A DNA stretch of 64,000 nt, taken from positions 2,790,001 to 2,854,000 of the forward strand of contig NZ_CP054585.1 in assembly GCF_003721435.2 (NCBI RefSeq). The letters run 5' to 3'. The translations under genes and the position numbers were made by a program. Below the pieces are notes generated by a model. The model was not told the origin of the DNA and did no database searches. It saw only the letters and a program-made list of their open reading frames with translations. This DNA comes from Halorubrum sp. CBA1229. Lineage in GTDB: Archaea > Halobacteriota > Halobacteria > Halobacteriales > Haloferacaceae. This document shows, one piece after another, positions 1-64,000 of this stretch; position 1 is the first letter of the stretch; the number at the start of each line of letters is the position of its first letter.

Positions 1-298
1 GCGAGAGCCCGCCCGAGTTCGGGTTCGACTCGTCCATCTCGCCGTACACCTTGGTGGCGACGACGAACCGGTCGCGGTCGTACTCGGCGAGCACGTCGCC
101 GAGGATCTCCTCGCTCTCTCCGTTCGAGTAGACGTTTGCGGTGTCGAAGAACGTGATCCCGAGCTCGACGGCGCGCTCGATGAGCTCGCGGCCCTCGTCC
201 TCGTCGAGCATCCACTCGTGCCCGCTCCCGAAGCTCATGCAGCCGAGCGCGAGCTCGCTGACGCTCGTCCCGGTGTCTCCCAGCGTCGTGTATTCCAT
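1..298 (-). CDS. Aldo/keto reductase, N-terminal part (cut by window edge)
   Basis: The first 99 residues of an NAD(P)H-dependent aldo/keto reductase are visible; the C-terminal two thirds lie outside the window. The protein begins MEYTTLGDTGTSVSELALG, the classic first strand of the AKR barrel. It continues with FFDTANVYSNGESEE, which carries the conserved Asp and catalytic Tyr region (DTA..Y..G.SE), and FVVATKVYG, which carries the strand with the catalytic Lys. Such enzymes reduce aldehydes and ketones in the cytoplasm, and the substrate cannot be told from this part. An AT-rich box (gatttatta on the minus strand, 321-329) lies about 25 bp before the ATG, so the mRNA is probably leaderless. 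Confidence 0.9.
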   Translation of the reverse strand, partial: MEYTTLGDTGTSVSELALGCMSFGSGHEWMLDEDEGRELIERAVELGITFFDTANVYSNGESEEILGDVLAEYDRDRFVVATKVYGEMDESNPNSGGLS

Positions 299-320
299 AC
301 GGAACGGGCAGCGCCCCGAC

Positions 321-329
321 TAATAAATC
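321..329 (-). promoter_or_regulatory. TATA box of aldo/keto reductase gene
   Basis: The minus strand reads gatttatta about 23-31 bp upstream of the ATG at 298. This is the spacing expected for an archaeal TATA box serving a leaderless transcript. Confidence 0.5.
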
Positions 330-375
330 GCGGCGGCTGCGCGATCGGATATTTAAATTGAACCGGTGGGTCGGC

Positions 376-1428
376 CTACAGCGCCGGCGGCTCGTCGCGA
401 CCGATGACGATCTCTTGTCCCTCGACGTCCTCGAGGGCGGCGACCCGCCCGCCGATCTCGACGCGCCCAGACGCCGTCTCGACCATCAGCGAGGCGACCT
501 CCTCGGACTCCTCGAACGCGAGATCGACGACGCGGCCGCGGACGGTCACCTCCTCGCCGGTCTCGATGTCCCGTCCCTCGACGGCGGCGTAGAAGTCGTC
601 CTCGCCGAACTCCTTGACGTCCTTGACGGCTCGGCGGATCGACGCGTAGCGGCGCGGGAACGGTCGATCCGCCCCGTTAGTGGCGAGCGTCTCCGCGGTC
701 GTCCACAGCACGGTGCCGAAGAAGCCGGAGACGAGGAAGCCGAGCGCGGACCGGTTGAAGATGACCCCGTAGCGCTCGCGGTCGTCACGGAGGGCGTCCT
801 GCGTGGCGTAGACGGAGTACTCCCCGTCGGCGACCGCGAGGATGGGCGTGGTGATTCCGCGGCGTGCCCGGGCGATGGTCGAGACTTCGAGGTAGTCGAA
901 CTCGTCCGGGTCCGGCGCCTTCGACGCGGGCGTGACGAGGAGCTCGACGCTGACGCCCTCGGCCACCTTCGCCGCGAGGTCGTCGCGGAACCGACGGAGC
1001 AGGCCGGGGGTCAGCGAGACGGCGAGCTCGTACTCGGCGCCGCCGATGACCTCCTCCAGGTACCGGAGGATCGTCGAGCGCGACTTCACTAGCGACACGG
1101 CCTCGGTCTCCCGCGTCGGCGCGGTGTAGCGCGCCTCCAGCTCGTCGACCATCTCGGCGAACGACGACCGGAGGTCGCCGAACGCGTCGTCCGGGTCGAC
1201 GGCGACGATCTTCATCGGCCGCGACTCGCGCAGCTCCACGAGCCCGCGGTCCGAGAGGCTTCGGACCGTGTCGTACACGCGCGGCTGCGGGATGTCCGTC
1301 CGGTCGGCGATGTCGCTCGCCGTCAGTTCGCCGTGTTCCAGCACCGCGAGGTAGGCGTCGATCTCGTACTCGCCGAGGTTGAACCGGTCCCCGACGTGAT
1401 CGAGGGTGTCGCGGAGATCGTCGGTCAT
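376..1428 (-). CDS. trmB: TrmB-family sugar-sensing transcriptional regulator
   Basis: This 350-residue protein has the TrmB layout. A winged helix occupies about residues 15-75 ([20 protein letters not shown], then [20 protein letters not shown]). A central PLD-like/sugar-binding region follows at about 110-240, and a C-terminal beta domain at about 280-350 ([20 protein letters not shown]). Halobacterium TrmB is of similar length and controls the glycolysis/gluconeogenesis balance and cofactor biosynthesis genes in response to glucose. The gene has its own TATA-like box (1451-1460), and a near-consensus TrmB site directly upstream of that box suggests autoregulation. Glucan-degrading genes lie about 28 kb away in the window. 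Ligand and targets here are inferred from the family. Confidence 0.85.
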
Positions 1429-1450
1429 GCTGGTGACGATACGTCCCTCG

Positions 1451-1460
1451 GATATAGGTT
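1451..1460 (-). promoter_or_regulatory. TATA-like box of trmB
   Basis: The minus strand reads aacctatatc 23-32 bp upstream of the trmB ATG at 1428, fitting a leaderless promoter. Confidence 0.45.
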
Positions 1461-1462
1461 TT

Positions 1463-1478
1463 TACTATGAGTCGAGTT
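1463..1478. promoter_or_regulatory. Candidate TrmB operator upstream of trmB
   Basis: The sequence is TACT-N7-GAGTT. The published Halobacterium TrmB motif is TACT-N(7-8)-GAGTA, so one position of nine differs. It lies immediately upstream of the trmB TATA box, overlapping where the TFB recognition element would be. Binding is inferred, not shown. Confidence 0.45.
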
Positions 1479-1590
1479 GCACGCGTTTTCAGAGTCAGAT
1501 CCCCTGAGACGATCCGTCGACCAGCGTCGCTGTGATAGGTATTTGGTTCGAAGCGATAGTACATGTACGTAAGTCGATTCGCGTGGGCCG

Positions 1591-2346
1591 TCACATGTAC
1601 ATCCGATCGTAGGCGCCGTCCGGCTCGTCCTCCTCTATCCGCTCGGCGAGCCCTTCGTAGTGTTTGCGGACCTCGGCGGCGAACGACGCCAGCGGCTCGG
1701 AGTCGATCCCGAGGTCGTAGGTCCCGTTCACCGTATCCACGAGCCGCACCGCGGCCTCCACGTCCGGGGCCTGCGCGTGGACCGGCGTGATGAACACCCC
1801 GACACCGAGCGGCGAGCCCATTCCCCGTTCGAGCAGCGCCGCGTTCGCTCCGTCCAGGAAGCCGGCCTCCATCGGGGGGATTGCCTCCTCTCCGTCCCTC
1901 TCTGTCGCGAGCCGAGCCTCGCGGTAGTCGTCCGTCGCGACGTAGAAGGTCCGGTGAGCGTCGGGGCCGTGCGGGATCGGCACCCCCGACAGCACCGCGA
2001 TCTCGGAGACGCCGGCGCCCTCCGTCCAGTCGAGGATCGACGACGAGAGCGGCTCCCCGAGCGCGGGCGGGACGAACTGTTCGGCCACGAGGACGGTGAT
2101 GTCGACGTCGTCCGCGGAGTAGAGTCGGATCGGGTGACGCGGTCGTCCCTTCGCGAACGGGGTGATCGAGGGCAGCCCCTCGATCCGAATGTGGCCGGTC
2201 TCCTCGAGCCCGAGGTCGTCGACCACGTAGTCCACGGCGGTCAGTCCGGCGAGGCCGAACGAGGAGAATCCGGCGACGAGGACGTCGCTCGGGGCGGAAT
2301 CGTGCGCGACGCTGAAGGACGGTTCGGTGGGCGGTGTGCGGGCCAT
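1591..2346 (-). CDS. PAC2-family protein (proteasome-assembly-chaperone-like)
   Basis: This 251-residue protein begins with the PAC2 pattern of an early strand and turn (LVAGFSSFGLAGLTAVDYVV), followed by GLPSITPFAKGRPRHPIRLY. PAC2 proteins resemble eukaryotic proteasome assembly chaperones, and their archaeal roles are mostly unknown. No membrane segment or signal peptide is visible. It is transcribed away from the neighbouring MscS gene across a gap of about 125 bp. A second, quite different PAC2 protein is at 55550-56290. The family call is good; the function is not established. Confidence 0.75.
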   Translation of the reverse strand: MARTPPTEPSFSVAHDSAPSDVLVAGFSSFGLAGLTAVDYVVDDLGLEETGHIRIEGLPSITPFAKGRPRHPIRLYSADDVDITVLVAEQFVPPALGEPLSSSILDWTEGAGVSEIAVLSGVPIPHGPDAHRTFYVATDDYREARLATERDGEEAIPPMEAGFLDGANAALLERGMGSPLGVGVFITPVHAQAPDVEAAVRLVDTVNGTYDLGIDSEPLASFAAEVRKHYEGLAERIEEDEPDGAYDRMYM

Positions 2347-2471
2347 ACTGTCGAGTTCGCTCGGACGGGTGATAGTGGTTACTCAGGCCTCGTTCGCGCG
2401 TTCACCGACCTCCCCGTTGCCCCCGTCCTCGGGGAGAAACCCTTTTTCGGGTGGGCGATAGCGAGTTGGCT

Positions 2472-3653
2472 ATGGCACAGCCCGCGGGCGCGGCGCCGAT
2501 CTCGGGGACGCTCTTCGATCCGGCGCTGGCGCAGGTCCTCGATCCGGCGCTGGCGCAGGTCCTCGATCCGGTGGCGAACGCCGTCTCGCGGCTGGCGTCG
2601 CTCCCCGGGTCGCGACTGCTGTTGGTGCTCCTCTCGGTGGGGCTGGGAGTGCTCGTCTCGAAGTTCCTCGTCCGGCTCATCGGGCGTCCGGTGGCGCGGC
2701 GGGTGTCGAGGCAGAGCGTCGCGCAGACGATCGTCCGTGGGGTCCGGGTCGGGACGATCCTCATCGCGCTACTGTTCGGGCTCAGCGCCGCCGGGTTCCA
2801 GTTCACCGACCTACTCGTCGGGACGGCGGTGTTCTCCGCCGTGATCGGTATCATCCTCGCACCGATCGTCGGGAACTTCATCAACGGCGTGTTCATCCTC
2901 GCGGACCAGCCGTTCGAGATCGGCGACATGATCGAACTGGAGAACGGGACCACCGGGTTTGTCGAGGACATCACGATCCGGTACACCAAGATCTTCACGC
3001 TCGATAACACCTTCCTCGTCGTTCCGAACGGGGCCATGCGCGAGCGGGACGTGACCAACTTCTCGGCGGAAGACGAGCGGACGCGGCGGACCATCGACGT
3101 GCTCGTCACCTACGAGAGTGACATCTCCGAGGGTCGACAGCTGATCGAGCGCGCTGCCCGCGACTGCGACGCAGTGATCAACGGCGGCCCGGACATCCGG
3201 GTCGGCGTCGCGCGCTACACCGCCAGCCCGGACTGCCGCATCCACGAGTTCGGCGACGACGGCGTGCTCCTCCGCCTCCGCTACTGGGTGAAGAAACCGT
3301 ACAAGCTCGCGAAGGTCCAGTCGGACGTGAACACGCGGATCCGCGAGCGGCTCACGGACGCCGACGTCGAGATGGCCTACCCGCATCGCCACCTCGTCTT
3401 CGACGACACCTCCGGCGTCGCGCGGGTCGGCGGTCCGGACGACGGCCGCCCGGAGGGCGAGCGCGCGGGCGACAAACCCACCGGCGACGAAACGCGAGCC
3501 GGTCGACAATCCGACGACAGATCGTCGACAGATGAGAGTTCGAAGAGCGACGACGCGACTGGTAATGATGGATCTGATCATGACGCGACTGGCGACGACG
3601 CGACTGGCGACGATATGGCTGGTGATACCGCGACCAGCCGCGACGAGCGCTGA
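2472..3653 (+). CDS. MscS-type mechanosensitive channel with acidic C-terminal tail
   Basis: This is a membrane channel of the small-conductance mechanosensitive family, which releases solutes under osmotic downshock. From the ATG at 2472 the protein has 393 residues. Hydrophobic segments are at about 35-55, 85-105 and 110-140. The third, with FSAVIGIILAPIVGNFINGV, is the pore helix. The following beta domain contains PFEIGDMIELENGTTGFVEDI and VVPNGAMRE, the family signature. The last ~80 residues are a low-complexity Asp/Thr/Gly/Ser tail built on short DNA repeats. Near the N-terminus the phrase DPALAQVL is encoded twice by a perfect 24-bp duplication (2517-2564). A GTG at 2451 is an alternative start, but the ATG is preferred. 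Confidence 0.88.
   Translation: MAQPAGAAPISGTLFDPALAQVLDPALAQVLDPVANAVSRLASLPGSRLLLVLLSVGLGVLVSKFLVRLIGRPVARRVSRQSVAQTIVRGVRVGTILIALLFGLSAAGFQFTDLLVGTAVFSAVIGIILAPIVGNFINGVFILADQPFEIGDMIELENGTTGFVEDITIRYTKIFTLDNTFLVVPNGAMRERDVTNFSAEDERTRRTIDVLVTYESDISEGRQLIERAARDCDAVINGGPDIRVGVARYTASPDCRIHEFGDDGVLLRLRYWVKKPYKLAKVQSDVNTRIRERLTDADVEMAYPHRHLVFDDTSGVARVGGPDDGRPEGERAGDKPTGDETRAGRQSDDRSSTDESSKSDDATGNDGSDHDATGDDATGDDMAGDTATSRDER
2517..2564 (+). repeat. Perfect 24-bp tandem duplication in the MscS gene
   Basis: Two identical 24-bp copies (2517-2540 and 2541-2564) add eight residues in frame (DPALAQVL) near the N-terminus of the channel. Confidence 0.9.
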
Positions 3654-3719
3654 GACGACCGGGACACGTAGCCCGCCGGAACCGGAACTCTGATTGACGG
3701 AGGTACCATTTATAAGATA

Positions 3720-5462
3720 GTGAGCGACGAGCCCTCCGAAGATCGGACAGCTACTCCTCTGGATGACGGCGGTGACGGTTCGCATGACGACGTCGGTGAC
3801 GGGGGTGATACTGCCCTCAGTGACGATGGATCCGGTAGCGATGATGGATCCGGTGGCGATAATGGATCCGGTGGCGATAATGGATCCGGTGGCGATGGTG
3901 GAACCGGTGGCGATGGTGGATCCGGTGGCAATAGTGGCGATGGTGGCGATGGAGACGACCGCGTCCCCGAGGAGTCGATCACCGAGGGGAGTCTGGTGCG
4001 ACCGCTGTTCCAACTCGCGTGGCCCATCGTCGTCATTCAGCTGCTGCAAGTGACGTACAACGTCGTCGACACGCTCTACCTCGGCCGACTGTCGGCGGAG
4101 GCGGTAGGGGCGATCAGCCTCGCGTTCCCGCTGATCTTCCTGCTTATCGCCGTGGCGGGCGGGTTCACCACCGCGGGCGCCATTCTCGTGGCGCAGTACA
4201 CCGGCGCGGACGGCGACCGGTCGGCGGGGATGGTCGCGGGACAGACGATTTTCACCGTCTCCGTGCTGTCGGTGCTCATCGGCGTCGCGGGGTACTTCTA
4301 CACCCGCCCGGCCCTGGAGCTCCTCCCGAGCGATCCCGCCACGGCGGCGACGGTGATTCCCCTCGCGGCCGACTACATGGAAGTCATCTTCGCCGGCATC
4401 CCGCTGATGTTCGGCTTCTTCGTCTTCTCCGCGCTGATGCGCGGCTACGGCGACACCCGGACGCCGATGGCGGTGATGCTCGTCTCCGTTGTTCTGAACG
4501 TCTTCCTCGACCCGTTCTTCATTTTCGGGTTCGCGGACAACCCGCTGTTCGAGTGGCTCGCCGGGATCCCGGTCCTCGGCGCTCTCGATCCGGTGACACT
4601 GGAGAGCTCGCTGTTCGCGGCCATCGGCTTCACCGGGTACGGAATCGAGGGGGCCGCGCTGGCGACGATCCTCTCTCGGGGGGTCGCCACCGCCATCGGC
4701 CTCTGGCTGCTGTTCGGCACCGGTCTCGGTCCGGCGGTGACGGTGGGTCACCTCAAGCCCGACGTGGGGTTCATCCGCGACATCTTCCACCTGGGACTCC
4801 CGTCCAGCGTCGAGCAGACGACGAGCGCGCTCGCGATGATCACGCTCACGGCGATGGTCGTCACGTTCTCGCCGCCGGTGGTGGCGGCGTACGGGCTCGG
4901 GAACCGGCTCATCTCGCTCGTCTTCCTGCCCGCGATGGGACTCGGGCGCGCGATCGACACGATGGTGGGACAGAACCTCGGTGCGGACCGGGCGGACCGC
5001 GCCGCGCGGTCGGTCAAGCTGGCGGCCGGGACCGGGGCGGGCGTGATGTTCCTCGTCGCCGTCGTCGCGGTGACGTTCACGGAGCCGATCGTCGGCGCGT
5101 TCCTCGGCGACGTGCCTGACGCGCCCGCGACGATCGGTCACGCGGTCGAGTACGTCCGGATTCGATCGGTGGAGTTCGCCTTTATCGGCGTCTCGCAGGT
5201 GATACTCGGCGCGTTCCGCGGGGCCGGCAACACGAAGACGGCGATGGTGATCTCGATACTCACTCTCTGGGTCGGTCGCGTCGCCAGCGTGGGCTATCTG
5301 GTGTTCATCGCCGGCTGGGGCGAGACGGGGGTCTGGGTCGGTATGGCGCTCGGCAACATTCTCGGTGCGATCATCGGCGTCGCGTGGTTCGCTCGGGGAA
5401 CGTGGACCGAGCGGTACATCGACGAGGCGGAACCCGACATCGATCCGGTCGCTGGCGACTGA
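3720..5462 (+). CDS. MATE-family multidrug/metabolite exporter with Gly/Asp/Ser-repeat N-terminus
   Basis: A 580-residue MATE transporter of the polytopic inner membrane, probably a cation-coupled exporter. After a soluble N-terminus of about 80 residues, the first MatE domain begins at LVRPLFQLAWPIVVIQLLQV. It continues with the typical NVVDTLYLGRLSAEAVGAIS. The second domain starts near LGLPSSVEQTTSALAM, with GLGNRLISLVFLPAMGLGRA. The count of hydrophobic segments fits 12 helices. The GTG at 3720 is the only reasonable start ahead of the repeat region. The N-terminus is built from six 18-bp DNA repeats encoding NGSGGD-like units and is likely disordered. It ends 4 bp from the tail of the next, convergent gene. 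Substrate unknown. Confidence 0.88.
   Translation: MSDEPSEDRTATPLDDGGDGSHDDVGDGGDTALSDDGSGSDDGSGGDNGSGGDNGSGGDGGTGGDGGSGGNSGDGGDGDDRVPEESITEGSLVRPLFQLAWPIVVIQLLQVTYNVVDTLYLGRLSAEAVGAISLAFPLIFLLIAVAGGFTTAGAILVAQYTGADGDRSAGMVAGQTIFTVSVLSVLIGVAGYFYTRPALELLPSDPATAATVIPLAADYMEVIFAGIPLMFGFFVFSALMRGYGDTRTPMAVMLVSVVLNVFLDPFFIFGFADNPLFEWLAGIPVLGALDPVTLESSLFAAIGFTGYGIEGAALATILSRGVATAIGLWLLFGTGLGPAVTVGHLKPDVGFIRDIFHLGLPSSVEQTTSALAMITLTAMVVTFSPPVVAAYGLGNRLISLVFLPAMGLGRAIDTMVGQNLGADRADRAARSVKLAAGTGAGVMFLVAVVAVTFTEPIVGAFLGDVPDAPATIGHAVEYVRIRSVEFAFIGVSQVILGAFRGAGNTKTAMVISILTLWVGRVASVGYLVFIAGWGETGVWVGMALGNILGAIIGVAWFARGTWTERYIDEAEPDIDPVAGD
3828..3935 (+). repeat. Six 18-bp tandem repeats at the start of the MATE gene
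   Basis: Six near-identical 18-bp units of the type ggatccggtggcgataat encode repeats of GSGGDN/GSGGDG. The units differ at only one to three bases, which suggests recent slippage or expansion. Confidence 0.88.
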
Positions 5463-5466
5463 GCGG

Positions 5467-5694
5467 TCAGTGCCGGAAGAGATGGATCGCGTCCTCGTCG
5501 CGGAGGAGACAGAAACGAGCGCCGTCGCTCTCGGGGAACGTCGTTCCCGACTCCCGCGTGGTGAACAGCCGGTCGAACGGTGCGTCACAGACCGGACACG
5601 AGATGTCTTTCCGGTTCTCCCAGAGACCCGTTGAGCCCGTGTCTTTGAGCTGTTTCAACGCGTGACGGTGGTCGTGGACGTCGAATCGCGGCAT
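5467..5694 (-). CDS. Small Cys-containing haloarchaeal protein
   Basis: A 75-residue protein beginning MPRFDVHDHRHALKQLKDTG and containing a CPVC pair followed by FDRLFTT and a third Cys near the end. The CPxC pair and His-rich start suggest metal binding, but a full four-ligand zinc ribbon is not present. It resembles small conserved haloarchaeal proteins sometimes labelled as flagella-cluster proteins; I believe this is that family but cannot confirm it. The gene lies tail to tail with the MATE gene, 4 bp apart. Function unknown. Confidence 0.6.
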   Translation of the reverse strand: MPRFDVHDHRHALKQLKDTGSTGLWENRKDISCPVCDAPFDRLFTTRESGTTFPESDGARFCLLRDEDAIHLFRH

Positions 5695-5801
5695 GGGCGC
5701 ACGTCGGTGACGCGGGAATTGAATCTGATCCCGCGAGTATCACGGCTGATTCCGATTCGGGCTCAGGTCGACGCTCGACAGACACGCGCACGCGAGTCGC
5801 T

Positions 5802-6668
5802 TCAGGCGTCTCGGTCGGCCAGTCGCGCCCGGGCTCGCTCGATCGCCGCATCGCTGCCGGTTCGTACGTACTCGCCGAGTGCGTCTGCGACGTCGACGAG
5901 CGCGTCGGCGTCGGCCGCGGGGACATCGCCGTTGAGTGCCTCGACTCGTTTCGCTCGGTCGCGAAGCCGTTCCAGGAGCTCCTTGGTCGGGTCGATCCGT
6001 GAGCCGGGATCTCCGCCGTCGACGGAGACTGTCGGTGTGTCGGAGTCGGCGACCGTTGGGATGTCGGAGTCGGCGACCGTTGGGGTGTCGAAGTCGACGC
6101 TTGCCGGCGTGTCAGCCTCGATGTCGTTCTCGATTCCCTCGGCGAGCTCGTCGAGGAAGGCGAGGAGGTCGCTCCGGTACTCGTCGACCGCGCGCGCCGC
6201 CGCCATTCCGCGCGCTTCGCGGAGGCGTTCGGGGACGTCTCCGGTCGCGGGACGGTCGCCATCGTCGGCACCGGCCAGCAGATTGAGGAGGTACTCGCGG
6301 TCCGGATCCGCGGGATCTCGGAGTCGGTCGTAGCAGTCGACCGCCTCCAGCAGCTCCCGTGCCGCGAGGTACGTGCCGTCGAGCGGGAGCAGCTCCCCGC
6401 CGCGAATGAACCCGCGTTTGCGGACGTACTCGCGGAGGTCAGTTTTGAGTTCGTCGACGCCGTCCACGGGAAGCGTCCCGCGCGCTTCCCCGAACTGAGT
6501 GCGGTAGGCGCTGAGGTCGAGCGAGGCGGGCGCGTCGGTGTGGGCCGTGCGGTCGTCGACGCCGACGCTCCGGAGGCTCCCGCAGCCCGGGCATTCGACG
6601 CGTCCCGTCTCGTAGTACGACCATCGGGTCTCGCACTCTCGACACTCCCGTTCGCCGCGGACCTTCAT
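5802..6668 (-). CDS. Haloarchaeal protein with N-terminal TFIIB-like zinc ribbon
   Basis: From the ATG at 6668 the protein has 288 residues. Four cysteines (9, 12, 26, 29) in the order CREC...CPGC form a zinc ribbon. The start MKVRGERECRECETRWSYYE is typical of a conserved haloarchaeal family (I believe DUF7117). A longer reading from 7082 is possible but would run across the neighbouring gene and its promoter, so it is rejected. The middle is helical and acidic, with an in-frame 24-bp duplication (6037-6084) coding DSD.PTVA twice. Nothing in the sequence shows a DNA- or RNA-binding partner. Function unknown. Confidence 0.7.
   Translation of the reverse strand: MKVRGERECRECETRWSYYETGRVECPGCGSLRSVGVDDRTAHTDAPASLDLSAYRTQFGEARGTLPVDGVDELKTDLREYVRKRGFIRGGELLPLDGTYLAARELLEAVDCYDRLRDPADPDREYLLNLLAGADDGDRPATGDVPERLREARGMAAARAVDEYRSDLLAFLDELAEGIENDIEADTPASVDFDTPTVADSDIPTVADSDTPTVSVDGGDPGSRIDPTKELLERLRDRAKRVEALNGDVPAADADALVDVADALGEYVRTGSDAAIERARARLADRDA
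6037..6084 (-). repeat. 24-bp tandem duplication in the zinc-ribbon gene
   Basis: Copies at 6037-6060 and 6061-6084 differ at one base only and encode two DSD.PTVA units in a Thr/Asp/Pro-rich linker. Confidence 0.8.
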
Positions 6669-6711
6669 GTTCGGTGTCTCGCACCGACCGGCGTAAAGGG
6701 CTGCGGTCGTT

Positions 6712-6750
6712 GCGAGCGGAGATGGCGAGCGGAGATGGCGAGCGGAGTCG
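6712..6750. repeat. Three 13-bp tandem repeats in a divergent intergenic region
   Basis: gcgagcggagatg occurs twice, followed by gcgagcggagtcg, head to tail between the divergent genes starting at 6668 and 6832. Confidence 0.7.
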
Positions 6751-6801
6751 AGAGCAGAGCCGGCGAGCGGGAGTCGACGAGCGCCCCCGACTGCAGAATG
6801 C

Positions 6802-6809
6802 TTTATAAA
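6802..6809 (+). promoter_or_regulatory. TATA box of the 6832 membrane-protein gene
   Basis: tttataaa lies 23-30 bp before the ATG at 6832, fitting a leaderless haloarchaeal promoter. Confidence 0.6.
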
Positions 6810-6831
6810 TAATCCGCGAGAATCGCCGGAC

Positions 6832-7962
6832 ATGAGTTGGCACGCCGTCGACGCCGTGGACGACGCGGTCGACGCCACGCGCCGGTTCCTGTTCCCGTTC
6901 AGCCTCGTCCGCTGGACGAAGCTCGGCTTCCTCGTGCTCCTGATGGGTGGTGGCGGCGCCGCGAGCGCGAACGCGTCCGTCTCCGCCGTCTCCGATGCGG
7001 GCGTGATCTCCCCCGGGGAAACCGGATCGGTCTCTACAGGAGCCGATCTGGGCTCTGCGGGGATCGACCCGAGATCTGTCACTCCCGGTCAACTAGTGGA
7101 GACGATCGATCCCGGGGTACTCGCGGTCCTCGCCGTCGGGATCGTTCTCTTGGTTGCCGCATTTTCGGTGGTCTCGCTGTCGCTACGACTGGTCTTTTAC
7201 GACGCTCTCCGGACGAACGAGGTACGGATACGGCAGCCGTTCCGCTCGCGACTTCGCCAGTCGCTCGGCCTCTTTCTATTCACCGCGGTTCTCAGCGCCG
7301 GGGCGATGGCCCCCCTCGCGCTCGCGGTCCTCGTCGCTAGCGCCGCGAACGCGCCGATCGGCGTTGGTCCGATCGATTCGGTCGCCGGATCGATCGGATC
7401 GCTGGCGACCGGACCGGTCATCGTTCTCGGCTTCGTTGGGGCCGCGTTCGTCGCGATCGCCGCACTCGCGCTCCGTTTTACCTACGAGTTCGTCGTCCCG
7501 ACAATAGTCGTCGAAGAGACGGGGGTACTCGGCGGGTGGCGTCGGTTCTGGAGGACGTTGCGGACGAGATGGACGGAGTTCGTGGTCTATCTCGTCGTTC
7601 ACGTGATCGTCTCGGTCGGGCTGTCGGTGGTCGAGGGGATCGCGGCCGTCCTTGCGTTCGCTCTCGTAGGCACAGTCGCCGGCCTCGTACTTCTCGCCGT
7701 GGCTGCCGCGCTGGGGGGTCTCGGCGCGCTGGTCGGGACCACGGCCGGTACGGCGGCGCTTGCCGTTGTAGTCATCGTCGCCGTCGCGTCCCTGATCGCG
7801 CTTGTCCTGCCCGTCAGGGTCGTCACGAGCTCGTACCGCATCGCCTACGAGGTCTCGACGCTCGGTGGGATCGATGGCGATCTCGCGCTACTCCACCGCG
7901 ATCTCGATCCGAGAGTTTCTGAATCGGCGGAGTCGGACGCCGTGGATTCCCCCGACCCGTGA
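6832..7962 (+). CDS. Haloarchaeal polytopic membrane protein, function unknown
   Basis: A 376-residue protein with a short soluble start (MSWHAVDAVDDAVDATRRFL) and about six long hydrophobic segments: near 30-48, 95-118, 146-170, 190-215, 245-290 (probably two) and 300-330. It resembles a haloarchaeal membrane family (I believe DUF7544), in which a loop carrying the FYDALR..EVRI..PFR pattern joins helices. No catalytic motif is visible. It is transcribed divergently from the zinc-ribbon gene and followed by the replication origin. Function cannot be told. Confidence 0.65.
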   Translation: MSWHAVDAVDDAVDATRRFLFPFSLVRWTKLGFLVLLMGGGGAASANASVSAVSDAGVISPGETGSVSTGADLGSAGIDPRSVTPGQLVETIDPGVLAVLAVGIVLLVAAFSVVSLSLRLVFYDALRTNEVRIRQPFRSRLRQSLGLFLFTAVLSAGAMAPLALAVLVASAANAPIGVGPIDSVAGSIGSLATGPVIVLGFVGAAFVAIAALALRFTYEFVVPTIVVEETGVLGGWRRFWRTLRTRWTEFVVYLVVHVIVSVGLSVVEGIAAVLAFALVGTVAGLVLLAVAAALGGLGALVGTTAGTAALAVVVIVAVASLIALVLPVRVVTSSYRIAYEVSTLGGIDGDLALLHRDLDPRVSESAESDAVDSPDP

Positions 7963-8040
7963 GCGCTGTGAGCCGACTCAAGTTCGGGGCGGGCTGAGAC
8001 GGGTGGAGACGCTCTCGGTAGAGGTTAAGAAGAGGGTGAC

Positions 8041-8060
8041 ACACCGGGTTTCCGGTGAAA
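8041..8060 (+). promoter_or_regulatory. Origin recognition box 1
   Basis: ACACCGGGTTTCCGGTGAAA; forward orientation as defined by the asymmetric GTTT spacer. Confidence 0.8.
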
Positions 8061-8130
8061 TGGGTGAGAGTGGTGGGTGTCGTTGAGACGGGGAGCCCGG
8101 ATTGAGTGTCAAACGAACAACGATCTGGCC

Positions 8131-8182
8131 AGTCTATTCTATAAAGAATTATAAACTAGTTTTGAGTATATTCCATTAGCTC
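8131..8182. other. AT-rich candidate unwinding element
   Basis: A stretch rich in A and T (tctattctataaagaatt, then ttgagtatattccatta) in an otherwise GC-rich genome, lying between origin boxes 1 and 2. Confidence 0.55.
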
Positions 8183-8282
8183 GTATCGTGGAGAGACTTC
8201 TCTCCCGATAGTGGAGAGATTTTCATCGGAAATGGGAGCAACTGAGCCGTTCCCTGTCGGACACTAGTAGCTGCACATCGGG

Positions 8283-8301
8283 ACACCGGGTTTCCGGTGA
8301 A
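8283..8301 (+). promoter_or_regulatory. Origin recognition box 2
   Basis: ACACCGGGTTTCCGGTGAA; same orientation as box 1. Confidence 0.8.
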
Positions 8302-8483
8302 TTTGAGAGCCGATGAGAGTCCGTTTCGTCGTTCGACCTTCGGTAATTCTCTGTTATCGGTATCTCCCTCTCTATCTTACCTCCAGATCTCGCCTCCATA
8401 GTTCGGGGTGACAAGCCATCCCCTGCAACCGAAATCCGATGCTAAATCCCTCGATCACTCCATCATCCGACTACCCTATCACC

Positions 8484-8521
8484 CACCCTACTGCCGACCC
8501 ACCACCCTACTGCCGACCCAC
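8484..8521. repeat. 19-bp tandem repeat in the origin
   Basis: caccctactgccgacccac occurs twice in a row, followed by more C-rich repeats of cacc, giving one strand a run of G-rich blocks beside box 3. Confidence 0.8.
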
Positions 8522-8542
8522 CACCCACCCCACCCACACCTA

Positions 8543-8562
8543 TTTCACCGGAAACCCGGTGT
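8543..8562 (-). promoter_or_regulatory. Origin recognition box 3
   Basis: TTTCACCGGAAACCCGGTGT, the exact reverse complement of box 1. Confidence 0.8.
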
Positions 8563-8606
8563 GTGTCTCAATCAACCCCTCCGCCACGCGTCCGAAACGG
8601 AACGCA

Positions 8607-8626
8607 TTTCACCGGAAACCCGGTGT
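8607..8626 (-). promoter_or_regulatory. Origin recognition box 4, abutting the orc1 start
   Basis: Identical to box 3 and ending 7 bp before the ATG at 8634. Bound protein would cover the orc1 start region. Confidence 0.8.
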
Positions 8627-8633
8627 CGATCCC

Positions 8634-9836
8634 ATGGACGCAGCGGACGACCTCTTCACTCGGGAGGACCCGATATTCGCGAACAAGGAGCTCCTCGAAA
8701 TCAGTCATCTCCCCGGAGAGGGTCGGATCGTCGGCCGGGACGACGAGATTTCCGACCTCGCGAACGCGGTCAACCCGGCGATCTTCGGACAGAGTCCGAG
8801 CAACGTGCTCATCTACGGGAAGACCGGGACTGGAAAGTCTCTCTGTGCGAAGTACGTCTCGAAACGACTCGTCTCGACCGCCGGCGAGGAGGGCGTCAAC
8901 GCCACCTTCGCGTACGTCGACTGCGCACAGGACACGACCGAAACGCAAGCCGTGCAGACGATCGCCGACGGCGTGAATGATCCGGACGTGACCGGGATCA
9001 ACGTCCCTGACAAGGGCCTCTCGACGTCGACGTACTACAAGCGGCTCTGGCGCATCCTCGACCAGCGGTACGACGTCGTGCTCATCATCCTCGACGAAAT
9101 CGACAAGCTCGACGACGACGCAATCCTGATGCAGCTCTCCCGGGCGGGCGAGGCCGGGAAGATCACCGACTGCAAGCTCGGCGTCGTCGGGATCAGCAAC
9201 AAGATCCAGTACAAAGACCGCATGGACGAGCGGGTCAAATCCAGCCTCTGTGAACGCGAATTCGTGTTCCCGCCGTACGACGCGAACCAGCTCAGAGAGA
9301 TCATGCAGGCGCGGGCGGACGCGTTCCACGACGACGTCCTCGAACCGTCTACCATTCCGCGCGCCGCGGCGCTCGCGGCACGAGAGCACGGAGACGCACG
9401 GAAGGCGATCGACATCCTCAGATACGCCGGCGAGATCGCACAGGGCAACGACGAACCGACCGTCCGGGAGGGATTCGTCACGCAGGCGCGTCAGCGCGCC
9501 GAGACGGACCGCTTCCGCGAGCTCATCCGCGGCTCGACGCCCCACTCTCGGTACGTCCTCCAGGCGCTCGCGCTGCTGTCGCTCTCGAACGGACGCCAAG
9601 ACGGCTTCAGAACCAGTCGCGTGTACGAGATCTACGAGAACATCTGTCGACAGGAAGGCTCTGACAGCCTCTCGCTTCGCCGCGTCCGCGACCTCCTCAA
9701 GGAGCACGCCTTCCTCGATATCATCGAGCAGTCGAAACACAGCGGCGGGAGCGCCGAAGGCAGTTACACGAAACACCAACTGCTGGAGGACCCGAGCGTC
9801 GTTAAAGACGTACTGACTGAGGACAGCGCCGCGTAA
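8634..9836 (+). CDS. orc1: Orc1/Cdc6-type replication initiator
   Basis: A 400-residue AAA+ initiator that binds origin boxes and loads the MCM helicase. Walker A GKTGTGKS is at about 62-69 and Walker B LIILDEID at about 150-157. Sensor 1 (GVVGISNKI) and the Cdc6 motif (VKSSLCEREFVFPPYDANQL) follow, then a C-terminal winged helix (about 300-390, LLSLSNGRQDGFRTSRVYEI). The length is normal for haloarchaeal Orc proteins. The ATG at 8634 is chosen because an upstream in-frame start at 8439 would translate across origin boxes 3 and 4. The immediately adjacent boxes imply that the protein acts at this origin and may repress its own gene. Confidence 0.95.
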   Translation: MDAADDLFTREDPIFANKELLEISHLPGEGRIVGRDDEISDLANAVNPAIFGQSPSNVLIYGKTGTGKSLCAKYVSKRLVSTAGEEGVNATFAYVDCAQDTTETQAVQTIADGVNDPDVTGINVPDKGLSTSTYYKRLWRILDQRYDVVLIILDEIDKLDDDAILMQLSRAGEAGKITDCKLGVVGISNKIQYKDRMDERVKSSLCEREFVFPPYDANQLREIMQARADAFHDDVLEPSTIPRAAALAAREHGDARKAIDILRYAGEIAQGNDEPTVREGFVTQARQRAETDRFRELIRGSTPHSRYVLQALALLSLSNGRQDGFRTSRVYEIYENICRQEGSDSLSLRRVRDLLKEHAFLDIIEQSKHSGGSAEGSYTKHQLLEDPSVVKDVLTEDSAA

Positions 9837-9951
9837 CCGTCACTGGCACGCGAACTCGTCGCTCCGACGTTCGTCGACCGGACGGTACCGCACGTCGGTG
9901 TTGCGACGTCTCGCAACCGATCGAGCCGAGCCGATCCGATCGAGTGACCGC

Positions 9952-10512
9952 CTAGCCGAGCAACCCGAGTCCCTCGATCCGTTCGACGATCTCCTCGACG
10001 GCCTCCTCGGCGTCGTCTGTGCGTTTCCCGCCGGTGATGACGATCTTCCCGCTGCCGAACAGCAGGATGACGACCTCCGGCTCGTCCATCCGGTAGACGA
10101 GTCCGGGGAACTGCTCCGGCTCGTACTCGACGTCCTCCAACCCGAGCCCGATCGCCAGTGCGTTGAGGTTGAGGTTGTGACCGAGGTCGGCGCTCGACAC
10201 GATGTTCTGCACCGTTATTTCCGGGTCCTCCTCGACGGGTATCTGGAGTCCGCGGAGCTTCTCGAAGATGATCCCGAGGGCCTCGTGGACGTCGTCGATA
10301 CTTTTTGCGCCCGTGCAGACGATCTTCCCAGACCGGAAGATCAGTGCGGCGGCCTTGGGCTCCTGCGTCCGGTAGACGAGTCCGGGGAAGTTGTCCGGGT
10401 TAAAATCGGCACCCGGGAGGTCCTCCGCGAGTGCTTCCAAATCGAGCTCTTGGCCGATCCCGGTTGATGCAACGACGTTCTGGATCTCGATCGAATCAGC
10501 AGGGTTCGTCAT
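9952..10512 (-). CDS. tbp: TATA-box-binding protein (TBP)
   Basis: A 186-residue general transcription factor that binds TATA boxes with TFB to recruit RNA polymerase. It is made of two direct repeats of the TBP saddle. The first half contains IQNVVASTGIGQELDLEALA and FPGLVYRTQEPKAAALIFRS; the second has VQNIVSSADLGHNLNLNALA and FPGLVYRMDEPEVVILLFGS. The paired GKIV.TG motifs (GKIVCTGAK, GKIVITGGK) complete each repeat. The surface is acidic, as usual in haloarchaea. It is transcribed opposite to orc1 and the rRNA operon. Confidence 0.96.
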   Translation of the reverse strand: MTNPADSIEIQNVVASTGIGQELDLEALAEDLPGADFNPDNFPGLVYRTQEPKAAALIFRSGKIVCTGAKSIDDVHEALGIIFEKLRGLQIPVEEDPEITVQNIVSSADLGHNLNLNALAIGLGLEDVEYEPEQFPGLVYRMDEPEVVILLFGSGKIVITGGKRTDDAEEAVEEIVERIEGLGLLG

Positions 10513-10540
10513 CGTTCGCTTTTATATGTGTCCCCCTCCC

Positions 10541-10548
10541 TTATAAAC
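10541..10548 (-). promoter_or_regulatory. TATA box of tbp
   Basis: The minus strand reads gtttataa 29-36 bp before the ATG at 10512. A second weaker AT box (acatataaaa, 10520-10529) lies too close to the ATG to be the main box. Confidence 0.5.
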
Positions 10549-10944
10549 GCCCGTGGTATAAACGACCACTCGCTCGCGGCGTGTTTCGGTACGCGCGTTT
10601 CGCATCTTTCTTCGCTCGCGTAGCACAGCTTCTCCGCCCCCGTCTCTACTCGCACCCAGCTCTCCTCTGCATCCGTCTTCACTCAGTTCATCCTCTCCGC
10701 TCATCTCGTATTCTCGTACGCACGCGATGATATCCGACGTTCGGTACTTGCGGGGCCGAATCTCCTTCGTGATTCGGTTGCCGTTTTCTCGGCTCATTCA
10801 GTGACAACTTTCGTATGTCTTTGCCCGGATCGGGGTTGCCCACTCGCCCGAACGGTCTTTCGTCGAGGGCGTCACGAGCGCTCTTCGCTCGCGACTCCCC
10901 GTGGCAACCGTTCACCAAGAAACCGCATGACGTGGCGGCGATAG
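10549..10944. other. Intergenic DNA between tbp and the rRNA promoters
   Basis: About 400 bp separate the tbp promoter from the first rRNA promoter. Short open frames exist on both strands but lack haloarchaeal composition (Cys/Arg-rich, few acidic residues) and clear promoters. I see no supported gene here. Confidence 0.5.
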
Positions 10945-10988
10945 TTCGACGGGGTTAAGTACAAGCCGGGGTTCGTGATGAATGCGAA
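10945..10988 (+). promoter_or_regulatory. rRNA operon promoter P1
   Basis: Contains TTCGACG, then GTTAAGT, then GTTCG..TG.A.GCGAA, the layout of haloarchaeal rRNA promoters. It is repeated 97 bp downstream as P2. Confidence 0.7.
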
Positions 10989-11040
10989 GGTCCCCCGGCG
11001 CGGGGGACAACGGTCGGCCGCACCGCGGCCGGTCGAAGCG

Positions 11041-11085
11041 TTCCGACGTGCTTAAGTGTATAAGCCCGTTCGGTTGAAACGCGAA
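11041..11085 (+). promoter_or_regulatory. rRNA operon promoter P2
   Basis: Second copy of the same layout: TTCCGACG, CTTAAGT, GTTCGGTTGAAACGCGAA. Tandem promoters ahead of the rRNA operon are known in haloarchaea. Confidence 0.7.
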
Positions 11086-11199
11086 GAACGCACCGCGGAT
11101 TCGGGCCGTTCAATTCGGCCCGGTTTCGCAGAGTCGGCTCGTCCGACTCACCGATATGAGGATTTCGCCCCCTGCGCTCCGGCGTAAGAGGAAATCTGA

Positions 11200-11250
11200 T
11201 GTGAGCCATGGTAGTTCGGTGTCATCCAGGTCGCTGGGTGACTCGGACAC
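11200..11250 (+). other. 16S rRNA processing stem, 5' strand
   Basis: GTGAGCC.TGGTAGTTCG..GTC pairs with the segment at 12888-12940. The long stem with small bulges around 16S is the bulge-helix-bulge substrate of the archaeal splicing endonuclease. Confidence 0.75.
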
Positions 11251-11341
11251 CATATAGACCATGCAATGGTGTTTTGACTCACCGCGAGTCAAAACCCGCC
11301 AACACCCCCTCCGAGCCGGGAACCAGGTTCGGAGGTTATAC

Positions 11342-12810
<1,469 letters not shown>

Positions 12811-12887
12811 ACAGACCCGAGACTCCCGCTCCGCGGGAGCTCACCTTTCGACCGTCTCTCGAGACGGTCACTATTCATGCACGGTCA

Positions 12888-12940
12888 CGTGTCCGATCAC
12901 CCACCGCCCTGGACACCGACGAACTACCACGGCTCACACT
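12888..12940 (+). other. 16S rRNA processing stem, 3' strand
   Basis: Complementary to 11200-11250 (for example GACACCGACGAACTACCACG against the upstream strand), with bulges on both sides. Confidence 0.75.
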
Positions 12941-12983
12941 ACACACACACACGCGCAGACCACCCCTTCCCTCACGGGAAGGT

Positions 12984-13055
12984 GGGCTCATAGCTCAGCG
13001 GTAGAGTGCCTCCCTTGCAAGGAGGATGCCCTGGGTTCGAATCCCAGTGAGTCCA
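12984..13055 (+). tRNA. tRNA-Ala (anticodon TGC)
   Basis: A 72-nt cloverleaf in the 16S-23S spacer. The acceptor stem GGGCTCA pairs with TGAGTCC. The D-arm includes TAGCTCAGCGGTAGA, the anticodon loop is cttgcaa with TGC at 13016-13018, and the T-arm is GGGTTCGAATCCC. The discriminator is A and CCA is not encoded. A tRNA-Ala here is usual in haloarchaeal rRNA operons. Confidence 0.97.
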
Positions 13056-13189
13056 TGTCCCCCAGCGCGAATCCGTCCCCTTAAGTGGGCGACGCGATTC
13101 CGTTGGGTTACGACGACCGATGCACCATCCCGGGAAACCGCGGATGGGAAGGGTTCGACGAACGCCCCGCCAGGGCGATTCGATGACGA

Positions 13190-13238
13190 CCGTGTATACG
13201 TGCGATCCAGACGTCCACTGAACTCATACGAGTTCGTG
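13190..13238 (+). other. 23S rRNA processing stem, 5' strand
   Basis: GTGTATACGTGCGATCCAG and CTGAACTCAT.CGAGT pair with 16250-16297. The unpaired bases between the helices give a bulge-helix-bulge. Confidence 0.75.
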
Positions 13239-13323
13239 GAACGTCAGTGAACCATATACAGTCGGGTGACACTACGTCACTTGACACCGTTGGAGGTTCC
13301 TTACGGAACCGTCCAACACACTA

Positions 13324-16236
<2,913 letters not shown>

Positions 16237-16249
16237 ACGGCACTGACAC

Positions 16250-16297
16250 CACACTCGCATGAGTTCAGGCGGTAACTGGATCGCACGTATACACGGT
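16250..16297 (+). other. 23S rRNA processing stem, 3' strand
   Basis: ACTCGCATGAGTTCAG and CTGGATCGCACGTATACAC are complementary to 13190-13238. Confidence 0.75.
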
Positions 16298-16384
16298 CGG
16301 CCGATCGGGAGATCGGGACCACTGACACAGGCGTCTCGCTACACAGACGTGTAGGGAGGTTCGGTTCGAGTCCGAGCGTCAGCG

Positions 16385-16507
16385 TAAAGGCGGCCAGAGC
16401 GGTGGGGGAACACCCGTACCCATTCCGAACACGGAAGTTAAGCCCACCAGCGTACCGGGAAGTACTGGAGTGAGCGATCCTCTGGGAACCGCGGTTCGCC
16501 GCCTGCC
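16385..16507 (+). rRNA. rrf: 5S ribosomal RNA
   Basis: Contains AAGGCGGCC.GAGCGGTGGGG, the CCCGTACCCATTCCGAACAC core, GGAAGTTAAGCCCACCAGCG and a closing CGCCGCCTG, closely following haloarchaeal 5S. About 122 nt; ends approximate. No tRNA-Cys follows, although many haloarchaeal rRNA operons have one there. Confidence 0.93.
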
Positions 16508-16548
16508 CACTCATACTGATTATTCATTCGGAGCGATAGCTCCACACA

Positions 16549-16576
16549 CACCTGCAGTCCGGTTGGACTGCGGGTG
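16549..16576 (+). terminator. Hairpin after the 5S gene, possible terminator
   Basis: A 12-bp stem (CACCTGCAGTCC with GGACTGCGGGTG, one wobble pair) around a GGTT loop, 40 bp after 5S. No long T run follows, so a role in termination is uncertain. Confidence 0.4.
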
Positions 16577-16684
16577 GATTCGATTGCCGACCTAGCGACA
16601 GCCCAACTCTTTCGTCAGCCGTAAGCGCGTTGAGCGACCGCGGCGCGACGGAAGCGAATTTCAATATTGAGAAGGTCACCCATA

Positions 16685-16693
16685 AGTTTATCA
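16685..16693 (+). promoter_or_regulatory. TATA box of the 16721 gene
   Basis: agtttatca lies 28-36 bp before the ATG at 16721. Confidence 0.5.
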
Positions 16694-16720
16694 ATTTTGT
16701 CGCTGAACCTAATGGTATAG

Positions 16721-17629
16721 ATGGCTGTTCCGACGGAGTCCATGCACAACGTCTCTGTGCGACTGTCCGCGACGGGACAGCCACCGGTCCGGGACGGCGC
16801 ATCGTCGGGGCGCGTAATCACCGTGCTGTTCGGAACCGGAATCGAGGAGTGGCGACGCGGGTGGCGGAGTTCGCCTAACTCGGGACCGGCTCGGGAGGCG
16901 ATCGTCTCCGCGGGCGACACCACCCGCGGAGCGACGGCGACGACGCAGGTCGTTCCGGGAGGGCGACTCGCGTACACGGTGCTCGACGCGTCTGCAACGC
17001 TTGATCGCGTGACGGACGCCGTCTCGACGCACGTCGACGACGCGGCGGGTGAACCGCTTTCGATGATCGTGGACGACATCACCCCGGTAGTGACAGACCG
17101 AGGGGTCTCTGCGACCCGGTCGTTCATCGCGTCACTGCGAGAGCTGTCCGGCGTCGACGACATCGTCGTCGGGTGTTCGTATGGTCCCGAAGTGGCTACG
17201 GGAATCCGTTCGCTGTTCGACCCGATTGAGGACGTGGAACGCGTCGACCACCCCGTCGCGGAGACCGTGGACCGACTGCGGCGGGACGACCCGACAACGT
17301 TCGGGTACGTGCGTCGTCACTGGGCGGAGGCGCGAGAGGGGGTAGAGCGCTGTACGCGGAACTACCCGCAGTCCCGACAGGTACACGCAGCTCTTTCCGA
17401 CCCGGAGACGACGCCGCGAACGCTCGGCGCGGCATTATCTGGGCTCGTGCGACTCGGCGTGCTCGACACGTGGGGAGAGACGGTAGGTCCGACGCGGTAC
17501 GACCTCACCGCGTACGACCCCGACCGGATGTGGGTTGTCGGCGCCGCTCTCGCGTCGTCGGACGAGACCGATGCGGGCGGTAGATCGGAAGCCGACGCGG
17601 ACGGTGGAGCCGAAACCGACGACGGGTGA
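16721..17629 (+). CDS. Haloarchaeal protein with degenerate RecA-like fold and C-terminal winged helix
   Basis: A 302-residue protein of unknown function. The segment LSMIVDDITPVVTDRGVSAT resembles the Walker B strand and following helix of RecA/KaiC proteins, and VDDIVVGCSYGPEVATGIR resembles the next strand. No Walker A P-loop is present, so ATP use is doubtful. Near 220-270, QVHAALSDPETTPRTLGAAL and LVRLGVLDTWG look like a winged helix with its wing. The last 25 residues are Asp/Gly-rich. The fold is an inference from pattern only; it resembles haloarchaeal proteins annotated as HTR-like or DUF7504. It is the first gene after the rRNA operon, with its own promoter. Confidence 0.6.
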   Translation: MAVPTESMHNVSVRLSATGQPPVRDGASSGRVITVLFGTGIEEWRRGWRSSPNSGPAREAIVSAGDTTRGATATTQVVPGGRLAYTVLDASATLDRVTDAVSTHVDDAAGEPLSMIVDDITPVVTDRGVSATRSFIASLRELSGVDDIVVGCSYGPEVATGIRSLFDPIEDVERVDHPVAETVDRLRRDDPTTFGYVRRHWAEAREGVERCTRNYPQSRQVHAALSDPETTPRTLGAALSGLVRLGVLDTWGETVGPTRYDLTAYDPDRMWVVGAALASSDETDAGGRSEADADGGAETDDG

Positions 17630-17656
17630 ACCACCGACGCGGTCGTTTCCTCTGCG

Positions 17657-17953
17657 TCACTCCGTCTGATCGTTCGATAGTCCGCTCGGAACGTCGAGGT
17701 CGTGTGAGACGAGGGTACCGTCCGGATCGAGGGTGACCGTGCCGAGCGTGACCGTGTCCCCCGCTTCGAATCGGTCGGCGATGGTGCCGAGAACGGTCTG
17801 CTGATCGAGCAGGTCCCAGACGGTCTCGGCGACGAGCGACTGGAACGCCTCGGGATCGGTCCATCCGGAATCGACGTCCGACGGGACATGAACGACGAAC
17901 TGGAGCTCCTCCTCGGTGAGATGGACTCCCACGCCGAACGTGTCTGCGCACAT
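17657..17953 (-). CDS. Small conserved-looking hypothetical protein
   Basis: From the ATG at 17953 the protein has 98 residues, beginning MCADTFGVGVHLTEEELQFV. The composition is acidic and haloarchaeal, with predicted strands (TVTLGTVTLDPDGTLVSHDL) and a central helix (PEAFQSLVAETVWDLLDQQT). A GTG/ATG 27 bases further upstream is possible but would add an Arg-rich start atypical here. No recognisable domain. It is convergent with the preceding gene and divergent from the EamA transporter. Confidence 0.5.
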   Translation of the reverse strand: MCADTFGVGVHLTEEELQFVVHVPSDVDSGWTDPEAFQSLVAETVWDLLDQQTVLGTIADRFEAGDTVTLGTVTLDPDGTLVSHDLDVPSGLSNDQTE

Positions 17954-18061
17954 GCGTCGACGTTCGGACCGGAGTCGCAAATCTCCGTCGGGACGTCGCC
18001 GGGCACGCCGCTCCGTCCCGAAACCGGTAAGCCACGGGCGCCAAAACCCCTCGACAGAGGG

Positions 18062-18949
18062 ATGGCCACCGACCCGCGCGTCTCACCGGCCGCGGCTCTC
18101 GCGACCGCGGTCGTCGCCGTGAGCGCCGGGGCAATCCTCGTCAGGCTCAGCGAGGCGCCGAGTTCGGTGGCCGCGTTCTATCGGGTGCTGTTCACGACGC
18201 TGCCGCTTCTCCCGGTCGCGCTCTGGCGGTATCGAGCCGACCTCGCCCGCATCGGGCGCCGCGACCTCGCGTTCGCGACGCTGTCCGGTGTCGCGCTCGC
18301 GCTCCACTTCGCCGCGTGGTTCGAGAGCCTGGAGTGGACGAGCGTCGCGGCGAGCGTCACGCTCGTTCAGGCGCAGCCGGTGTTCGTCGCGCTCGGCGCA
18401 TGGGTGCTCCTCAGGGAGCGAGTGACCCGCCGGATGGCCGTCGGCATCGCGGTCGCGATCGCGGGGATGGTCGCGATGTCCCTCGGCGACCTCCTCGGCG
18501 GGGTGCTCGTCGGCCCCCGACCGCTCTACGGAAACGGCCTGGCGCTGTTCGGCGCGGTGACGGCGGCCGGCTACGTCCTCGCGGGGCGAGCGCTTCGGCA
18601 GCGCGTCTCGCTCGTTCCGTACGTGGTCGTCGTCTACGGGGTGTGTACCGTCTCGCTCTTTCTGCTCGTCCTCGCGGAAGGCCACCCGCTGACGGGGTAC
18701 CCGTCTCGCGAGTGGGCGCTCTTCGCCGGACTCGCGCTCGGGCCGGGGCTGCTCGGGCACACTGTCCTCAACTGGGCGCTCGCGCACGTCGAGTCGAGCG
18801 TGGCGTCCGTGTCGCTGCTGGGCGAACCGGTCGGCGCGACGGTGCTCGCGTTCCTCGTCCTGGCCGAAGTGCCGACGCCGGTCACGCTGGTCGGCGGCGC
18901 CGTCGTCCTCGCCGGGATCGCGCTGACGTCGACGGGGACGACCGGCTGA
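18062..18949 (+). CDS. EamA/DMT-family transporter
   Basis: A 295-residue membrane protein with ten hydrophobic segments arranged as two EamA halves. The first half includes ILVRLSEAPSSVAAFYRVLF and LHFAAWFESLEWTSVAASVT; the second contains LLGHTVLNWALAHVESSVAS and LLGEPVGATVLAFLVLAEVP. These are the signatures of drug/metabolite transporters, often amino-acid or metabolite exporters. The ATG at 18062 gives a standard length and puts the first helix right after a short start. Substrate unknown. Confidence 0.88.
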   Translation: MATDPRVSPAAALATAVVAVSAGAILVRLSEAPSSVAAFYRVLFTTLPLLPVALWRYRADLARIGRRDLAFATLSGVALALHFAAWFESLEWTSVAASVTLVQAQPVFVALGAWVLLRERVTRRMAVGIAVAIAGMVAMSLGDLLGGVLVGPRPLYGNGLALFGAVTAAGYVLAGRALRQRVSLVPYVVVVYGVCTVSLFLLVLAEGHPLTGYPSREWALFAGLALGPGLLGHTVLNWALAHVESSVASVSLLGEPVGATVLAFLVLAEVPTPVTLVGGAVVLAGIALTSTGTTG

Positions 18950-19009
18950 CGTTCTCACGGCCGATATTCGCGCGTCAACGTTGAAATACGGCCGTCGACG
19001 CGTTCCCGT

Positions 19010-20587
19010 ATGCACCGTCGTTCAGTCGTCGCCTACGTGGGCGAGGACACGGACGTACGCGACCGCGTCGCCGACGCGGTGGAGGCCGCGTGGAGCGGGT
19101 CCGGGTCGGTGGGGTATCGGCCGATCGCTCCCCCCGAGTTGGCGGCTGTCGCGGAGGACGCTCCCTCGCCGCTGGCCGACGTCTGCGGGATCGTCACCAC
19201 GAGCGACGCGCTCGAGACGGGCGTCGTGGGGGATCGCCTCGCGGCGACACCAGAGAGCGTCCCGGTCGTCGTCGCCGTCGAGGATCCGGGGATCGAAACG
19301 CTCCGCGCGGTCCTCGACACGGGCGTCGACGACGTCGTCGCCGTCGAACGCGACGGCCGATCTGGAACCGAACCGGACGGTGCCGCGACCGAGCCCCTCG
19401 TCGAGCGGCTTCGAGAGGGGATCGATCCCGCGCTGACCCGGCTCGGCTCTGACGACGTCGCGCGGCTCCGGGAAGTGCTGCTGGACGCGGGAACGACCCT
19501 GATGAGCACCCGGTCGGACGAGGTCGAGACGAAGATCGTCTGGACGATGGAGAACGTCGGTCGGCAGGTCGGGGTCGATCGAATCGTCTGTTATCTGGAG
19601 GACGGCGACGCGTTCGAGCCGGCGTATCACTGGTCGTCCGGCGAGTGCGATCCCGGCCCGAAACCGTTCGCGGCGTTCCCCGACCCGGAGGGGCTCTCCA
19701 CGTTCGAGAACGTCGTTCGCCCGCCGGTCCCCGCCGAGGGCGCGGACGAGAGGAGCGCGGATACCGAGCCCTCGCCGGCGACGGTCCACGTCCCGCTCGT
19801 CAGCGACTGGGAGCTGATCGGCGTCCTCGCGTTCGAGGCCGACGACTCCCGCGCGTGGACCGAAGAGGAGGTCGCCGCGTACCGTACCTTCGGCGACCTG
19901 ATCGCTCACACCATCGCGCGGAACGAGCGCCGGCTCGAACTCCGCCGCCAGACGGAGCGGCTCGAGCAGTTCAGCGCGGTCGTCTCGCACGACCTCCGGA
20001 ACCCGCTCAACGTCCTCTCCGGATACCTCGACCTCGTCGAGGACGACGTCGCCCGGCCGAAGTACGAGGCGATGGAGCGCGCGGTGCTCCGGATGGAGAC
20101 GCTCATCGACGACCTGCTCATGCTCGCGAAGCGCGGCGACGCGATCGACGAGACGGAGTCCGTCCCGGTGGCGTCGATCGCCGAGGACGCTTGGAACTCG
20201 GTCAGAGCGCCGAGAGCGACACTGGCGGTCGGGGACGACGTCGGTCACATCGAGGCCGATCCCGGCCGCCTGCGACAGCTCTTCGAGAACCTCTTCCGGA
20301 ACGCCGTCGACCACGGCGGCCCTGACGTCACCATCGAGGTCGGGACTGACGGGGACCGCTCCGGCGCGCGCGGGCTGGTCGTCGCCGACGACGGGCCGGG
20401 GGTCCCGCCCGAGGCGCGCGACTCGCTGTTCGACTCGGGGTTCTCGACCGCCGGGAGCTCCGGGCTCGGACTCGCGATCGTCGACCGGATCGCCGACGCG
20501 CACGGGTGGGAGCTGGACGTCCACAACGACGGCGGCGCGGTGTTCGAGCTCTCCTTCGGAACGGAGGCGGCGACCGCTCCCGCCTGA
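19010..20587 (+). CDS. Sensor histidine kinase with receiver-like and GAF domains
   Basis: A 525-residue cytoplasmic kinase. Residues 1-130 look like a receiver fold (VVAYVGEDTDVRDRVADAVE), but the phosphate-accepting Asp after strand 3 is not evident (ADVCGIVTT). A GAF domain lies at about 160-305 (LLDAGTTLMSTRSDEVETKI, WELIGVLAFEADDSRAWTEE). The HisKA H-box FSAVVSHDLRNPLNVLSGYL has His near 327. The ATPase domain has the N-box LFENLFRNAVDHG near 430, DDGPGVPP near 461 and GSSGLGLAIVDRI near 482. No membrane segment is present, so it likely senses an intracellular or diffusible signal. No partner regulator is adjacent. Confidence 0.9.
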   Translation: MHRRSVVAYVGEDTDVRDRVADAVEAAWSGSGSVGYRPIAPPELAAVAEDAPSPLADVCGIVTTSDALETGVVGDRLAATPESVPVVVAVEDPGIETLRAVLDTGVDDVVAVERDGRSGTEPDGAATEPLVERLREGIDPALTRLGSDDVARLREVLLDAGTTLMSTRSDEVETKIVWTMENVGRQVGVDRIVCYLEDGDAFEPAYHWSSGECDPGPKPFAAFPDPEGLSTFENVVRPPVPAEGADERSADTEPSPATVHVPLVSDWELIGVLAFEADDSRAWTEEEVAAYRTFGDLIAHTIARNERRLELRRQTERLEQFSAVVSHDLRNPLNVLSGYLDLVEDDVARPKYEAMERAVLRMETLIDDLLMLAKRGDAIDETESVPVASIAEDAWNSVRAPRATLAVGDDVGHIEADPGRLRQLFENLFRNAVDHGGPDVTIEVGTDGDRSGARGLVVADDGPGVPPEARDSLFDSGFSTAGSSGLGLAIVDRIADAHGWELDVHNDGGAVFELSFGTEAATAPA

Positions 20588-20615
20588 CATCGAGAACCGC
20601 CTGTTCTCCCGGCCG

Positions 20616-21113
20616 TTACGACTCGAACCGAGCGATCGTTCGTCGGTGCCGGTCGCGGAACATCCCCTCGAATCCGACCTTCGCGAACGGTCCGGCGAGG
20701 TCGCCGAGGGGACCGAGCGGCAGCCGGTACGAAACGGTGTCGACGAGGAGCGTCTCCTCGCCGTCGGCGTAGAAGGCGTGGGTGTGCTCCCACCGTCGGA
20801 AGGGACCGCCGACCATCTCGTCGACGAAGCGTGCGCTCTCATCGACCGGCGCGTCGCCGTCGGGCTCTCGCTCCACTATCCGAGAGACCCATCGCTGTCT
20901 GGGGCCGACGTCGAACGGTCGCATCGACATCCGTATCCGCGACCCTTCGGCGAGCACCTCCGGATCCGGCTCCCCGTCCGGCCCCTCGACGCCGGCGATG
21001 CGGAGGTTCATCCAGTCCGGCGTGAGCTCGCGGAGGCCGTCGATCGTGGAGTGAAACGCCCACACCTCGTCGATGGGTGCGGGAACGCGGGTCGTCCGGC
21101 GGTACGTCGGCAT
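20616..21113 (-). CDS. SRPBCC (START-like) superfamily protein
   Basis: A 165-residue protein from the ATG at 21113, beginning MPTYRRTTRVPAPIDEVWAF, which is the usual first strand and helix of polyketide-cyclase/START-like proteins (V.AP...VW.F). Further marks are GSRIRMSMRPFDVGPRQRWV and the C-terminal helix GMFRDRHRRTIARFES. Such proteins hold a hydrophobic ligand in a helix-grip cavity. Specific ligand unknown. A longer start at 21269 would overlap the divergent glycosylase gene and is rejected. Confidence 0.75.
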   Translation of the reverse strand: MPTYRRTTRVPAPIDEVWAFHSTIDGLRELTPDWMNLRIAGVEGPDGEPDPEVLAEGSRIRMSMRPFDVGPRQRWVSRIVEREPDGDAPVDESARFVDEMVGGPFRRWEHTHAFYADGEETLLVDTVSYRLPLGPLGDLAGPFAKVGFEGMFRDRHRRTIARFES

Positions 21114-21253
21114 ACCCTCGCTACGTGGCGACCGGGCAAAAACCCCCCTTCGCCCCTCGGCGTTGCCGGCGTTCCGTCGGCGTCGGCAGGCTCGCGGTCC
21201 CGGCGCCGCCGGTACCGAAACGCGAATATGGTCGCGACCCAACCCAGTTCGTA

Positions 21254-22180
21254 ATGGAACGAGGCGCAATCGACGTCGCGGACCTGTCCGGCGCGTTCGA
21301 CCTCCAGGCGACCGTCGAGAGCGGGCAGAGCTACCTGTGGAACCGCGCCGACGGCGACACCTACGCCGACCTCCACGCCCACGGCGGCGAGGAGTGGTAC
21401 GAGACCGTCGTCACCCCGATCCCCGGCGTCGTCGACGAGCGCGTCCCCCTGCGGGTCAGACAAGAGGGCGGCGTCCACGAGGGGACGCTCCGCTGGGAGT
21501 CGACGACCGACGCCGTCCCGCTCCTCGAACACCTGTTCCGGCTCGACGACGACCTCGACGCGATCCTCGACGCGACCCCGGACCTCCCGCTCCTCGAACG
21601 GGCGTACGACGCGTACGAGGGGATGCGGCTCACGCGGGACCCCGTGTTCCCGTGTCTGATCTCCTTTATCTGCTCGGCGCAGATGCGCGTCGCGCGGATC
21701 CACGGGATGCAGCGCCGCCTCCGGGAGACGTACGGCGACGCCGTCGAACTTGACGGAGAGGCGTACCGCGCGTTCCCGACGCCCGAGCAGCTCGCCGCCC
21801 GATCGGAGGAGGAACTGCGCGATCTCTCGCTGGGCTACCGCGCGCCCTACGTCCAGCGGACGGCCGCGATGGTCGCGTCGGGCGAAGCGGATCCGCTGGC
21901 GGCCGCGGACCTCCCGTACGAGGAGGCGCGCGAGTCGCTGACGCGGTTCGTCGGCGTCGGGGACAAAGTCGCCGACTGCGTGCTACTGTTCTCGCTCGGC
22001 TTCCTCGAGGCGGTCCCGCTCGACACCTGGATCCGGACGACCATCGAAGAGTACTACCCCGACTGCGAGCGCGGCAACTACGCCGAGACGTCGCGGGCGA
22101 TCCGTGACCGCTTCGGCGGCGAGTACGCCGGGTACGCCCAGACGTACGTGTTTTACTACCTCCGCGCGGGCGGCGAGTGA
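21254..22180 (+). CDS. ogg: OGG1-type DNA glycosylase (probably 8-oxoguanine)
   Basis: A 308-residue HhH-GPD glycosylase/lyase for base excision repair. The N-terminal half has the OGG1/AlkA-like beta domain with ATVESGQSYLWNR, where OGG1 proteins have a GQ.FRW-type strand. SFICSAQMRVARIHGMQ matches the helix before the hairpin. The helix-hairpin-helix FVGVGDKVADCVLLFSLG carries the catalytic Lys at about 238, equivalent to the Lys in GVGTKVADC of human OGG1. The catalytic Asp is in PLDTWIR near 256. The Lys implies bifunctional lyase activity. Substrate by family analogy. Confidence 0.88.
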   Translation: MERGAIDVADLSGAFDLQATVESGQSYLWNRADGDTYADLHAHGGEEWYETVVTPIPGVVDERVPLRVRQEGGVHEGTLRWESTTDAVPLLEHLFRLDDDLDAILDATPDLPLLERAYDAYEGMRLTRDPVFPCLISFICSAQMRVARIHGMQRRLRETYGDAVELDGEAYRAFPTPEQLAARSEEELRDLSLGYRAPYVQRTAAMVASGEADPLAAADLPYEEARESLTRFVGVGDKVADCVLLFSLGFLEAVPLDTWIRTTIEEYYPDCERGNYAETSRAIRDRFGGEYAGYAQTYVFYYLRAGGE

Positions 22181-22303
22181 ATCCGGAGGGTCGCGCACGC
22201 GGTCGGCGACCCCGTCGCTCCGCAGCATCCCCGCTCTGACGTTTCGACGTTTCGACCTGTCGGCCGAAGTTTCATATTCGCTCGTGTGGTACGTGTCACC
22301 GTG

Positions 22304-22693
22304 ATGGACTGCCGAGTCGTCGTCGAGGCCGCCGTCCCCGTGTACGACGTCGGGACCGCCGACGAAGCCGTCCGGATCGCGATCTCGAAGACCGGCGAGA
22401 TGCTGAATCCGGACCTCAGCTACGTGGAGATCGACACCGGGACCCGCACGTCGCCCGCGGGAGAGGAGCTGCCGCCGGCGTTCGTGGCCGCCGACGAGGC
22501 GCTCGTCGCGCTCGAGCTCAGCATGGACGTGTTCAACGTCGAACGCGCCGAACACGCCAGTCGGGTCGCGCGAAAGGAGATCGGCCAGCGACTCCGAAAC
22601 ATCCCGTTAACGGTCCTCGACGTCGAGGAGATCGAGTCGGACGAGGAGCGCGAGGACGCGGACGAATCGGACGCCCCGGACGAGGAGCCGTAG
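22304..22693 (+). CDS. DUF555/UPF0212 family protein
   Basis: A 129-residue archaeal conserved protein. It opens with MDCRVVVEAAVPVYDVGTAD and then AVRIAISKTGEMLNPDLSYV, the hallmark of the UPF0212 family, which is widespread in methanogens and haloarchaea but of unknown role. The acidic C-terminal tail (after about residue 105) is a haloarchaeal addition. The ATG at 22304 is preferred over an in-frame GTG at 22286 because the family starts M.CRVVVEA. A TATA-like tttcatatt lies about 30 bp upstream. Confidence 0.85.
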   Translation: MDCRVVVEAAVPVYDVGTADEAVRIAISKTGEMLNPDLSYVEIDTGTRTSPAGEELPPAFVAADEALVALELSMDVFNVERAEHASRVARKEIGQRLRNIPLTVLDVEEIESDEEREDADESDAPDEEP

Positions 22694-22822
22694 CGCGTCG
22701 ACGGCCCGCGGGAGCTCCGCGGACCGCGGCGCGCCGGGGAGGGCCGGCGGCGCCGATGGTGAGACGGGAGGAACGGAGCCGTCGCTAGGCGGTCGACAAA
22801 CGGTCGGAACGAGAGCGAAGTC

Positions 22823-23056
22823 TCAGTCTGCGGTCGGGGCCAGCGGCTCCGATTCGGACTCCTCCATCGGCTCCGTGATCCCCTCGGTCAGCTTAAAAAC
22901 GGCCGCTTTGTGGTCTGTTTTCGACTTGTGAATTGATGTCGGTTTGACGCCGAGTTCCTCGTAGGCCTCGAGGTCGATATCCTCGTTCCAGAACTCGCAC
23001 TGTTTTCGTACCTCCGCGAGAAGGCCGTGAAGATGGATGAGCTCCTGCTTCTTCAT
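22823..23056 (-). CDS. UPF0058 family protein (copy 1)
   Basis: A 77-residue archaeal protein beginning MKKQELIHLHGLLAEVRKQC, with PTSIHKSKTDHKAAVFKLTE; the IHKSK.DHK.AVF core defines UPF0058. The role is unknown. A paralogue is at 52553-52831. It has a clear TATA box (aatataaa on the minus strand, 23083-23090) 27 bp before the ATG. Confidence 0.85.
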   Translation of the reverse strand: MKKQELIHLHGLLAEVRKQCEFWNEDIDLEAYEELGVKPTSIHKSKTDHKAAVFKLTEGITEPMEESESEPLAPTAD

Positions 23057-23082
23057 GAGTAACAGTCCTTTGCTACCGGAGG

Positions 23083-23090
23083 TTTATATT
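23083..23090 (-). promoter_or_regulatory. TATA box of UPF0058 copy 1
   Basis: The minus strand reads aatataaa 27-34 bp upstream of the ATG at 23056. Confidence 0.55.
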
Positions 23091-23254
23091 ACTATCTTGA
23101 GTCACGTTACCATGGGACTTCGCGTATTCGACGGCTACGAGGCGTAGACGGGTCTTTTCGGGTTATCGATCGGGAAGGTTCTGCCCGCCGGCTCGGGACG
23201 ATTCTGCCGGCCAGATCGGAATGATTCCGTCTTCGCGCGCTCGACGAGCGGGGA

Positions 23255-23434
23255 TTATTGGAACTGTTTGACGGCCTCGAGATCACGCTCCGTTCGCATG
23301 AACTCCGTCAGCCGACGGGTCGCGTGGCAGTCGGGACAGCTGAAATTAGAGCGGAGATCCTGCAAATCCGCGGGGTTGTCCTGCCACTCCTTGGTGCACT
23401 CCGGACAGACGAGTCTGACGAACGCATCCACCAT
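23255..23434 (-). CDS. Small zinc-ribbon protein
   Basis: A 59-residue protein, MVDAFVRLVCPECTKEWQ then FSCPDCHATRRLTEF, with two CPxC knuckles (four Cys) forming a treble-clef or ribbon zinc site. A T-rich box (tttttaac, minus strand, about 23459-23466) sits at promoter distance from the ATG at 23434. Proteins of this kind are common in haloarchaea and mostly uncharacterised. A possible nucleic-acid or protein-binding role is only inferred. Confidence 0.75.
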   Translation of the reverse strand: MVDAFVRLVCPECTKEWQDNPADLQDLRSNFSCPDCHATRRLTEFMRTERDLEAVKQFQ

Positions 23435-23679
23435 GGACTCTCGTACACGCGGCCGGGTTAAAAACGTACGTGGCGAGCAACGCGCCACGCGTGGCGAGAA
23501 ACACGTCACTGCGCGGGCCGCCGCGACGGAGATCGAGACGGCGGTCGCGGCGGCTCGGCGAAGCTATTCGGAGGGAAAAGAGTCGAAAGAGTAACCGAGA
23601 ATCACAGATCGGAAAACCGTCCGGAGAGAATCTCGTCTGTCGCGGGCGCCGGTGGGAGCGTCCGGTGCCCCCCGGCGTC

Positions 23680-24690
23680 TCAGGCCGCCACTCCCTCGCT
23701 CGCTTCGAGGAGCTCTTTGTACCGGTTCCGGATGGTGACCTCGCTGATGTCGGCGACCTCCGACACCTGGCTCTGTGTCACCTTCTCGTTCGAGAGGAGC
23801 GCGGCCGCGTACACCGCGGACGCGGCGAGCCCGACCGGTGACTTCCCGCTCGTGATGCCGGACTCCTTCGCGCCGTCGAGGAGCTCGCGGGCAAGCCGCT
23901 GCGTCTCCTCGGAGAGCTCCAGCCGCGAGACGAACCGCGGGACGTAGCTCTCGGGGTCAGCGGGCTGGACGCGGAGGCCGAGCTCGCGGATGACGTAACG
24001 GTACGTCCGGGTGAGCTCCATCTTGTCGACGCGGGAGACGGCGGTGAACTCGTCCAAGCTCCGCGGGTTCCCCACCTGCCGGGCGGCCGCGTACAGCGAG
24101 GCAGTCGCGACGCCCTCGATGGAGCGGCCGGGGAGCAGGTCCTCGCTCAGCGCGCGGCGGTAGATGACCGACGCGGTCTCGCGGACGTTGTCCGGGAGGC
24201 CGAGCGCCGAGGCCATGCGGTCGATCTCGCCCAGCGCCTGCTTGAGATTCCGTTCCTTGGAGTCGCGGGTGCGGAACCGCTCGTTCCAGGTGCGGAGCCG
24301 CTGCATCTTCTGACGCTGGCGGCTGGACAGCGACTTGCCGTAGGCGTCTTTGTCCTGCCAGCCGATGTTCGTCGAGAGCCCCTTGTCGTGCATCATGTTC
24401 GTCGTCGGGGCGCCGACGCGGGACTTGCTGTCCCGCTCGCCGGAGTTGAACGCGCGCCACTCCGGCCCGCGGTCGACCGAGTCCTGCTCGACGACGAGCC
24501 CGCAGTCGTCACACACCGTTTCGCCGTGCTCCGTATCACTGATGAGGCTCCCGCCGCACTCCGGGCAGGTCGTGGTCCGCTCCGCCGCCGTCGACTCCTC
24601 TTCGGCCGACTCCGTCTCGACCGCTCGGTTCCGAGTCGTTCGCTCTTGTTCCGTTTCTCCGCCGTAGTCTCGCGTGCGTGTTTCTGTCAT
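23680..24690 (-). CDS. tfb: Transcription initiation factor TFB (copy 1)
   Basis: A 336-residue archaeal TFIIB homologue. The zinc ribbon has Cys 42, 45, 60 and 63 (CPECGG...VCDDCG). The B-finger region is [20 protein letters not shown]. The first cyclin repeat begins at about 140 and includes [20 protein letters not shown] and RALSEDLLPGRSIEGVATAS. The second repeat ends with a helix-turn-helix, [20 protein letters not shown], that contacts the BRE. Haloarchaea carry several TFB paralogues with different promoter sets; another is at 47813-48769. The ATG at 24690 leaves a leader of about 55 nt from the TATA-like box at 24771. Confidence 0.95.
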   Translation of the reverse strand: MTETRTRDYGGETEQERTTRNRAVETESAEEESTAAERTTTCPECGGSLISDTEHGETVCDDCGLVVEQDSVDRGPEWRAFNSGERDSKSRVGAPTTNMMHDKGLSTNIGWQDKDAYGKSLSSRQRQKMQRLRTWNERFRTRDSKERNLKQALGEIDRMASALGLPDNVRETASVIYRRALSEDLLPGRSIEGVATASLYAAARQVGNPRSLDEFTAVSRVDKMELTRTYRYVIRELGLRVQPADPESYVPRFVSRLELSEETQRLARELLDGAKESGITSGKSPVGLAASAVYAAALLSNEKVTQSQVSEVADISEVTIRNRYKELLEASEGVAA

Positions 24691-24770
24691 GGGTTCTCTC
24701 CGATCGAACTCCCGAACAAAATACTGGTGTCGGGCGCGCCGATTCGTTAACCAATAGTAAGTCTCGAGAG

Positions 24771-24779
24771 TATATAAAT
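24771..24779 (-). promoter_or_regulatory. TATA box upstream of tfb copy 1
   Basis: The minus strand reads atttatata about 81 bp before the ATG at 24690, implying a 5' leader of roughly 55 nt. A second near copy (acatttatata) lies further upstream at about 24901-24911. Confidence 0.45.
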
Positions 24780-24952
24780 GTATTGTGTGGTTTGTTACCA
24801 TGAATCTCGGTAAAACCCCTCTAGAGGTTCGAAGACGACCGTTTCCACCCCGGCCGGTTCACGAGAATATCGAAGGATCGCTCACGAAAACGTGGCTGAC
24901 TTATATAAATGTCTCCGAGGCGGTCGTCGCCGCCGGTTCGACCTTCGATCCG

Positions 24953-25909
24953 CTACCGGCTCCGACTCACCGGGAACGCCACGCGGTCGGGCGCGTCGTT
25001 GAACCGCTCGAGGATCCGCTCGTACAGCCGGTTTTTCACGCGCTGTCCCTGACGCGGGTGGGTGAGGTAGCGCACGCGGAGCTCCACCCACGACTCGCCC
25101 TGCGTCACGTTCACCGTCGGGCGGTCGTGCACCTCCAGCTCCACCGGCGTCTCGGCGAGCGCCTCTCGGTACGCCGCGATGCCGGCGGCCATCTCGTCGC
25201 CGAGCAGGTCGCTCGCCTCCTCGGCCATCACCTCTCGCGCGAAGTCAAGGTCGGTCTCGTAGGCGACCTGAATCCCGATCTCGTTCCACACGTAGGGGGA
25301 GCCGCCCCCGCCGAAGTTGACGACGTTCGAGGAGAGCACCACGCTGTTGGGCACCGTCACCACCCGCCCGGAGGGCTGGTTCGTCGTGACGAGCTCACCG
25401 TTGATCTCCCACAGCGTCGTCACGAGGAAGTCGACCCCGATCACGTCCCCCTTCGCGTCGTCGATCCGGACGCGGTCGCCGACGCCGTACGGCTGTTTCA
25501 CCGTGATGTACACCCACGCGATGAGCGAGAGGAGCGGCTGCTGGAGCGCGAACGTGACCGCGAAGCCGATGACCCCGAGCGAGAACAGGAGTCCGAGCCA
25601 GTTCTCGGTCAACACCGCGAGCGTCGCGACCGTCCCCACGAAGCCGAAGACGAGCCGGAGGAGGTTGCGCGTGTTGTACGCGCGCCGCTTGTTCGCCGAT
25701 CGCATCAACACCCCGACTGCGAGGCGGTACGACCCGTACAAAAGCGCCCCCACCGCGAAAACGAGCAGCGCCCGGCCGACGACGAGCGTCGCGGAGTAGC
25801 CGATCAGGTCGGGCCACCCGTCGAGGACGCCGGTGGTCCCCACCACCGTCCCGAGGACGGCGGCGACGACGCCGAGCGCGACGGCGCCGAGCGCGATTGG
25901 GCGTTTCAC
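24953..25909 (-). CDS. MscS-like mechanosensitive channel (copy 2)
   Basis: A 318-residue membrane protein from the GTG at 25909. Hydrophobic segments are at about 5-25, 35-65 and 90-135. The pore-lining helix contains SLGVIGFAVTFALQQPLLSL, and the beta domain has KQPYGVGDRVRIDDAKGDVI and VVTVPNSVVLSSNVVN, as in MscS. This is a different subgroup from the channel at 2472. An in-frame GTG at 25972 could add 21 residues. It is rejected because the stretch before 25909 looks like the non-coding leaders elsewhere in the window. It follows the M20 hydrolase gene on the same strand. Confidence 0.85.
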   Translation of the reverse strand: MKRPIALGAVALGVVAAVLGTVVGTTGVLDGWPDLIGYSATLVVGRALLVFAVGALLYGSYRLAVGVLMRSANKRRAYNTRNLLRLVFGFVGTVATLAVLTENWLGLLFSLGVIGFAVTFALQQPLLSLIAWVYITVKQPYGVGDRVRIDDAKGDVIGVDFLVTTLWEINGELVTTNQPSGRVVTVPNSVVLSSNVVNFGGGGSPYVWNEIGIQVAYETDLDFAREVMAEEASDLLGDEMAAGIAAYREALAETPVELEVHDRPTVNVTQGESWVELRVRYLTHPRQGQRVKNRLYERILERFNDAPDRVAFPVSRSR

Positions 25910-26005
25910 GCTCGTGGGTCGCGGCCGACCGGCAAAACGGTTGTGACCCGCCAGCTGCCCCTCGTCGGCCACGGTGCGCCGCCAGTCCTTGTCGACGCGT
26001 GGGGC

Positions 26006-27274
26006 CTACTCCCCGTCGACCGCGGCCCGCGCCACGGCTCCCGCCAGCACCTCGGTCGCGGCGGCGCAGTCCTCCCAGTCGGTCCACTCTCGGGGGTTGT
26101 GTGAGATCCCGTCTCGCGAGGGCGCGAACAGCAGGGAGGCGTCGGTGACGCGGGCGACGCGCATCGCGTCGTGCGCCGCGCCGGAGTGGAGGTCGATCGC
26201 GGTCCGCCCCGCGTCGGCCGCGGCGGCGTGGGCGGCCTTCCGGAGACGGTCGCTCATCGGCGTGGGCGCCACGTTGAAGGGGCGCTCGAACGCGGTCTCG
26301 ACGCCGCGCTCGCGCTCCAGGCGGGCGAGCGCCTCGCGAGCGGCCGCGACGATCGTCTCCATCGACTCGGCCTCGACGTCCCGCACGTCGACGCCGGCCT
26401 CGACGCGCCCGGGGACGACGTTCGTCGCGTTCGGTGAGACGGAGAGCGACCCGACGGTGCCGACCGCGGAGGCGCTCAACTCGTCGACGACCGCGTTCGC
26501 GGCCGCCTCCACGTCGAGGACGAACTCGCTCGCGGCCGCGAGCGCGTCGGTCCGGTCGCCCATCGCGGTCGCGCCGGCGTGGTTCGCCTCACCCTCGATC
26601 CGCACCTCGCAGTGGGTGATCCCGGTGATCGTCGTCACCACGCCGGCGTCGGCGTCCGCCGCCTCTAGGACGGTGTCCTGCTCCACGTGGAGCTCGTAAA
26701 AGGCCGCCCAGTCCGCGGGGTCGATCGCGTCGTCGCCGCGGTAGCCGATCCGGTCGAGCGCCTCGCCCAGCGTCTCGCCGGCGTCGTTCTCGAGCGCGAG
26801 CGCGTCCTCGGCGTCCGTCACGCCGGTCGCCACCGCCGAACCGAGCAGGCCGTCCCCGAAGGTCCCGCCCTCCTCCTCGGTGAAGCTGACGACGCCCACA
26901 GGGCGCGACGGTTCGACCTCCGCCTCCTGTAACGCGCGCACGGCCTCAAGCGCGGCGTACGTTCCGAGCGGGCCGTCGAAGATCCCGCCCTCGGGGACGC
27001 TGTCGAGGTGGCTCCCGCTCACGGCGGGGGCGGCCGTCGGGTCCGCGGAGTCGGGGACCCACGTCCCGAGGACGTTCCCGACCGCATCGACGGCGACGTC
27101 GAGGCCGGCCGCCTCCATGCGTTCCACCAGCCGGTCTCGGGCGGCGCGGTTCGCCTCGCTCCCGGTCGGATTCGTCCGCCCGTGTTTCGCCGGGTCGTCG
27201 TACTCGACTCGACCGAACGCCGCGTTCGCCTCGATGTCCGCACGGAGGCGGTGGGCGTCGACTGGCAGGTTCAT
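26006..27274 (-). CDS. M20-family Zn-dependent amidase/carbamoylase
   Basis: A 422-residue metallohydrolase of the hydantoinase/carbamoylase (allantoate amidohydrolase-like) group. The metal ligands lie in GSHLDSVPEGGIFDGPLG (His 89, Asp 100) and FTEEEGGTFGDGLLGS (the Glu pair near 133-134). FYELHVEQDTVLEA carries a further His and the dimerisation domain follows, with GEANHAGATAMGDRTDALAA. SGAAHDAM near the end supplies the last ligand. Such enzymes hydrolyse N-carbamoyl or ureido groups in purine, pyrimidine or amino-acid catabolism. The exact substrate is not visible. Confidence 0.88.
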   Translation of the reverse strand: MNLPVDAHRLRADIEANAAFGRVEYDDPAKHGRTNPTGSEANRAARDRLVERMEAAGLDVAVDAVGNVLGTWVPDSADPTAAPAVSGSHLDSVPEGGIFDGPLGTYAALEAVRALQEAEVEPSRPVGVVSFTEEEGGTFGDGLLGSAVATGVTDAEDALALENDAGETLGEALDRIGYRGDDAIDPADWAAFYELHVEQDTVLEAADADAGVVTTITGITHCEVRIEGEANHAGATAMGDRTDALAAASEFVLDVEAAANAVVDELSASAVGTVGSLSVSPNATNVVPGRVEAGVDVRDVEAESMETIVAAAREALARLERERGVETAFERPFNVAPTPMSDRLRKAAHAAAADAGRTAIDLHSGAAHDAMRVARVTDASLLFAPSRDGISHNPREWTDWEDCAAATEVLAGAVARAAVDGE

Positions 27275-27379
27275 ACGGAGTAAGGGGACCACCGGACCAA
27301 AACGGTGTGGTCGGCGGAGACCGCGGGACTGCGGGCGAACCCCAAAGACTCTTGTCGCGGCCGCGAATGGATCCGCCCG

Positions 27380-27592
27380 ATGTCCCCGATACTGCTTCAA
27401 GAGGCGCTGGCCGGCGGGATCGCCCTCCTGTTCGGTCTGCTGGTGCTGCTCGTACAGATCGGAATCATCATCTGGATCTACACGGACGCGCAGCAGCGCA
27501 GCGACCAGCCCGCGTTCCTGTGGGCCATCGTCGCCTTCCTCGCGCCGCTGCTCGGGCTCGTGCTGTACTTCATCATCGGTCGGAACCGATAG
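27380..27592 (+). CDS. Small membrane protein (PLD nuclease N-terminal-like)
   Basis: A 70-residue protein with two membrane helices: about 8-28 (GGIALLFGLLVLLVQIGIII) and about 44-66. The linker WIYTDAQQRSDQPAFLW and the ending GLVLYFIIGRNR match the short phospholipase D-nuclease N-terminal domain, which occurs alone in many prokaryotic small membrane proteins. It is convergent with the CaCA exchanger, 4 bp from its stop. Function unknown. Confidence 0.7.
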   Translation: MSPILLQEALAGGIALLFGLLVLLVQIGIIIWIYTDAQQRSDQPAFLWAIVAFLAPLLGLVLYFIIGRNR

Positions 27593-27596
27593 CCGT

Positions 27597-28628
27597 CTAC
27601 ACGCCCCGCAACAGGCTCGTCGCACCGACCGTTTCTGCGACCACCCACGCGATAAACAGGAGGTACGCGACCAGCAGCACCGACGACTCTCGTTCGGTGA
27701 GCGACAGGTCCGTCCGGAGCGCCGCGAACAGCAACACGGTCGCGACGGTGAGCACGCCCAGCATCGGGACGGCGGTCGAGAAGTTCACGTCGACGCTCCC
27801 GACGATCAACACCCCGACCGGGATGGCGACGAGCAGGTCGAACGTGTTCGACCCCAGCACGTTCCCGAGGCTCGTCCCGCCCCGCCCTTCGCGCGCCGTC
27901 CGGACGCTCACGAGGGCGTCCGGGAGGCTCGTCGCCGCCGCGACGATCGTGACGCCGGCGAGGAACTCCGGCACACCGAACGCCGACCCGAGCGACTCGA
28001 CCGACGCGACCAGCCGCTCGACGGCGACGCCGATGACGAGCAACCCGGCCGCGAGCTTCCCCCACTCGCGCCGGATCGATACCCCTTCCCGGATCCGATC
28101 GATCCCCGCGTCGTCGACGTCTTGGTACTGGATGAACAGGTAGAGCCCGTACAGCATCAGCGGGATCGCCGCGACGGGCCGAGTCAGTTCCCCGACGATC
28201 GGGTCCGACGAGACGGGGAAGTAGATGACCGCGAGCGAGAAGGTGACGACGAGCGCCGACACGGCGATCATGTAGAACTGCGCCTCCTTGTACACGATCG
28301 CGCGACTGGCCTCGAGGTCGTCGGCGGCGCCGAACCCGGAGAGCCCCGGAATGACGAGGATGTTGAAGATCGCGGAGCCGACGAGCGCCCCCACGCCCAT
28401 GTCGAATATCCCGGTGGCCGCGGTGACGACGACGCTCGCGAACTCCGGGAAGCTCGATCCGACGGCGACGACGATCGACCCCTGTACCACCGCCGGCAAC
28501 CCGTAGTATCCCGAGAGCGTCTCCGCGGCCTCCTCCAGCCAGCTGCTCCCGATCCAGATGGCGCCGGTCGCGACAGCGATCACGGCGAGGTGGAGGACCG
28601 ACCCGTCCGAGAGGCCCCAACCGAGCAT
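27597..28628 (-). CDS. CaCA-family sodium/calcium exchanger-like protein
   Basis: A 343-residue membrane protein with ten or so hydrophobic helices and the two signature alpha repeats. The first is VAVGSSFPEFASVVVTAATG with GALVGSAIFNILVIPG; the second is VAAATSLPDALVSVRTAREG with SLGNVLGSNTFDLLVAIP. The acidic residues (Glu, Asp) in the repeats are the cation site. This fits exchange of Ca2+ (or K+) for Na+ or H+. It starts only 4 bp after the malQ stop on the same strand, so it is probably co-transcribed with the glucan genes. Confidence 0.88.
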   Translation of the reverse strand: MLGWGLSDGSVLHLAVIAVATGAIWIGSSWLEEAAETLSGYYGLPAVVQGSIVVAVGSSFPEFASVVVTAATGIFDMGVGALVGSAIFNILVIPGLSGFGAADDLEASRAIVYKEAQFYMIAVSALVVTFSLAVIYFPVSSDPIVGELTRPVAAIPLMLYGLYLFIQYQDVDDAGIDRIREGVSIRREWGKLAAGLLVIGVAVERLVASVESLGSAFGVPEFLAGVTIVAAATSLPDALVSVRTAREGRGGTSLGNVLGSNTFDLLVAIPVGVLIVGSVDVNFSTAVPMLGVLTVATVLLFAALRTDLSLTERESSVLLVAYLLFIAWVVAETVGATSLLRGV

Positions 28629-28632
28629 CGGC

Positions 28633-30123
28633 CTACCGCACGTGGCGTCCGGCGAGGTCCCACAGCCGGTCGGCGACGGCGTCGTCGAGCGCGTCGCGGG
28701 TCACGCGCCACTCCCAGTTGCCGTCGATCGTCCCCGGCTCGTTGAACCGCGCCTCGCTGCCGAGCCCGAGCAGGTCCTGCACCGTCGTCATCGCGAGCAC
28801 CGCCTCGGAGCCCCACACCTCGTCGATGATCTCCCACTCGACCTCGCGGTCGCCGTCCGCGCCGACGTTGTACCGGAAGCAGTCGCGCTGCCGCTCGGGG
28901 AGGTCCTCGAAGTAGCCGACCCACGTGTCCGTGTCGTGGGTCGACGTGTAGCCGACGACGCCCTCGGGGTAGTGCATCGGCTGGTACGGGTTCCCCTCCT
29001 GACACCAGTCGGCGTACTGCGGGACGCGCATCCCCGGGAAGCCGAACTCGGCCATCAGCTCGTCCATCGCCGGCTCCTCGAAGCCGAGGTCCTCGGCGAT
29101 AAAGGGCGTCTGGCCCAGCTCGCGCTCCACCGTCTCGAACAGGTCGCGGCCCGGCCCCGCCCGCCACTCGCCGGCCGCCGGGTCGTCGCGGTCGGCCGGG
29201 ATCGCCCAGTACTTCACGAACCCGAGGAAGTGGTCGAGCCGCGCCACGTCCGCGAGGTCGAACAGCCGGCGGAACCGGGCGATCCACCAGTCGTAGTCGC
29301 GCTCGGCGAGCCGCTCCCAGTCGTAGACGGGGTTCCCCCAGCGCTGTCCGTCGTCGCCCGGGTTCGGCGGGACGCCGGCGACCGCGGTCGGGCGGTTCGA
29401 CTCGTCGAGCCGGAACGCCTCCGGGTTCGCCCACACGTCCGCCGAGTCGAGCGCGACGTAGATCGGCACGTCGCCGACGATCGAGACGCCCTCCTCGGCC
29501 GCGACGGCCCGCATGTCGCGCCACTGCCGGTCGAACGTCCACTGAACGAACTCCCGGAACCGGACCTCCGTCGCGTGTCGCTCGCGAGCCTCCGCGAGCG
29601 CCTCGGGGTCGCGCGTCCGGAGCGGCTCCGGCCACTCGACCCAGGTGTCCTCGTCGCGGGCCTCGGAGAGCGCCCGGAACAGCGCGTAGTCGGCGAGCCA
29701 CGGCTCGCGCTCGCGGAAGGCGTCGAGGTCGGCTTCCGCCTCCTCCCCGGCCTCCTCGTCGAACCGCTCGAAGGCGGTGCGCAACAGCGGGAGCTTGTAC
29801 TCCCGAACCGCAGCGTAGTCGACCCTGTCGGTCGGGAACTCCGGCGCCGGTTCGAGGTCGGCCTCGTCGAGCCAGCCGTCGGCGGCGAGCCCGTCGAGGT
29901 CGATCAGGAGCGGGTTGCCGGCGAACGCCGACGGCGACTGGTACGGCGACTCCCCGGCGCCGTCCGTCGTCGGGCCGACCGGGCAGATCTGCCAGTAGTC
30001 GACGTCGGCGTCACCGAGGAACGAGAGGAACGCGGCGGCGCCGTCCCCGAGATCGCCGATCCCGTGCCGTCCCGGTAGCGAGGTGACGTGACAGAACACG
30101 CCGGCGGAGCGATCGAATCGCAT
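28633..30123 (-). CDS. malQ: 4-alpha-glucanotransferase (amylomaltase, GH77)
   Basis: A 496-residue enzyme that transfers maltodextrin segments between chains in the cytoplasm. The GH77 marks are LPGRHGIGDLGDGAAAFLSF and WQICPVGPT near the start. VSIVGDVPIYVALDSADVWA and VARLDHFLGFVKYWAIP carry the nucleophile Asp, FIAEDLGF the acid/base Glu, and YTSTHDTDTWVGYF the transition-state Asp. Length is normal for the family. It lies downstream of two GH13 genes on the same strand and 4 bp before the CaCA gene, consistent with an alpha-glucan operon. The ATG at 30123 gives MRFDRSAGVFCHVTSLPGR, the usual start. Confidence 0.93.
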   Translation of the reverse strand: MRFDRSAGVFCHVTSLPGRHGIGDLGDGAAAFLSFLGDADVDYWQICPVGPTTDGAGESPYQSPSAFAGNPLLIDLDGLAADGWLDEADLEPAPEFPTDRVDYAAVREYKLPLLRTAFERFDEEAGEEAEADLDAFREREPWLADYALFRALSEARDEDTWVEWPEPLRTRDPEALAEARERHATEVRFREFVQWTFDRQWRDMRAVAAEEGVSIVGDVPIYVALDSADVWANPEAFRLDESNRPTAVAGVPPNPGDDGQRWGNPVYDWERLAERDYDWWIARFRRLFDLADVARLDHFLGFVKYWAIPADRDDPAAGEWRAGPGRDLFETVERELGQTPFIAEDLGFEEPAMDELMAEFGFPGMRVPQYADWCQEGNPYQPMHYPEGVVGYTSTHDTDTWVGYFEDLPERQRDCFRYNVGADGDREVEWEIIDEVWGSEAVLAMTTVQDLLGLGSEARFNEPGTIDGNWEWRVTRDALDDAVADRLWDLAGRHVR

Positions 30124-30199
30124 GCGTCTCCCTGCGATCCCCACCGACTCAAGCGTTGCGTCCGGCGGGGGTCTCGGGCGTCGCGGCCGGGCGGCCGGT

Positions 30200-32815
30200 T
30201 CAGTCGTCGCGGTCCGCCCGCCACACGACCGCGTCCGCGGTCTCGAGCGTGACGGGGCCCGCGTCGTCTCCGACCGCCGCGTTCGCGTCGGGCGCGGCGA
30301 GGGCGACGGCCCAGTCGAGCGCTCCGTCCGGATCGCCGCCTCCGTCGCGCTCGGCCGTCACGCCGAGGTCGTCGAGGACGTTCGTCGGCGACAGTTCGAC
30401 GGGGGTTCCCTCCACGTTGCAGGCGACGAGCAGCGCCTCGTCCCCGTCGGGATCGCGTCTGAGCGCCTGGTACACCACGGTCCCCTCCGTCGGATGCCGG
30501 TAGCCGAACGCCTCGCCGCGGCTCGGATCGACGTCGCGTCGGAGCCAGGGCCGCGCCTGCCGGAACTCGCGGACTCGGCGGTCGAACGCGGTCCGCGCGT
30601 CGCCCTGGTCGTCTTCCCACCGGTCCAAGACGAGGTACTCGGCCACGTCGGCGCTCCACGCGAACGAGAACGCCCGCAGGTCGGTCGCGGCGAGCGCGTC
30701 GCTGGAGGCGGCGTCGCCGCGACCGCCCTCCGCGAGCGGCGTCCCCTTGACGGACAGCAGCTCCGCGATGAGGTCGAGGTCGTAGTCCGTCGCGTCGATC
30801 AGGGCCGCCAGCGTCGTGACGAACTCCTTCAGTTCGGCGCGCGTCTCGAATCCGAGCTCTTTCAGCCGCGGGAACGCGGCGCGCTCGCCGTACGCCCCCT
30901 CCGGCACGTGCCAGTCGATCCACGGCGCCTCCTCGGCGACGACTTTCACGTTCCACGTCGGGTCGGTGTCCCGGACGAACCCCCACGGCGCCCGGTAGTT
31001 CGCGTGGAGGAAGTCCATCGGGACGCCCGGCATCGCGACGTGGAACCAGACCAGCGCGGCGGGGCTGTCGTACGCCTCGCGGATCGTCTCCGGCGGCGAG
31101 TCGGCGAGGTACGGGTTGATCAGCGCGCCGCTCCAGTCGTCGGTCACCTCGACCTGCGAGCCGCGCCGCAGCGTGTCGTGGTTCGCGACGCCGGTGATCC
31201 ACTGGCTTCCCATCTCGCCGACTTCGCGCATGCGCCACCACTTCGTCACCCAGAACGTCAGGAGCGCTGGCTTGTTGTGCGCGAACGTCACGGGCGACCA
31301 CTGGAACGCGTGCGGGTGCCGGTCGATCAGCGTCCGGTACGTCGACGCCAGCTCCCAGTCCTCGCGCGGCCACGGTCGGCCGTCCTCGTAGATCATCCAG
31401 GGGCGGAACTCGGTCCCGGCGACCTCGTGTGTCATCCGGTCCATCTCGGCGAGGAACGCGTCGTCGTGGACCTGCTCGCCGGTCTCCTCGTCGTGGTAGG
31501 TGAAGTCCTGCGCGCCGTCGATGCGGATCCCGTCGGCGCCGAAGTTCGCCTTCCGGCGCTGGAGTTCGAGGAGGATCGCCCGCACCACGGGCTGTCGGTA
31601 GTCTAAGTGGAGCCCGTACATCCCCGGCCCCTCGAAGAAGGGGTCAGGGAGCAGCTCCGCCGCGGCCTCGTCGGCGTGCCCGAGTGCCACGTCGAAGACG
31701 ACCCGGATCGGGTCGGGCATCGCGTGGCAGGCGGCGATGAGGTCGACGAGTTCGTCGGGGCGCCCCGTCTCCAGTATCGCCGGGTTCGCGGCCGAGAAGG
31801 CGCTCACGACGACGTCGTACCCCCAGTTGGTCTGGTCCGGGCGCTCGACGCCGACGGTCACGCGCTCCGCGTCGCGTTCGCGGTCGAGGCCGCCGTCCGG
31901 CGTTTCGCTGTCGACGCCGCCGGGGCGCCAGTACCACTGCCGCCCGTACGCCTGCGTGAGCGGCTCGACGGGCATGAGTTGGACCGCGTCGTACCCGACG
32001 TAGTTGCGCTCGTGGGGGGCGAGCGGGTCGCCGGCGCGGAGCTTCTCCCCGATCGCTTCGAACCGCTCCGCGAGCGCCGCGAGGGACCCGCGCTCGGTCG
32101 ACGTGCCGGGGTGGATCTCCAGCATGCTCGTCGCGGGGTCTATCCGCGGGAGCCCGTCGTCTTCCGTCGTCGGGAGCGCCTCGTCGCCGGTCCCGAGCGA
32201 GGCGAAGTGGTCGCGGTCGGGCCGCGTCGCATCTAAGCGCGGCCAGTCGTACGCCTCGGCGGGCGCGAACGCCCCGAACGGGACCGAGTACGCGAGCGGG
32301 TCACGGACCGTCTCCCACTCGTCGTCCCCGTCGGGCGTTCGGTACGCGAGCTGGTAGAGCGCGCCGAGCCGGTCGCGGGTCCCAACGGGGATCCCCTCGA
32401 CGGCGACCCAGTGGAACTCGCCGTCGCGCTCGACCGGGAGCCGGTCGACGCGGAACGCGACCTCGCGGAGGTCGTCGCGGCCGGGGTCTATCGTCGCTTC
32501 CCCCCGCTGGTCGTCTCCGTTCTCGTCGTCCGACAGGGGCGTGAACAGCTCGAGTCGCACGTCTTCGACCGAAACCCCGGCGTCGACGAGGTCGGGCGTC
32601 CAGAAGCCGAAGGCGACGCCCGCCGGCGGGTCGGTCGCCGGGTCCGCGTCCGCCCCCCGGATCGGGTGCGCGCCGAGCCGTTCGGCGATCGATTTGGCCG
32701 CCTCGAACCGACCGTCGGCGGCGTCGCGGTCGGCCCGAGCCCGCTCGACGAGCGCGGCGGTCCGCTCCGGGAGGACCGCGAACCCAGATCCCTCGGAGGC
32801 GCTCCCGCCGCTCAT
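30200..32815 (-). CDS. Atypical GH13 (alpha-amylase superfamily) protein
   Basis: An 871-residue protein with a GH13 barrel in its middle. Region I resembles RVVFDVALGHADEAAAEL (near 370). Region II is GADGIRIDGAQDF, with the nucleophile Asp near 427. The acid/base Glu is likely in WMIYEDGRPWP near 473, and region IV is ITGVANHDTLRRG near 539. The first ~230 residues form a beta-sandwich-like N-domain. It departs from ordinary amylases: the usual N after D...H is missing in region I, and large insertions such as YQWSPVTFAHNKPAL-like stretches are present. The ATG overlaps the upstream amylase stop by 4 bp (ATGA), implying translational coupling. It may handle branch points or odd oligosaccharides, but the substrate is unknown. 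Confidence 0.78.
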   Translation of the reverse strand: MSGGSASEGSGFAVLPERTAALVERARADRDAADGRFEAAKSIAERLGAHPIRGADADPATDPPAGVAFGFWTPDLVDAGVSVEDVRLELFTPLSDDENGDDQRGEATIDPGRDDLREVAFRVDRLPVERDGEFHWVAVEGIPVGTRDRLGALYQLAYRTPDGDDEWETVRDPLAYSVPFGAFAPAEAYDWPRLDATRPDRDHFASLGTGDEALPTTEDDGLPRIDPATSMLEIHPGTSTERGSLAALAERFEAIGEKLRAGDPLAPHERNYVGYDAVQLMPVEPLTQAYGRQWYWRPGGVDSETPDGGLDRERDAERVTVGVERPDQTNWGYDVVVSAFSAANPAILETGRPDELVDLIAACHAMPDPIRVVFDVALGHADEAAAELLPDPFFEGPGMYGLHLDYRQPVVRAILLELQRRKANFGADGIRIDGAQDFTYHDEETGEQVHDDAFLAEMDRMTHEVAGTEFRPWMIYEDGRPWPREDWELASTYRTLIDRHPHAFQWSPVTFAHNKPALLTFWVTKWWRMREVGEMGSQWITGVANHDTLRRGSQVEVTDDWSGALINPYLADSPPETIREAYDSPAALVWFHVAMPGVPMDFLHANYRAPWGFVRDTDPTWNVKVVAEEAPWIDWHVPEGAYGERAAFPRLKELGFETRAELKEFVTTLAALIDATDYDLDLIAELLSVKGTPLAEGGRGDAASSDALAATDLRAFSFAWSADVAEYLVLDRWEDDQGDARTAFDRRVREFRQARPWLRRDVDPSRGEAFGYRHPTEGTVVYQALRRDPDGDEALLVACNVEGTPVELSPTNVLDDLGVTAERDGGGDPDGALDWAVALAAPDANAAVGDDAGPVTLETADAVVWRADRDD

Positions 32816-34920
32816 TCCTCCGTCTCTCGGACGATCGCGACCTCGTCGGCGCGGATCCGCTCGGTCCCCTCGCCGTCGGTGACGACGCAGCGCTCGTCGG
32901 TGACGAGGTCGCGGTCCGCGTGGGCGGCGTCGACGGCGACGCTCGCCTCGTCGGGCGCGAAGTTGAGGACGACGATCAGCGACTCGTCGTCGGTTGAGCG
33001 GCGGAACGCCACCACGTCGTCGGGGTGGATGTTCCCGCTGGCGACGATCGGCCGCTCGTCGAGGTCGCCGCTGGCGACGTGGTACCCGACGCGTTCGAGG
33101 TCGCCCTCGGGACCGAGCGCCGGGTGGTCGGCGCGGGTCGCGAGCAGGCGCTCGTAGCGCTCCCTGACCTCGTCGCGCGCGTGCTCCCACGCGATCGCGT
33201 CGCGGCGACCGCGCTGGCCGATCTCCTGGCCGGCGTACACCATCGGCACGCCGGGCAAGGTGAACGTCGCGGCGCCGGCGGCGGCCGCGGCGGCGTCCCC
33301 GCACTCGACGCGGTAGCGCGTCTCGTCGTGGTTCTCGATGTACTGGAGGAAGCCGGCGTGGTCGGGGAACCCGATCTCCGCGCGCTGGTCGATCGCGTCG
33401 AGGACGGTGCTGGCGGGCTCGGCGCCGCGGCCGACCTGCCGGAGCTGGAAGTACAGCGTCGCGTCGAAGTGGACGTCGAACATCCCCTCGTGGAAGCCGG
33501 GGATGTACGGGATCGTCTCGTCCATCAGCAGGAACTCGCGGTCCTTCGCTTTCACCCGGTCGCGGAGCTCGCGCCAGAACGAGTCGGGCACGGCCCACGC
33601 CATGTCGCAGCGGAACCCGTCCACGAGCGGCGCCCACTCGTCGATCACGTCGAGCAGGAACCGGCGCACGTCGAGGTTCGCGTGGTTCAGGTTCGCGATC
33701 AGCTCCCAGTCGAAGTAGGTGCCCGGCTCGCCGGACTCCTGCCACTCGAAGCGGTCGCGGTACGGGGAGTCGGGGTTCTGATACGCGTCTCGGAACCACT
33801 CGTGGTCGCGCGCGGTGTGGTTGGCGACGAAGTCGAACAGCACTCGCATCCCGTTGTCGTGGGCGGTCTCGACGAGCGCCTCGTAGTCGTCGCGGTCGCC
33901 GAGGTCCTCGGCGACGTCGAAGAAGTCGACAATATTGTAGCCGTGCGGCTTCCCGTCGTGCTGGAGCACGGGGGTGAGCCACAGCGTGTCGACGCCGAGC
34001 TCGGCGATCCGCGGGATCCGCTCCGCGATCTCCTCGAACGCCTCCCCCTCGTCGGCGTCGGCGAACGTCCGGACGTACACCTCGTAGACGGTCGCGTCCG
34101 TCGTCCACTCGGGCGGCTGGTTGAGCCGGACGGTCTCGAAGGCGGGTCCGTCGGCGCCGGTCGGGACGGCCAGGTCCGGGTCTGTTGGCTCGACCTCGTC
34201 CGCGGCCGTGAGGCCGCTCCGATCGACGCGCTCGACCGCGACCGCGTCCGCGACGCTCACCCGCTGTTCGCGTCCCGGCTCACGGGCGACGGCGACGCCG
34301 TGGACGCGGAGGCGGTCCGGCACGGTGTCGGCCGGGATCCGGATCTCGCGCCCGTCGTCTGAGGTCCGGAGCCCGTCTCGGGGATTCCGTCGCCCCTCCG
34401 CGACCGCCTCCTCGACGTCGCGGTCGTCGACGACGACGGTGACGGCCAGGTCCGACGCCTCGAGGTCGGACTCGGGGTTCGGCGTCGGCGTCGCCCGGAC
34501 GACGACCTCGGCGCTCTCGCTGCCTTCGTCCCCGTCCTCGACCGTCGCGTCGAGCAGGACCCGCGGGCGGCCGACGCCCTCGCGGGCGCGCTCGGCGCCG
34601 TAGTCGATTCCGGCGTGGTCGGCGTCGCGGTCGCGGATCGCCGTGCCGCTGCCGCCGGCGACGTCGACGCCCTCGTAGCTCGACGCGAACGCGCGTACCG
34701 TCAGGAGGTGGTCGCCGTCGGGCGCGTCGAGGCCGATCCGGTACCGACCGGGGACGTCCGGCGTGAAGTCAGTCACGGCCGCCTCGCCGACCGTCGCCTC
34801 GCTGTCCGGCGGCGCGTCGGCCACGCGCCACTCGTACTCCGCCTCGGGGTTCGGGTCCCGCGGCGCCAGCTGCGTCGTCTCCCCGGTGGGAAGGAACCGG
34901 GGGGGTCCAGGGTGGTGCAT
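32812..34920 (-). CDS. Intracellular alpha-amylase (GH13) with N-terminal beta domains
   Basis: A 702-residue glycoside hydrolase of family 13. The first ~270 residues look like beta-sandwich carbohydrate-binding or PKD-like modules (EYEWRVADAPPDSEATVGEA). The catalytic barrel shows the four regions: VLFDFVANHTARDHEWF near 358, VDGFRCDMAWAVPD near 435 (nucleophile Asp), FLLMDETIPYIPG near 463 (Glu), and FLQYIENHDETRYR near 525. GVPMVYAGQEIGQRG follows. There is no signal peptide, so it acts in the cytoplasm on maltodextrin or stored glucan. It heads the strand of glucan genes and diverges from the GH15 gene over 112 bp. Confidence 0.9.
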   Translation of the reverse strand: MHHPGPPRFLPTGETTQLAPRDPNPEAEYEWRVADAPPDSEATVGEAAVTDFTPDVPGRYRIGLDAPDGDHLLTVRAFASSYEGVDVAGGSGTAIRDRDADHAGIDYGAERAREGVGRPRVLLDATVEDGDEGSESAEVVVRATPTPNPESDLEASDLAVTVVVDDRDVEEAVAEGRRNPRDGLRTSDDGREIRIPADTVPDRLRVHGVAVAREPGREQRVSVADAVAVERVDRSGLTAADEVEPTDPDLAVPTGADGPAFETVRLNQPPEWTTDATVYEVYVRTFADADEGEAFEEIAERIPRIAELGVDTLWLTPVLQHDGKPHGYNIVDFFDVAEDLGDRDDYEALVETAHDNGMRVLFDFVANHTARDHEWFRDAYQNPDSPYRDRFEWQESGEPGTYFDWELIANLNHANLDVRRFLLDVIDEWAPLVDGFRCDMAWAVPDSFWRELRDRVKAKDREFLLMDETIPYIPGFHEGMFDVHFDATLYFQLRQVGRGAEPASTVLDAIDQRAEIGFPDHAGFLQYIENHDETRYRVECGDAAAAAAGAATFTLPGVPMVYAGQEIGQRGRRDAIAWEHARDEVRERYERLLATRADHPALGPEGDLERVGYHVASGDLDERPIVASGNIHPDDVVAFRRSTDDESLIVVLNFAPDEASVAVDAAHADRDLVTDERCVVTDGEGTERIRADEVAIVRETEE

Positions 34921-35032
34921 GTGCCACCCATCGGCACCCGGGGTATTCGTTGTTGCCCTTCGCCGAACCGCGGCGAGACCGGTCGGTCGCCTCGTTCGTC
35001 AAGGCTTTTACCGAGGGTATCGCAAAGCGACT

Positions 35033-38000
35033 ATGCGACTGCGAACCGCTCTCACGGAGCACGAACGTCGGCGCGGCGAGCGCTATCCGGCGGAGCGTCC
35101 CACGACCGCCGGCGCGTTCACGGGCGACGACGGCCGTCTGGTCCACGTCGGGCCCGACGGCACCGTCCACGACTGTTCGTACTCCCTGTCGGGAGTCGGC
35201 GGGGCCGACCGGCTCCGAATGGGCATCACGGCCGGACGCGGCGTCCGCTGGTTCGACGACCTCACGACGACGCGACAGCACTACGACGGCGACACGCCGC
35301 TCGTCGAGACCGAGTACGACGCGGGCCGGTACACGATCCACCAGTTCGATCTCGTCGTGAGCGACACGCACCTCACGCACGTCGAGCTTCGCGGTGCCCC
35401 GCCCGCAGGCGCCGAACTCGTCGCCGCCTGCGCGTTCTCGCCGGACATGGTCGAGGGGCGCGTCGGCAACCTGGTCCACGACGGGGCCGGCCCGAACGAC
35501 GGGAGCGTCGTCGAGGTGTACCACCGGAGCGAACACGACTTCCTCACGGCGTCGACCGGGCTCTCGGCGGCGCACGGCCAGCGGCTCCGCACGATCACGG
35601 AGCTGCTCGGCGAGGACGAGAACGGGTTCCCCCACCGCGGGGAGATCGACCAGCGCGAGGACTCGCGGCTCACCCCCGACGTCGTCGTCCGGGCGCCCTT
35701 CGAGCGCGACGGGCGGAGCGAGCGCGTCACGCTGGCGAGCCGAGCGGTCGTCGACCGCCGGGAGACCCGCGAGACGGGCGACGACGCGATGGACGCGCTC
35801 ACCGACGGCCCCGACCGCCAGCGACGGATCGAGGAGCTCTCTCGGATCGCGACCGCCTACCCCGACGCCGCCGACCTCCGGGAGGCCGCCGACGGGCGCG
35901 GGCCGACGGTGCCCGAGGACGTGCCGCGACGCGGCGTGATCGCCAGCGACCTCCGCGCCCTCGACCTGCTGACGGCCGAGTCCGGCGCCCGGATCGCCGC
36001 CCCCGAGTTCGACCCCTTCTACTCGACCTCCGGCGGCTACGGCTACACCTGGTTCCGCGACGAGGCGGAGACCGCCTCGGCGCTCCTGAGCGCGAGCGAG
36101 GAGATCGACCTCGACGCCGACGAGGAGCTGCTCGCGACCGCGTCGTTCCTGTGTCGCACGCAGGACGCCGACGGCTCGTGGCCCCACCGCGTCTGGGCCG
36201 ACTCGGGGAAGGTCGCCCCCGGCTGGGCGAACGCCCGGATCGAGGGCGCGAACGGGACGCCCAGTCCGAACGACCAGCTCGACCAGCCGGCCTCCGTGGT
36301 CGCGTTCCTCGCCCGGCTCCGTCGCACCACCGACCTCCCCGAGGAGTGGCGCGATCGGATCGACGCGACGATCGCCGACGCGGTCGCCTTCCTCCGGGAG
36401 ACGACCGAGGCGGACGGGCTCCCGCGTCGGTGCCAGAACTGCTGGGAGAACGCCCTCGGGCGGTTCACGCACACCGGCGCGGCGTACCTCCGCGCGTTCG
36501 CCGCGGTCGCCCGGGCCCCGGTCGACGACGAGACGCGCGTCGCGGCGGCCGCGGCGGCCGACGACGCGCTCGCCGGACTCGACGACCGCTGGAATCCGGA
36601 CATCGGTCGGTTCCCCCAGCGCGAGAGCGAGGAGAGCCGCGACGACCGCGCGGACGCCAGCACGTTCGCGCTCGCGAGCGCGACTGTCGAGTACGCGGCG
36701 CTGCGCGAGGAGCGCGCGGACGTCGACGGCGCGGTCACCGACGGCGCCGGCGCGACGGTCACCGCGGCCGACTTCAACGCGTTCCTCGACAGCGTGCGGA
36801 CCCACGTCCGGAACTCGATCGAGACGCTCCGTCGCGAGACGGCCGACGTCGAGGGACTCGTACGGTTCACCGGTGACGACTGGCGCACGGCCGAGCAGGG
36901 GGCCGCGAAGGTGTGGTCGATCGCGACGCTGTGGGGCGCCACGGCCGCGGCCGAGCTCGGCGGGCTCGTCCGCGAGCGGGGCGGCGACGCCGACGAGCTG
37001 TTCGGGTCGGCCCGCGAGCTGTACTCGCTGTGCGAGCCCGACGGGCACTTCGTCAACGACGCCGGGCTCTTCGCCGAGCAGGCGTTCGACGACGGCGACC
37101 TCGACAGCGCGACGCCGATCGGGTGGTCGCACGCGCTCCGGATCGAGGCCACGGTGACGCTCGCGAAGTACGGCGCGCTCCCGGTCCCGCACGACCGGCC
37201 GACCGGGCCGGACGAGGCGCCCCACTGGACGACCGGCCGGAAGTTCGGCGTCGGCACGCCCGCCGACCACCAGGCCGACGACCCGGTCCCGGTCTGGTTC
37301 ACGCTCACCGAGGGGGCGCTCACCGAGGCGCGGTTCCCGCGGATCGACGTGATGAACGTCCGGACGTTCGACTTCCTCGTCGCCGACCCGGAGACGGGGC
37401 ACACCGTCCGGACGTTCGACGAGACGAGCCACGTCACGACGACGGAGACGGTGGAGCGCACGACGGAACCGACCGTCGGCGACGCGCTGGCGTACACGCA
37501 GACGATCCGAGAGAGCGGCGACGGCCACGGCCACGAGTGGACGCTGACCGTCGAGTACGCGGTCGACACCGACGGGGACGCCGTCCTCGCAGACGTCGAC
37601 TTCGAGGGCGAGCGGGAGTACGACGTGTACGCCTTAGTCGACACGACGATCACGAACGTCGGGACGAACGACCGCGGCGACCGCGTCGAGAGCGCCGACG
37701 GCTACCATCTGGTCGCGCGCAACGACGACGCGGACGAGCGGGGCACGGGGAAGCTCGTCGACGACGACGGCGACTCCTTCGAGGTCGCGCTCGCGCTCGC
37801 GAGCGAGAGCCGGTTCGAGTGGGCGAGCACGCTGTTGGCCGGCGGGCACGAGGCCGAGGGCCTGTTCGCCGAGGGGGAGCGCGGCCCCGGCCTGACTGAG
37901 GCCAGCGGCAACGTCGTGCTCGCCGGGCTCGTCGGGAGCGGAACCGCCGTCTCGGAGACGGTCGCGCTCGGTTTCGCCGAGGAGGCGGACACCGACGCCG

Positions 38001-39757
38001 CGCTCGACGAAGCGAAGAACGCCATCTCCCGCGGCTTCGACGACGTCGCCGACTCCTACATCGAGACGTGGCGCGACTGGCTGTCGGGCCGCGAGTTCCC
38101 CGACTCGGTGACAGGCGACGCGGAGCTGGCGGCGCAGTACCGCTTCGCGCTCATGACCCTCGCGGCCGTCGAGGACAAGCGCCACGACGGCGCGGGGATC
38201 GCCAGCCCGTCGGTGCCGTGGGGCGAGACGGAGTACGCCGCCGAGGACCGCGGCTACGGCTACAACTTCGTCTGGTCGCGCGACCTCTATCAGGTGTTCA
38301 CGGCGCTGATCGAGGTCGGCGAGGTCGACCGCGGCGCCGAGGCGCTCGCGTACCTCTACAACACCCAGCAGGACGACGACGGCTTCCTGCCGCAGAACAC
38401 CTACATCGACGGCCGCACCCGCTGGGGCGGCGAGCAGATGGACAACATCGCGTTCCCGTCCGTGATGGCGTGGCAGCTGTACGAGCACGGGGTCGCCCCC
38501 GACGACGCCGACTACACCTACGACCAGGTCCGGCGGTCGCTCGGCTATATCGCGGCCAACGGCCCGGAGACGGCCCAGGAGCGCTGGGAGGAGGAGGCCG
38601 GCTTCTCGCCGTCGAGTATCGCCGCCGAGATCGCCGGGCTCGTCTGCGGCGCCGCCCTCGCGCTCGCGGAGGCCGACCGGATCGAGTCGGGCGGCGGGGC
38701 GGTGGGCGTCTCGGACGACGACCTCGCCCCCGACGCGCTGCGCGCCGACGCGCTCGCGTGGCTCGGGCTCGCCGACGACTGGACGGAGCGCGTCGAGGAG
38801 TGGTGCGCGACGTCGACGGGGACCGAGCGCCACGCCGAGACGCCGTACTACCTCCGGGTCACCGCCGACGGCGACCCCGAGTCCGGGCGGCCGCGGACGA
38901 TCGCCAACGACGGGCCGACCTACGACGAGCGGGAGATCGTCGACGGCGGCTTCCTCGAGCTCGTCCGGCTCGGCGTGAAGCCGGCGGACGACGAGACGGT
39001 GCGGAACTCCGTTTCCGTCGTCGACGACTCGATCCGCGTCGACACGCCGTACGGCCCCGCGTGGTACCGCTACGTCGGCGACGCCTACGGCGAGATCGCC
39101 ACCGGCGACCCGGGCGCGCCGTGGGCCGGCACCGGCGACGGCCGCGGGCGACTGTGGCCGATCTTCACCGGCGAGCGCGGCGAGTACGAACTCCGCGCCC
39201 GCGCCGACGGCCCCGACGCCTTCGGCGGCACGGACGAGGACGCCCTCGAACCCGACGCCCTGCTCGAGACGATGGCCGGCTTCGGCAACTCCGGGCGGAT
39301 GCTCCCGGAGCAGGTGTGGGACCGCGAGCACCCGACCGACTACGGCTGGGAGTTCGGCGAGGGAACCGGGGGGGCGACCCCGCTCGCGTGGTCGATGGCC
39401 GGCTACATCCGGCTCGCGCACGGCGTCGACGCGGGCGAGCCGGTCGAGACTCCGACCGTCGTCCGGGAGCGCTACGTGGAGCGCGACCGGCCCGCGGGCC
39501 CCGAACTCACCGCCGCCGTCGAGCACGCGGGCGAGGAGCTCGTGATCTCGGGCGAGACGGCCGGCGACGCGGTCGCGGTGTACACCGCCGACGGCTCGAC
39601 GCTGGCGACACCCGACGACGGCGAGTACGAGGTCCGACTCGACGCCGACCTCGACGCCGACACAGTGGTCGTCGCCGCGGCGACCGGTGACGACACGGAC
39701 GCCGCACTTGCCGACTTCGGCGGCACCGGCACGTCTGTCGAGCGGCTGCGGCTATAG
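35033..39757 (+). CDS. Giant duplicated GH15 glucoamylase-type enzyme
   Basis: A 1,574-residue cytoplasmic enzyme made of two GH15-like units. Unit 1 has an N-terminal beta sandwich (about 1-290, DRLRMGITAGRGVRWFDDLT) and a helical barrel with GGYGYTWFRDEAETASALL near 335 and RCQNCWENALGRFTHT near 466. Unit 2 has a glucodextranase-like beta domain from about 736 (GRKFGVGTPADHQADD) and a second barrel with GYGYNFVWSRDLYQVFTALI near 1073 and TRWGGEQMDNIAFPSVMAWQ near 1129. A small C-terminal beta domain ends the protein. GH15 enzymes release glucose from the ends of alpha-glucans. The ATG at 35033 has a T-rich box (ctttta) 23-28 bp upstream. Similar very long GH15 proteins are known in Haloferax. 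Confidence 0.9.
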   Translation: MRLRTALTEHERRRGERYPAERPTTAGAFTGDDGRLVHVGPDGTVHDCSYSLSGVGGADRLRMGITAGRGVRWFDDLTTTRQHYDGDTPLVETEYDAGRYTIHQFDLVVSDTHLTHVELRGAPPAGAELVAACAFSPDMVEGRVGNLVHDGAGPNDGSVVEVYHRSEHDFLTASTGLSAAHGQRLRTITELLGEDENGFPHRGEIDQREDSRLTPDVVVRAPFERDGRSERVTLASRAVVDRRETRETGDDAMDALTDGPDRQRRIEELSRIATAYPDAADLREAADGRGPTVPEDVPRRGVIASDLRALDLLTAESGARIAAPEFDPFYSTSGGYGYTWFRDEAETASALLSASEEIDLDADEELLATASFLCRTQDADGSWPHRVWADSGKVAPGWANARIEGANGTPSPNDQLDQPASVVAFLARLRRTTDLPEEWRDRIDATIADAVAFLRETTEADGLPRRCQNCWENALGRFTHTGAAYLRAFAAVARAPVDDETRVAAAAAADDALAGLDDRWNPDIGRFPQRESEESRDDRADASTFALASATVEYAALREERADVDGAVTDGAGATVTAADFNAFLDSVRTHVRNSIETLRRETADVEGLVRFTGDDWRTAEQGAAKVWSIATLWGATAAAELGGLVRERGGDADELFGSARELYSLCEPDGHFVNDAGLFAEQAFDDGDLDSATPIGWSHALRIEATVTLAKYGALPVPHDRPTGPDEAPHWTTGRKFGVGTPADHQADDPVPVWFTLTEGALTEARFPRIDVMNVRTFDFLVADPETGHTVRTFDETSHVTTTETVERTTEPTVGDALAYTQTIRESGDGHGHEWTLTVEYAVDTDGDAVLADVDFEGEREYDVYALVDTTITNVGTNDRGDRVESADGYHLVARNDDADERGTGKLVDDDGDSFEVALALASESRFEWASTLLAGGHEAEGLFAEGERGPGLTEASGNVVLAGLVGSGTAVSETVALGFAEEADTDAALDEAKNAISRGFDDVADSYIETWRDWLSGREFPDSVTGDAELAAQYRFALMTLAAVEDKRHDGAGIASPSVPWGETEYAAEDRGYGYNFVWSRDLYQVFTALIEVGEVDRGAEALAYLYNTQQDDDGFLPQNTYIDGRTRWGGEQMDNIAFPSVMAWQLYEHGVAPDDADYTYDQVRRSLGYIAANGPETAQERWEEEAGFSPSSIAAEIAGLVCGAALALAEADRIESGGGAVGVSDDDLAPDALRADALAWLGLADDWTERVEEWCATSTGTERHAETPYYLRVTADGDPESGRPRTIANDGPTYDEREIVDGGFLELVRLGVKPADDETVRNSVSVVDDSIRVDTPYGPAWYRYVGDAYGEIATGDPGAPWAGTGDGRGRLWPIFTGERGEYELRARADGPDAFGGTDEDALEPDALLETMAGFGNSGRMLPEQVWDREHPTDYGWEFGEGTGGATPLAWSMAGYIRLAHGVDAGEPVETPTVVRERYVERDRPAGPELTAAVEHAGEELVISGETAGDAVAVYTADGSTLATPDDGEYEVRLDADLDADTVVVAAATGDDTDAALADFGGTGTSVERLRL

Positions 39758-40130
39758 GCGGATCGCGGTATTTCGTTCTGTTGGAACCTCGACAAGTGGG
39801 ATGATGCAACAGCCGTGCTGAGTAGAGGGCGCGAATGTGGTACGGACCGGAGCCGACCCGCGAGAGGGTGATCGGTCAGTACACACCATCTCGCGTTTGT
39901 CTGTTTCAGGAAGTCTCTAAAATCTCATACTATTCAAAAATCAGGAAATGAACGCTCGGTTCGTCTGAATGCACCGATTTGAATCGATCTGTACACCGGG
40001 TGAATCAGTGCCGGTGCAAAGTGTGTTGTCGCGAAGTGTCTCCGTTCCACAGCGAACGTCCCGGTCCGCGTTCGGTTTCAGACAACGAGAGGACGTGATA
40101 TGATAGTACTAATACGAAATTTTAAATATG
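39758..40130. other. AT-rich gene-free gap before the HU-like gene
   Basis: About 370 bp with clearly lower GC than the neighbours, especially 39900-39960 and 40090-40140. It contains the small palindrome CGATTTGAATCG (39975-39986). No open frame with haloarchaeal composition, tRNA or repeat was found. Confidence 0.5.
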
Positions 40131-40138
40131 CTTATATA
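40131..40138 (+). promoter_or_regulatory. TATA box of the HU-like gene
   Basis: cttatata is centred 26 bp before the GTG at 40160, so transcription would begin at or next to that GTG. This supports it as the true start of a leaderless mRNA. Confidence 0.6.
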
Positions 40139-40159
40139 TTCACGGAGCGTTAGAGGGCT

Positions 40160-40918
40160 GTGAGTAAAGGTAACATGTTCCAAAACGAGCTCTCGCGGCG
40201 AACCGTACTGCGGAGGGGTGCCATCCTCTCGACGTTCCTCGGACTTGGCGCGTTGACGATGACCGGTCAGACCGCGGCGATGAACAAGGCGGAACTGATC
40301 GAGTCTATGGCGAGTGAAGCCGGACTGAGCAAGGCGGACGCGAAGCGGGCGCTCGACGCGTTCACCCACGCGACGACGAGAGCCTTGGAGAAGGGCGACA
40401 GCGCCGTACTGGTCGGATTCGGATCCTTCAGTATTTCGAAGCGCTCCGCCCGGACGGGGCGGAATCCGAGTACGGGTCGAAATCCGAGTTCCCGAAACGG
40501 GCCTGCAGACGATTCGCCGGTGACGTTCGCCGTCTGCCCGGAGTTCGCGGCCGCCCTCGATCTCAACCCCGGCAAGGGCGACGAGGCCAGCGCCAAGTGT
40601 CGAGACGCCGACGTGGTGATCGACGCGGAGTACGTCGCGAGTGAAACGGAACGGGATCCGCGTGAGGGGCTATCGGAGGAGGACGCGAAGCGGGCGCTCG
40701 AGGCGTTCATCAACACGACGACGAAGGCCCTGAAAAAAGGAGATCGGATCTCGGTGGGTGGCGAAGAGGACGAGGATGAGGGGTTCGGCACGTTCAGCAT
40801 CTCGAAGCGGTCTGCCCGGACCGGACGGAACCCGCAGACCGGAAAGGAGATCCAGATCGCGGCGAAGAAGGTGGTCAAGTTCAAGGCGGGCGCCGAACTC
40901 TCGAAGGCCGTCAACTAA
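40160..40918 (+). CDS. Double HU-domain DNA-binding protein with a Tat signal peptide
   Basis: A 252-residue protein. Residues 1-40 form a twin-arginine signal: the motif SRRTVLRRG, then the hydrophobic stretch AILSTFLGLGALTMTGQTAA. At residue 41 a bacterial-type HU protein begins exactly at its natural Met: MNKAELIESMASEAGLSKAD, with LVGFGSFSISKRSARTGRNP. After a linker (about 108-160, with Cys 126 and 147) a second HU unit follows: LSEEDAKRALEAFINTTTKA, GFGTFSISKRSARTGRNPQT, then GKEIQIAAKKVVKFKAGAEL. The intercalating Pro of each beta arm is present (RTGRNP). HU normally bends and compacts DNA inside the cell. A Tat signal implies export or surface placement, or has lost that role. The gene is likely of bacterial origin. 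Confidence 0.85.
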   Translation: MSKGNMFQNELSRRTVLRRGAILSTFLGLGALTMTGQTAAMNKAELIESMASEAGLSKADAKRALDAFTHATTRALEKGDSAVLVGFGSFSISKRSARTGRNPSTGRNPSSRNGPADDSPVTFAVCPEFAAALDLNPGKGDEASAKCRDADVVIDAEYVASETERDPREGLSEEDAKRALEAFINTTTKALKKGDRISVGGEEDEDEGFGTFSISKRSARTGRNPQTGKEIQIAAKKVVKFKAGAELSKAVN

Positions 40919-40997
40919 GAACTCAGCGGCGTGTTACGATCGGCAGGATCGCGGGCGCGTTCATCACGCTGTTCTGAGTTGGAGCTATTGGCCGAAG

Positions 40998-41462
40998 TCA
41001 GCCGAGCGCGGTCACGTCGACCTCACGGGTCTCGTCGCCGACCGCGATCTCGACGACCGAGACGACCGACTCCCGCACGCGCTCGCGCCACGACTCGACG
41101 GCTTCCGCGTGGAGCTCGCGGCGCGTCTCGACGTCGGCGTCGGGGTGGTCCGCCGCCGTCTCGTCGACCTCCGGATACGGCGGAACGTCGGCGACGAGAT
41201 CCCGCGGATCGACGCGGATCGGAGCGGGGGCGTCGCCGCTCTCGCCCTCACCGTCGACCTTCGGTGCGTCCGCGTCGAGGGCGTGCAGTCGGGCGCGCAT
41301 CCGTCCGGAAAACGGGGGCGTCACGCGCAGGACGACCTCGCGGTCGCTCCTGAGGGTCGCTTCGAGCGCGCTCGCGACGTCCTCGCGGTGGACCGCGATG
41401 GAGCGGATCCGATCGGGACCGTCCGCGCCGCCGCCGGAGCCGCTCGCGTCGCCGTCAGTCAT
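40998..41462 (-). CDS. Conserved-looking hypothetical protein next to the MutS-like gene
   Basis: A 154-residue acidic protein. It has a Gly-rich start, then SIAVHREDVASALEATLRSD and VVLRVTPPFSGRMRARLHAL, a probable alpha/beta core, and a C-terminal helix-strand (SWRERVRESVVSVVEIAVGD). It overlaps the end of the MutS-like gene by 8 bp from the ATG at 41462 (a GTG at 41468 is also possible), so the two are likely translationally coupled. No known domain is recognised. A link to the MutS-like ATPase is inferred from position only. Confidence 0.6.
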   Translation of the reverse strand: MTDGDASGSGGGADGPDRIRSIAVHREDVASALEATLRSDREVVLRVTPPFSGRMRARLHALDADAPKVDGEGESGDAPAPIRVDPRDLVADVPPYPEVDETAADHPDADVETRRELHAEAVESWRERVRESVVSVVEIAVGDETREVDVTALG

Positions 41463-43326
41463 CGCCACTCGTCCACTCGGCGTCCGAGAGGGTGCGCTGG
41501 ACGGCCTCCTCGCCGACGGCGCCGGCGAGGTGTTCGAAGCCGGCCCGGACGCCGCGGTCGCTCGCGTTCGCGACGAGCCGCGAGACGATGAACTCCGGCG
41601 TCGACTTGCCGACCGTGCCGAAGCGCGGCTGGTAGTCGACGCGCAGCTCCAGGTCGTTCGTGAGCCCCTCCGCGAAGATCCCGTCGATCCGGGCGGCGTC
41701 GGGGAGCGGGCTCAGGTCCTCCGCGAGGTGCGTGACGTACACGCCGAGCGCGCCGCGGTCGACCGTCAGCGTCACGAGCCCGTTTAAGAGGTCGGCTGCC
41801 CGCCCCGGCTCCGTGATCGCCTCGAACTCGTCGACGAGCATGAGCGTCCGCCCGTCCTCGACCAGCGGCGGGACCACGGACTTCAGCGTCGACTCCAGCA
41901 CGCCGGCGTTAAAGGAGGCGTGGCGGCGGTGGAAGACGATCCGGTCGAACGCACCCACCTCCGCCGACTCGGCCGGCACCGGGATCCCCATCGACGCGAG
42001 CAGCGCGACCGCACAGACCGTCTCCAGGAGCGTCGTCTTCCCGCCCGAGTTCGCGCCCGTGAGGACGCTTACCCGGTCGCCCGTCGGCGGCGCGTCGACG
42101 CTCGCGACGCCGGCGTCGTCGTCGAGCGAGTGGGTCCCGACCGCGTACGACACCGGCTGGACGTCGCCGGCGATAAAGGGATTCCGCGCGTTCCGCACCG
42201 CGATCCCGTCGTCGACGAGGGTCGGCCGGACGAGGTCGTAGGCGGCCGCGAACCGCGCGAGCGAGAGCAGGAACGCGGCGTCCGAGACGGCGGAAACCGC
42301 GCGGGCGACGTGGCTCCCCGGCTCGTCGTCCGTCTCGTCTCTCCCCCGCTCGCCGTCCGCGGCGTCCCCGTCGTCTTCGCCGGTCGCTCGCACCCCGCCG
42401 ATCCGCTCGCGGATGTCGGCGGCGACCGTCTCCTCGCGCTCCGCGACCGCCTCCTCCAGCTCCGCGACGAGGTCGCGGAGAGTGGCGGAGACGAAGTCGG
42501 CGGCGTCGAGCGCGTCGTCGGGCGCGACAGAGCGTACCGTCGCCGGGTCGACGCCGGTCTCGCTCGCGACGTGGTCGATCGTCGCGGCTTCCAGGGCCTC
42601 GAAGTCGCGCAGCGAGCCGTCCCTTACCGCGTCGAGCACGTCGAACGCGGAGTTCGCCAGCTCCTCGGCCGCGTCGAGCTGATCCCGCAGGCGGTCCAGC
42701 TCGTCGTCGGCGCCGCGGGCGACCTCGATCTCGCCGTCGCTCCCGGCGCCCGACGGGTCGATCTGACCGCGCACGTCCGCGAGCGCGTCGGCTGCGTCCT
42801 GCAGGGCGTCCGCCTCAAGCTCCCCGATCGCCTCGAAGGGGCCGTCGTCGAGCCCCGCCTCGCGGAGCGCCAGAGCGGTCTCGACGGCCGCCAGGTCCGA
42901 CCCCTCCGCGTCGTCGTAGGCGTCGAACGCCTCGGTCACCCGGTCGCGGTCGGCCTCGGTGAGCCCCTCCCACGCGTCACGCGCCGCGACCACGCTATCG
43001 AGTCGCGTCTCGACCGCGTCCCGGTCGGCCAGCGGCGTCAACACCCGAATCCGGTCGGCGGCGTGGGCCGTCAGGGCGTGGCCGGCGGCCAGCGAGAGCA
43101 GGTCGTCGTACACCGAGCGGGTGTCCCCCGTTGCGAGGACGTCCATGCCGGCCTCCCCGTTGGCCCGGCGGAGGATACGAGTCGCCCGGCCGCGGTGGAG
43201 CCCGGCGTCGACGAGCGCCCGGACGTCGGCCGCCTCGATCGCCTCGATCGCCCGCGAGGTCCCCAGCGCCGAGACGAGCTGCTCGCTCGTCTTCGGGCCG
43301 ATCCCCCAGTAATCCTCGAGTCGCAT
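41455..43326 (-). CDS. MutS-related DNA-binding ATPase with N-terminal HhH
   Basis: A 623-residue protein. The start MRLEDYWGIGPKTSEQLVSA is a helix-hairpin-helix. The middle (about 80-340) is helical, resembling the MutS core/lever, with an acidic insertion near 320-335. The C-terminal ATPase has Walker A TGANSGGKTTLLETV near 420 and Walker B RTLMLVDEFEAITEPGRAA near 490. GALGVYVTHLAEDLSPL carries the conserved His. It lacks the mismatch-recognition Phe-x-Glu domain, so it is closer to MutS2/MutS5-like proteins than to mismatch repair MutS. Likely roles are recombination control or branched DNA; this is inference from family. Confidence 0.85.
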   Translation of the reverse strand: MRLEDYWGIGPKTSEQLVSALGTSRAIEAIEAADVRALVDAGLHRGRATRILRRANGEAGMDVLATGDTRSVYDDLLSLAAGHALTAHAADRIRVLTPLADRDAVETRLDSVVAARDAWEGLTEADRDRVTEAFDAYDDAEGSDLAAVETALALREAGLDDGPFEAIGELEADALQDAADALADVRGQIDPSGAGSDGEIEVARGADDELDRLRDQLDAAEELANSAFDVLDAVRDGSLRDFEALEAATIDHVASETGVDPATVRSVAPDDALDAADFVSATLRDLVAELEEAVAEREETVAADIRERIGGVRATGEDDGDAADGERGRDETDDEPGSHVARAVSAVSDAAFLLSLARFAAAYDLVRPTLVDDGIAVRNARNPFIAGDVQPVSYAVGTHSLDDDAGVASVDAPPTGDRVSVLTGANSGGKTTLLETVCAVALLASMGIPVPAESAEVGAFDRIVFHRRHASFNAGVLESTLKSVVPPLVEDGRTLMLVDEFEAITEPGRAADLLNGLVTLTVDRGALGVYVTHLAEDLSPLPDAARIDGIFAEGLTNDLELRVDYQPRFGTVGKSTPEFIVSRLVANASDRGVRAGFEHLAGAVGEEAVQRTLSDAEWTSGDD

Positions 43327-43449
43327 ACGCCGAAGTATCGGCGCGGCGTCTTGGCGTTTTCGTCGCCGGCGGCGCGCGAGCGCGGGACGAACCGATTCGC
43401 GGTCTCCCCGGCCGCCAGCGTCAAACCCCGCCGGTCGCTACGGCCTCGC

Positions 43450-44124
43450 ATGGCGACGGAACTCGCGGACGGAGTGTGGCGGTTCGAGCTGCGCGGCGTC
43501 AGCGCCTACCTCGTCGACGACGACGTGCCCACGCTCGTCGACGCGGGGACGCCGTGGGACGAGGCGGCGATCCGCGAGGGATTCGCCGACGCCGGCGTCG
43601 ACGTCGCGGACGTCGGCCGGGTGCTGCTCACCCACTACGATATCGACCACGTCGGGACGCTCGCCGCGCTGACACCCGAGCTCGACGCGACCGTTTATAC
43701 CGGCGCGTTCGACGCGGCGGTCCTCCGCGGTGAGCGATCGCCGCCGCTGCGCAACCACAAGGGCGCGCTGCAGCGCCTCGCCGGGCTGTTCACGACGCCG
43801 CCGGACCTCGAGGTCAAAGCGGTCGCCGACGGCGAGCGGCTCGGATCGTTCACCGCCTACCACACCCCCGGACACACCCCGGGCCACGTCGCGTACGTGA
43901 GCGAGGAGCTTGGCGTCGCGCTGCTGGGCGACCTCGTCTCGGAGTCCGACGGCGCGCTCGAACCCTCCGAGTGGCTCATCAGCTACGACACGGACCGGGT
44001 ACTCGACAGCGTCCGAGACCTCGCCGAGCGCGCTCCGCCGTTCGACGTCGCCTGCGTCGGTCACGGCGAGCCCCTCACGTCGGGCGGGAGCGAGGCGCTC
44101 GGCGCGCTCGCGGAGCGGATTTAA
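43450..44124 (+). CDS. Metallo-beta-lactamase-fold hydrolase
   Basis: A 224-residue MBL-fold protein beginning MATELADGVWRFELRGVSAY. The metal motif reads LLTHYDIDHVG: the usual HxHxDH is changed to HxDxDH. Other ligands are present: the His of YHTPGHTPGHVAYVS, the Asp of LLGDLVSESDG, and a late His in CVGHGEPL. Such changes occur in glyoxalase-II-like and related groups. Substrate unknown. Transcribed divergently from the MutS-like gene. Confidence 0.85.
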   Translation: MATELADGVWRFELRGVSAYLVDDDVPTLVDAGTPWDEAAIREGFADAGVDVADVGRVLLTHYDIDHVGTLAALTPELDATVYTGAFDAAVLRGERSPPLRNHKGALQRLAGLFTTPPDLEVKAVADGERLGSFTAYHTPGHTPGHVAYVSEELGVALLGDLVSESDGALEPSEWLISYDTDRVLDSVRDLAERAPPFDVACVGHGEPLTSGGSEALGALAERI

Positions 44125-44146
44125 AAAGCCGACTCGGTCGGGCGGC

Positions 44147-45295
44147 CTATCGCGACTGCCGGTAGATCAGGTTCCGCTGGATGTCGTTCGCGCCCTCGTA
44201 GATCACCGGGATGCGCACGTCGCGGTAGACGCGGGCGATCCGCCGGTCGGTGAGGATCGACCGGCCGCCGTGGAGCTTCATGCCCTTCTCGGCGCAGTCG
44301 GTGGCGACCTCGGTGGACTTGGTCTTCGCCAGCGCGGCCCAGTAGCCCGCGTCCTCGTTGTTCGCGACCTTCTCGCAGGCCCGCCAGTTGAGCGCGCGCG
44401 CCGACTCGAAGCCGATCCGCATGTCGGAGAGGGTGTGCTGGACCGCCTGGAACTCGTTGACGGTGCGGCCGAAGGCGTTGCGGCCGTGGACGAACTCCTC
44501 GGCCTCCTCGATGGCGGCGGCCGCGAGCCCGAGCCCGTGGCCGCCGACGATCACCCGGCCGTGGTTGAAGAAGTCCGCGAGCACGTAGAAGCCGCCGCCC
44601 TCGCTGCCGACGACGTTCTCCTCGGGAACGAAGCAGTCCTCGAAGACGATGTGGCCCTGCTTGGAGGCGCGCATCCCCATCTTCTCCGGGATGTGTTCCG
44701 CCTCGTATCCCTCCGAGTCAGTCTCGACGATGAACAGGGTGTAGTTCGAGTAGCGGTCGTCGCTCTCGCCGGTCTTGGCGTAGACGGTGAGCCAGTCGGC
44801 CTCGACCGCGTTGCCGACCCAGTACTTCTCCCCGGTGAGTTCGTACCCGCCCTCGACCGTCTCGGCCTTCGTGGTCATCCCCGCGAGGTCGGAGCCGGTC
44901 TCGGGCTCAGAGACGGCGAGCCCCGATATCTGGTCGTTCTCCGCGACTGGACGGAGGTACTCCTCCTTCTGCTCGTCGGTGCCGTACTGCTCGACCATCT
45001 CGGCGCCGAAGCTCGCGAGCTGGAGGGTGAGCGCGATGCCGGCGTCGGCGCGGTAGAACTCCTCCGCGATCGCAAGCACCTGCGCGAGGTCGAACCCCTT
45101 CCCCCCGTACTCCTCGCCGATGTCCTGCGCGACGAGCCCCGCGTCCATCCCCGCTTCCAGAATCTCCCAGGGGTAGTCGCCCGAGTCGTAGTACTCCGCC
45201 GCGTTCGGCGCGATGTGCTCGTCGGCGAACTCGCGGGCCTCGGCCTTCACGTCGCGCGCGCGTTTCGGCACGACGCTGTCGTCGAGTAGGTCCAT
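44147..45295 (-). CDS. Acyl-CoA dehydrogenase
   Basis: A 382-residue flavoenzyme that introduces the alpha-beta double bond in acyl-CoA. FAD/substrate motifs are ISGLAVSEPETGSDLAGMTT and YELTGEKYWVGNAVEADWLT in the middle domain. The C-terminal helical domain has GGHGLGLAAAAIEEAEEFVH, and the YEGANDIQRNLIYRQSR ending carries the likely catalytic Glu near 370. It lies downstream of menE and a universal stress gene on the same strand, with a 61-bp gap to menE. The chain-length range cannot be read. Confidence 0.93.
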   Translation of the reverse strand: MDLLDDSVVPKRARDVKAEAREFADEHIAPNAAEYYDSGDYPWEILEAGMDAGLVAQDIGEEYGGKGFDLAQVLAIAEEFYRADAGIALTLQLASFGAEMVEQYGTDEQKEEYLRPVAENDQISGLAVSEPETGSDLAGMTTKAETVEGGYELTGEKYWVGNAVEADWLTVYAKTGESDDRYSNYTLFIVETDSEGYEAEHIPEKMGMRASKQGHIVFEDCFVPEENVVGSEGGGFYVLADFFNHGRVIVGGHGLGLAAAAIEEAEEFVHGRNAFGRTVNEFQAVQHTLSDMRIGFESARALNWRACEKVANNEDAGYWAALAKTKSTEVATDCAEKGMKLHGGRSILTDRRIARVYRDVRIPVIYEGANDIQRNLIYRQSR

Positions 45296-45356
45296 ATCCG
45301 ATTCGCGGGCTCCGCGACCAAAACGTTCGTGGAACAACGAAAAATGTCGGGTGAGT

Positions 45357-47270
45357 TTATCCGTCGCTTCGCGCCGTCTCGTCGTCGTTTTCCGTGACGG
45401 TTCCGTCGTCGACCTCCTCTGAGTCGTCCCCCGCAGGGTCTGCGTCAGCGACGGCCTCCGCAGGACCTGTGTCGCCGTCGTTCCCCGCACGGTCCGCGCC
45501 GGCGTCGTCCTCGTCGTCTGCTTCCGTGTTCGCCTCGTCGCTGTCTTCCCCCTCGTCCGTGCCGTCGCCGCCCCCCTCGTGGTCCGCCCGTTCCTCCCCG
45601 TTCGCGACCGCCTCGGCGTCGTCGATCTCGACGTGGTCGCGGTCGGGACCGTCGGTGTCGTCGCTGTCCGGGGGATCGGTCGGGTCCGCGGGCTCGAAGC
45701 CGGCCCTTTCCAGTTCCGGCTCCGGTTCGCTGTTCAGGTCACGGCCGCGCTCCCGTAGCACCTCCCGCACGGCCTCCCGGTCGACGGTGCCCGAGACGGT
45801 CCGGGGGAGTTCGTCGACGAAGGTGATCGTCTTTGGGATCTTGAAGCCGGTGAGCCGGTCCCTGACGAACGCCTCGAGGGCCGCCTCGTCGACCGCCTCT
45901 CCGGTCCGGTCCCCGACCGCGAGCAGCGCCGCGACCCGCTCGCCCCACATCTCGTCGTCGAGGCCGACGACGACGACGTCCTCGACCGCGGAGAACCCCC
46001 GGAGCACGTCGCTCACCTCGCCGGGCTCGACGTTCTCGCCGCCGGTGATGATCCGGTCGTCGAGCCGGTTGAGCACGTAGAGGTAGCCGTCCTCGTCGAA
46101 CCGACCCACGTCTCCGGTGTGGAGTCCGTGCCGGTCGAAGTCAGAGCGGTCCAGTTCGGCTGACGCCCCGTCGTCGTCACCCGACGGGCGCTCCAGATAT
46201 CCCGGCGTCACCGTCGGCCCGTCGACGACGATCTCGCCCGTCTCGCCGTCGGCGACCGGCGCTCCGTCCTCGTCGACGATCGTGACCTCAGTGCCGAACA
46301 GTGGACGGCCGACGGTGCCGAGCCGGCCCCGCGTCTGCCGCGGCGTCGCGGTCGCGATCTGCGAGGCGGACTCGGTCATCCCGTACGTCGGATGCACCGG
46401 GATCGAGTAGTCGCGGCAGCGCTCTAACAGCTCGTCCGGCGCCGGCGCGCCCCCGAGCAGGACCACGCGGAGCGTGTCCGAGAGGGTGCCGCGCCTGTCG
46501 AGCATCTGCTTGAGCATCGTCGGCACGAGCGAGACGCCGGTGACGTCGTACGTGTCGATGTCGTCCGCGGTGCCGCCGGCGTCGAACCCCTCGCGGAGCA
46601 CGAGCGTCGTCCCGTACAGGGCGGACCGGTACACCGGGGCGAGCCCGCCCATGTGGTGGAGTGAGAGGGAGACGAGCCAGCGGTCGCCGGGATCGACTCC
46701 GAGGCGGAACGCGGAGGCGACGGCGGAGCTGTACACGTTGCCCGCGGTGAGCGGGACCGGCTTGGGAGTCCCGGTCGTTCCCGACGTGAAGAGGATACAG
46801 AGGTGATCGGAGCGGTCCCACTCGGGGGGGTCGACCGGCGACGGTTCCACCTCGTGGACGCCCGTGACGGTCGCGTCGGTCGGGTCGTCGACGGAGAACA
46901 GCGGCGTGCCCTCGATCCCGTCGACGGCCGCCAGCGCGTCGTCTTCGGTGGGCTCCGCGCAGACGACCGCCGAGAGGTCCGCTCGCTCGATCCGCGCGGA
47001 GAGCTCTCTAGGCGTGAGGTCCTGCCCGAGCGGGACGAACGTCGCCCCGATCCGCATCGCCGCGTGGACCAGTCCGACGGTCCCCACGTACGGCGGGGTG
47101 ATCACGCCGAGCCTGTCGCCCGACTCGATCCCGTGAGCGGCGAGCCGTCCGGCCGTCTCCGAGACGAGCCGGTCGAGGTCCGTGTACGTCCACGACTCGC
47201 CGTCTTCGGCCCGCACGAGCGCCGCGTCGTCGGGGGAGGCGGCGACCCGGTGTGAGAGCCAGTCGCGCAC
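45357..47270 (-). CDS. menE: O-succinylbenzoate-CoA ligase (MenE) with long acidic tail
   Basis: An AMP-forming ligase of menaquinone synthesis, 637 residues from the GTG at 47270 (MRDWLSHRVAASPDDAALVR). A GTG at 47282 would add four residues. Marks of the family are CILFTSGTTGTPKPVPLTAG near 160, VHPTYGMTESASQIATATPR near 295, GLHTGDVGRFDEDGYLYVLN near 385, and the catalytic Lys region LTGFKIPKTITFVDELPRTV near 475. Members usually end near residue 500. Here about 120 extra residues form a disordered Asp/Glu-rich tail (DSDEANTEADDEDDAGADRA). MenF is at 54145. Other AMP-forming acyl-CoA ligases are possible, so MenE is a probable rather than certain call. Confidence 0.8.
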   Translation of the reverse strand: MRDWLSHRVAASPDDAALVRAEDGESWTYTDLDRLVSETAGRLAAHGIESGDRLGVITPPYVGTVGLVHAAMRIGATFVPLGQDLTPRELSARIERADLSAVVCAEPTEDDALAAVDGIEGTPLFSVDDPTDATVTGVHEVEPSPVDPPEWDRSDHLCILFTSGTTGTPKPVPLTAGNVYSSAVASAFRLGVDPGDRWLVSLSLHHMGGLAPVYRSALYGTTLVLREGFDAGGTADDIDTYDVTGVSLVPTMLKQMLDRRGTLSDTLRVVLLGGAPAPDELLERCRDYSIPVHPTYGMTESASQIATATPRQTRGRLGTVGRPLFGTEVTIVDEDGAPVADGETGEIVVDGPTVTPGYLERPSGDDDGASAELDRSDFDRHGLHTGDVGRFDEDGYLYVLNRLDDRIITGGENVEPGEVSDVLRGFSAVEDVVVVGLDDEMWGERVAALLAVGDRTGEAVDEAALEAFVRDRLTGFKIPKTITFVDELPRTVSGTVDREAVREVLRERGRDLNSEPEPELERAGFEPADPTDPPDSDDTDGPDRDHVEIDDAEAVANGEERADHEGGGDGTDEGEDSDEANTEADDEDDAGADRAGNDGDTGPAEAVADADPAGDDSEEVDDGTVTENDDETARSDG

Positions 47271-47297
47271 GGGGATCACCACCGCCGGGACGGCGGC

Positions 47298-47732
47298 TCA
47301 CTCATCGGTCGGATGGCGGACGGTGAGGACCGGCACGTCCGAGGTCCGGACGACCCGCTCGGTGACGCTGCCGAGGAGGTACCGGTCGAGCCCCTTCCGA
47401 CCGTGCGTTCCCATCACGACCATGTCGATCGCGTGTTCGTCGACGTAGTCGCGGATCGTGCTGTACGCGGTCCCCGTCGCGACGACCGTCTCGCAGTCCA
47501 CGTCCGCGCGCTCGGCGGCCTCCGCGACCCGCCGGGTGGCCTCTTCCCCCTCGGACTCGAGAGCGTCGACGACGACCTGGGACCCCGCCTCGAGCGTCGA
47601 GTAGGCCGCGCCGTCGACGACGTACAGCGCGTGGAGCGTGGCGTCGTACTGCTCGGCGAGGTCGATCGCGTTTTCGATCGCGGCGTCAGACGCGGGACTA
47701 CCGTCCGTCGGTACGAGGATCTGCGAGTACAT
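47298..47732 (-). CDS. Universal stress protein (UspA family)
   Basis: A 144-residue single-domain protein: MYSQILVPTDGSPASDAAIE, LHALYVVDGAAYSTLEAGSQ, VVMGTHGRKGLDRYLLGSVT then ERVVRTSDVPVLTVR. The G.HG(R)xG..R...GS(V)(T) ATP-binding pattern is complete. It precedes menE by 27 bp on the same strand and may share its transcript. The role is general stress adaptation by family. Confidence 0.93.
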   Translation of the reverse strand: MYSQILVPTDGSPASDAAIENAIDLAEQYDATLHALYVVDGAAYSTLEAGSQVVVDALESEGEEATRRVAEAAERADVDCETVVATGTAYSTIRDYVDEHAIDMVVMGTHGRKGLDRYLLGSVTERVVRTSDVPVLTVRHPTDE

Positions 47733-47812
47733 CTCACGACCCGCTACGCTCGGTATCGATTAAAAACCCGATCACCACGGACGGTCCGCGAGCGGACCGC
47801 GCGACCGCGCCG

Positions 47813-48769
47813 CTAGCGGAACCCCATCGCTTCGATCTGCTCTTGGTACCGGTTGCGGATGGTGACCTCGGTGACCTGCGCGACGTCGGCGACCTCGCGC
47901 TGGGTCTTCTTCTCGTTACAGAGCAGGGAGGCCGCGTAGATCGCGGCGGCGGCGAAGCCGGTCGGAGACTTCCCGGAGAGGAGCCCCTGCTCGGCGGAGA
48001 CGTCGATGATCTCGGTCGCCTTCGACTGGACCTCCTCGCTCAGCTCCAGCGAGGAGGCGAAGCGCGGGACGAACTGTTTGGGGTCGACGGGCTTGAGCTC
48101 TAAGCCGAGCTCCTGGGAGATGTAGCGGTACGTCCGGCCGATCTCCTTTTGCGGGACCCGCGAGACGTCGGCGACCTCGTCGAGGGAGCGGGGGATCCCC
48201 TCCTGCCGGCAGGCGGCGTAGAGCGCGGCGGTGGAGACGCCCTCGATCGAGCGGCCGCGGATGAGGTCCTCGTTCAAGGCCCGTCGGTAGATGACCGAGG
48301 CGACCTCGCGTACCGACCGGGGGACGCCGAGCGCGCTCGCCATGCGGTCGATCTCCGAGAGCGCGAACTGGAGGTTGCGCTCGCCCGCGTCCTTCGTCCG
48401 AATCCGCTCTTGCCACTTCCGCAGCCGGTGCATCTGCGACCGCTTCTCGGAGGAGAGCGACCGCCCGTACGCGTCCTTGTCCTTCCAGTCGATCGTCGTC
48501 GTCAGCCCCTTGTCGTGCATCGTCTCCGTGATCGGAGCGCCGACGCGCGACTTCGACTGCCGCTCGGAGTGGTTGAACGCGCGCCACTCCGGCCCCCGGT
48601 CGATGTTCCGCTCGTCCAACACCAGCCCGCAGTCCTCGCACACGAGCTCTTGGTCCGCGTCGGTGACGATGTCCTCCGACTCGCACTCCGGACAGGAGAC
48701 CGTCTCCGTTTCGTCCGACTCTCGCTCGGTGTCCCGCTCCTGTTGCCGCTGGCGGCTCGGACGTTCCAT
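47813..48769 (-). CDS. tfb: Transcription initiation factor TFB (copy 2)
   Basis: A 318-residue TFIIB homologue. The zinc ribbon has Cys 26, 29, 44 and 47 (CPECES...CEDCG). Then come the B-finger [20 protein letters not shown] and cyclin repeat 1 with [20 protein letters not shown] and [20 protein letters not shown]. Cyclin repeat 2 ends with [20 protein letters not shown]. It is close in sequence to copy 1 along the cyclin repeats but differs in the N-terminal extension and part of the second repeat. The promoter has tttaaat on the minus strand at 48794-48800, 25-31 bp before the ATG, suggesting a leaderless mRNA. Confidence 0.95.
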
Positions 48770-48793
48770 TATAAGGTTTCTGGTTACTCCTGC

Positions 48794-48800
48794 ATTTAAA
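48794..48800 (-). promoter_or_regulatory. TATA box of tfb copy 2
   Basis: The minus strand reads tttaaat 25-31 bp before the ATG at 48769. Confidence 0.55.
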
Positions 48801-49058
48801 CCTTTGTCCCGGATCCGTCGTCGTCCTCGCCGCTCGGAGTGTTCCCGTAACTGGGCTGAAATAGGGTTTCGAGCGTTCGTTCGCCTGTTCACCCGAGTTC
48901 CCCGCCGTCGTTTGCGGGCTCGCTGCCGACGGAACCGCCGGGCGTCGAACACGAAACGTGACCGCTGTGGCGGGTCACATTCGCGCCTCGGTCTCACCGA
49001 TAAAATTACCACCAAACATTCACAAAGACTTTTGTATAACTATAACATATTAGCTGCC

Positions 49059-49460
49059 ATGAGCACGACGCAGTCCGACGCGATCGAGGGGACGCTCCGC
49101 GGCTGTCGACCGGCGGAGATCGATCCCATCGTCATCGACGCCGCCGACCTCGACAGCACCGCCCCCGAGCACCTCCGCGACCTCAAGGCCGAGCTCTCGG
49201 CCCGCGGGTACCAGCCGGCGACGCTGTCGGTCGAGGCCTGCTTCGACTGCGAGGACACGCTCGCGACACAGCGCGAGGCCGACCGGCTCCGCGAGTTCGT
49301 CCGCGCCGCCTCGTTCCTCGGCGCCGGTCGGATAGAGGTCCGTCTCGACGGGATCTCGGATCCGAACGCGGCGGAGCCGGCGCTGTCGGCGCTGGCCGAA
49401 CGCGCCCGCCGCGAGGGGGTCGAACTCGTCCGGGTCGACGGCGACGCGACCGCGGCCTGA
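49059..49460 (+). CDS. Haloarchaeal hypothetical protein paired with METTL5-like gene
   Basis: A 133-residue protein beginning MSTTQSDAIEGTLRGCRPAE, with LSVEACFDCEDTLATQREAD and FVRAASFLGAGRIEVRLDGI, suggesting an alpha/beta fold of one domain. I believe it belongs to a conserved haloarchaeal family but cannot name its role. A TATA-like stretch (ttttgtataacta) lies about 20-28 bp before the ATG. It ends 3 bp before the methyltransferase gene and is likely co-transcribed with it. Confidence 0.65.
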   Translation: MSTTQSDAIEGTLRGCRPAEIDPIVIDAADLDSTAPEHLRDLKAELSARGYQPATLSVEACFDCEDTLATQREADRLREFVRAASFLGAGRIEVRLDGISDPNAAEPALSALAERARREGVELVRVDGDATAA

Positions 49461-49463
49461 CGG

Positions 49464-50087
49464 ATGGCGTCGAAGCGCTCGCTCGCGACGAAGCTCGGCG
49501 TCGTCTCGGGGTTCGAGGAGCCGCGCCTCGCGCTCGAACAGTACCCGACGCCGCCGGACTTGGCCGCGCACGTCGTCCACCTCGCGGACCTCCACGGCGA
49601 CGTCGACGGCCGCACCGTCCTCGACCTCGGCACCGGGACCGGGATGCTCGCGCTCGCCGCCGCCCTCCGCGGCCCCGCCCGCGTGTTCGGCGTGGAGATC
49701 GACCGCGCCGCGTTGACCACCGCGACCGCGAACCAGCGTCGAGTGGCCGCGAGCGCCCCCGTCCACTGGATCCAGGCCGACGCGACGCGGCTCCCGCTGG
49801 CCGTGCCTGATCCGGTGACGGTCGTGATGAATCCCCCGTTCGGCGCGCAGGACGGGAACCGGAACGCCGACCGCGGGTTCCTGGCGACGGCGAGCCGCGT
49901 CGCGGCCGTCTCCTACTCGGTCCACAACGCGGGCAGCGAGGCGTTCGTGGAGGCGTTCGCGGCCGACAACGGCGGCGAGGTAACCCACGCCTTCGCGGCC
50001 GACTTCGCGATCGACGCGCAGTTCGACCACCACGCCGACGAGTCGCGCGACGTCGACGCCGAGGTGTACCGGATCGAGTGGGCTTAG
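49464..50087 (+). CDS. METTL5-like archaeal RNA/DNA methyltransferase
   Basis: A 207-residue SAM-dependent methyltransferase. Motif I is TVLDLGTGTGMLALAAALRG near 52-70, the acidic ligand is GVEIDRAALTTA, and the catalytic motif is VVMNPPFGAQDGNRNADRGF near 119-138; NPPF is typical of N6-adenine methylation. The short opening KLGVVSGFEEPRLALEQYPT matches archaeal METTL5-like enzymes, which modify ribosomal RNA in eukaryotes. The target here is inferred. Confidence 0.85.
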   Translation: MASKRSLATKLGVVSGFEEPRLALEQYPTPPDLAAHVVHLADLHGDVDGRTVLDLGTGTGMLALAAALRGPARVFGVEIDRAALTTATANQRRVAASAPVHWIQADATRLPLAVPDPVTVVMNPPFGAQDGNRNADRGFLATASRVAAVSYSVHNAGSEAFVEAFAADNGGEVTHAFAADFAIDAQFDHHADESRDVDAEVYRIEWA

Positions 50088-50097
50088 CAGTGAGGGC

Positions 50098-50420
50098 CAT
50101 TTATAAATAGAACGGCAGTGGCGCGTGCCTCTGAGTGGCCGGTAGGCCACGAGGAGCACCGCGCGAGGGAGTCGCTGGCGCCCACGGCGCCAGCGACGAG
50201 GCTGGGGAGGTGTGAGGTGCAGTTGCGGTGCTGTGCGGGGCGGGACTCAAAGGGGCAGCGGCGAGGACGACGCACGGCGCAGTAAGCACTACAGGGAGCG
50301 AGCGTAGCGAGCGACCGAAGCGCGCAGCAAGCCGCGCGAGTCCTCGCCGCTGGGGCTTTGAAGTGGTTAACCGCCGATCCAGTCTCATCCGCTTATAAAT
50401 GAGCGGCTGGGGCTTTGGAG
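50098..50420 (-). repeat. Structured non-coding element, copy A (possible ncRNA)
   Basis: The gap 50088-50527 holds no protein gene. Read on the minus strand it contains a TATA-like box and GGATCGGCGGTTAAC (50373-50400), then AAAGCCC. An 11-bp stem follows, CAGCGGCGAGG (50342-50352) with CCTCGCCGCTG (50256-50266). Next come CCCCTTTGAGTCCC, CCTCACACCTCCCCAGCCTC, a perfect 12-bp hairpin (50171-50197), and a closing TTATAAAT box at 50098. The same order recurs in copy B in the opposite orientation. Paired changes in the 11-bp stem support a real structure. Whether it is transcribed is unknown. Confidence 0.65.
50171..50197. other. Perfect 12-bp hairpin in element A
   Basis: GTCGCTGGCGCC and GGCGCCAGCGAC around a 3-base loop, at the place where copy B has a different hairpin (58288-58322). 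Confidence 0.85.
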
Positions 50421-50527
50421 GTCAATTTTACGTCACAGACAGTAACGATCTACAGCCGAGCGGCTATTCGTTTATAAACAGTGCCTGCGGAATCGTCAAC
50501 GACACATAAAACAGCAACCGATCTACT

Positions 50528-52432
50528 TTATTGCCGCCCCTCGTACCGCTCCCGGGTCGCGATCCGCACCCGCGTCTCCCCCCGCTCCGCGAACACGGCG
50601 TCCTCCTCGCGAACGAACGCGACCCCCCGGAGCGTCACCGTCTCGTTTTCGACCGGCAGCGCCGCCCGCTCGGTCTCGCCGCCGTGCGCGACGCGCAGCT
50701 CGAAACCGCCCTCGACCGCCGCGACCGTGACGTTGCGCCCGTCGATCCGCGGCTCCGCCCGCGCCGGCTCGCTCGTGAACAGCGTGGATCTGGTCTCGTT
50801 CCGGAGGGCGTCGATCCGGTACGTCGGGCCGCCGTTCGCGGCCACCCAGCCGACTCGTTGGACCCAGACCGTCTCGCGCCACCCGGCCCCGCCCACGTCG
50901 ACGGCGCGGTAGCCCCAGAAGGCGAGGTTCCCGCGCGAGACCGCGGTGGTCCAGATCTCCCGGTCCGCGTTCTTCACGAGCACCCCCGAGGTGTTGACGC
51001 TCGTCGACCGGCCGAACGCCTCGACGTCGACGACGCTCACCAGCTGGTTCTCGACGTTCTCCGCGTACGTCACCTGATACCCCTCGACCTCGATCGGGTC
51101 GCCCGGCAGGTCGCCGTCGTCGACGGCGACGAGGTTCGGGACCACGCCGGGGCCGGCGACGACCGCCAGCGCCGACGCGAGCAGCAGGAGGCCGACCGCG
51201 GCCGGGGTGAGAGACCGGACGGCCCCTCGAATCGTCTCGGGCTCGGGCACGGCCAGATCGGGGCGGAGCGGCTCGTCCCGCCCCGCGACCGCGAGGGCGA
51301 CGACCGCGGCGAGGGCCGCGAGCAACCCGAGCCCGATCGCCCGGTACAGCTCGTACCGCTCGTTCCCGAGGTACCAGTACACCGCCCAGAGCCGACGGGA
51401 CGCGCCAAACAGGAGGACCGCGCCGAACGCGACGAGCGCGGTCGTTCCCCGGCCGCCGTCCGAGACGATCGCCCGCGACACGGCGCCTGGACCGGTGTCG
51501 CGATCGGCGTAGGGGTCGGCTTCGGTCTCGCGTCTCCGCCGTCGGACGAGCCACACCGCGACGATGGCCCCGGCGATGAGCCCGAGCGCGTGGCCCTGGA
51601 TCGCGACGTTCGCCCACCCCGGCGGCCCGTAGGAACCGCTCGCTTCGCCGGTGACGACCGGGTTGCGGAGGGTCTCGTACGCGACGTTCACCAGCGTCGC
51701 GCCCGTGAGCGCGGCGATCGTGCCGATCGGATAGCAGACGAGCGCGAACCCCCACAGCGCGAAGACGACCCCCGAGAAGCCGATCACCGGGCCCAAGACG
51801 AACAGCGAGGCGAGGACGCCGAACAGCGCCATCGCTCCCGGCACGATCGCGAGGGCGCGGACGTACGGATTTTCGGCGAGCGAGCGAGCGCCCGATCCCG
51901 AGGCGACCGCCGAGAGCGACGCGGCCGTCGGGAGGCCCCGGTCGAACCCGACGGCGGAGAGCCCCTCGGACCGGATCCGCCCAATCGACGCGCGCGACGG
52001 CAGCGCGGAGCGGAGCGTCCCCGTCTCGCCGTCGACCTCTCGGCCGCCCGGGAAGTGGCCGAACGCGTACTCGGCGATCCCGCCGGCGACGAGCGTCGAG
52101 AGGAGGTTCCCCGTGATGTGACCCCGATTCGCGTGCGCGAAGCTCGACCAGAAGAGCCCCTCCGGGTAGAGGTACGACCACGAGCGAAACGGAATCACGA
52201 CGGGCCGGCCGGGGTTCTCCAGCCCGCTCTGGACGAACAGGTACACCCCGATGACGCCGGCGACGGCGACGAGCGTCCCCCACGGCACGCCGAGGAGGAG
52301 GCGCGAGCGGAGCGCCCGGGTCCAGGCGCCGCTCGGCCGGTCCGTTTTATAAACGACCGCCAGCGATGCGGCGACGAGCGCGCCGCCGACCGCGAGGTGC
52401 GCGGCGTCGGACGTCAGCGCCTCCGCGACCAT
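50528..52432 (-). CDS. Rhomboid-family intramembrane protease-like protein with extra C-terminal domain
   Basis: A 634-residue membrane protein. The rhomboid region spans about 40-300: SFAHANRGHITGNLLSTL (the N-terminal His/Asn helix), VIGFSGVVFALWGFAL with the catalytic Ser of GxSG near 217, and NVAIQGHALGLIAGAIVA with the catalytic His near 281. An insertion of about 75 residues sits between helix 2 and the GxSG helix. Further helices at about 325-430 and a soluble beta-rich domain of about 200 residues follow, likely outside the membrane. Substrates are unknown. This large haloarchaeal form is much longer than typical rhomboids. Confidence 0.85.
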   Translation of the reverse strand: MVAEALTSDAAHLAVGGALVAASLAVVYKTDRPSGAWTRALRSRLLLGVPWGTLVAVAGVIGVYLFVQSGLENPGRPVVIPFRSWSYLYPEGLFWSSFAHANRGHITGNLLSTLVAGGIAEYAFGHFPGGREVDGETGTLRSALPSRASIGRIRSEGLSAVGFDRGLPTAASLSAVASGSGARSLAENPYVRALAIVPGAMALFGVLASLFVLGPVIGFSGVVFALWGFALVCYPIGTIAALTGATLVNVAYETLRNPVVTGEASGSYGPPGWANVAIQGHALGLIAGAIVAVWLVRRRRRETEADPYADRDTGPGAVSRAIVSDGGRGTTALVAFGAVLLFGASRRLWAVYWYLGNERYELYRAIGLGLLAALAAVVALAVAGRDEPLRPDLAVPEPETIRGAVRSLTPAAVGLLLLASALAVVAGPGVVPNLVAVDDGDLPGDPIEVEGYQVTYAENVENQLVSVVDVEAFGRSTSVNTSGVLVKNADREIWTTAVSRGNLAFWGYRAVDVGGAGWRETVWVQRVGWVAANGGPTYRIDALRNETRSTLFTSEPARAEPRIDGRNVTVAAVEGGFELRVAHGGETERAALPVENETVTLRGVAFVREEDAVFAERGETRVRIATRERYEGRQ

Positions 52433-52486
52433 GTGGGGAAGAGAGCGGTCGACCGCATATCAATCCGCGGGTCGGGGGCGTCGATC

Positions 52487-52530
52487 GAGAACGGTCCGAG
52501 AACGGTCCGAGAACGGTCCGAGAACGGTGC
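52487..52530. repeat. Four 11-bp tandem repeats upstream of UPF0058/rhomboid
   Basis: gagaacggtcc occurs three times and gagaacggtgc once, head to tail, between the rhomboid start and the end of the UPF0058 gene. Confidence 0.85.
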
Positions 52531-52552
52531 GGGGGCGGTCGGGGGGCGCTCC

Positions 52553-52831
52553 TTAGATCTTGCTCTCGGCGTCGTCCGCGAGCTCCTCCATCCGCTTGCC
52601 GACCCGGCCGGCGGGGGAGAACTCGTCCTCGCTCATCGCGTTCGCGAGCGCGTTGCCGAGCACGAATACGGCGTGTTTGTGCTCGCTCTTCGACTTGTGG
52701 ACGTGCGAGGGGTCGACTTCCAGCTCGTCGTACGGGTCGAACAGCGAGGCGTCGACGGTCTCGTGCGCGCGGAAGTGCTCCATGATCGTCACCATCTGTT
52801 CGTGGAGTTCGAGGAGCTCGTCTTTGTGCAT
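52553..52831 (-). CDS. UPF0058 family protein (copy 2)
   Basis: A 92-residue protein, MHKDELLELHEQMVTIMEHF, with DPSHVHKSKSEHKHAVFVLG matching the family core VHKSK.EHK.AVF. It has about 15 extra C-terminal residues compared with the copy at 22823-23056. The role is unknown. It lies upstream of the rhomboid gene on the same strand, with the 11-bp repeats between them. Confidence 0.85.
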   Translation of the reverse strand: MHKDELLELHEQMVTIMEHFRAHETVDASLFDPYDELEVDPSHVHKSKSEHKHAVFVLGNALANAMSEDEFSPAGRVGKRMEELADDAESKI

Positions 52832-52948
52832 ACCCCGGGATACGGGCCGTAGACCCTTTAAGCGTTGTTGAGGGGCATACGCACGGCTCGCGGGCGTCGA
52901 CCGCCAACGAAAAAGACGTCGGGGCGCGGAGCGCGGACGACCGGCCGC

Positions 52949-53167
52949 TCAGAACACGTACTCGTCTTCGTGGCCCATCATGCCCTCGTCCTCGAATCCG
53001 CCGGAGTCCTCGTCGTCGTCTCGCGGACCGCTCGTCTTGAACGCCTTTATCCCCGTCGACAGGAGCTCCTCGACCGCCTCCTCGCGGTTGAGGAACTCCC
53101 CCTGCTCGACCATCTGAGCGATCTGCATCTCCAGATGCTCCGGCACGGTTATCTCTACTCGTGGCAT
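52949..53167 (-). CDS. Ribbon-helix-helix (CopG-like) DNA-binding protein
   Basis: A 72-residue protein. MPRVEITVPEHLEMQIAQMV is the strand and first helix, EQGEFLNREEAVEELLSTGI the second helix of the ribbon-helix-helix fold. An acidic tail (DDDEDSGGFEDEGMMGHEDE) follows. Such dimers act as small repressors or antitoxin-like factors; no partner toxin is visible. A TATA box (atttatata on the minus strand, 53195-53203) lies 28 bp before the ATG. Confidence 0.8.
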   Translation of the reverse strand: MPRVEITVPEHLEMQIAQMVEQGEFLNREEAVEELLSTGIKAFKTSGPRDDDEDSGGFEDEGMMGHEDEYVF

Positions 53168-53194
53168 TTCCTGCCCGGGAGTAATAGTAATGGG

Positions 53195-53203
53195 TATATA
53201 AAT
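53195..53203 (-). promoter_or_regulatory. TATA box of the ribbon-helix-helix gene
   Basis: The minus strand reads atttatata 28-36 bp before the ATG at 53167. Confidence 0.6.
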
Positions 53204-53438
53204 GTGGCGTCGGGGATACCGATATTGGAAAGCTCTCACCGGCATTTACAAAAAATCAGTTTTGACTCTTCGAACTATAACTCTGTCAGCTAAAATTTCT
53301 AGCCGATAGACGACAGGTCCTCCTCTCGGCTTCGCCCCCTCCTCTCGGCCACCGGATGGCGTCGCCGGCGCCGTGTGGTCTGTGCCGTCTGATCCGGAGA
53401 GCGATACGCATACGTGGACGCGAACCGTTCACCGTTAC

Positions 53439-54077
53439 ATGACCGGATCCGGCGACTCGGACGTCGCGGCCGAGACCGGCGGCGACGTCGAGGACCTCAC
53501 GGGGCTCTACCGCGAGTACGGCGACGACCGGCTCCCCCCCGGCCAGCGCGAGACCGACCGCTTCCCGGTGCTCTCGAAGAGCGGGACGCCCTCGGTAGAG
53601 CCCGAGACGTTCGCGTTCGAGGCCTGGGGCGCCGTCGACGACCCCCTGACGTACTCGCTGTCTGAGTTCCGCGACCTCCCGTCCGTCACGCAGCGACAGG
53701 ACTTCCACTGCGTCACGGGCTGGAGCAAGTTCGACTGCGAGTTCACCGGCGTCGAGTTCACCGAGCTCGTCGACCGCGCCGGGGTCGGCGACGACGTCGA
53801 ACACGTCCTCTTCCACGCGCTCGACGGGTACACCACGAACCTCTCGCTCGACGAGTGCACTCGCGACGGCGTCCTGTTCGCGTACGGCTACGACGGCGAC
53901 GACCTCCCGGCCGATCACGGCGGGCCGATCCGAGTCGTCACGCCGCACAAATATGCTTATAAAGGAGCCAAATGGGTCTCGGGGGTCGAGTTCCTCACGG
54001 AGAAGGAGCTCGGCTACTGGGAGAAGCGCGGCTACAGCGACACCGCCGACCCGTGGAACGAGGAGCGGTACAGCTGA
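53439..54077 (+). CDS. Molybdopterin-dependent oxidoreductase (sulfite oxidase/YedY-like)
   Basis: A 212-residue protein from the ATG at 53439. The core is the sulfite-oxidase fold. TQRQDFHCVTGWSKFDCEFT carries Cys 91, the expected molybdenum ligand, and VEFTELVDRAGVGDDVEHVL follows. HALDGYTTNLSLDECTRDGV and ADHGGPIRVVTPHKYAYKGA (cofactor contacts) complete it, with GAKWVSGVEFL near the end. No signal peptide is visible, so it is probably cytoplasmic. Substrate unknown. Confidence 0.88.
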   Translation: MTGSGDSDVAAETGGDVEDLTGLYREYGDDRLPPGQRETDRFPVLSKSGTPSVEPETFAFEAWGAVDDPLTYSLSEFRDLPSVTQRQDFHCVTGWSKFDCEFTGVEFTELVDRAGVGDDVEHVLFHALDGYTTNLSLDECTRDGVLFAYGYDGDDLPADHGGPIRVVTPHKYAYKGAKWVSGVEFLTEKELGYWEKRGYSDTADPWNEERYS

Positions 54078-54144
54078 CGGCCGCCGCCCGCGCCGACCCC
54101 CGGGATAGTCAGGATAAAGGGCCCGCGGCACCCACTCACGTGTA

Positions 54145-55527
54145 ATGGAACGGGCGCGTTCGACGTCGGCACCGGCTCTCGTCAGCCGCACGGTCGAATT
54201 CGACGCGCCCTCGCTCGCGGCCGCGTTCGACGCCCTCTCGGCGCCGCGGACGACGTGGAGCGCGCCGGACGACGCCCTCGTGCTCGGGAGCGGAGCGGCC
54301 GCGACGCTGGCCGCGAGCGGCCCGGAGCGGTTTGCGGAGATCCGCAGCGCCGCCGCCGACCTGTTCGACTCCGGCGACGTCCACGCCGGGACCGAGGCCG
54401 CTCGCCCCCGGGTCTTCGGCGGGTTCGCCTTCCACGAGGGGGCGTGCGACGGCGACCCGTGGGGGCCCTTTCCGGAGGCGCGGTTCGTGCTCCCGCGCGT
54501 CCAGCTCACGTTCGCGGACAACGGGACCTGGCTCACGGTGAACGCCGCAGGCCCGGACGCCGCGGTCGGGGCGGTCGAGGACCGGCTCGCGGCCGAGACC
54601 GAGCGCCTCGCCGCGGTCGACGGCAACGGGAGCGAGCCGCCGCGACCCGGCATCGCCGAGTCCCGCCGGACCACGAGCCGGGCGGCGTGGCGCGAGAGCG
54701 TCGAGGCCGCGGTCGACCGGATCCGCGGCGGCGACCTGCAGAAAGTCGTCTTGGCGCAGGCGCTTGAGGCCGACCTCGCGGCCGAGTTCCCGCGGGCGGC
54801 GACGCTGGACCGGCTCGCCGGCAAGTACCCCGACTGTCACCGGTACTACTTCGAGCCGGACGGTGGCGGGAGCGCCTTCTTCGGCGCGACCCCGGAGCGG
54901 CTCGTCTCGCTGCGGGGACGAACCGTCGAGACCGACGCGCTCGCCGGGACCACCGGTCGGGGGGAGACGCCGGCGGAAGACGAGTGGCTCGCACAGGAGC
55001 TGCTCGACGACGCGAAGAACGTCCACGAGCACGAGCTCGTCGCCGACACCGTCCGCGAGCAGCTGGAGCCGTTCGCCGCCTCCATCGCCGCCGGCGAGCG
55101 CAGAGTCCGCCGGCTCGCGACGGTACAGCACCTCCACACGCCGATCACGGCCGAGCTCAGCGACGACCGCCACGTGCTCGAACTCGTCGAGGCGCTCCAC
55201 CCGACCCCCGCCGTCGGCGGGCTCCCGCCGGACCGCGCCTTACAGACGATCCACGAGACGGAGCCGTTCGACCGCGGCTGGTACGCCGCCCCGGTCGGGT
55301 GGATCGACGCCGCCGGCAACGGCGCCTTCGCGGTCGCGATCCGCTCTGCGGTCGCCACGCCGCGGCGGGCCACCCTCTTCGCCGGCGTCGGGCTCGTCGC
55401 CGACTCCGACCCCGACCGCGAGTGGGACGAGATCCAGCTCAAGTACCGCCCGATCCTCGACGAGCTGGAGGCCGGGAACGGGGCGAGCGCGACGGGCGAC
55501 GGCCCGCCCGGCGCGGCCGACGACTGA
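54145..55527 (+). CDS. menF: Isochorismate synthase (MenF)
   Basis: A 460-residue chorismate-using enzyme that makes isochorismate, the first step of menaquinone synthesis. Family motifs: VDRIRGGDLQKVVLAQALEA near 190, FFGATPERLVSLRGRTVETD near 250, ALAGTTGRGETPAEDEWLAQ near 272, KNVHEHELVADTVREQLEPF near 292, LHPTPAVGGLPPDRALQTIH near 352 and WYAAPVGWIDAAGNGAFAVA near 375. The downstream men genes (menD, menB) are not in the window. menE is 7 kb away on the other strand. Confidence 0.92.
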   Translation: MERARSTSAPALVSRTVEFDAPSLAAAFDALSAPRTTWSAPDDALVLGSGAAATLAASGPERFAEIRSAAADLFDSGDVHAGTEAARPRVFGGFAFHEGACDGDPWGPFPEARFVLPRVQLTFADNGTWLTVNAAGPDAAVGAVEDRLAAETERLAAVDGNGSEPPRPGIAESRRTTSRAAWRESVEAAVDRIRGGDLQKVVLAQALEADLAAEFPRAATLDRLAGKYPDCHRYYFEPDGGGSAFFGATPERLVSLRGRTVETDALAGTTGRGETPAEDEWLAQELLDDAKNVHEHELVADTVREQLEPFAASIAAGERRVRRLATVQHLHTPITAELSDDRHVLELVEALHPTPAVGGLPPDRALQTIHETEPFDRGWYAAPVGWIDAAGNGAFAVAIRSAVATPRRATLFAGVGLVADSDPDREWDEIQLKYRPILDELEAGNGASATGDGPPGAADD

Positions 55528-55549
55528 AATCAAACGACCCGCACGGCGC

Positions 55550-56290
55550 TCACTGGAACATCTTCAGCGGCTCGGCCTGCGAGCTCTCCTCCGTGGCCTG
55601 CTGCATCCGCTCGGCGAACGCCCGCTTCGCCTCCCGGATCTCGGTCGCCTGATCGACGAGGCCGTCGGTCGACGTCTCCGTTCCCGCGATCGGGTCGATC
55701 CCGTCCTTGATGAGAATCCGCGCGGCCTCGGGGTCGGGGAACTGCGGGTCCGACTCGACGACGAGCCCGACGGCGTCGCGGTCGCGCTCCAGCGCCTCCG
55801 CGAGCATCGCGCCCGTCGGCCCCGAGACGAGTCCGGCCTCGGGCGGCTCCGTCACCTCGGCGCGGTCGAGCGCGTCGCCGCCGTCGCCGGTCGCGATGCC
55901 GTAGATCGCCGGCGGCGCCTCCCCCTTCTCCTTGCCGAGCCCGGAGAGGAATATCGGGAACGTCGCCGTCTCCGAGAACCAGCTCTCCAGGCAGCCGGCG
56001 ACCTCGGTCGCGGCACTCGGGTTCACCGGCACGTCGCTGCGGAGCGCGACGAGGTCCCGCTCCGAGTCGGCGTAGAGCCGCACGGGGGTCGTCAGCGATC
56101 GGTTGTCCTCGCGGTAGACCGCCACCCGCGGGAGCCCGTCGCAGTGGACGTTCGCGTAGTGGTCCATCTCGTGGACCTCGATCATGTGATCCGTCGCGAT
56201 CTTGCCGACGAGGCCGACGCCGGGGAACCCCTCCACCAGCGTCGGCTCGTCCAGCGATATCTCGTCGTCGAGGACTGAGATGCGTGCCAT
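55550..56290 (-). CDS. PAC2-family protein (copy 2)
   Basis: A 246-residue protein: PTLVEGFPGVGLVGKIATDH is the PAC2 signature, and SDVPVNPSAATEVAGCLESW and IFLSGLGKEKGEAPPAIYGI follow. This is the group closest to archaeal proteasome assembly chaperone PbaB-like proteins. The C-terminal ~40 residues are helical (VDQATEIREAKRAFAERMQQ). It is convergent with menF, 22 bp apart. Confidence 0.85.
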   Translation of the reverse strand: MARISVLDDEISLDEPTLVEGFPGVGLVGKIATDHMIEVHEMDHYANVHCDGLPRVAVYREDNRSLTTPVRLYADSERDLVALRSDVPVNPSAATEVAGCLESWFSETATFPIFLSGLGKEKGEAPPAIYGIATGDGGDALDRAEVTEPPEAGLVSGPTGAMLAEALERDRDAVGLVVESDPQFPDPEAARILIKDGIDPIAGTETSTDGLVDQATEIREAKRAFAERMQQATEESSQAEPLKMFQ

Positions 56291-56406
56291 GCGCTCGCGT
56301 ACTCCGCGCAGCGACCTAAAGGTGGGTGCGAGAACGCCTACGCGGGGGGTGACACGAACCGCTCCCGTCCCGAAACCGACTAACGGGCCGGCGCGAAAGG
56401 GAGGCC

Positions 56407-57354
56407 ATGAATCCGTTAGCGCGGTACGAGCCGCTCGTCGACGACGCGGCGGCGTTCCGCGCGGCCTGCGACCGGCCGCTGCCGTCGGTCGTCCGCGTCA
56501 ACGAGATGGCGGCCTCGCCCGCCCGCGTCCGCGAGGCCTTCGACGAGGAAGGTGTGGTTTACGAGCCCGTCGACTGGCACGACGGCCTCTTCCGACTGCC
56601 CGACGGGAACCCCGGCGGCAACTGGCCGTACGTCCACGGCTGGACCCACGGGCAGGAGGAGGTGTCGGTGCTCCCGGGGGTCGCCTTGGACCCGCAGCCG
56701 GGGGAGCGCGTCTGGGACGCCTGCGCGGCCCCCGGCAGCAAGACGACGCAGATCGCCGACGCGATGGCCGACGAGGGCACCGTCGTCGCCAACGACAACA
56801 ACCTCGGGCGGCTCTCCGCGCTCCGGCACAACGCCGAGCGGCTCGGGATCACGAACGCGATCGTCACGAACCAGGACGCGCGCAACTTCTCGACGAAGCC
56901 GCTCGCGTTCGACGAGTTCGACCGGGCCCTCGTCGACGCCCCCTGCTCCTGTGAGGGCACCTGCCGGAAGAACCCAGACGTCGTCGACCAGTGGACCCTC
57001 GACCACGTCCACGCAGTCGCCGGGATCCAAAAGGGGATCTTGGCCCGCGCCGTGCAGGCGACCCGGCCCGGCGGCACCGTCGTCTACTCCACCTGCACGT
57101 TTGCGCCGGAGGAGAACGAGGCGGTGCTCGACCACGTCATCGCGAACGAGGACTGCGAAGTCGTCGAGTTCGACCTCCCGCTCGACACGGTTTCGGGGGT
57201 CACGGAGTGGGAAGACGAGACGTACGACGAGTCGGTGACGCGCGCGCATCGCGTCTACCCGCATCACAACGACACGGGCGGGTTCTTTTGCGCGAAACTG
57301 CGCGTGGGCGGCGATGGTGACGAGAGCGCGAGCGACGGCGAGGTGGCCGCATGA
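56407..57354 (+). CDS. RsmB/NOP-family RNA 5-methylcytosine methyltransferase
   Basis: A 315-residue SAM-dependent RNA methyltransferase. The SAM site is VWDACAAPGSKTTQIADAMA near 103-122. Two catalytic cysteines are in ALVDAPCSCEGTCRKNPDVV near 174 and VYSTCTFAPEENEAVLDHVI near 226. TGGFFCAKLRVGG closes the Rossmann domain. The target (rRNA or tRNA cytosine) is unknown. Its last codons overlap the next start by 4 bp (ATGA), so the pair is coupled. Confidence 0.92.
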   Translation: MNPLARYEPLVDDAAAFRAACDRPLPSVVRVNEMAASPARVREAFDEEGVVYEPVDWHDGLFRLPDGNPGGNWPYVHGWTHGQEEVSVLPGVALDPQPGERVWDACAAPGSKTTQIADAMADEGTVVANDNNLGRLSALRHNAERLGITNAIVTNQDARNFSTKPLAFDEFDRALVDAPCSCEGTCRKNPDVVDQWTLDHVHAVAGIQKGILARAVQATRPGGTVVYSTCTFAPEENEAVLDHVIANEDCEVVEFDLPLDTVSGVTEWEDETYDESVTRAHRVYPHHNDTGGFFCAKLRVGGDGDESASDGEVAA

Positions 57355-57896
57355 GCGACGGCGCGGCGTCCGACGACGCTCCCACCAACGACGGCCAGCG
57401 GTTCGACCGCCTTCCGGAGACTCCAGACGACCGAGCGGTCGACGGGCGAGCGAGCCGGCGGGAGGTGCTCGACTGGTTCGCGGAGCGGTTCGGGATCGAC
57501 CGGAGCGTCCTCGATGGATACAGCTTCTGGGAGAAGGGCGCGGGGAAGGTCTGGGTCTTCAACGGCGAGGCGACCGACCCCAGCGAGGTGGAGGCGATCG
57601 GCATGACCCTCCTCCGGACGCGACAGGAGCACTGGAAGCCGACGAGCCGGGCGGCGACCCGGTTCGGCCGCCACGCCTCGAAGAACGTGATCGAGCTCGA
57701 TCCCGAGCAGGCTGTGACGTTCATGGCCGGCGAGGACCAGGAGCTCCCCGAGTGGGAGGGCGACTGGGGCTACCTGATCGCGACTCACGAGATAGCCGGC
57801 GAGCAGGAGCCGATCGGCGTCGGGCTGTACCTCTACGACGAGCTGCGCTCCGTGGTGCCGAAGGGGAGCCGGGCGGACCTGCCGGTCGTGGAGTAG
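57351..57896 (+). CDS. PUA-like partner of the RNA methyltransferase
   Basis: A 181-residue protein starting inside the stop of the methyltransferase gene. After an acidic start it has EVLDWFAERFGIDRSVLDGY, FWEKGAGKVWVFNGEATDPS and GMTLLRTRQEHWKPTSRAAT. This resembles the C-terminal RNA-binding (PUA-like) portion found fused in bacterial RsmF and in Nop2-type proteins. AVTFMAGEDQ, the YLIATHEIAG stretch and LPVVE follow. I infer that it helps the methyltransferase bind RNA; this rests on gene order and resemblance. Confidence 0.75.
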   Translation: MSDGAASDDAPTNDGQRFDRLPETPDDRAVDGRASRREVLDWFAERFGIDRSVLDGYSFWEKGAGKVWVFNGEATDPSEVEAIGMTLLRTRQEHWKPTSRAATRFGRHASKNVIELDPEQAVTFMAGEDQELPEWEGDWGYLIATHEIAGEQEPIGVGLYLYDELRSVVPKGSRADLPVVE

Positions 57897-58110
57897 CGGG
57901 AGCGCGTCGGCGAACCGTCCGCCCGTTTATAAGTGGTTGATGCTGGATCGGTGGTGAACGTCTCCGAAGCCCCAGCCCCTCGCTTATAAATGAACGATAG
58001 CAGATCGACCGCAGATTCCGCCAAAGCCCTAATCGGTCGGCGATACGGCGACTCCGCAGTGAAGGCCTCCAAAGCCCCAGCCGTGAGGACTCGCGTGACT
58101 CGCTGTCGTT

Positions 58111-58133
58111 CGAAAGGCGCGGAGCGCCTTTCG
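58111..58133. other. Hairpin in element B
   Basis: CGAAAGGCGC and GCGCCTTTCG around the 3-base loop gga; perfect 10-bp stem inside the long stem loop. Confidence 0.8.
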
Positions 58134-58139
58134 TGATGA

Positions 58140-58160
58140 CGAGAGAGCTTCGCTCTCTCG
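58140..58160. other. Hairpin in element B
   Basis: CGAGAGAGC and GCTCTCTCG around ttc; perfect 9-bp stem. Confidence 0.8.
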
Positions 58161-58287
58161 AACCACGCTCCTCGACCGCTCACTCCGTTCGCGGTCTGCG
58201 GTGCTTGCGTCGTCAGGCGTCGCCCTCACGGCTGCCCCTTTGAGTCCCACCCGAACCGCGACCGCAGCCTCACACCTCCCCAGCCTC

Positions 58288-58322
58288 GTCGGCCGGCCTC
58301 CGCTTCGCTTCGGCCGGCCGAC
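58288..58322. other. Hairpin in element B
   Basis: GTCGGCCGGCC with GGCCGGCCGAC, a perfect 11-bp stem, at the position of the 12-bp hairpin of copy A. Confidence 0.8.
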
Positions 58323-58328
58323 TCCAGC

Positions 58329-58347
58329 GAGGGACCTTCGGTCCCTC
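58329..58347. other. Hairpin in element B
   Basis: GAGGGACC and GGTCCCTC around ttc; perfect 8-bp stem. No counterpart is apparent in copy A. Confidence 0.8.
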
Positions 58348-58352
58348 TGGCA

Positions 58353-58371
58353 GCCGGCGCTGTGCGCCGGC
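58353..58371. other. Hairpin in element B
   Basis: GCCGGCGC and GCGCCGGC around tgt; perfect 8-bp stem. Confidence 0.8.
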
Positions 58372-58390
58372 GACCTCGCGCGTGCTACTC

Positions 58391-58407
58391 GCGGGCCAGA
58401 GGCCCGC
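58391..58407. other. Hairpin in element B
   Basis: GCGGGCC and GGCCCGC around aga; perfect 7-bp stem. Confidence 0.75.
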
Positions 58408-58518
58408 TCGCAGGCACGCGCCAACCGCCTCGTTCATTTATAAATAGTCGTCGCCGGCTCATTCGAAGTTAAGTACTGCACCGCTTCGGGCGGCCCGCAC
58501 TAACTACCCCGGTCGCGC

Positions 58519-60036
58519 CTACTCCTCTTTTTCGCGCACCGTCCCGCCGCCGAGCCCCTCCCACTCGACCCGGAACCCGAGCCGCGAGAGCGCGGCGCTC
58601 GCGTCGTCGATCCCGTAGTCGTCGAGGACCGACTCGGCGGCCGATAGGGTCATGCCGACCTCCAGTTCCTCGCTCGCCGCCTCCAACACCGCGGGCCGCA
58701 CGAGCGTCCGACCGACCAGCTCGTGGTCGGGAAACGCCTTGTCCTCGATCGCCTCGACGCTCACGCCGCGCTCGTCGGCGAGGTCCTCCAACGAGACGGC
58801 GTCCGCGTCCGGCGAGAGCGACTCGGGAAGGCCCGCGGCCGCGTCCGCGACGAACTCGGCCTCGTACTCGCGGAGCACGTCGACGATCGCCTTCACGCGG
58901 ACGGTCCCCGAGTAGGTGACCACGCGGTGGTCGCGGGCGGCGATCTCCTCGCCGACGCCGAGACTCTCGTCGACCGCGACCAGCAGGTCGACGTCCTCCA
59001 CGTCCGCGAGCTGGCCGAGCTTCTTTGCGACGTACTCCGGGGTCCAGAAGCCCATCACCTCGAAGAACAGTCGGAAGTCGGCGTGCTCGTAGTCGAACGC
59101 GAAGTCGGGGATCATCACGCGTGTCCCAGTCTCGAGGGGTTCGGGCTCCCGCACGAGGGTCCAGTCGAGGTCGAGCCCGCGGAACCGCCCGGCGAAGTCG
59201 GCCTCGACCCCGCTATCGAAGTCGGGCTCCGCGACCGGTTCGACGCCTGGGACCGTCACGTCGCCGTCGGAGAGGCGCATCGTGCGCTCGCGGCCGCGGT
59301 CGTCGATCGTCGCCGTCAGCTCCCACTCGGCCGACTCCGCGACGGTGCGGAGCAGTCTGGCGAACGCGGTCCCGTAGCGCCGGGTGCGCGAGAAGAGCGT
59401 GTCGGGGCCGGTGACGACCAGCTCGCGCCCCCCGGGGGTCTTCTCCAGCTCGTACATCAGTCGGAGGCGCTTGACCGCCGAGACGAGCCGCTTCGGGTCG
59501 TTCGACCGGATCCGGACCTCGGTCGCGTCGAACAGGGCGGTCTGCGCTAAGGAGAGGTCGTACTGCTCTAAGAGCGCGTCCGGGTCCCACCGCACGTCGG
59601 CGTCGACGAGGACCTCGTTGACGTCACGGTCGGCGTAGAGCGACGCCTCCACGTCGGCCGGGTCGATCCCGAGGGCGTCGGCGGCGCGCTCGACCGCGGT
59701 CTCGCGGTCCGTCTCGCTCGCGACGCCCACCGCCTCCGCGGCCTCGAACGCGGCCCGCCGGACGCGACGCGGCGGGACCGGGGCCCGCGTCTCGAACTCG
59801 CACTCGCGCTCGACGAGCGCCGCGAACCCTCGGACGAGCTTGAAGTCGCCGCCGGACTCGGCGGCGTCGGCCTCCAGCGCCGCCAGCGCGTCATCGAGGT
59901 CGCCGCGGCGCTCGCCGACGTGGGACTCGAACGTCCCGAGCACCCGCGCCGCGAGCGGGCGGTGTTCGCGGCCCGCGAACAGCGGGCGGTAGCCGCCGCC
60001 CGCCCGGGAGACGCGCAGGAGGTCCTTCCGTAACAC
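58519..60036 (-). CDS. bax1: Bax1-like nuclease (DUF790 family)
   Basis: A 505-residue archaeal protein of the DUF790 family. In characterised archaea its members (Bax1) bind the XPB helicase and cut DNA in nucleotide excision repair. The start MLRKDLLRVSRAGGGYRPLF is typical, with a GTG start codon. The nuclease-like core has VMIPDFAFDYEHADFRLFFE and VMGFWTPEYVAKKLGQL near 305-340, where the Asp and Glu would bind metal. The acidic C-terminal ~100 residues are helical. No XPB gene is adjacent on either side. Element B lies directly downstream. Confidence 0.85.
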   Translation of the reverse strand: MLRKDLLRVSRAGGGYRPLFAGREHRPLAARVLGTFESHVGERRGDLDDALAALEADAAESGGDFKLVRGFAALVERECEFETRAPVPPRRVRRAAFEAAEAVGVASETDRETAVERAADALGIDPADVEASLYADRDVNEVLVDADVRWDPDALLEQYDLSLAQTALFDATEVRIRSNDPKRLVSAVKRLRLMYELEKTPGGRELVVTGPDTLFSRTRRYGTAFARLLRTVAESAEWELTATIDDRGRERTMRLSDGDVTVPGVEPVAEPDFDSGVEADFAGRFRGLDLDWTLVREPEPLETGTRVMIPDFAFDYEHADFRLFFEVMGFWTPEYVAKKLGQLADVEDVDLLVAVDESLGVGEEIAARDHRVVTYSGTVRVKAIVDVLREYEAEFVADAAAGLPESLSPDADAVSLEDLADERGVSVEAIEDKAFPDHELVGRTLVRPAVLEAASEELEVGMTLSAAESVLDDYGIDDASAALSRLGFRVEWEGLGGGTVREKEE

Positions 60037-60123
60037 GGCCGCTGCTACGCGAGCGCCGACCTAAAACCGGCCGGTTCCCGCGGTGCGACACGCTTAACTC
60101 CGAAACCCGTCGATCGGAGCGTA

Positions 60124-61869
60124 ATGAGTACCGACGCGGCGAGTGACGCGAACGCCGAGGGCGAGGGGGGAGACGCCGGGAACGAGCCCGGCGGCGACGA
60201 GCCCGAGGCGTTCGTCCGTACCTGCGAGCACCTCGTCGACCGGATCCTCGCGGGCGAGATCGACCGCGACGACCTCGAGTCGGCCAAGCTCGACGCGTGT
60301 TCGAAGTTCTCCTCGCCGAAGGTGCCGAAGAACACCGAGATTTTGGACCACGCGCCGCCGGAGGCCCGCGACGACGTGATCGAGGTCGTCCGTCGGAAGC
60401 CGGTCCGGACCGCGTCCGGCGTCTCGCCGGTCGCGATCATGACCTCGCCGAAGCTCTGCCCGCACGGGAAGTGCCTCTACTGCCCCGGCGGCCCGGCCTC
60501 GGAGTTCTCCTCGGCGCAGTCGTACACGGGTCACGAGCCCGCCGCGGCCCGCGGCGAGCAGAACGACTACGACCCGTACGGGCAGGTCACGCTCCGGCTC
60601 GAACAGCTCCGGAAGATCGGTCACCCGGTCGACAAGGTGGAGCTCATCCTGATGGGCGGGACGATGACCGCGCGCTCGCACGACTACCAGGAGTGGTTCG
60701 TCAAGCGCGCGCTACAGGCGATGAACGACTACGATCTGGACAAGGAACCGGAGCCCGCCGAGGAGGAGTCGTTCGCGCCCGCCCCCGAGGAGACCGAGTT
60801 CGAGTACCTCGAGGACGTGATCGCGGAGAACGAGACGAACGCGATCCGCAATATCGGGACGACGTTCGAGACGAAGCCCGACTGGTGCGACCCCGAGCAG
60901 ATCGACCGCATGCTCGATCTCGGCGGCACGAAGGTCGAGGTCGGCGTTCAGACCACCTACGAGCGGATCAACCGCGAGATGCACCGGGGGCACGGCAACG
61001 AGGCCTCCCGCAGCGCCAACCGCCGCCTGCGCGACGCGGCGTTCAAGGTGGGGTTCCACATGATGCCGGGGCAGCCGGGGATGACCCGGGAGATGTGCGT
61101 CGAGGACTTCCGGCAGATCTTCGAGAACCCCGACTGGCGCCCGGACTACCTGAAGATCTATCCGACGCTCGTCGTCGAGGGGACCCGCGTCTACGACCGG
61201 TGGCGCCGCGAGGAGTTCGAGCCGCTCTCGAACGAGGAGGCGGCCGACGTCGTCGCCGAGGCGATGGACCACATCCCGAAGTATACGCGGCTCCAGCGCG
61301 TCCAGCGCGACATCCCCGCCGACTTCATCGAGGGCGGCGTCTGGAAGTCGAACCTCCGACAGCTCGCCGATCAACGGGCCGAGGAGAAGGGGATCGTCCA
61401 GCGCGACATCCGCGCCCGTGAGGTAGGCCACAACGACGCCGACCCGGACCCCGACGACGTAGAGCTCGACGTCACCACCTACGAGGCCGGCGGCGGGACG
61501 GAGCACTTCATCTCGTTCGAGGACCCCGTCCGCGACCTCCTCGTCGGGTTCTGTCGCCTGCGGTTCCCCTCGTTCGCCCCGGAGCAGCCCGGCGCGCCCG
61601 GCACCGAGGACGACGCGATCCGCCGCGAGCTCGAGGACGCGGCGCTGATCCGCGAACTGCACGTGTACGGCAGCGAGGTCGCCATCGGCGGCGACGGCGA
61701 CTGGCAGCATCAGGGGTACGGCACGAAGCTCCTCGAGCGCGCGGAGGAGCTCGCCCGCGACGCCGGCTACCGCAAGATGGCCGTCATCTCCGGCATCGGC
61801 GCCCGGGAGTACTACCGGAACAAGCTCGGCTACCACCAGGACGGGCCGTACGTGTCGAAGCGGTTGTAG
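60124..61869 (+). CDS. elp3: tRNA-modifying radical SAM/GNAT enzyme Elp3
   Basis: A 581-residue archaeal Elp3 that adds the carboxymethyl group to U34 of tRNAs. The radical-SAM cluster motif is SPKLCPHGKCLYCPGGPASE near 110 (C-x4-C-x2-C). MGGTMTARSHDYQEWFVK and GGTKVEVGVQTTYERINREM are in the barrel. The C-terminal acetyltransferase domain (about 510-581) has QHQGYGTKLLERAEELARDA and REYYRNKLGYHQDGPYVSK. The N-terminal 30 residues are a haloarchaeal acidic extension. Standard length. It is divergent from bax1. Confidence 0.95.
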   Translation: MSTDAASDANAEGEGGDAGNEPGGDEPEAFVRTCEHLVDRILAGEIDRDDLESAKLDACSKFSSPKVPKNTEILDHAPPEARDDVIEVVRRKPVRTASGVSPVAIMTSPKLCPHGKCLYCPGGPASEFSSAQSYTGHEPAAARGEQNDYDPYGQVTLRLEQLRKIGHPVDKVELILMGGTMTARSHDYQEWFVKRALQAMNDYDLDKEPEPAEEESFAPAPEETEFEYLEDVIAENETNAIRNIGTTFETKPDWCDPEQIDRMLDLGGTKVEVGVQTTYERINREMHRGHGNEASRSANRRLRDAAFKVGFHMMPGQPGMTREMCVEDFRQIFENPDWRPDYLKIYPTLVVEGTRVYDRWRREEFEPLSNEEAADVVAEAMDHIPKYTRLQRVQRDIPADFIEGGVWKSNLRQLADQRAEEKGIVQRDIRAREVGHNDADPDPDDVELDVTTYEAGGGTEHFISFEDPVRDLLVGFCRLRFPSFAPEQPGAPGTEDDAIRRELEDAALIRELHVYGSEVAIGGDGDWQHQGYGTKLLERAEELARDAGYRKMAVISGIGAREYYRNKLGYHQDGPYVSKRL

Positions 61870-61944
61870 GCGGTCCGAGCGCGACCACTCGCTCCAGCGT
61901 ACCCACAACGACATCCCTTTTTCCGGGCCGCCTGTTGAGACGGT

Positions 61945-64000
61945 ATGGACCAGAAGCGGGAGCTGTCGAGCATCGACCTCGCGGCCCTCGTCACCGAGCT
62001 CAATCGGTACGAGGGCGCGAAGGTCGACAAGGCGTACCTCTACGACGACGACCTGCTCCGGCTGAAGCTCCGCGACTTCGACCGCGGCCGCGTCGAGCTC
62101 ATGATCGAGGTGGGCGACGTGAAGCGGGCCCACGTCGCCGACGCGGAGCACGTCGCCGACGCCCCGGGCCGGCCGCCGAACTTCGCGAAGATGCTCCGAA
62201 ATCGGATGTCCGGGGCCGACTTCGCGGGCGTCGAGCAGTACGAGTTCGACCGGATCCTCACCTTCGAGTTCGAGCGCGAGGACCAGAACACGACGCTCGT
62301 CGCCGAGCTGTTCGGGCAGGGCAACGTCGCCGCCCTCGACGAGACCGGCGAGGTCGTCGGGTCGCTGTCGACGGTCCGGCTCAAGTCCCGGACGGTCGCG
62401 CCCGGCTCGCAGTACGAGTACCCCGCCTCGCGGCTCAACCCTCTCGACGTGAGCCTCGGCGGGTTTAAACGGCACATGCGCGAGTCCGACAGCGACGTGG
62501 TGCGGACCCTCGCCACGCAGCTCAACCTCGGCGGGCTCTACGCCGAGGAGGTGTGCACGCGCGCCGGCGTGGAGAAGGAGACGCCCATCGACGAGGCGAC
62601 CGACGACCAGCTCAGCGCGCTCCACGAGGCGCTCGAGCGGATCGGCGAGCGGCTCCGCTCCGGCGACATCGACCCGCGCGTCTACGAGGAGCCGCTCGAT
62701 GGCGAGGGTGATGAGGGGGACGGCGACGACGCCGACCGCGACCCCCGCGTCGTCGACGTCACGCCCTTCCCGCTCTCCGAGCACGAGGGGCTCCCGAGCG
62801 TCGGCTTCGACTCGTTTAACGCCGCCGTCGACGACTACTTCTATCGCCTCGAAAGCGAGGCAACCGACGCGGGCGAGGCCCCGGCGGACGCCAGCGCATC
62901 TCGGCCGGACTTCGAGGAGGAAATCGCCAAACAGGAGCGGATCATCGAACAGCAGAAGGGAGCGATCGAGGGGTTCGAGGAGCAGGCGGAAGCCGAGCGC
63001 GAACGCGCTGAGCTGCTGTACGCCAACTACGACCTCGTCGACGAGGTGCTCTCGACGGTTCAAGACGCTCGCGAGGCGGAAGTCCCCTGGGAGGAGATCG
63101 CCGAGACCCTCGACGCCGGCGCCGAGCGCGGCATCCCGGCCGCGGAGGCCGTGGTCGACGTCGACGGCGGCGAGGGGACCGTGACGGTCGAACTCGACGC
63201 CGAGAGCAGTGAGGGCGACGGGGACGACGATGACGGCGACACGGTCCGCGTCGAGCTCGACGCGAGCGCCGGCGTCGAGGTCAACGCCGACCGGCTCTAC
63301 CAAGAGGCGAAGCGCATCGAGGGGAAGAAGGAGGGCGCGATGGAGGCGATCGAGTCGACCCGCCGGGAGCTGGAGGCGGTCAAGGAGCGGAAAGAGGAGT
63401 GGGAGGCCGAGCAGGCCGCCGACGACGGGAGCGGCGGAGGCGACGGTGCCGGCGATGGGGACGACGGAGACGACGAGGCGTACGAGACCGACTGGCTCTC
63501 GCGCTCGTCGATCCCGATCCGGAGCCCCGACGACTGGTACCACCGGTTCCGGTGGTTCCACACCTCCTCGGGGTACCTCGTCATCGGCGGACGCAACGCC
63601 GACCAGAACGAGGAGCTCGTCAAGAAGTACATGGGGAAACACGACCGGTTCTTCCACACGCAGGCGCACGGGGGGCCGGTGACGCTTTTAAAAGCCGCGG
63701 GCCCCTCCGAGTCGGCGGACCCGGTCGACTTCGCCGAGGAGACGCTGCGGGAGGCCGCGCAGTTCGCGGTCTCGTACTCCTCGGACTGGAAGGACGGCCG
63801 CGGCGCGGGCGACGCGTACATGGTCGAGCCCGATCAGGTCTCGAAGACCCCCGAGAGCGGCGAGTACATCGAGAAGGGGAGCTTCGTGATCCGCGGCGAC
63901 CGCACCTACTTCGAAGACGTCCCCTGCCGGATCGCCGTCGGCGTCCAGTGCGAGCCGGTGACGCAGGCGATCGGCGGCCCGCCGTCGGCGATCGTCGACC
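61945..64000 (+). CDS. rqcH: RqcH/NFACT-family ribosome quality-control protein (cut by window end)
   Basis: Open from the ATG at 61945 to the end of the window (685 codons, no stop), so the C-terminus is missing. NFACT-N starts MDQKRELSSIDLAALVTELN, with LNRYEGAKVDKAYLYDDDLL and FAKMLRNRMSGADFAGVEQY. A coiled-coil with acidic insertions follows at about 310-500 (EEIAKQERIIEQQKGAIEGF). NFACT-R has DWYHRFRWFHTSSGYLVIGG and QNEELVKKYMGKHDRFFHTQ at about 528-572. Relatives bind stalled 60S/50S subunits and, in bacteria, add Ala tails to nascent chains. Confidence 0.93.
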   Translation, partial: MDQKRELSSIDLAALVTELNRYEGAKVDKAYLYDDDLLRLKLRDFDRGRVELMIEVGDVKRAHVADAEHVADAPGRPPNFAKMLRNRMSGADFAGVEQYEFDRILTFEFEREDQNTTLVAELFGQGNVAALDETGEVVGSLSTVRLKSRTVAPGSQYEYPASRLNPLDVSLGGFKRHMRESDSDVVRTLATQLNLGGLYAEEVCTRAGVEKETPIDEATDDQLSALHEALERIGERLRSGDIDPRVYEEPLDGEGDEGDGDDADRDPRVVDVTPFPLSEHEGLPSVGFDSFNAAVDDYFYRLESEATDAGEAPADASASRPDFEEEIAKQERIIEQQKGAIEGFEEQAEAERERAELLYANYDLVDEVLSTVQDAREAEVPWEEIAETLDAGAERGIPAAEAVVDVDGGEGTVTVELDAESSEGDGDDDDGDTVRVELDASAGVEVNADRLYQEAKRIEGKKEGAMEAIESTRRELEAVKERKEEWEAEQAADDGSGGGDGAGDGDDGDDEAYETDWLSRSSIPIRSPDDWYHRFRWFHTSSGYLVIGGRNADQNEELVKKYMGKHDRFFHTQAHGGPVTLLKAAGPSESADPVDFAEETLREAAQFAVSYSSDWKDGRGAGDAYMVEPDQVSKTPESGEYIEKGSFVIRGDRTYFEDVPCRIAVGVQCEPVTQAIGGPPSAIVD

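What the first reader, a model, noticed from the sequence alone, without database searches (positions are those of the whole stretch)
50098..50420. Two copies of a structured non-coding element with compensatory base changes
Copy A (minus strand, 50420 to 50098) and copy B (plus strand, 57922-58447) share the same order of conserved blocks: GGATCGG.GGT.AAC, AAAGCCCCAGC, GAGGACTCGCG, CTGCCCCTTTGAGTCCC, CCTCACACCTCCCCAGCCTC and GGCACGCGCCA, ending at TTATAAAT. Between blocks the sequences differ. The stem CAGCGGCGAGG/CCTCGCCGCTG in A is CAGCCGTGAGG/CCTCACGGCTG in B. Two base pairs changed on both sides (G-C to C-G and C-G to T-A), so pairing is kept. Outside it, CAAAG/CTTTG can also pair around a symmetric CCC/CCC internal loop. 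This is the mark of selection on structure and is not explained by any gene here.
Basis: seen in the sequence. Interest (0 to 1): 0.88.

Follow-up and report, generated by a model that had tools for sequence, protein, structure and literature searches.

The report
Haloarchaea-wide dispersed hairpin repeat family
The two copies belong to a large undescribed family of folding DNA repeats, about 100 per genome in this salt-loving archaeon and present in most haloarchaea, whose paired stems change together; it most likely behaves like the mobile intergenic hairpin repeats (REP/BIME) of bacteria.

Summary
Copies A and B share the listed blocks, and the 11-bp stem differs by two compensated pairs. 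They are 2 of about 97 intergenic copies in this genome. Copies occur in 52/52 genomes of the genus (Halorubrum). A covariance model of the central 119-nt hairpin finds it in 101/116 genomes of the class, but in none of 101 sampled genomes from the rest of the phylum.
The fold is very strongly supported: 97-99% of cells paired, hundreds of double-sided changes. Two readings change.
(1) The structured strand is the opposite one (plus for A, minus for B): G.U-type mismatches exceed A.C-type 65 to 12, and loops are purine-rich.
(2) Covariation is not simply in-place compensatory selection: between positional orthologues 40 pairs changed on both sides against 9 on one, and 9 of 11 cores are closest to a copy at another locus. 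Hairpins are exchanged as modules.
Both window copies are absent at the orthologous sites of a relative with ~91% identical flanks. Other genera carry inverted pairs, as in BIMEs.
Best reading: a non-autonomous, REP/BIME-like palindromic element that folds on one strand. It is not a REP proper (too long, no tag, Y1 transposase does not track copy number). No Rfam match; no paper found.

The parts
50099..50108 (+). copy A: palindromic AT-box ATTTATAAAT at the 5' side (structured-strand reading)
   Evidence: present 5' of the first hairpin in 67 extracted own copies, with variable spacing (mostly 14-22 nt) to GGTGGCGCG
50119..50157 (+). copy A: GTGGCGCGYGCC block and hairpin a (GTGGCC..GGCCAC)
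50171..50197 (+). copy A: hairpin b (GTCGCTGGCGCC..GGCGCCAGCGAC); stem replaced wholesale between copies
   Evidence: 53 distinct 5' arms among 170 copies with >=8/10 complementary
50198..50217 (+). copy A: conserved unpaired linker GAGGCTGGGGAGGTGTGAGG
   Evidence: about 88 sites with at most 2 mismatches in the genome
50242..50360 (+). copy A: core hairpin c, 119 nt, 129 bits with model R1
50349..50479 (+). copy A: 57-bp repeat units (CTGGGGCTTTG...TTTATAA) at the 3' side; first unit 50349-50405, second partial and degenerate
   Evidence: 1-5 units per copy, 57-bp period
58436..58445 (-). copy B: AT-box ATTTATAAAT
58391..58429 (-). copy B: GGCGCGTGCC block and hairpin a (GCGGGCC..GGCCCGC)
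58288..58374 (-). copy B: hairpin b (GTCGGCCGGCC..GGCCGGCCGAC) plus two extra small hairpins (GAGGGACC/GGTCCCTC and GCCGGCGC/GCGCCGGC)
58268..58287 (-). copy B: conserved linker (GAGGCTGGGGAGGTGTGAGG)
58070..58248 (-). copy B: core hairpin c, 75 bits, with a 68-nt insertion in the tip
58108..58163 (-). copy B: three-way-junction module GTTCG[stem]CGTCATCACG[stem]CGAAC; conserved junction, variable paired stems; also in a distant genus (L358)
57926..58069 (-). copy B: degenerate 57-bp-type units at the 3' side

Best explanation
This is a class-wide haloarchaeal family of interspersed, intergenic palindromic elements that works like the REP/BIME repeats of bacteria. SHOWN: the unit is a 119-nt irregular hairpin with a conserved foot (GGGACT[C/G]AAAGGGGC ... 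GGGGCTTT[G/C]). In Halorubrum it is embedded in a larger ~260-nt array of three hairpins with conserved linkers and 57-bp terminal repeats; in other genera it is alone or in inverted pairs. About 100 copies sit between genes on the Halorubrum chromosome. Sites are gained or lost between species, and whole hairpins are exchanged between copies. The pairing is kept on one particular strand. INFERRED: the element is non-autonomous and is copied into new intergenic sites when that strand folds (as single-stranded DNA or as a transcript) and its foot is recognised by a factor supplied in trans. Ectopic gene conversion among copies then keeps overwriting them, which spreads intact hairpins as modules. 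Any host role (RNA 3' ends, supercoiling, termination) is secondary.
For: Copy number: 97 model hits in the genome, 96 on the main chromosome. Genus: 52/52 genomes. Class: 101/116 genomes and 39/45 genera. Negative control: every phylum match is in the class; none in the 101 sampled genomes outside it. Pairing: 99.1% of cells in 68 own copies, 97.4% in 59 copies of other genera; 265 and 383 double-sided cells vs 64 and 110 in shuffles. The closing pair is C-G in Halorubrum and G-C in other genera. Strand: G.U vs A.C mismatches 65:12 by a strand-neutral count, also 27:6 and 29:14; unpaired bases are 73-75% purine, 4-5% U. Turnover: against G009, 15 of 23 mapped sites shared and 8 without core, both window copies among the 8, with no model hit in that G009 stretch. 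Exchange. Inverted pairs 28-37 bp apart in several other genera. Context: 31 convergent, 50 tandem, 14 divergent of 95, with no preferred transcriptional direction. Non-coding: spacer lengths spread over all three residues modulo 3.
Against: No insertion event with clean ends or a target duplication was seen; at ~9% divergence the intergenic flanks are too different to align, and one site (L023) could equally be a deletion in the relative. No mobilising protein was found, and Y1 transposase (PF01797) does not track copy number. Near-absence from the second replicon (1 of 97, p=6e-4) and no hit in viral contigs for a strict two-motif pattern argue for slow movement. Conservation of unpaired blocks and junctions across genera is more than a purely passive repeat needs.
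Confidence: 0.58

Rival explanations
1. A multi-copy functional non-coding RNA family: each copy is transcribed from the TTTATAAA box, folds, and acts in trans or by binding a protein. Covariation reflects selection on RNA structure.
For: Strand bias of G.U and sheared G.A mismatches; purine-rich loops; conserved linkers and three-way-junction nucleotides with variable stems in distant genera; near-universal in the class.
Against: The spacing of the AT-box to the first hairpin is variable. G.U pairs are only about 1.5-2% of cells. Copies come and go and are overwritten. About 3% have the hairpin interior inverted. 15 of 116 genomes lack a detected copy. No Rfam match at curated thresholds.
Confidence: 0.22
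2. The paired arms stay complementary through DNA-level template switching (quasi-palindrome correction) plus gene conversion, without selection on any folded molecule; covariation is a mutational by-product.
For: Double-sided changes outnumber one-sided 40:9 between positional orthologues; G.U intermediates are rare; inverted hairpin interiors are what template switching across a palindrome would leave.
Against: It does not explain the strand asymmetry (65:12), the conserved unpaired blocks, or spread to ~100 sites. Module exchange between copies already explains most double-sided changes.
Confidence: 0.12
3. Cis-acting transcription terminators or 3'-end insulators for neighbouring genes, spread by duplication.
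For: 31 of 95 in convergent intergenic regions against 20% of spacers (p=0.0026); both window copies lie between convergent genes.
Against: Most copies are not in convergent regions; there is no consistent orientation to the upstream gene; no T-run follows the hairpin; convergent regions are also where insertions do least harm.
Confidence: 0.08

Closest known systems
REP elements, BIMEs and REPINs of bacteria (with RAYT/TnpA-REP transposases)
   Same: High copy number, intergenic, palindromic, conserved foot beside the stem, inverted pairs with a short spacer in several genera, strand-specific hairpin, compensatory arm changes.
   Different: 119-nt hairpin instead of 20-40 bp; no GTAG or CGTC tag; class-wide in archaea; Y1 transposase does not track copy number; in Halorubrum a three-hairpin array with 57-bp terminal repeats.
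MITEs, including the palindrome-associated elements known from other haloarchaea (the latter from own knowledge)
   Same: Small, non-coding, dispersed; inverted pairs have outer inverted ends GAAAGCCCC/GGGGCTTTC.
   Different: Single hairpins lack symmetric ends; no target duplication seen; almost absent from the second replicon.
Large structured ncRNA families in Rfam
   Same: Helices with covariation, conserved unpaired blocks, conserved three-way junction with variable stems.
   Different: No match to any of 4227 Rfam families at curated thresholds; about 100 copies per genome with turnover.
Class I intergenic repeats of halovirus HF2 (58 bp, promoters; PMC8707807)
   Same: Period near 57-58 bp with an AT-rich box, in a Halorubrum virus.
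   Different: The motifs the paper gives (CTTTAAGT and others) differ; no similarity found in the phage collection.

Membership tests
REP/BIME (bacterial repetitive extragenic palindromes) | many copies per genome, intergenic | tested here: met
   97 model hits; the copies sit between predicted genes
REP/BIME (bacterial repetitive extragenic palindromes) | short (20-40 bp) palindrome | tested here: not met
   core hairpin is 119 model positions; size definition from PMC3733652
REP/BIME (bacterial repetitive extragenic palindromes) | GTAG or CGTC tag at the foot | tested here: not met
   foot is GGGACT[C/G]AAAGGGGC
REP/BIME (bacterial repetitive extragenic palindromes) | pairs in alternating orientation with short spacer (BIME) | tested here: met
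   divergent pairs 28-37 bp apart in several non-Halorubrum genera; not seen in this form in Halorubrum
REP/BIME (bacterial repetitive extragenic palindromes) | co-occurrence with a REP-associated Y1 transposase | tested here: not met
   G015, G001 and G130 have many copies and no Y1 match over threshold; G063, G111, G103 and G097 have Y1 and no copies detected
Known Rfam ncRNA family | covariance-model score at or above the gathering threshold | tested here: not met
   only rRNA and tRNA in the window
MITE | terminal inverted repeats and target-site duplication | tested here: inconclusive
   inverted pairs have outer inverted ends; empty sites too diverged to see duplications
Functional ncRNA gene family | discrete stable transcript | not testable with these tools
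Protein-coding repeat | conserved reading frame | tested here: not met
   linker lengths spread over all residues modulo 3 in 253 copies

The most novel reading that the evidence does not exclude
An undescribed, near-universal haloarchaeal structured RNA (or single-stranded nucleic acid) family whose modular hairpins are swapped among about 100 genomic copies. It would be either a new class of RNA/ssDNA-folded mobile element with an unknown, non-Y1 mobilising machinery, or a multi-copy ncRNA with a conserved three-way junction.
Probability: 0.3. Interest if true: 0.85.

Novelty: new variant of a known kind. Interest (0 to 1): 0.62.

Why it matters
Haloarchaeal genomes carry a large, class-wide repeat family that no Rfam model covers and that no paper in the library searched describes. 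It offers a natural test of how long palindromes spread and keep their arms matched in archaea, since hundreds of natural stem variants exist. It is also a caution: covariation among repeats within a genome can come from exchange of whole hairpins, so it should be tested on positional orthologues before it is read as selection on RNA structure.

Tried and rejected
Coding repeat: rejected, no frame is kept. Known RNA family: no Rfam match. Relationship to the 58-bp promoter repeats of halovirus HF2: no similarity in the phage collection. Virus-borne element: no exact match for a strict two-motif pattern in viral contigs. Y1/IS200-type mobilisation: copy number and Y1 presence do not go together. 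Terminator-only role: convergent excess is modest and orientation is not constrained. The 5' AT-box as a precise promoter: spacing to the element is too variable. Empty-site analysis for target duplications: failed because flanks at ~91% identity have unalignable spacers. Literature searches for haloarchaeal palindromic repeats or multi-copy sRNAs gave nothing on this family. Chromosome-position orientation bias (46:22 below 2.05 Mb vs 8:16 above, p=0.004) is post hoc and was not tied to replication origins.

Full report
WHAT IS THERE. BLAST of either copy against the same genome returns dozens of further loci. A conserved 16-base block recurs about 88 times with at most two mismatches. A covariance model of the central hairpin gives 97 hits at E<=0.001, 96 on the main chromosome and one weak hit on the second contig. 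Rfam has nothing for it.

ANATOMY. Read on the structured strand (plus for A, minus for B), a Halorubrum copy is: an ATTTATAAAT box; GGTGGCGCGYGCC; hairpin a; GCGAGGGA; hairpin b; a conserved purine linker GAGGCTGGGGAGGYGTGAGG; then GGGACTCAAAGGGGCAG, a long irregular hairpin c, and CTGGGGCTTTGGAGG; then one to five tandem 57-bp units that repeat the CTGGGGCTTTG block and carry their own TTATAA. Copy B has an additional branched insertion in the tip of hairpin c. Its junction sequence, GTTCG[stem]CGTCATCACG[stem]CGAAC, recurs with different but paired stems in other copies and in a different family of the order (L358).

DISTRIBUTION. All 52 genomes of the genus have it. A capped pattern scan returned 120 stretches; those listed come from named Halorubrum species plus one uncultured-archaeon MAG. 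By BLAST, weaker relatives appear across the class. These share the core GGGACTGAAAGGGGC[stem]...[stem']GGGGCTTTC. With the covariance model R1, 101 of 116 sampled class genomes have at least one match, in 39 of 45 genera. In a sample of 120 genomes of the phylum, all 17 positives are members of the class; the 101 genomes from outside it are negative, so the model is specific. Per-genome counts outside Halorubrum were 8-41 in the twelve genomes examined. There the hairpins often occur as divergent pairs about 30 bp apart, the arrangement known as BIME in bacteria.

STRUCTURE AND STRAND. In 68 own copies 99.1% of cells are paired and 19 of 28 pairs have double-sided changes (265 cells; shuffles 64 +/- 8). 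In 59 copies from other genera the figures are 97.4%, 25 of 28 pairs and 383 cells (shuffles 110 +/- 11). Sliding the partner by one to three columns drops pairing to 24-49%. These alignments were fitted to the model. The independent string comparison of the outer stem in 81 own copies gives 845 of 891 complementary cells against 743 +/- 6 shuffled. The outermost pair is C-G in Halorubrum and G-C elsewhere. Mismatches are strand-asymmetric: G.U-type 65 against A.C-type 12 by a strand-neutral count over about 250 copies. These counts are of copies, not independent events, so they are strong but not formal.

EVOLUTION. I compared the genome with G009, whose flanking coding sequence is about 91% identical, over 0.8 Mb. 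Of 23 own copies with both flanks mapped, 15 are shared and 8 lack the core. A and B are among the 8, and the model finds nothing in that stretch of G009. Shared copies are either nearly identical or very different (core identity 69-100%). Over 11 positional orthologues, 40 pairs differ on both sides with pairing kept, 6 differ on one side with pairing kept, and 3 are broken. Nine of the eleven cores have a closer relative at another locus, in the same genome or another species. Whole hairpins are visibly replaced at fixed sites. About 3% of copies have the interior of hairpin c inverted. So the striking double-sided changes between paralogues are largely intact modules being exchanged, not sequential compensatory mutation in place. 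Some process must still have generated and filtered the variants, and the strand asymmetry says that a folded single strand matters.

CONTEXT. All 95 classifiable copies are intergenic: 31 convergent, 50 tandem, 14 divergent, against 154/462/154 spacers in the background. The convergent excess is significant but modest (p=0.0026). There is no preferred direction relative to neighbouring genes. The flanking genes at A and B are ordinary. The gene calls come from a simple codon model of my own and are approximate.

MECHANISM. Shown: dispersal, site turnover, exchange of modules, strand-specific folding signal, conserved foot, inverted pairs in other genera. Inferred: non-autonomous propagation in which a factor in trans recognises the folded strand at its foot, followed by ectopic gene conversion. 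The obvious candidate, a Y1 (IS200/RAYT-type) transposase, does not track copy number, so the factor is unknown; a factor lost from present genomes is possible.

COMPARISON. It works like REP/BIME elements but fails three of their defining features (size, tag, Y1 association), so I do not file it as a REP. Papers on REPs give no haloarchaeal example. No paper describing this family was found, but the library holds only openly licensed papers, so novelty is provisional.

Noticed in passing
L135, L191, L207, L263, L265, L268, L269, L271: Hairpin c with its interior inverted between unchanged arms, in 8 of 288 extracted cores.
   Followed up: partly
58108-58163 (window copy B); L042, L045, L046, L051, L097, L170, L174, L240, L358: A three-way-junction module with conserved junction nucleotides and freely variable paired stems, shared between Halorubrum and a different family of the order.
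   Followed up: partly
58329-58371; L013, L095, L324: A small double-hairpin insertion with a conserved CTKGCA-type linker inside hairpin b; it looks like a second, smaller repeat family nested in the first.
   Followed up: no
G000 contig C1, 97 hits: Orientation of the structured strand is 46:22 below 2.05 Mb and 8:16 above (p=0.004, cut chosen after looking); could reflect replication direction.
   Followed up: partly
L005 and L009 against G009: Two cores are 99-100% identical between species whose coding flanks differ by about 8-9%, suggesting recent homogenisation or transfer.
   Followed up: partly
50349-50479 and 57926-58069: 57-bp tandem units with TTTATAA and a near-palindromic GGTGTTCACC; 1-5 per copy, rarely found without the hairpin array.
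   Followed up: partly
window 10545-10651 (-): Weak model hit (18 bits) just upstream of the rRNA operon; probably chance.
   Followed up: no
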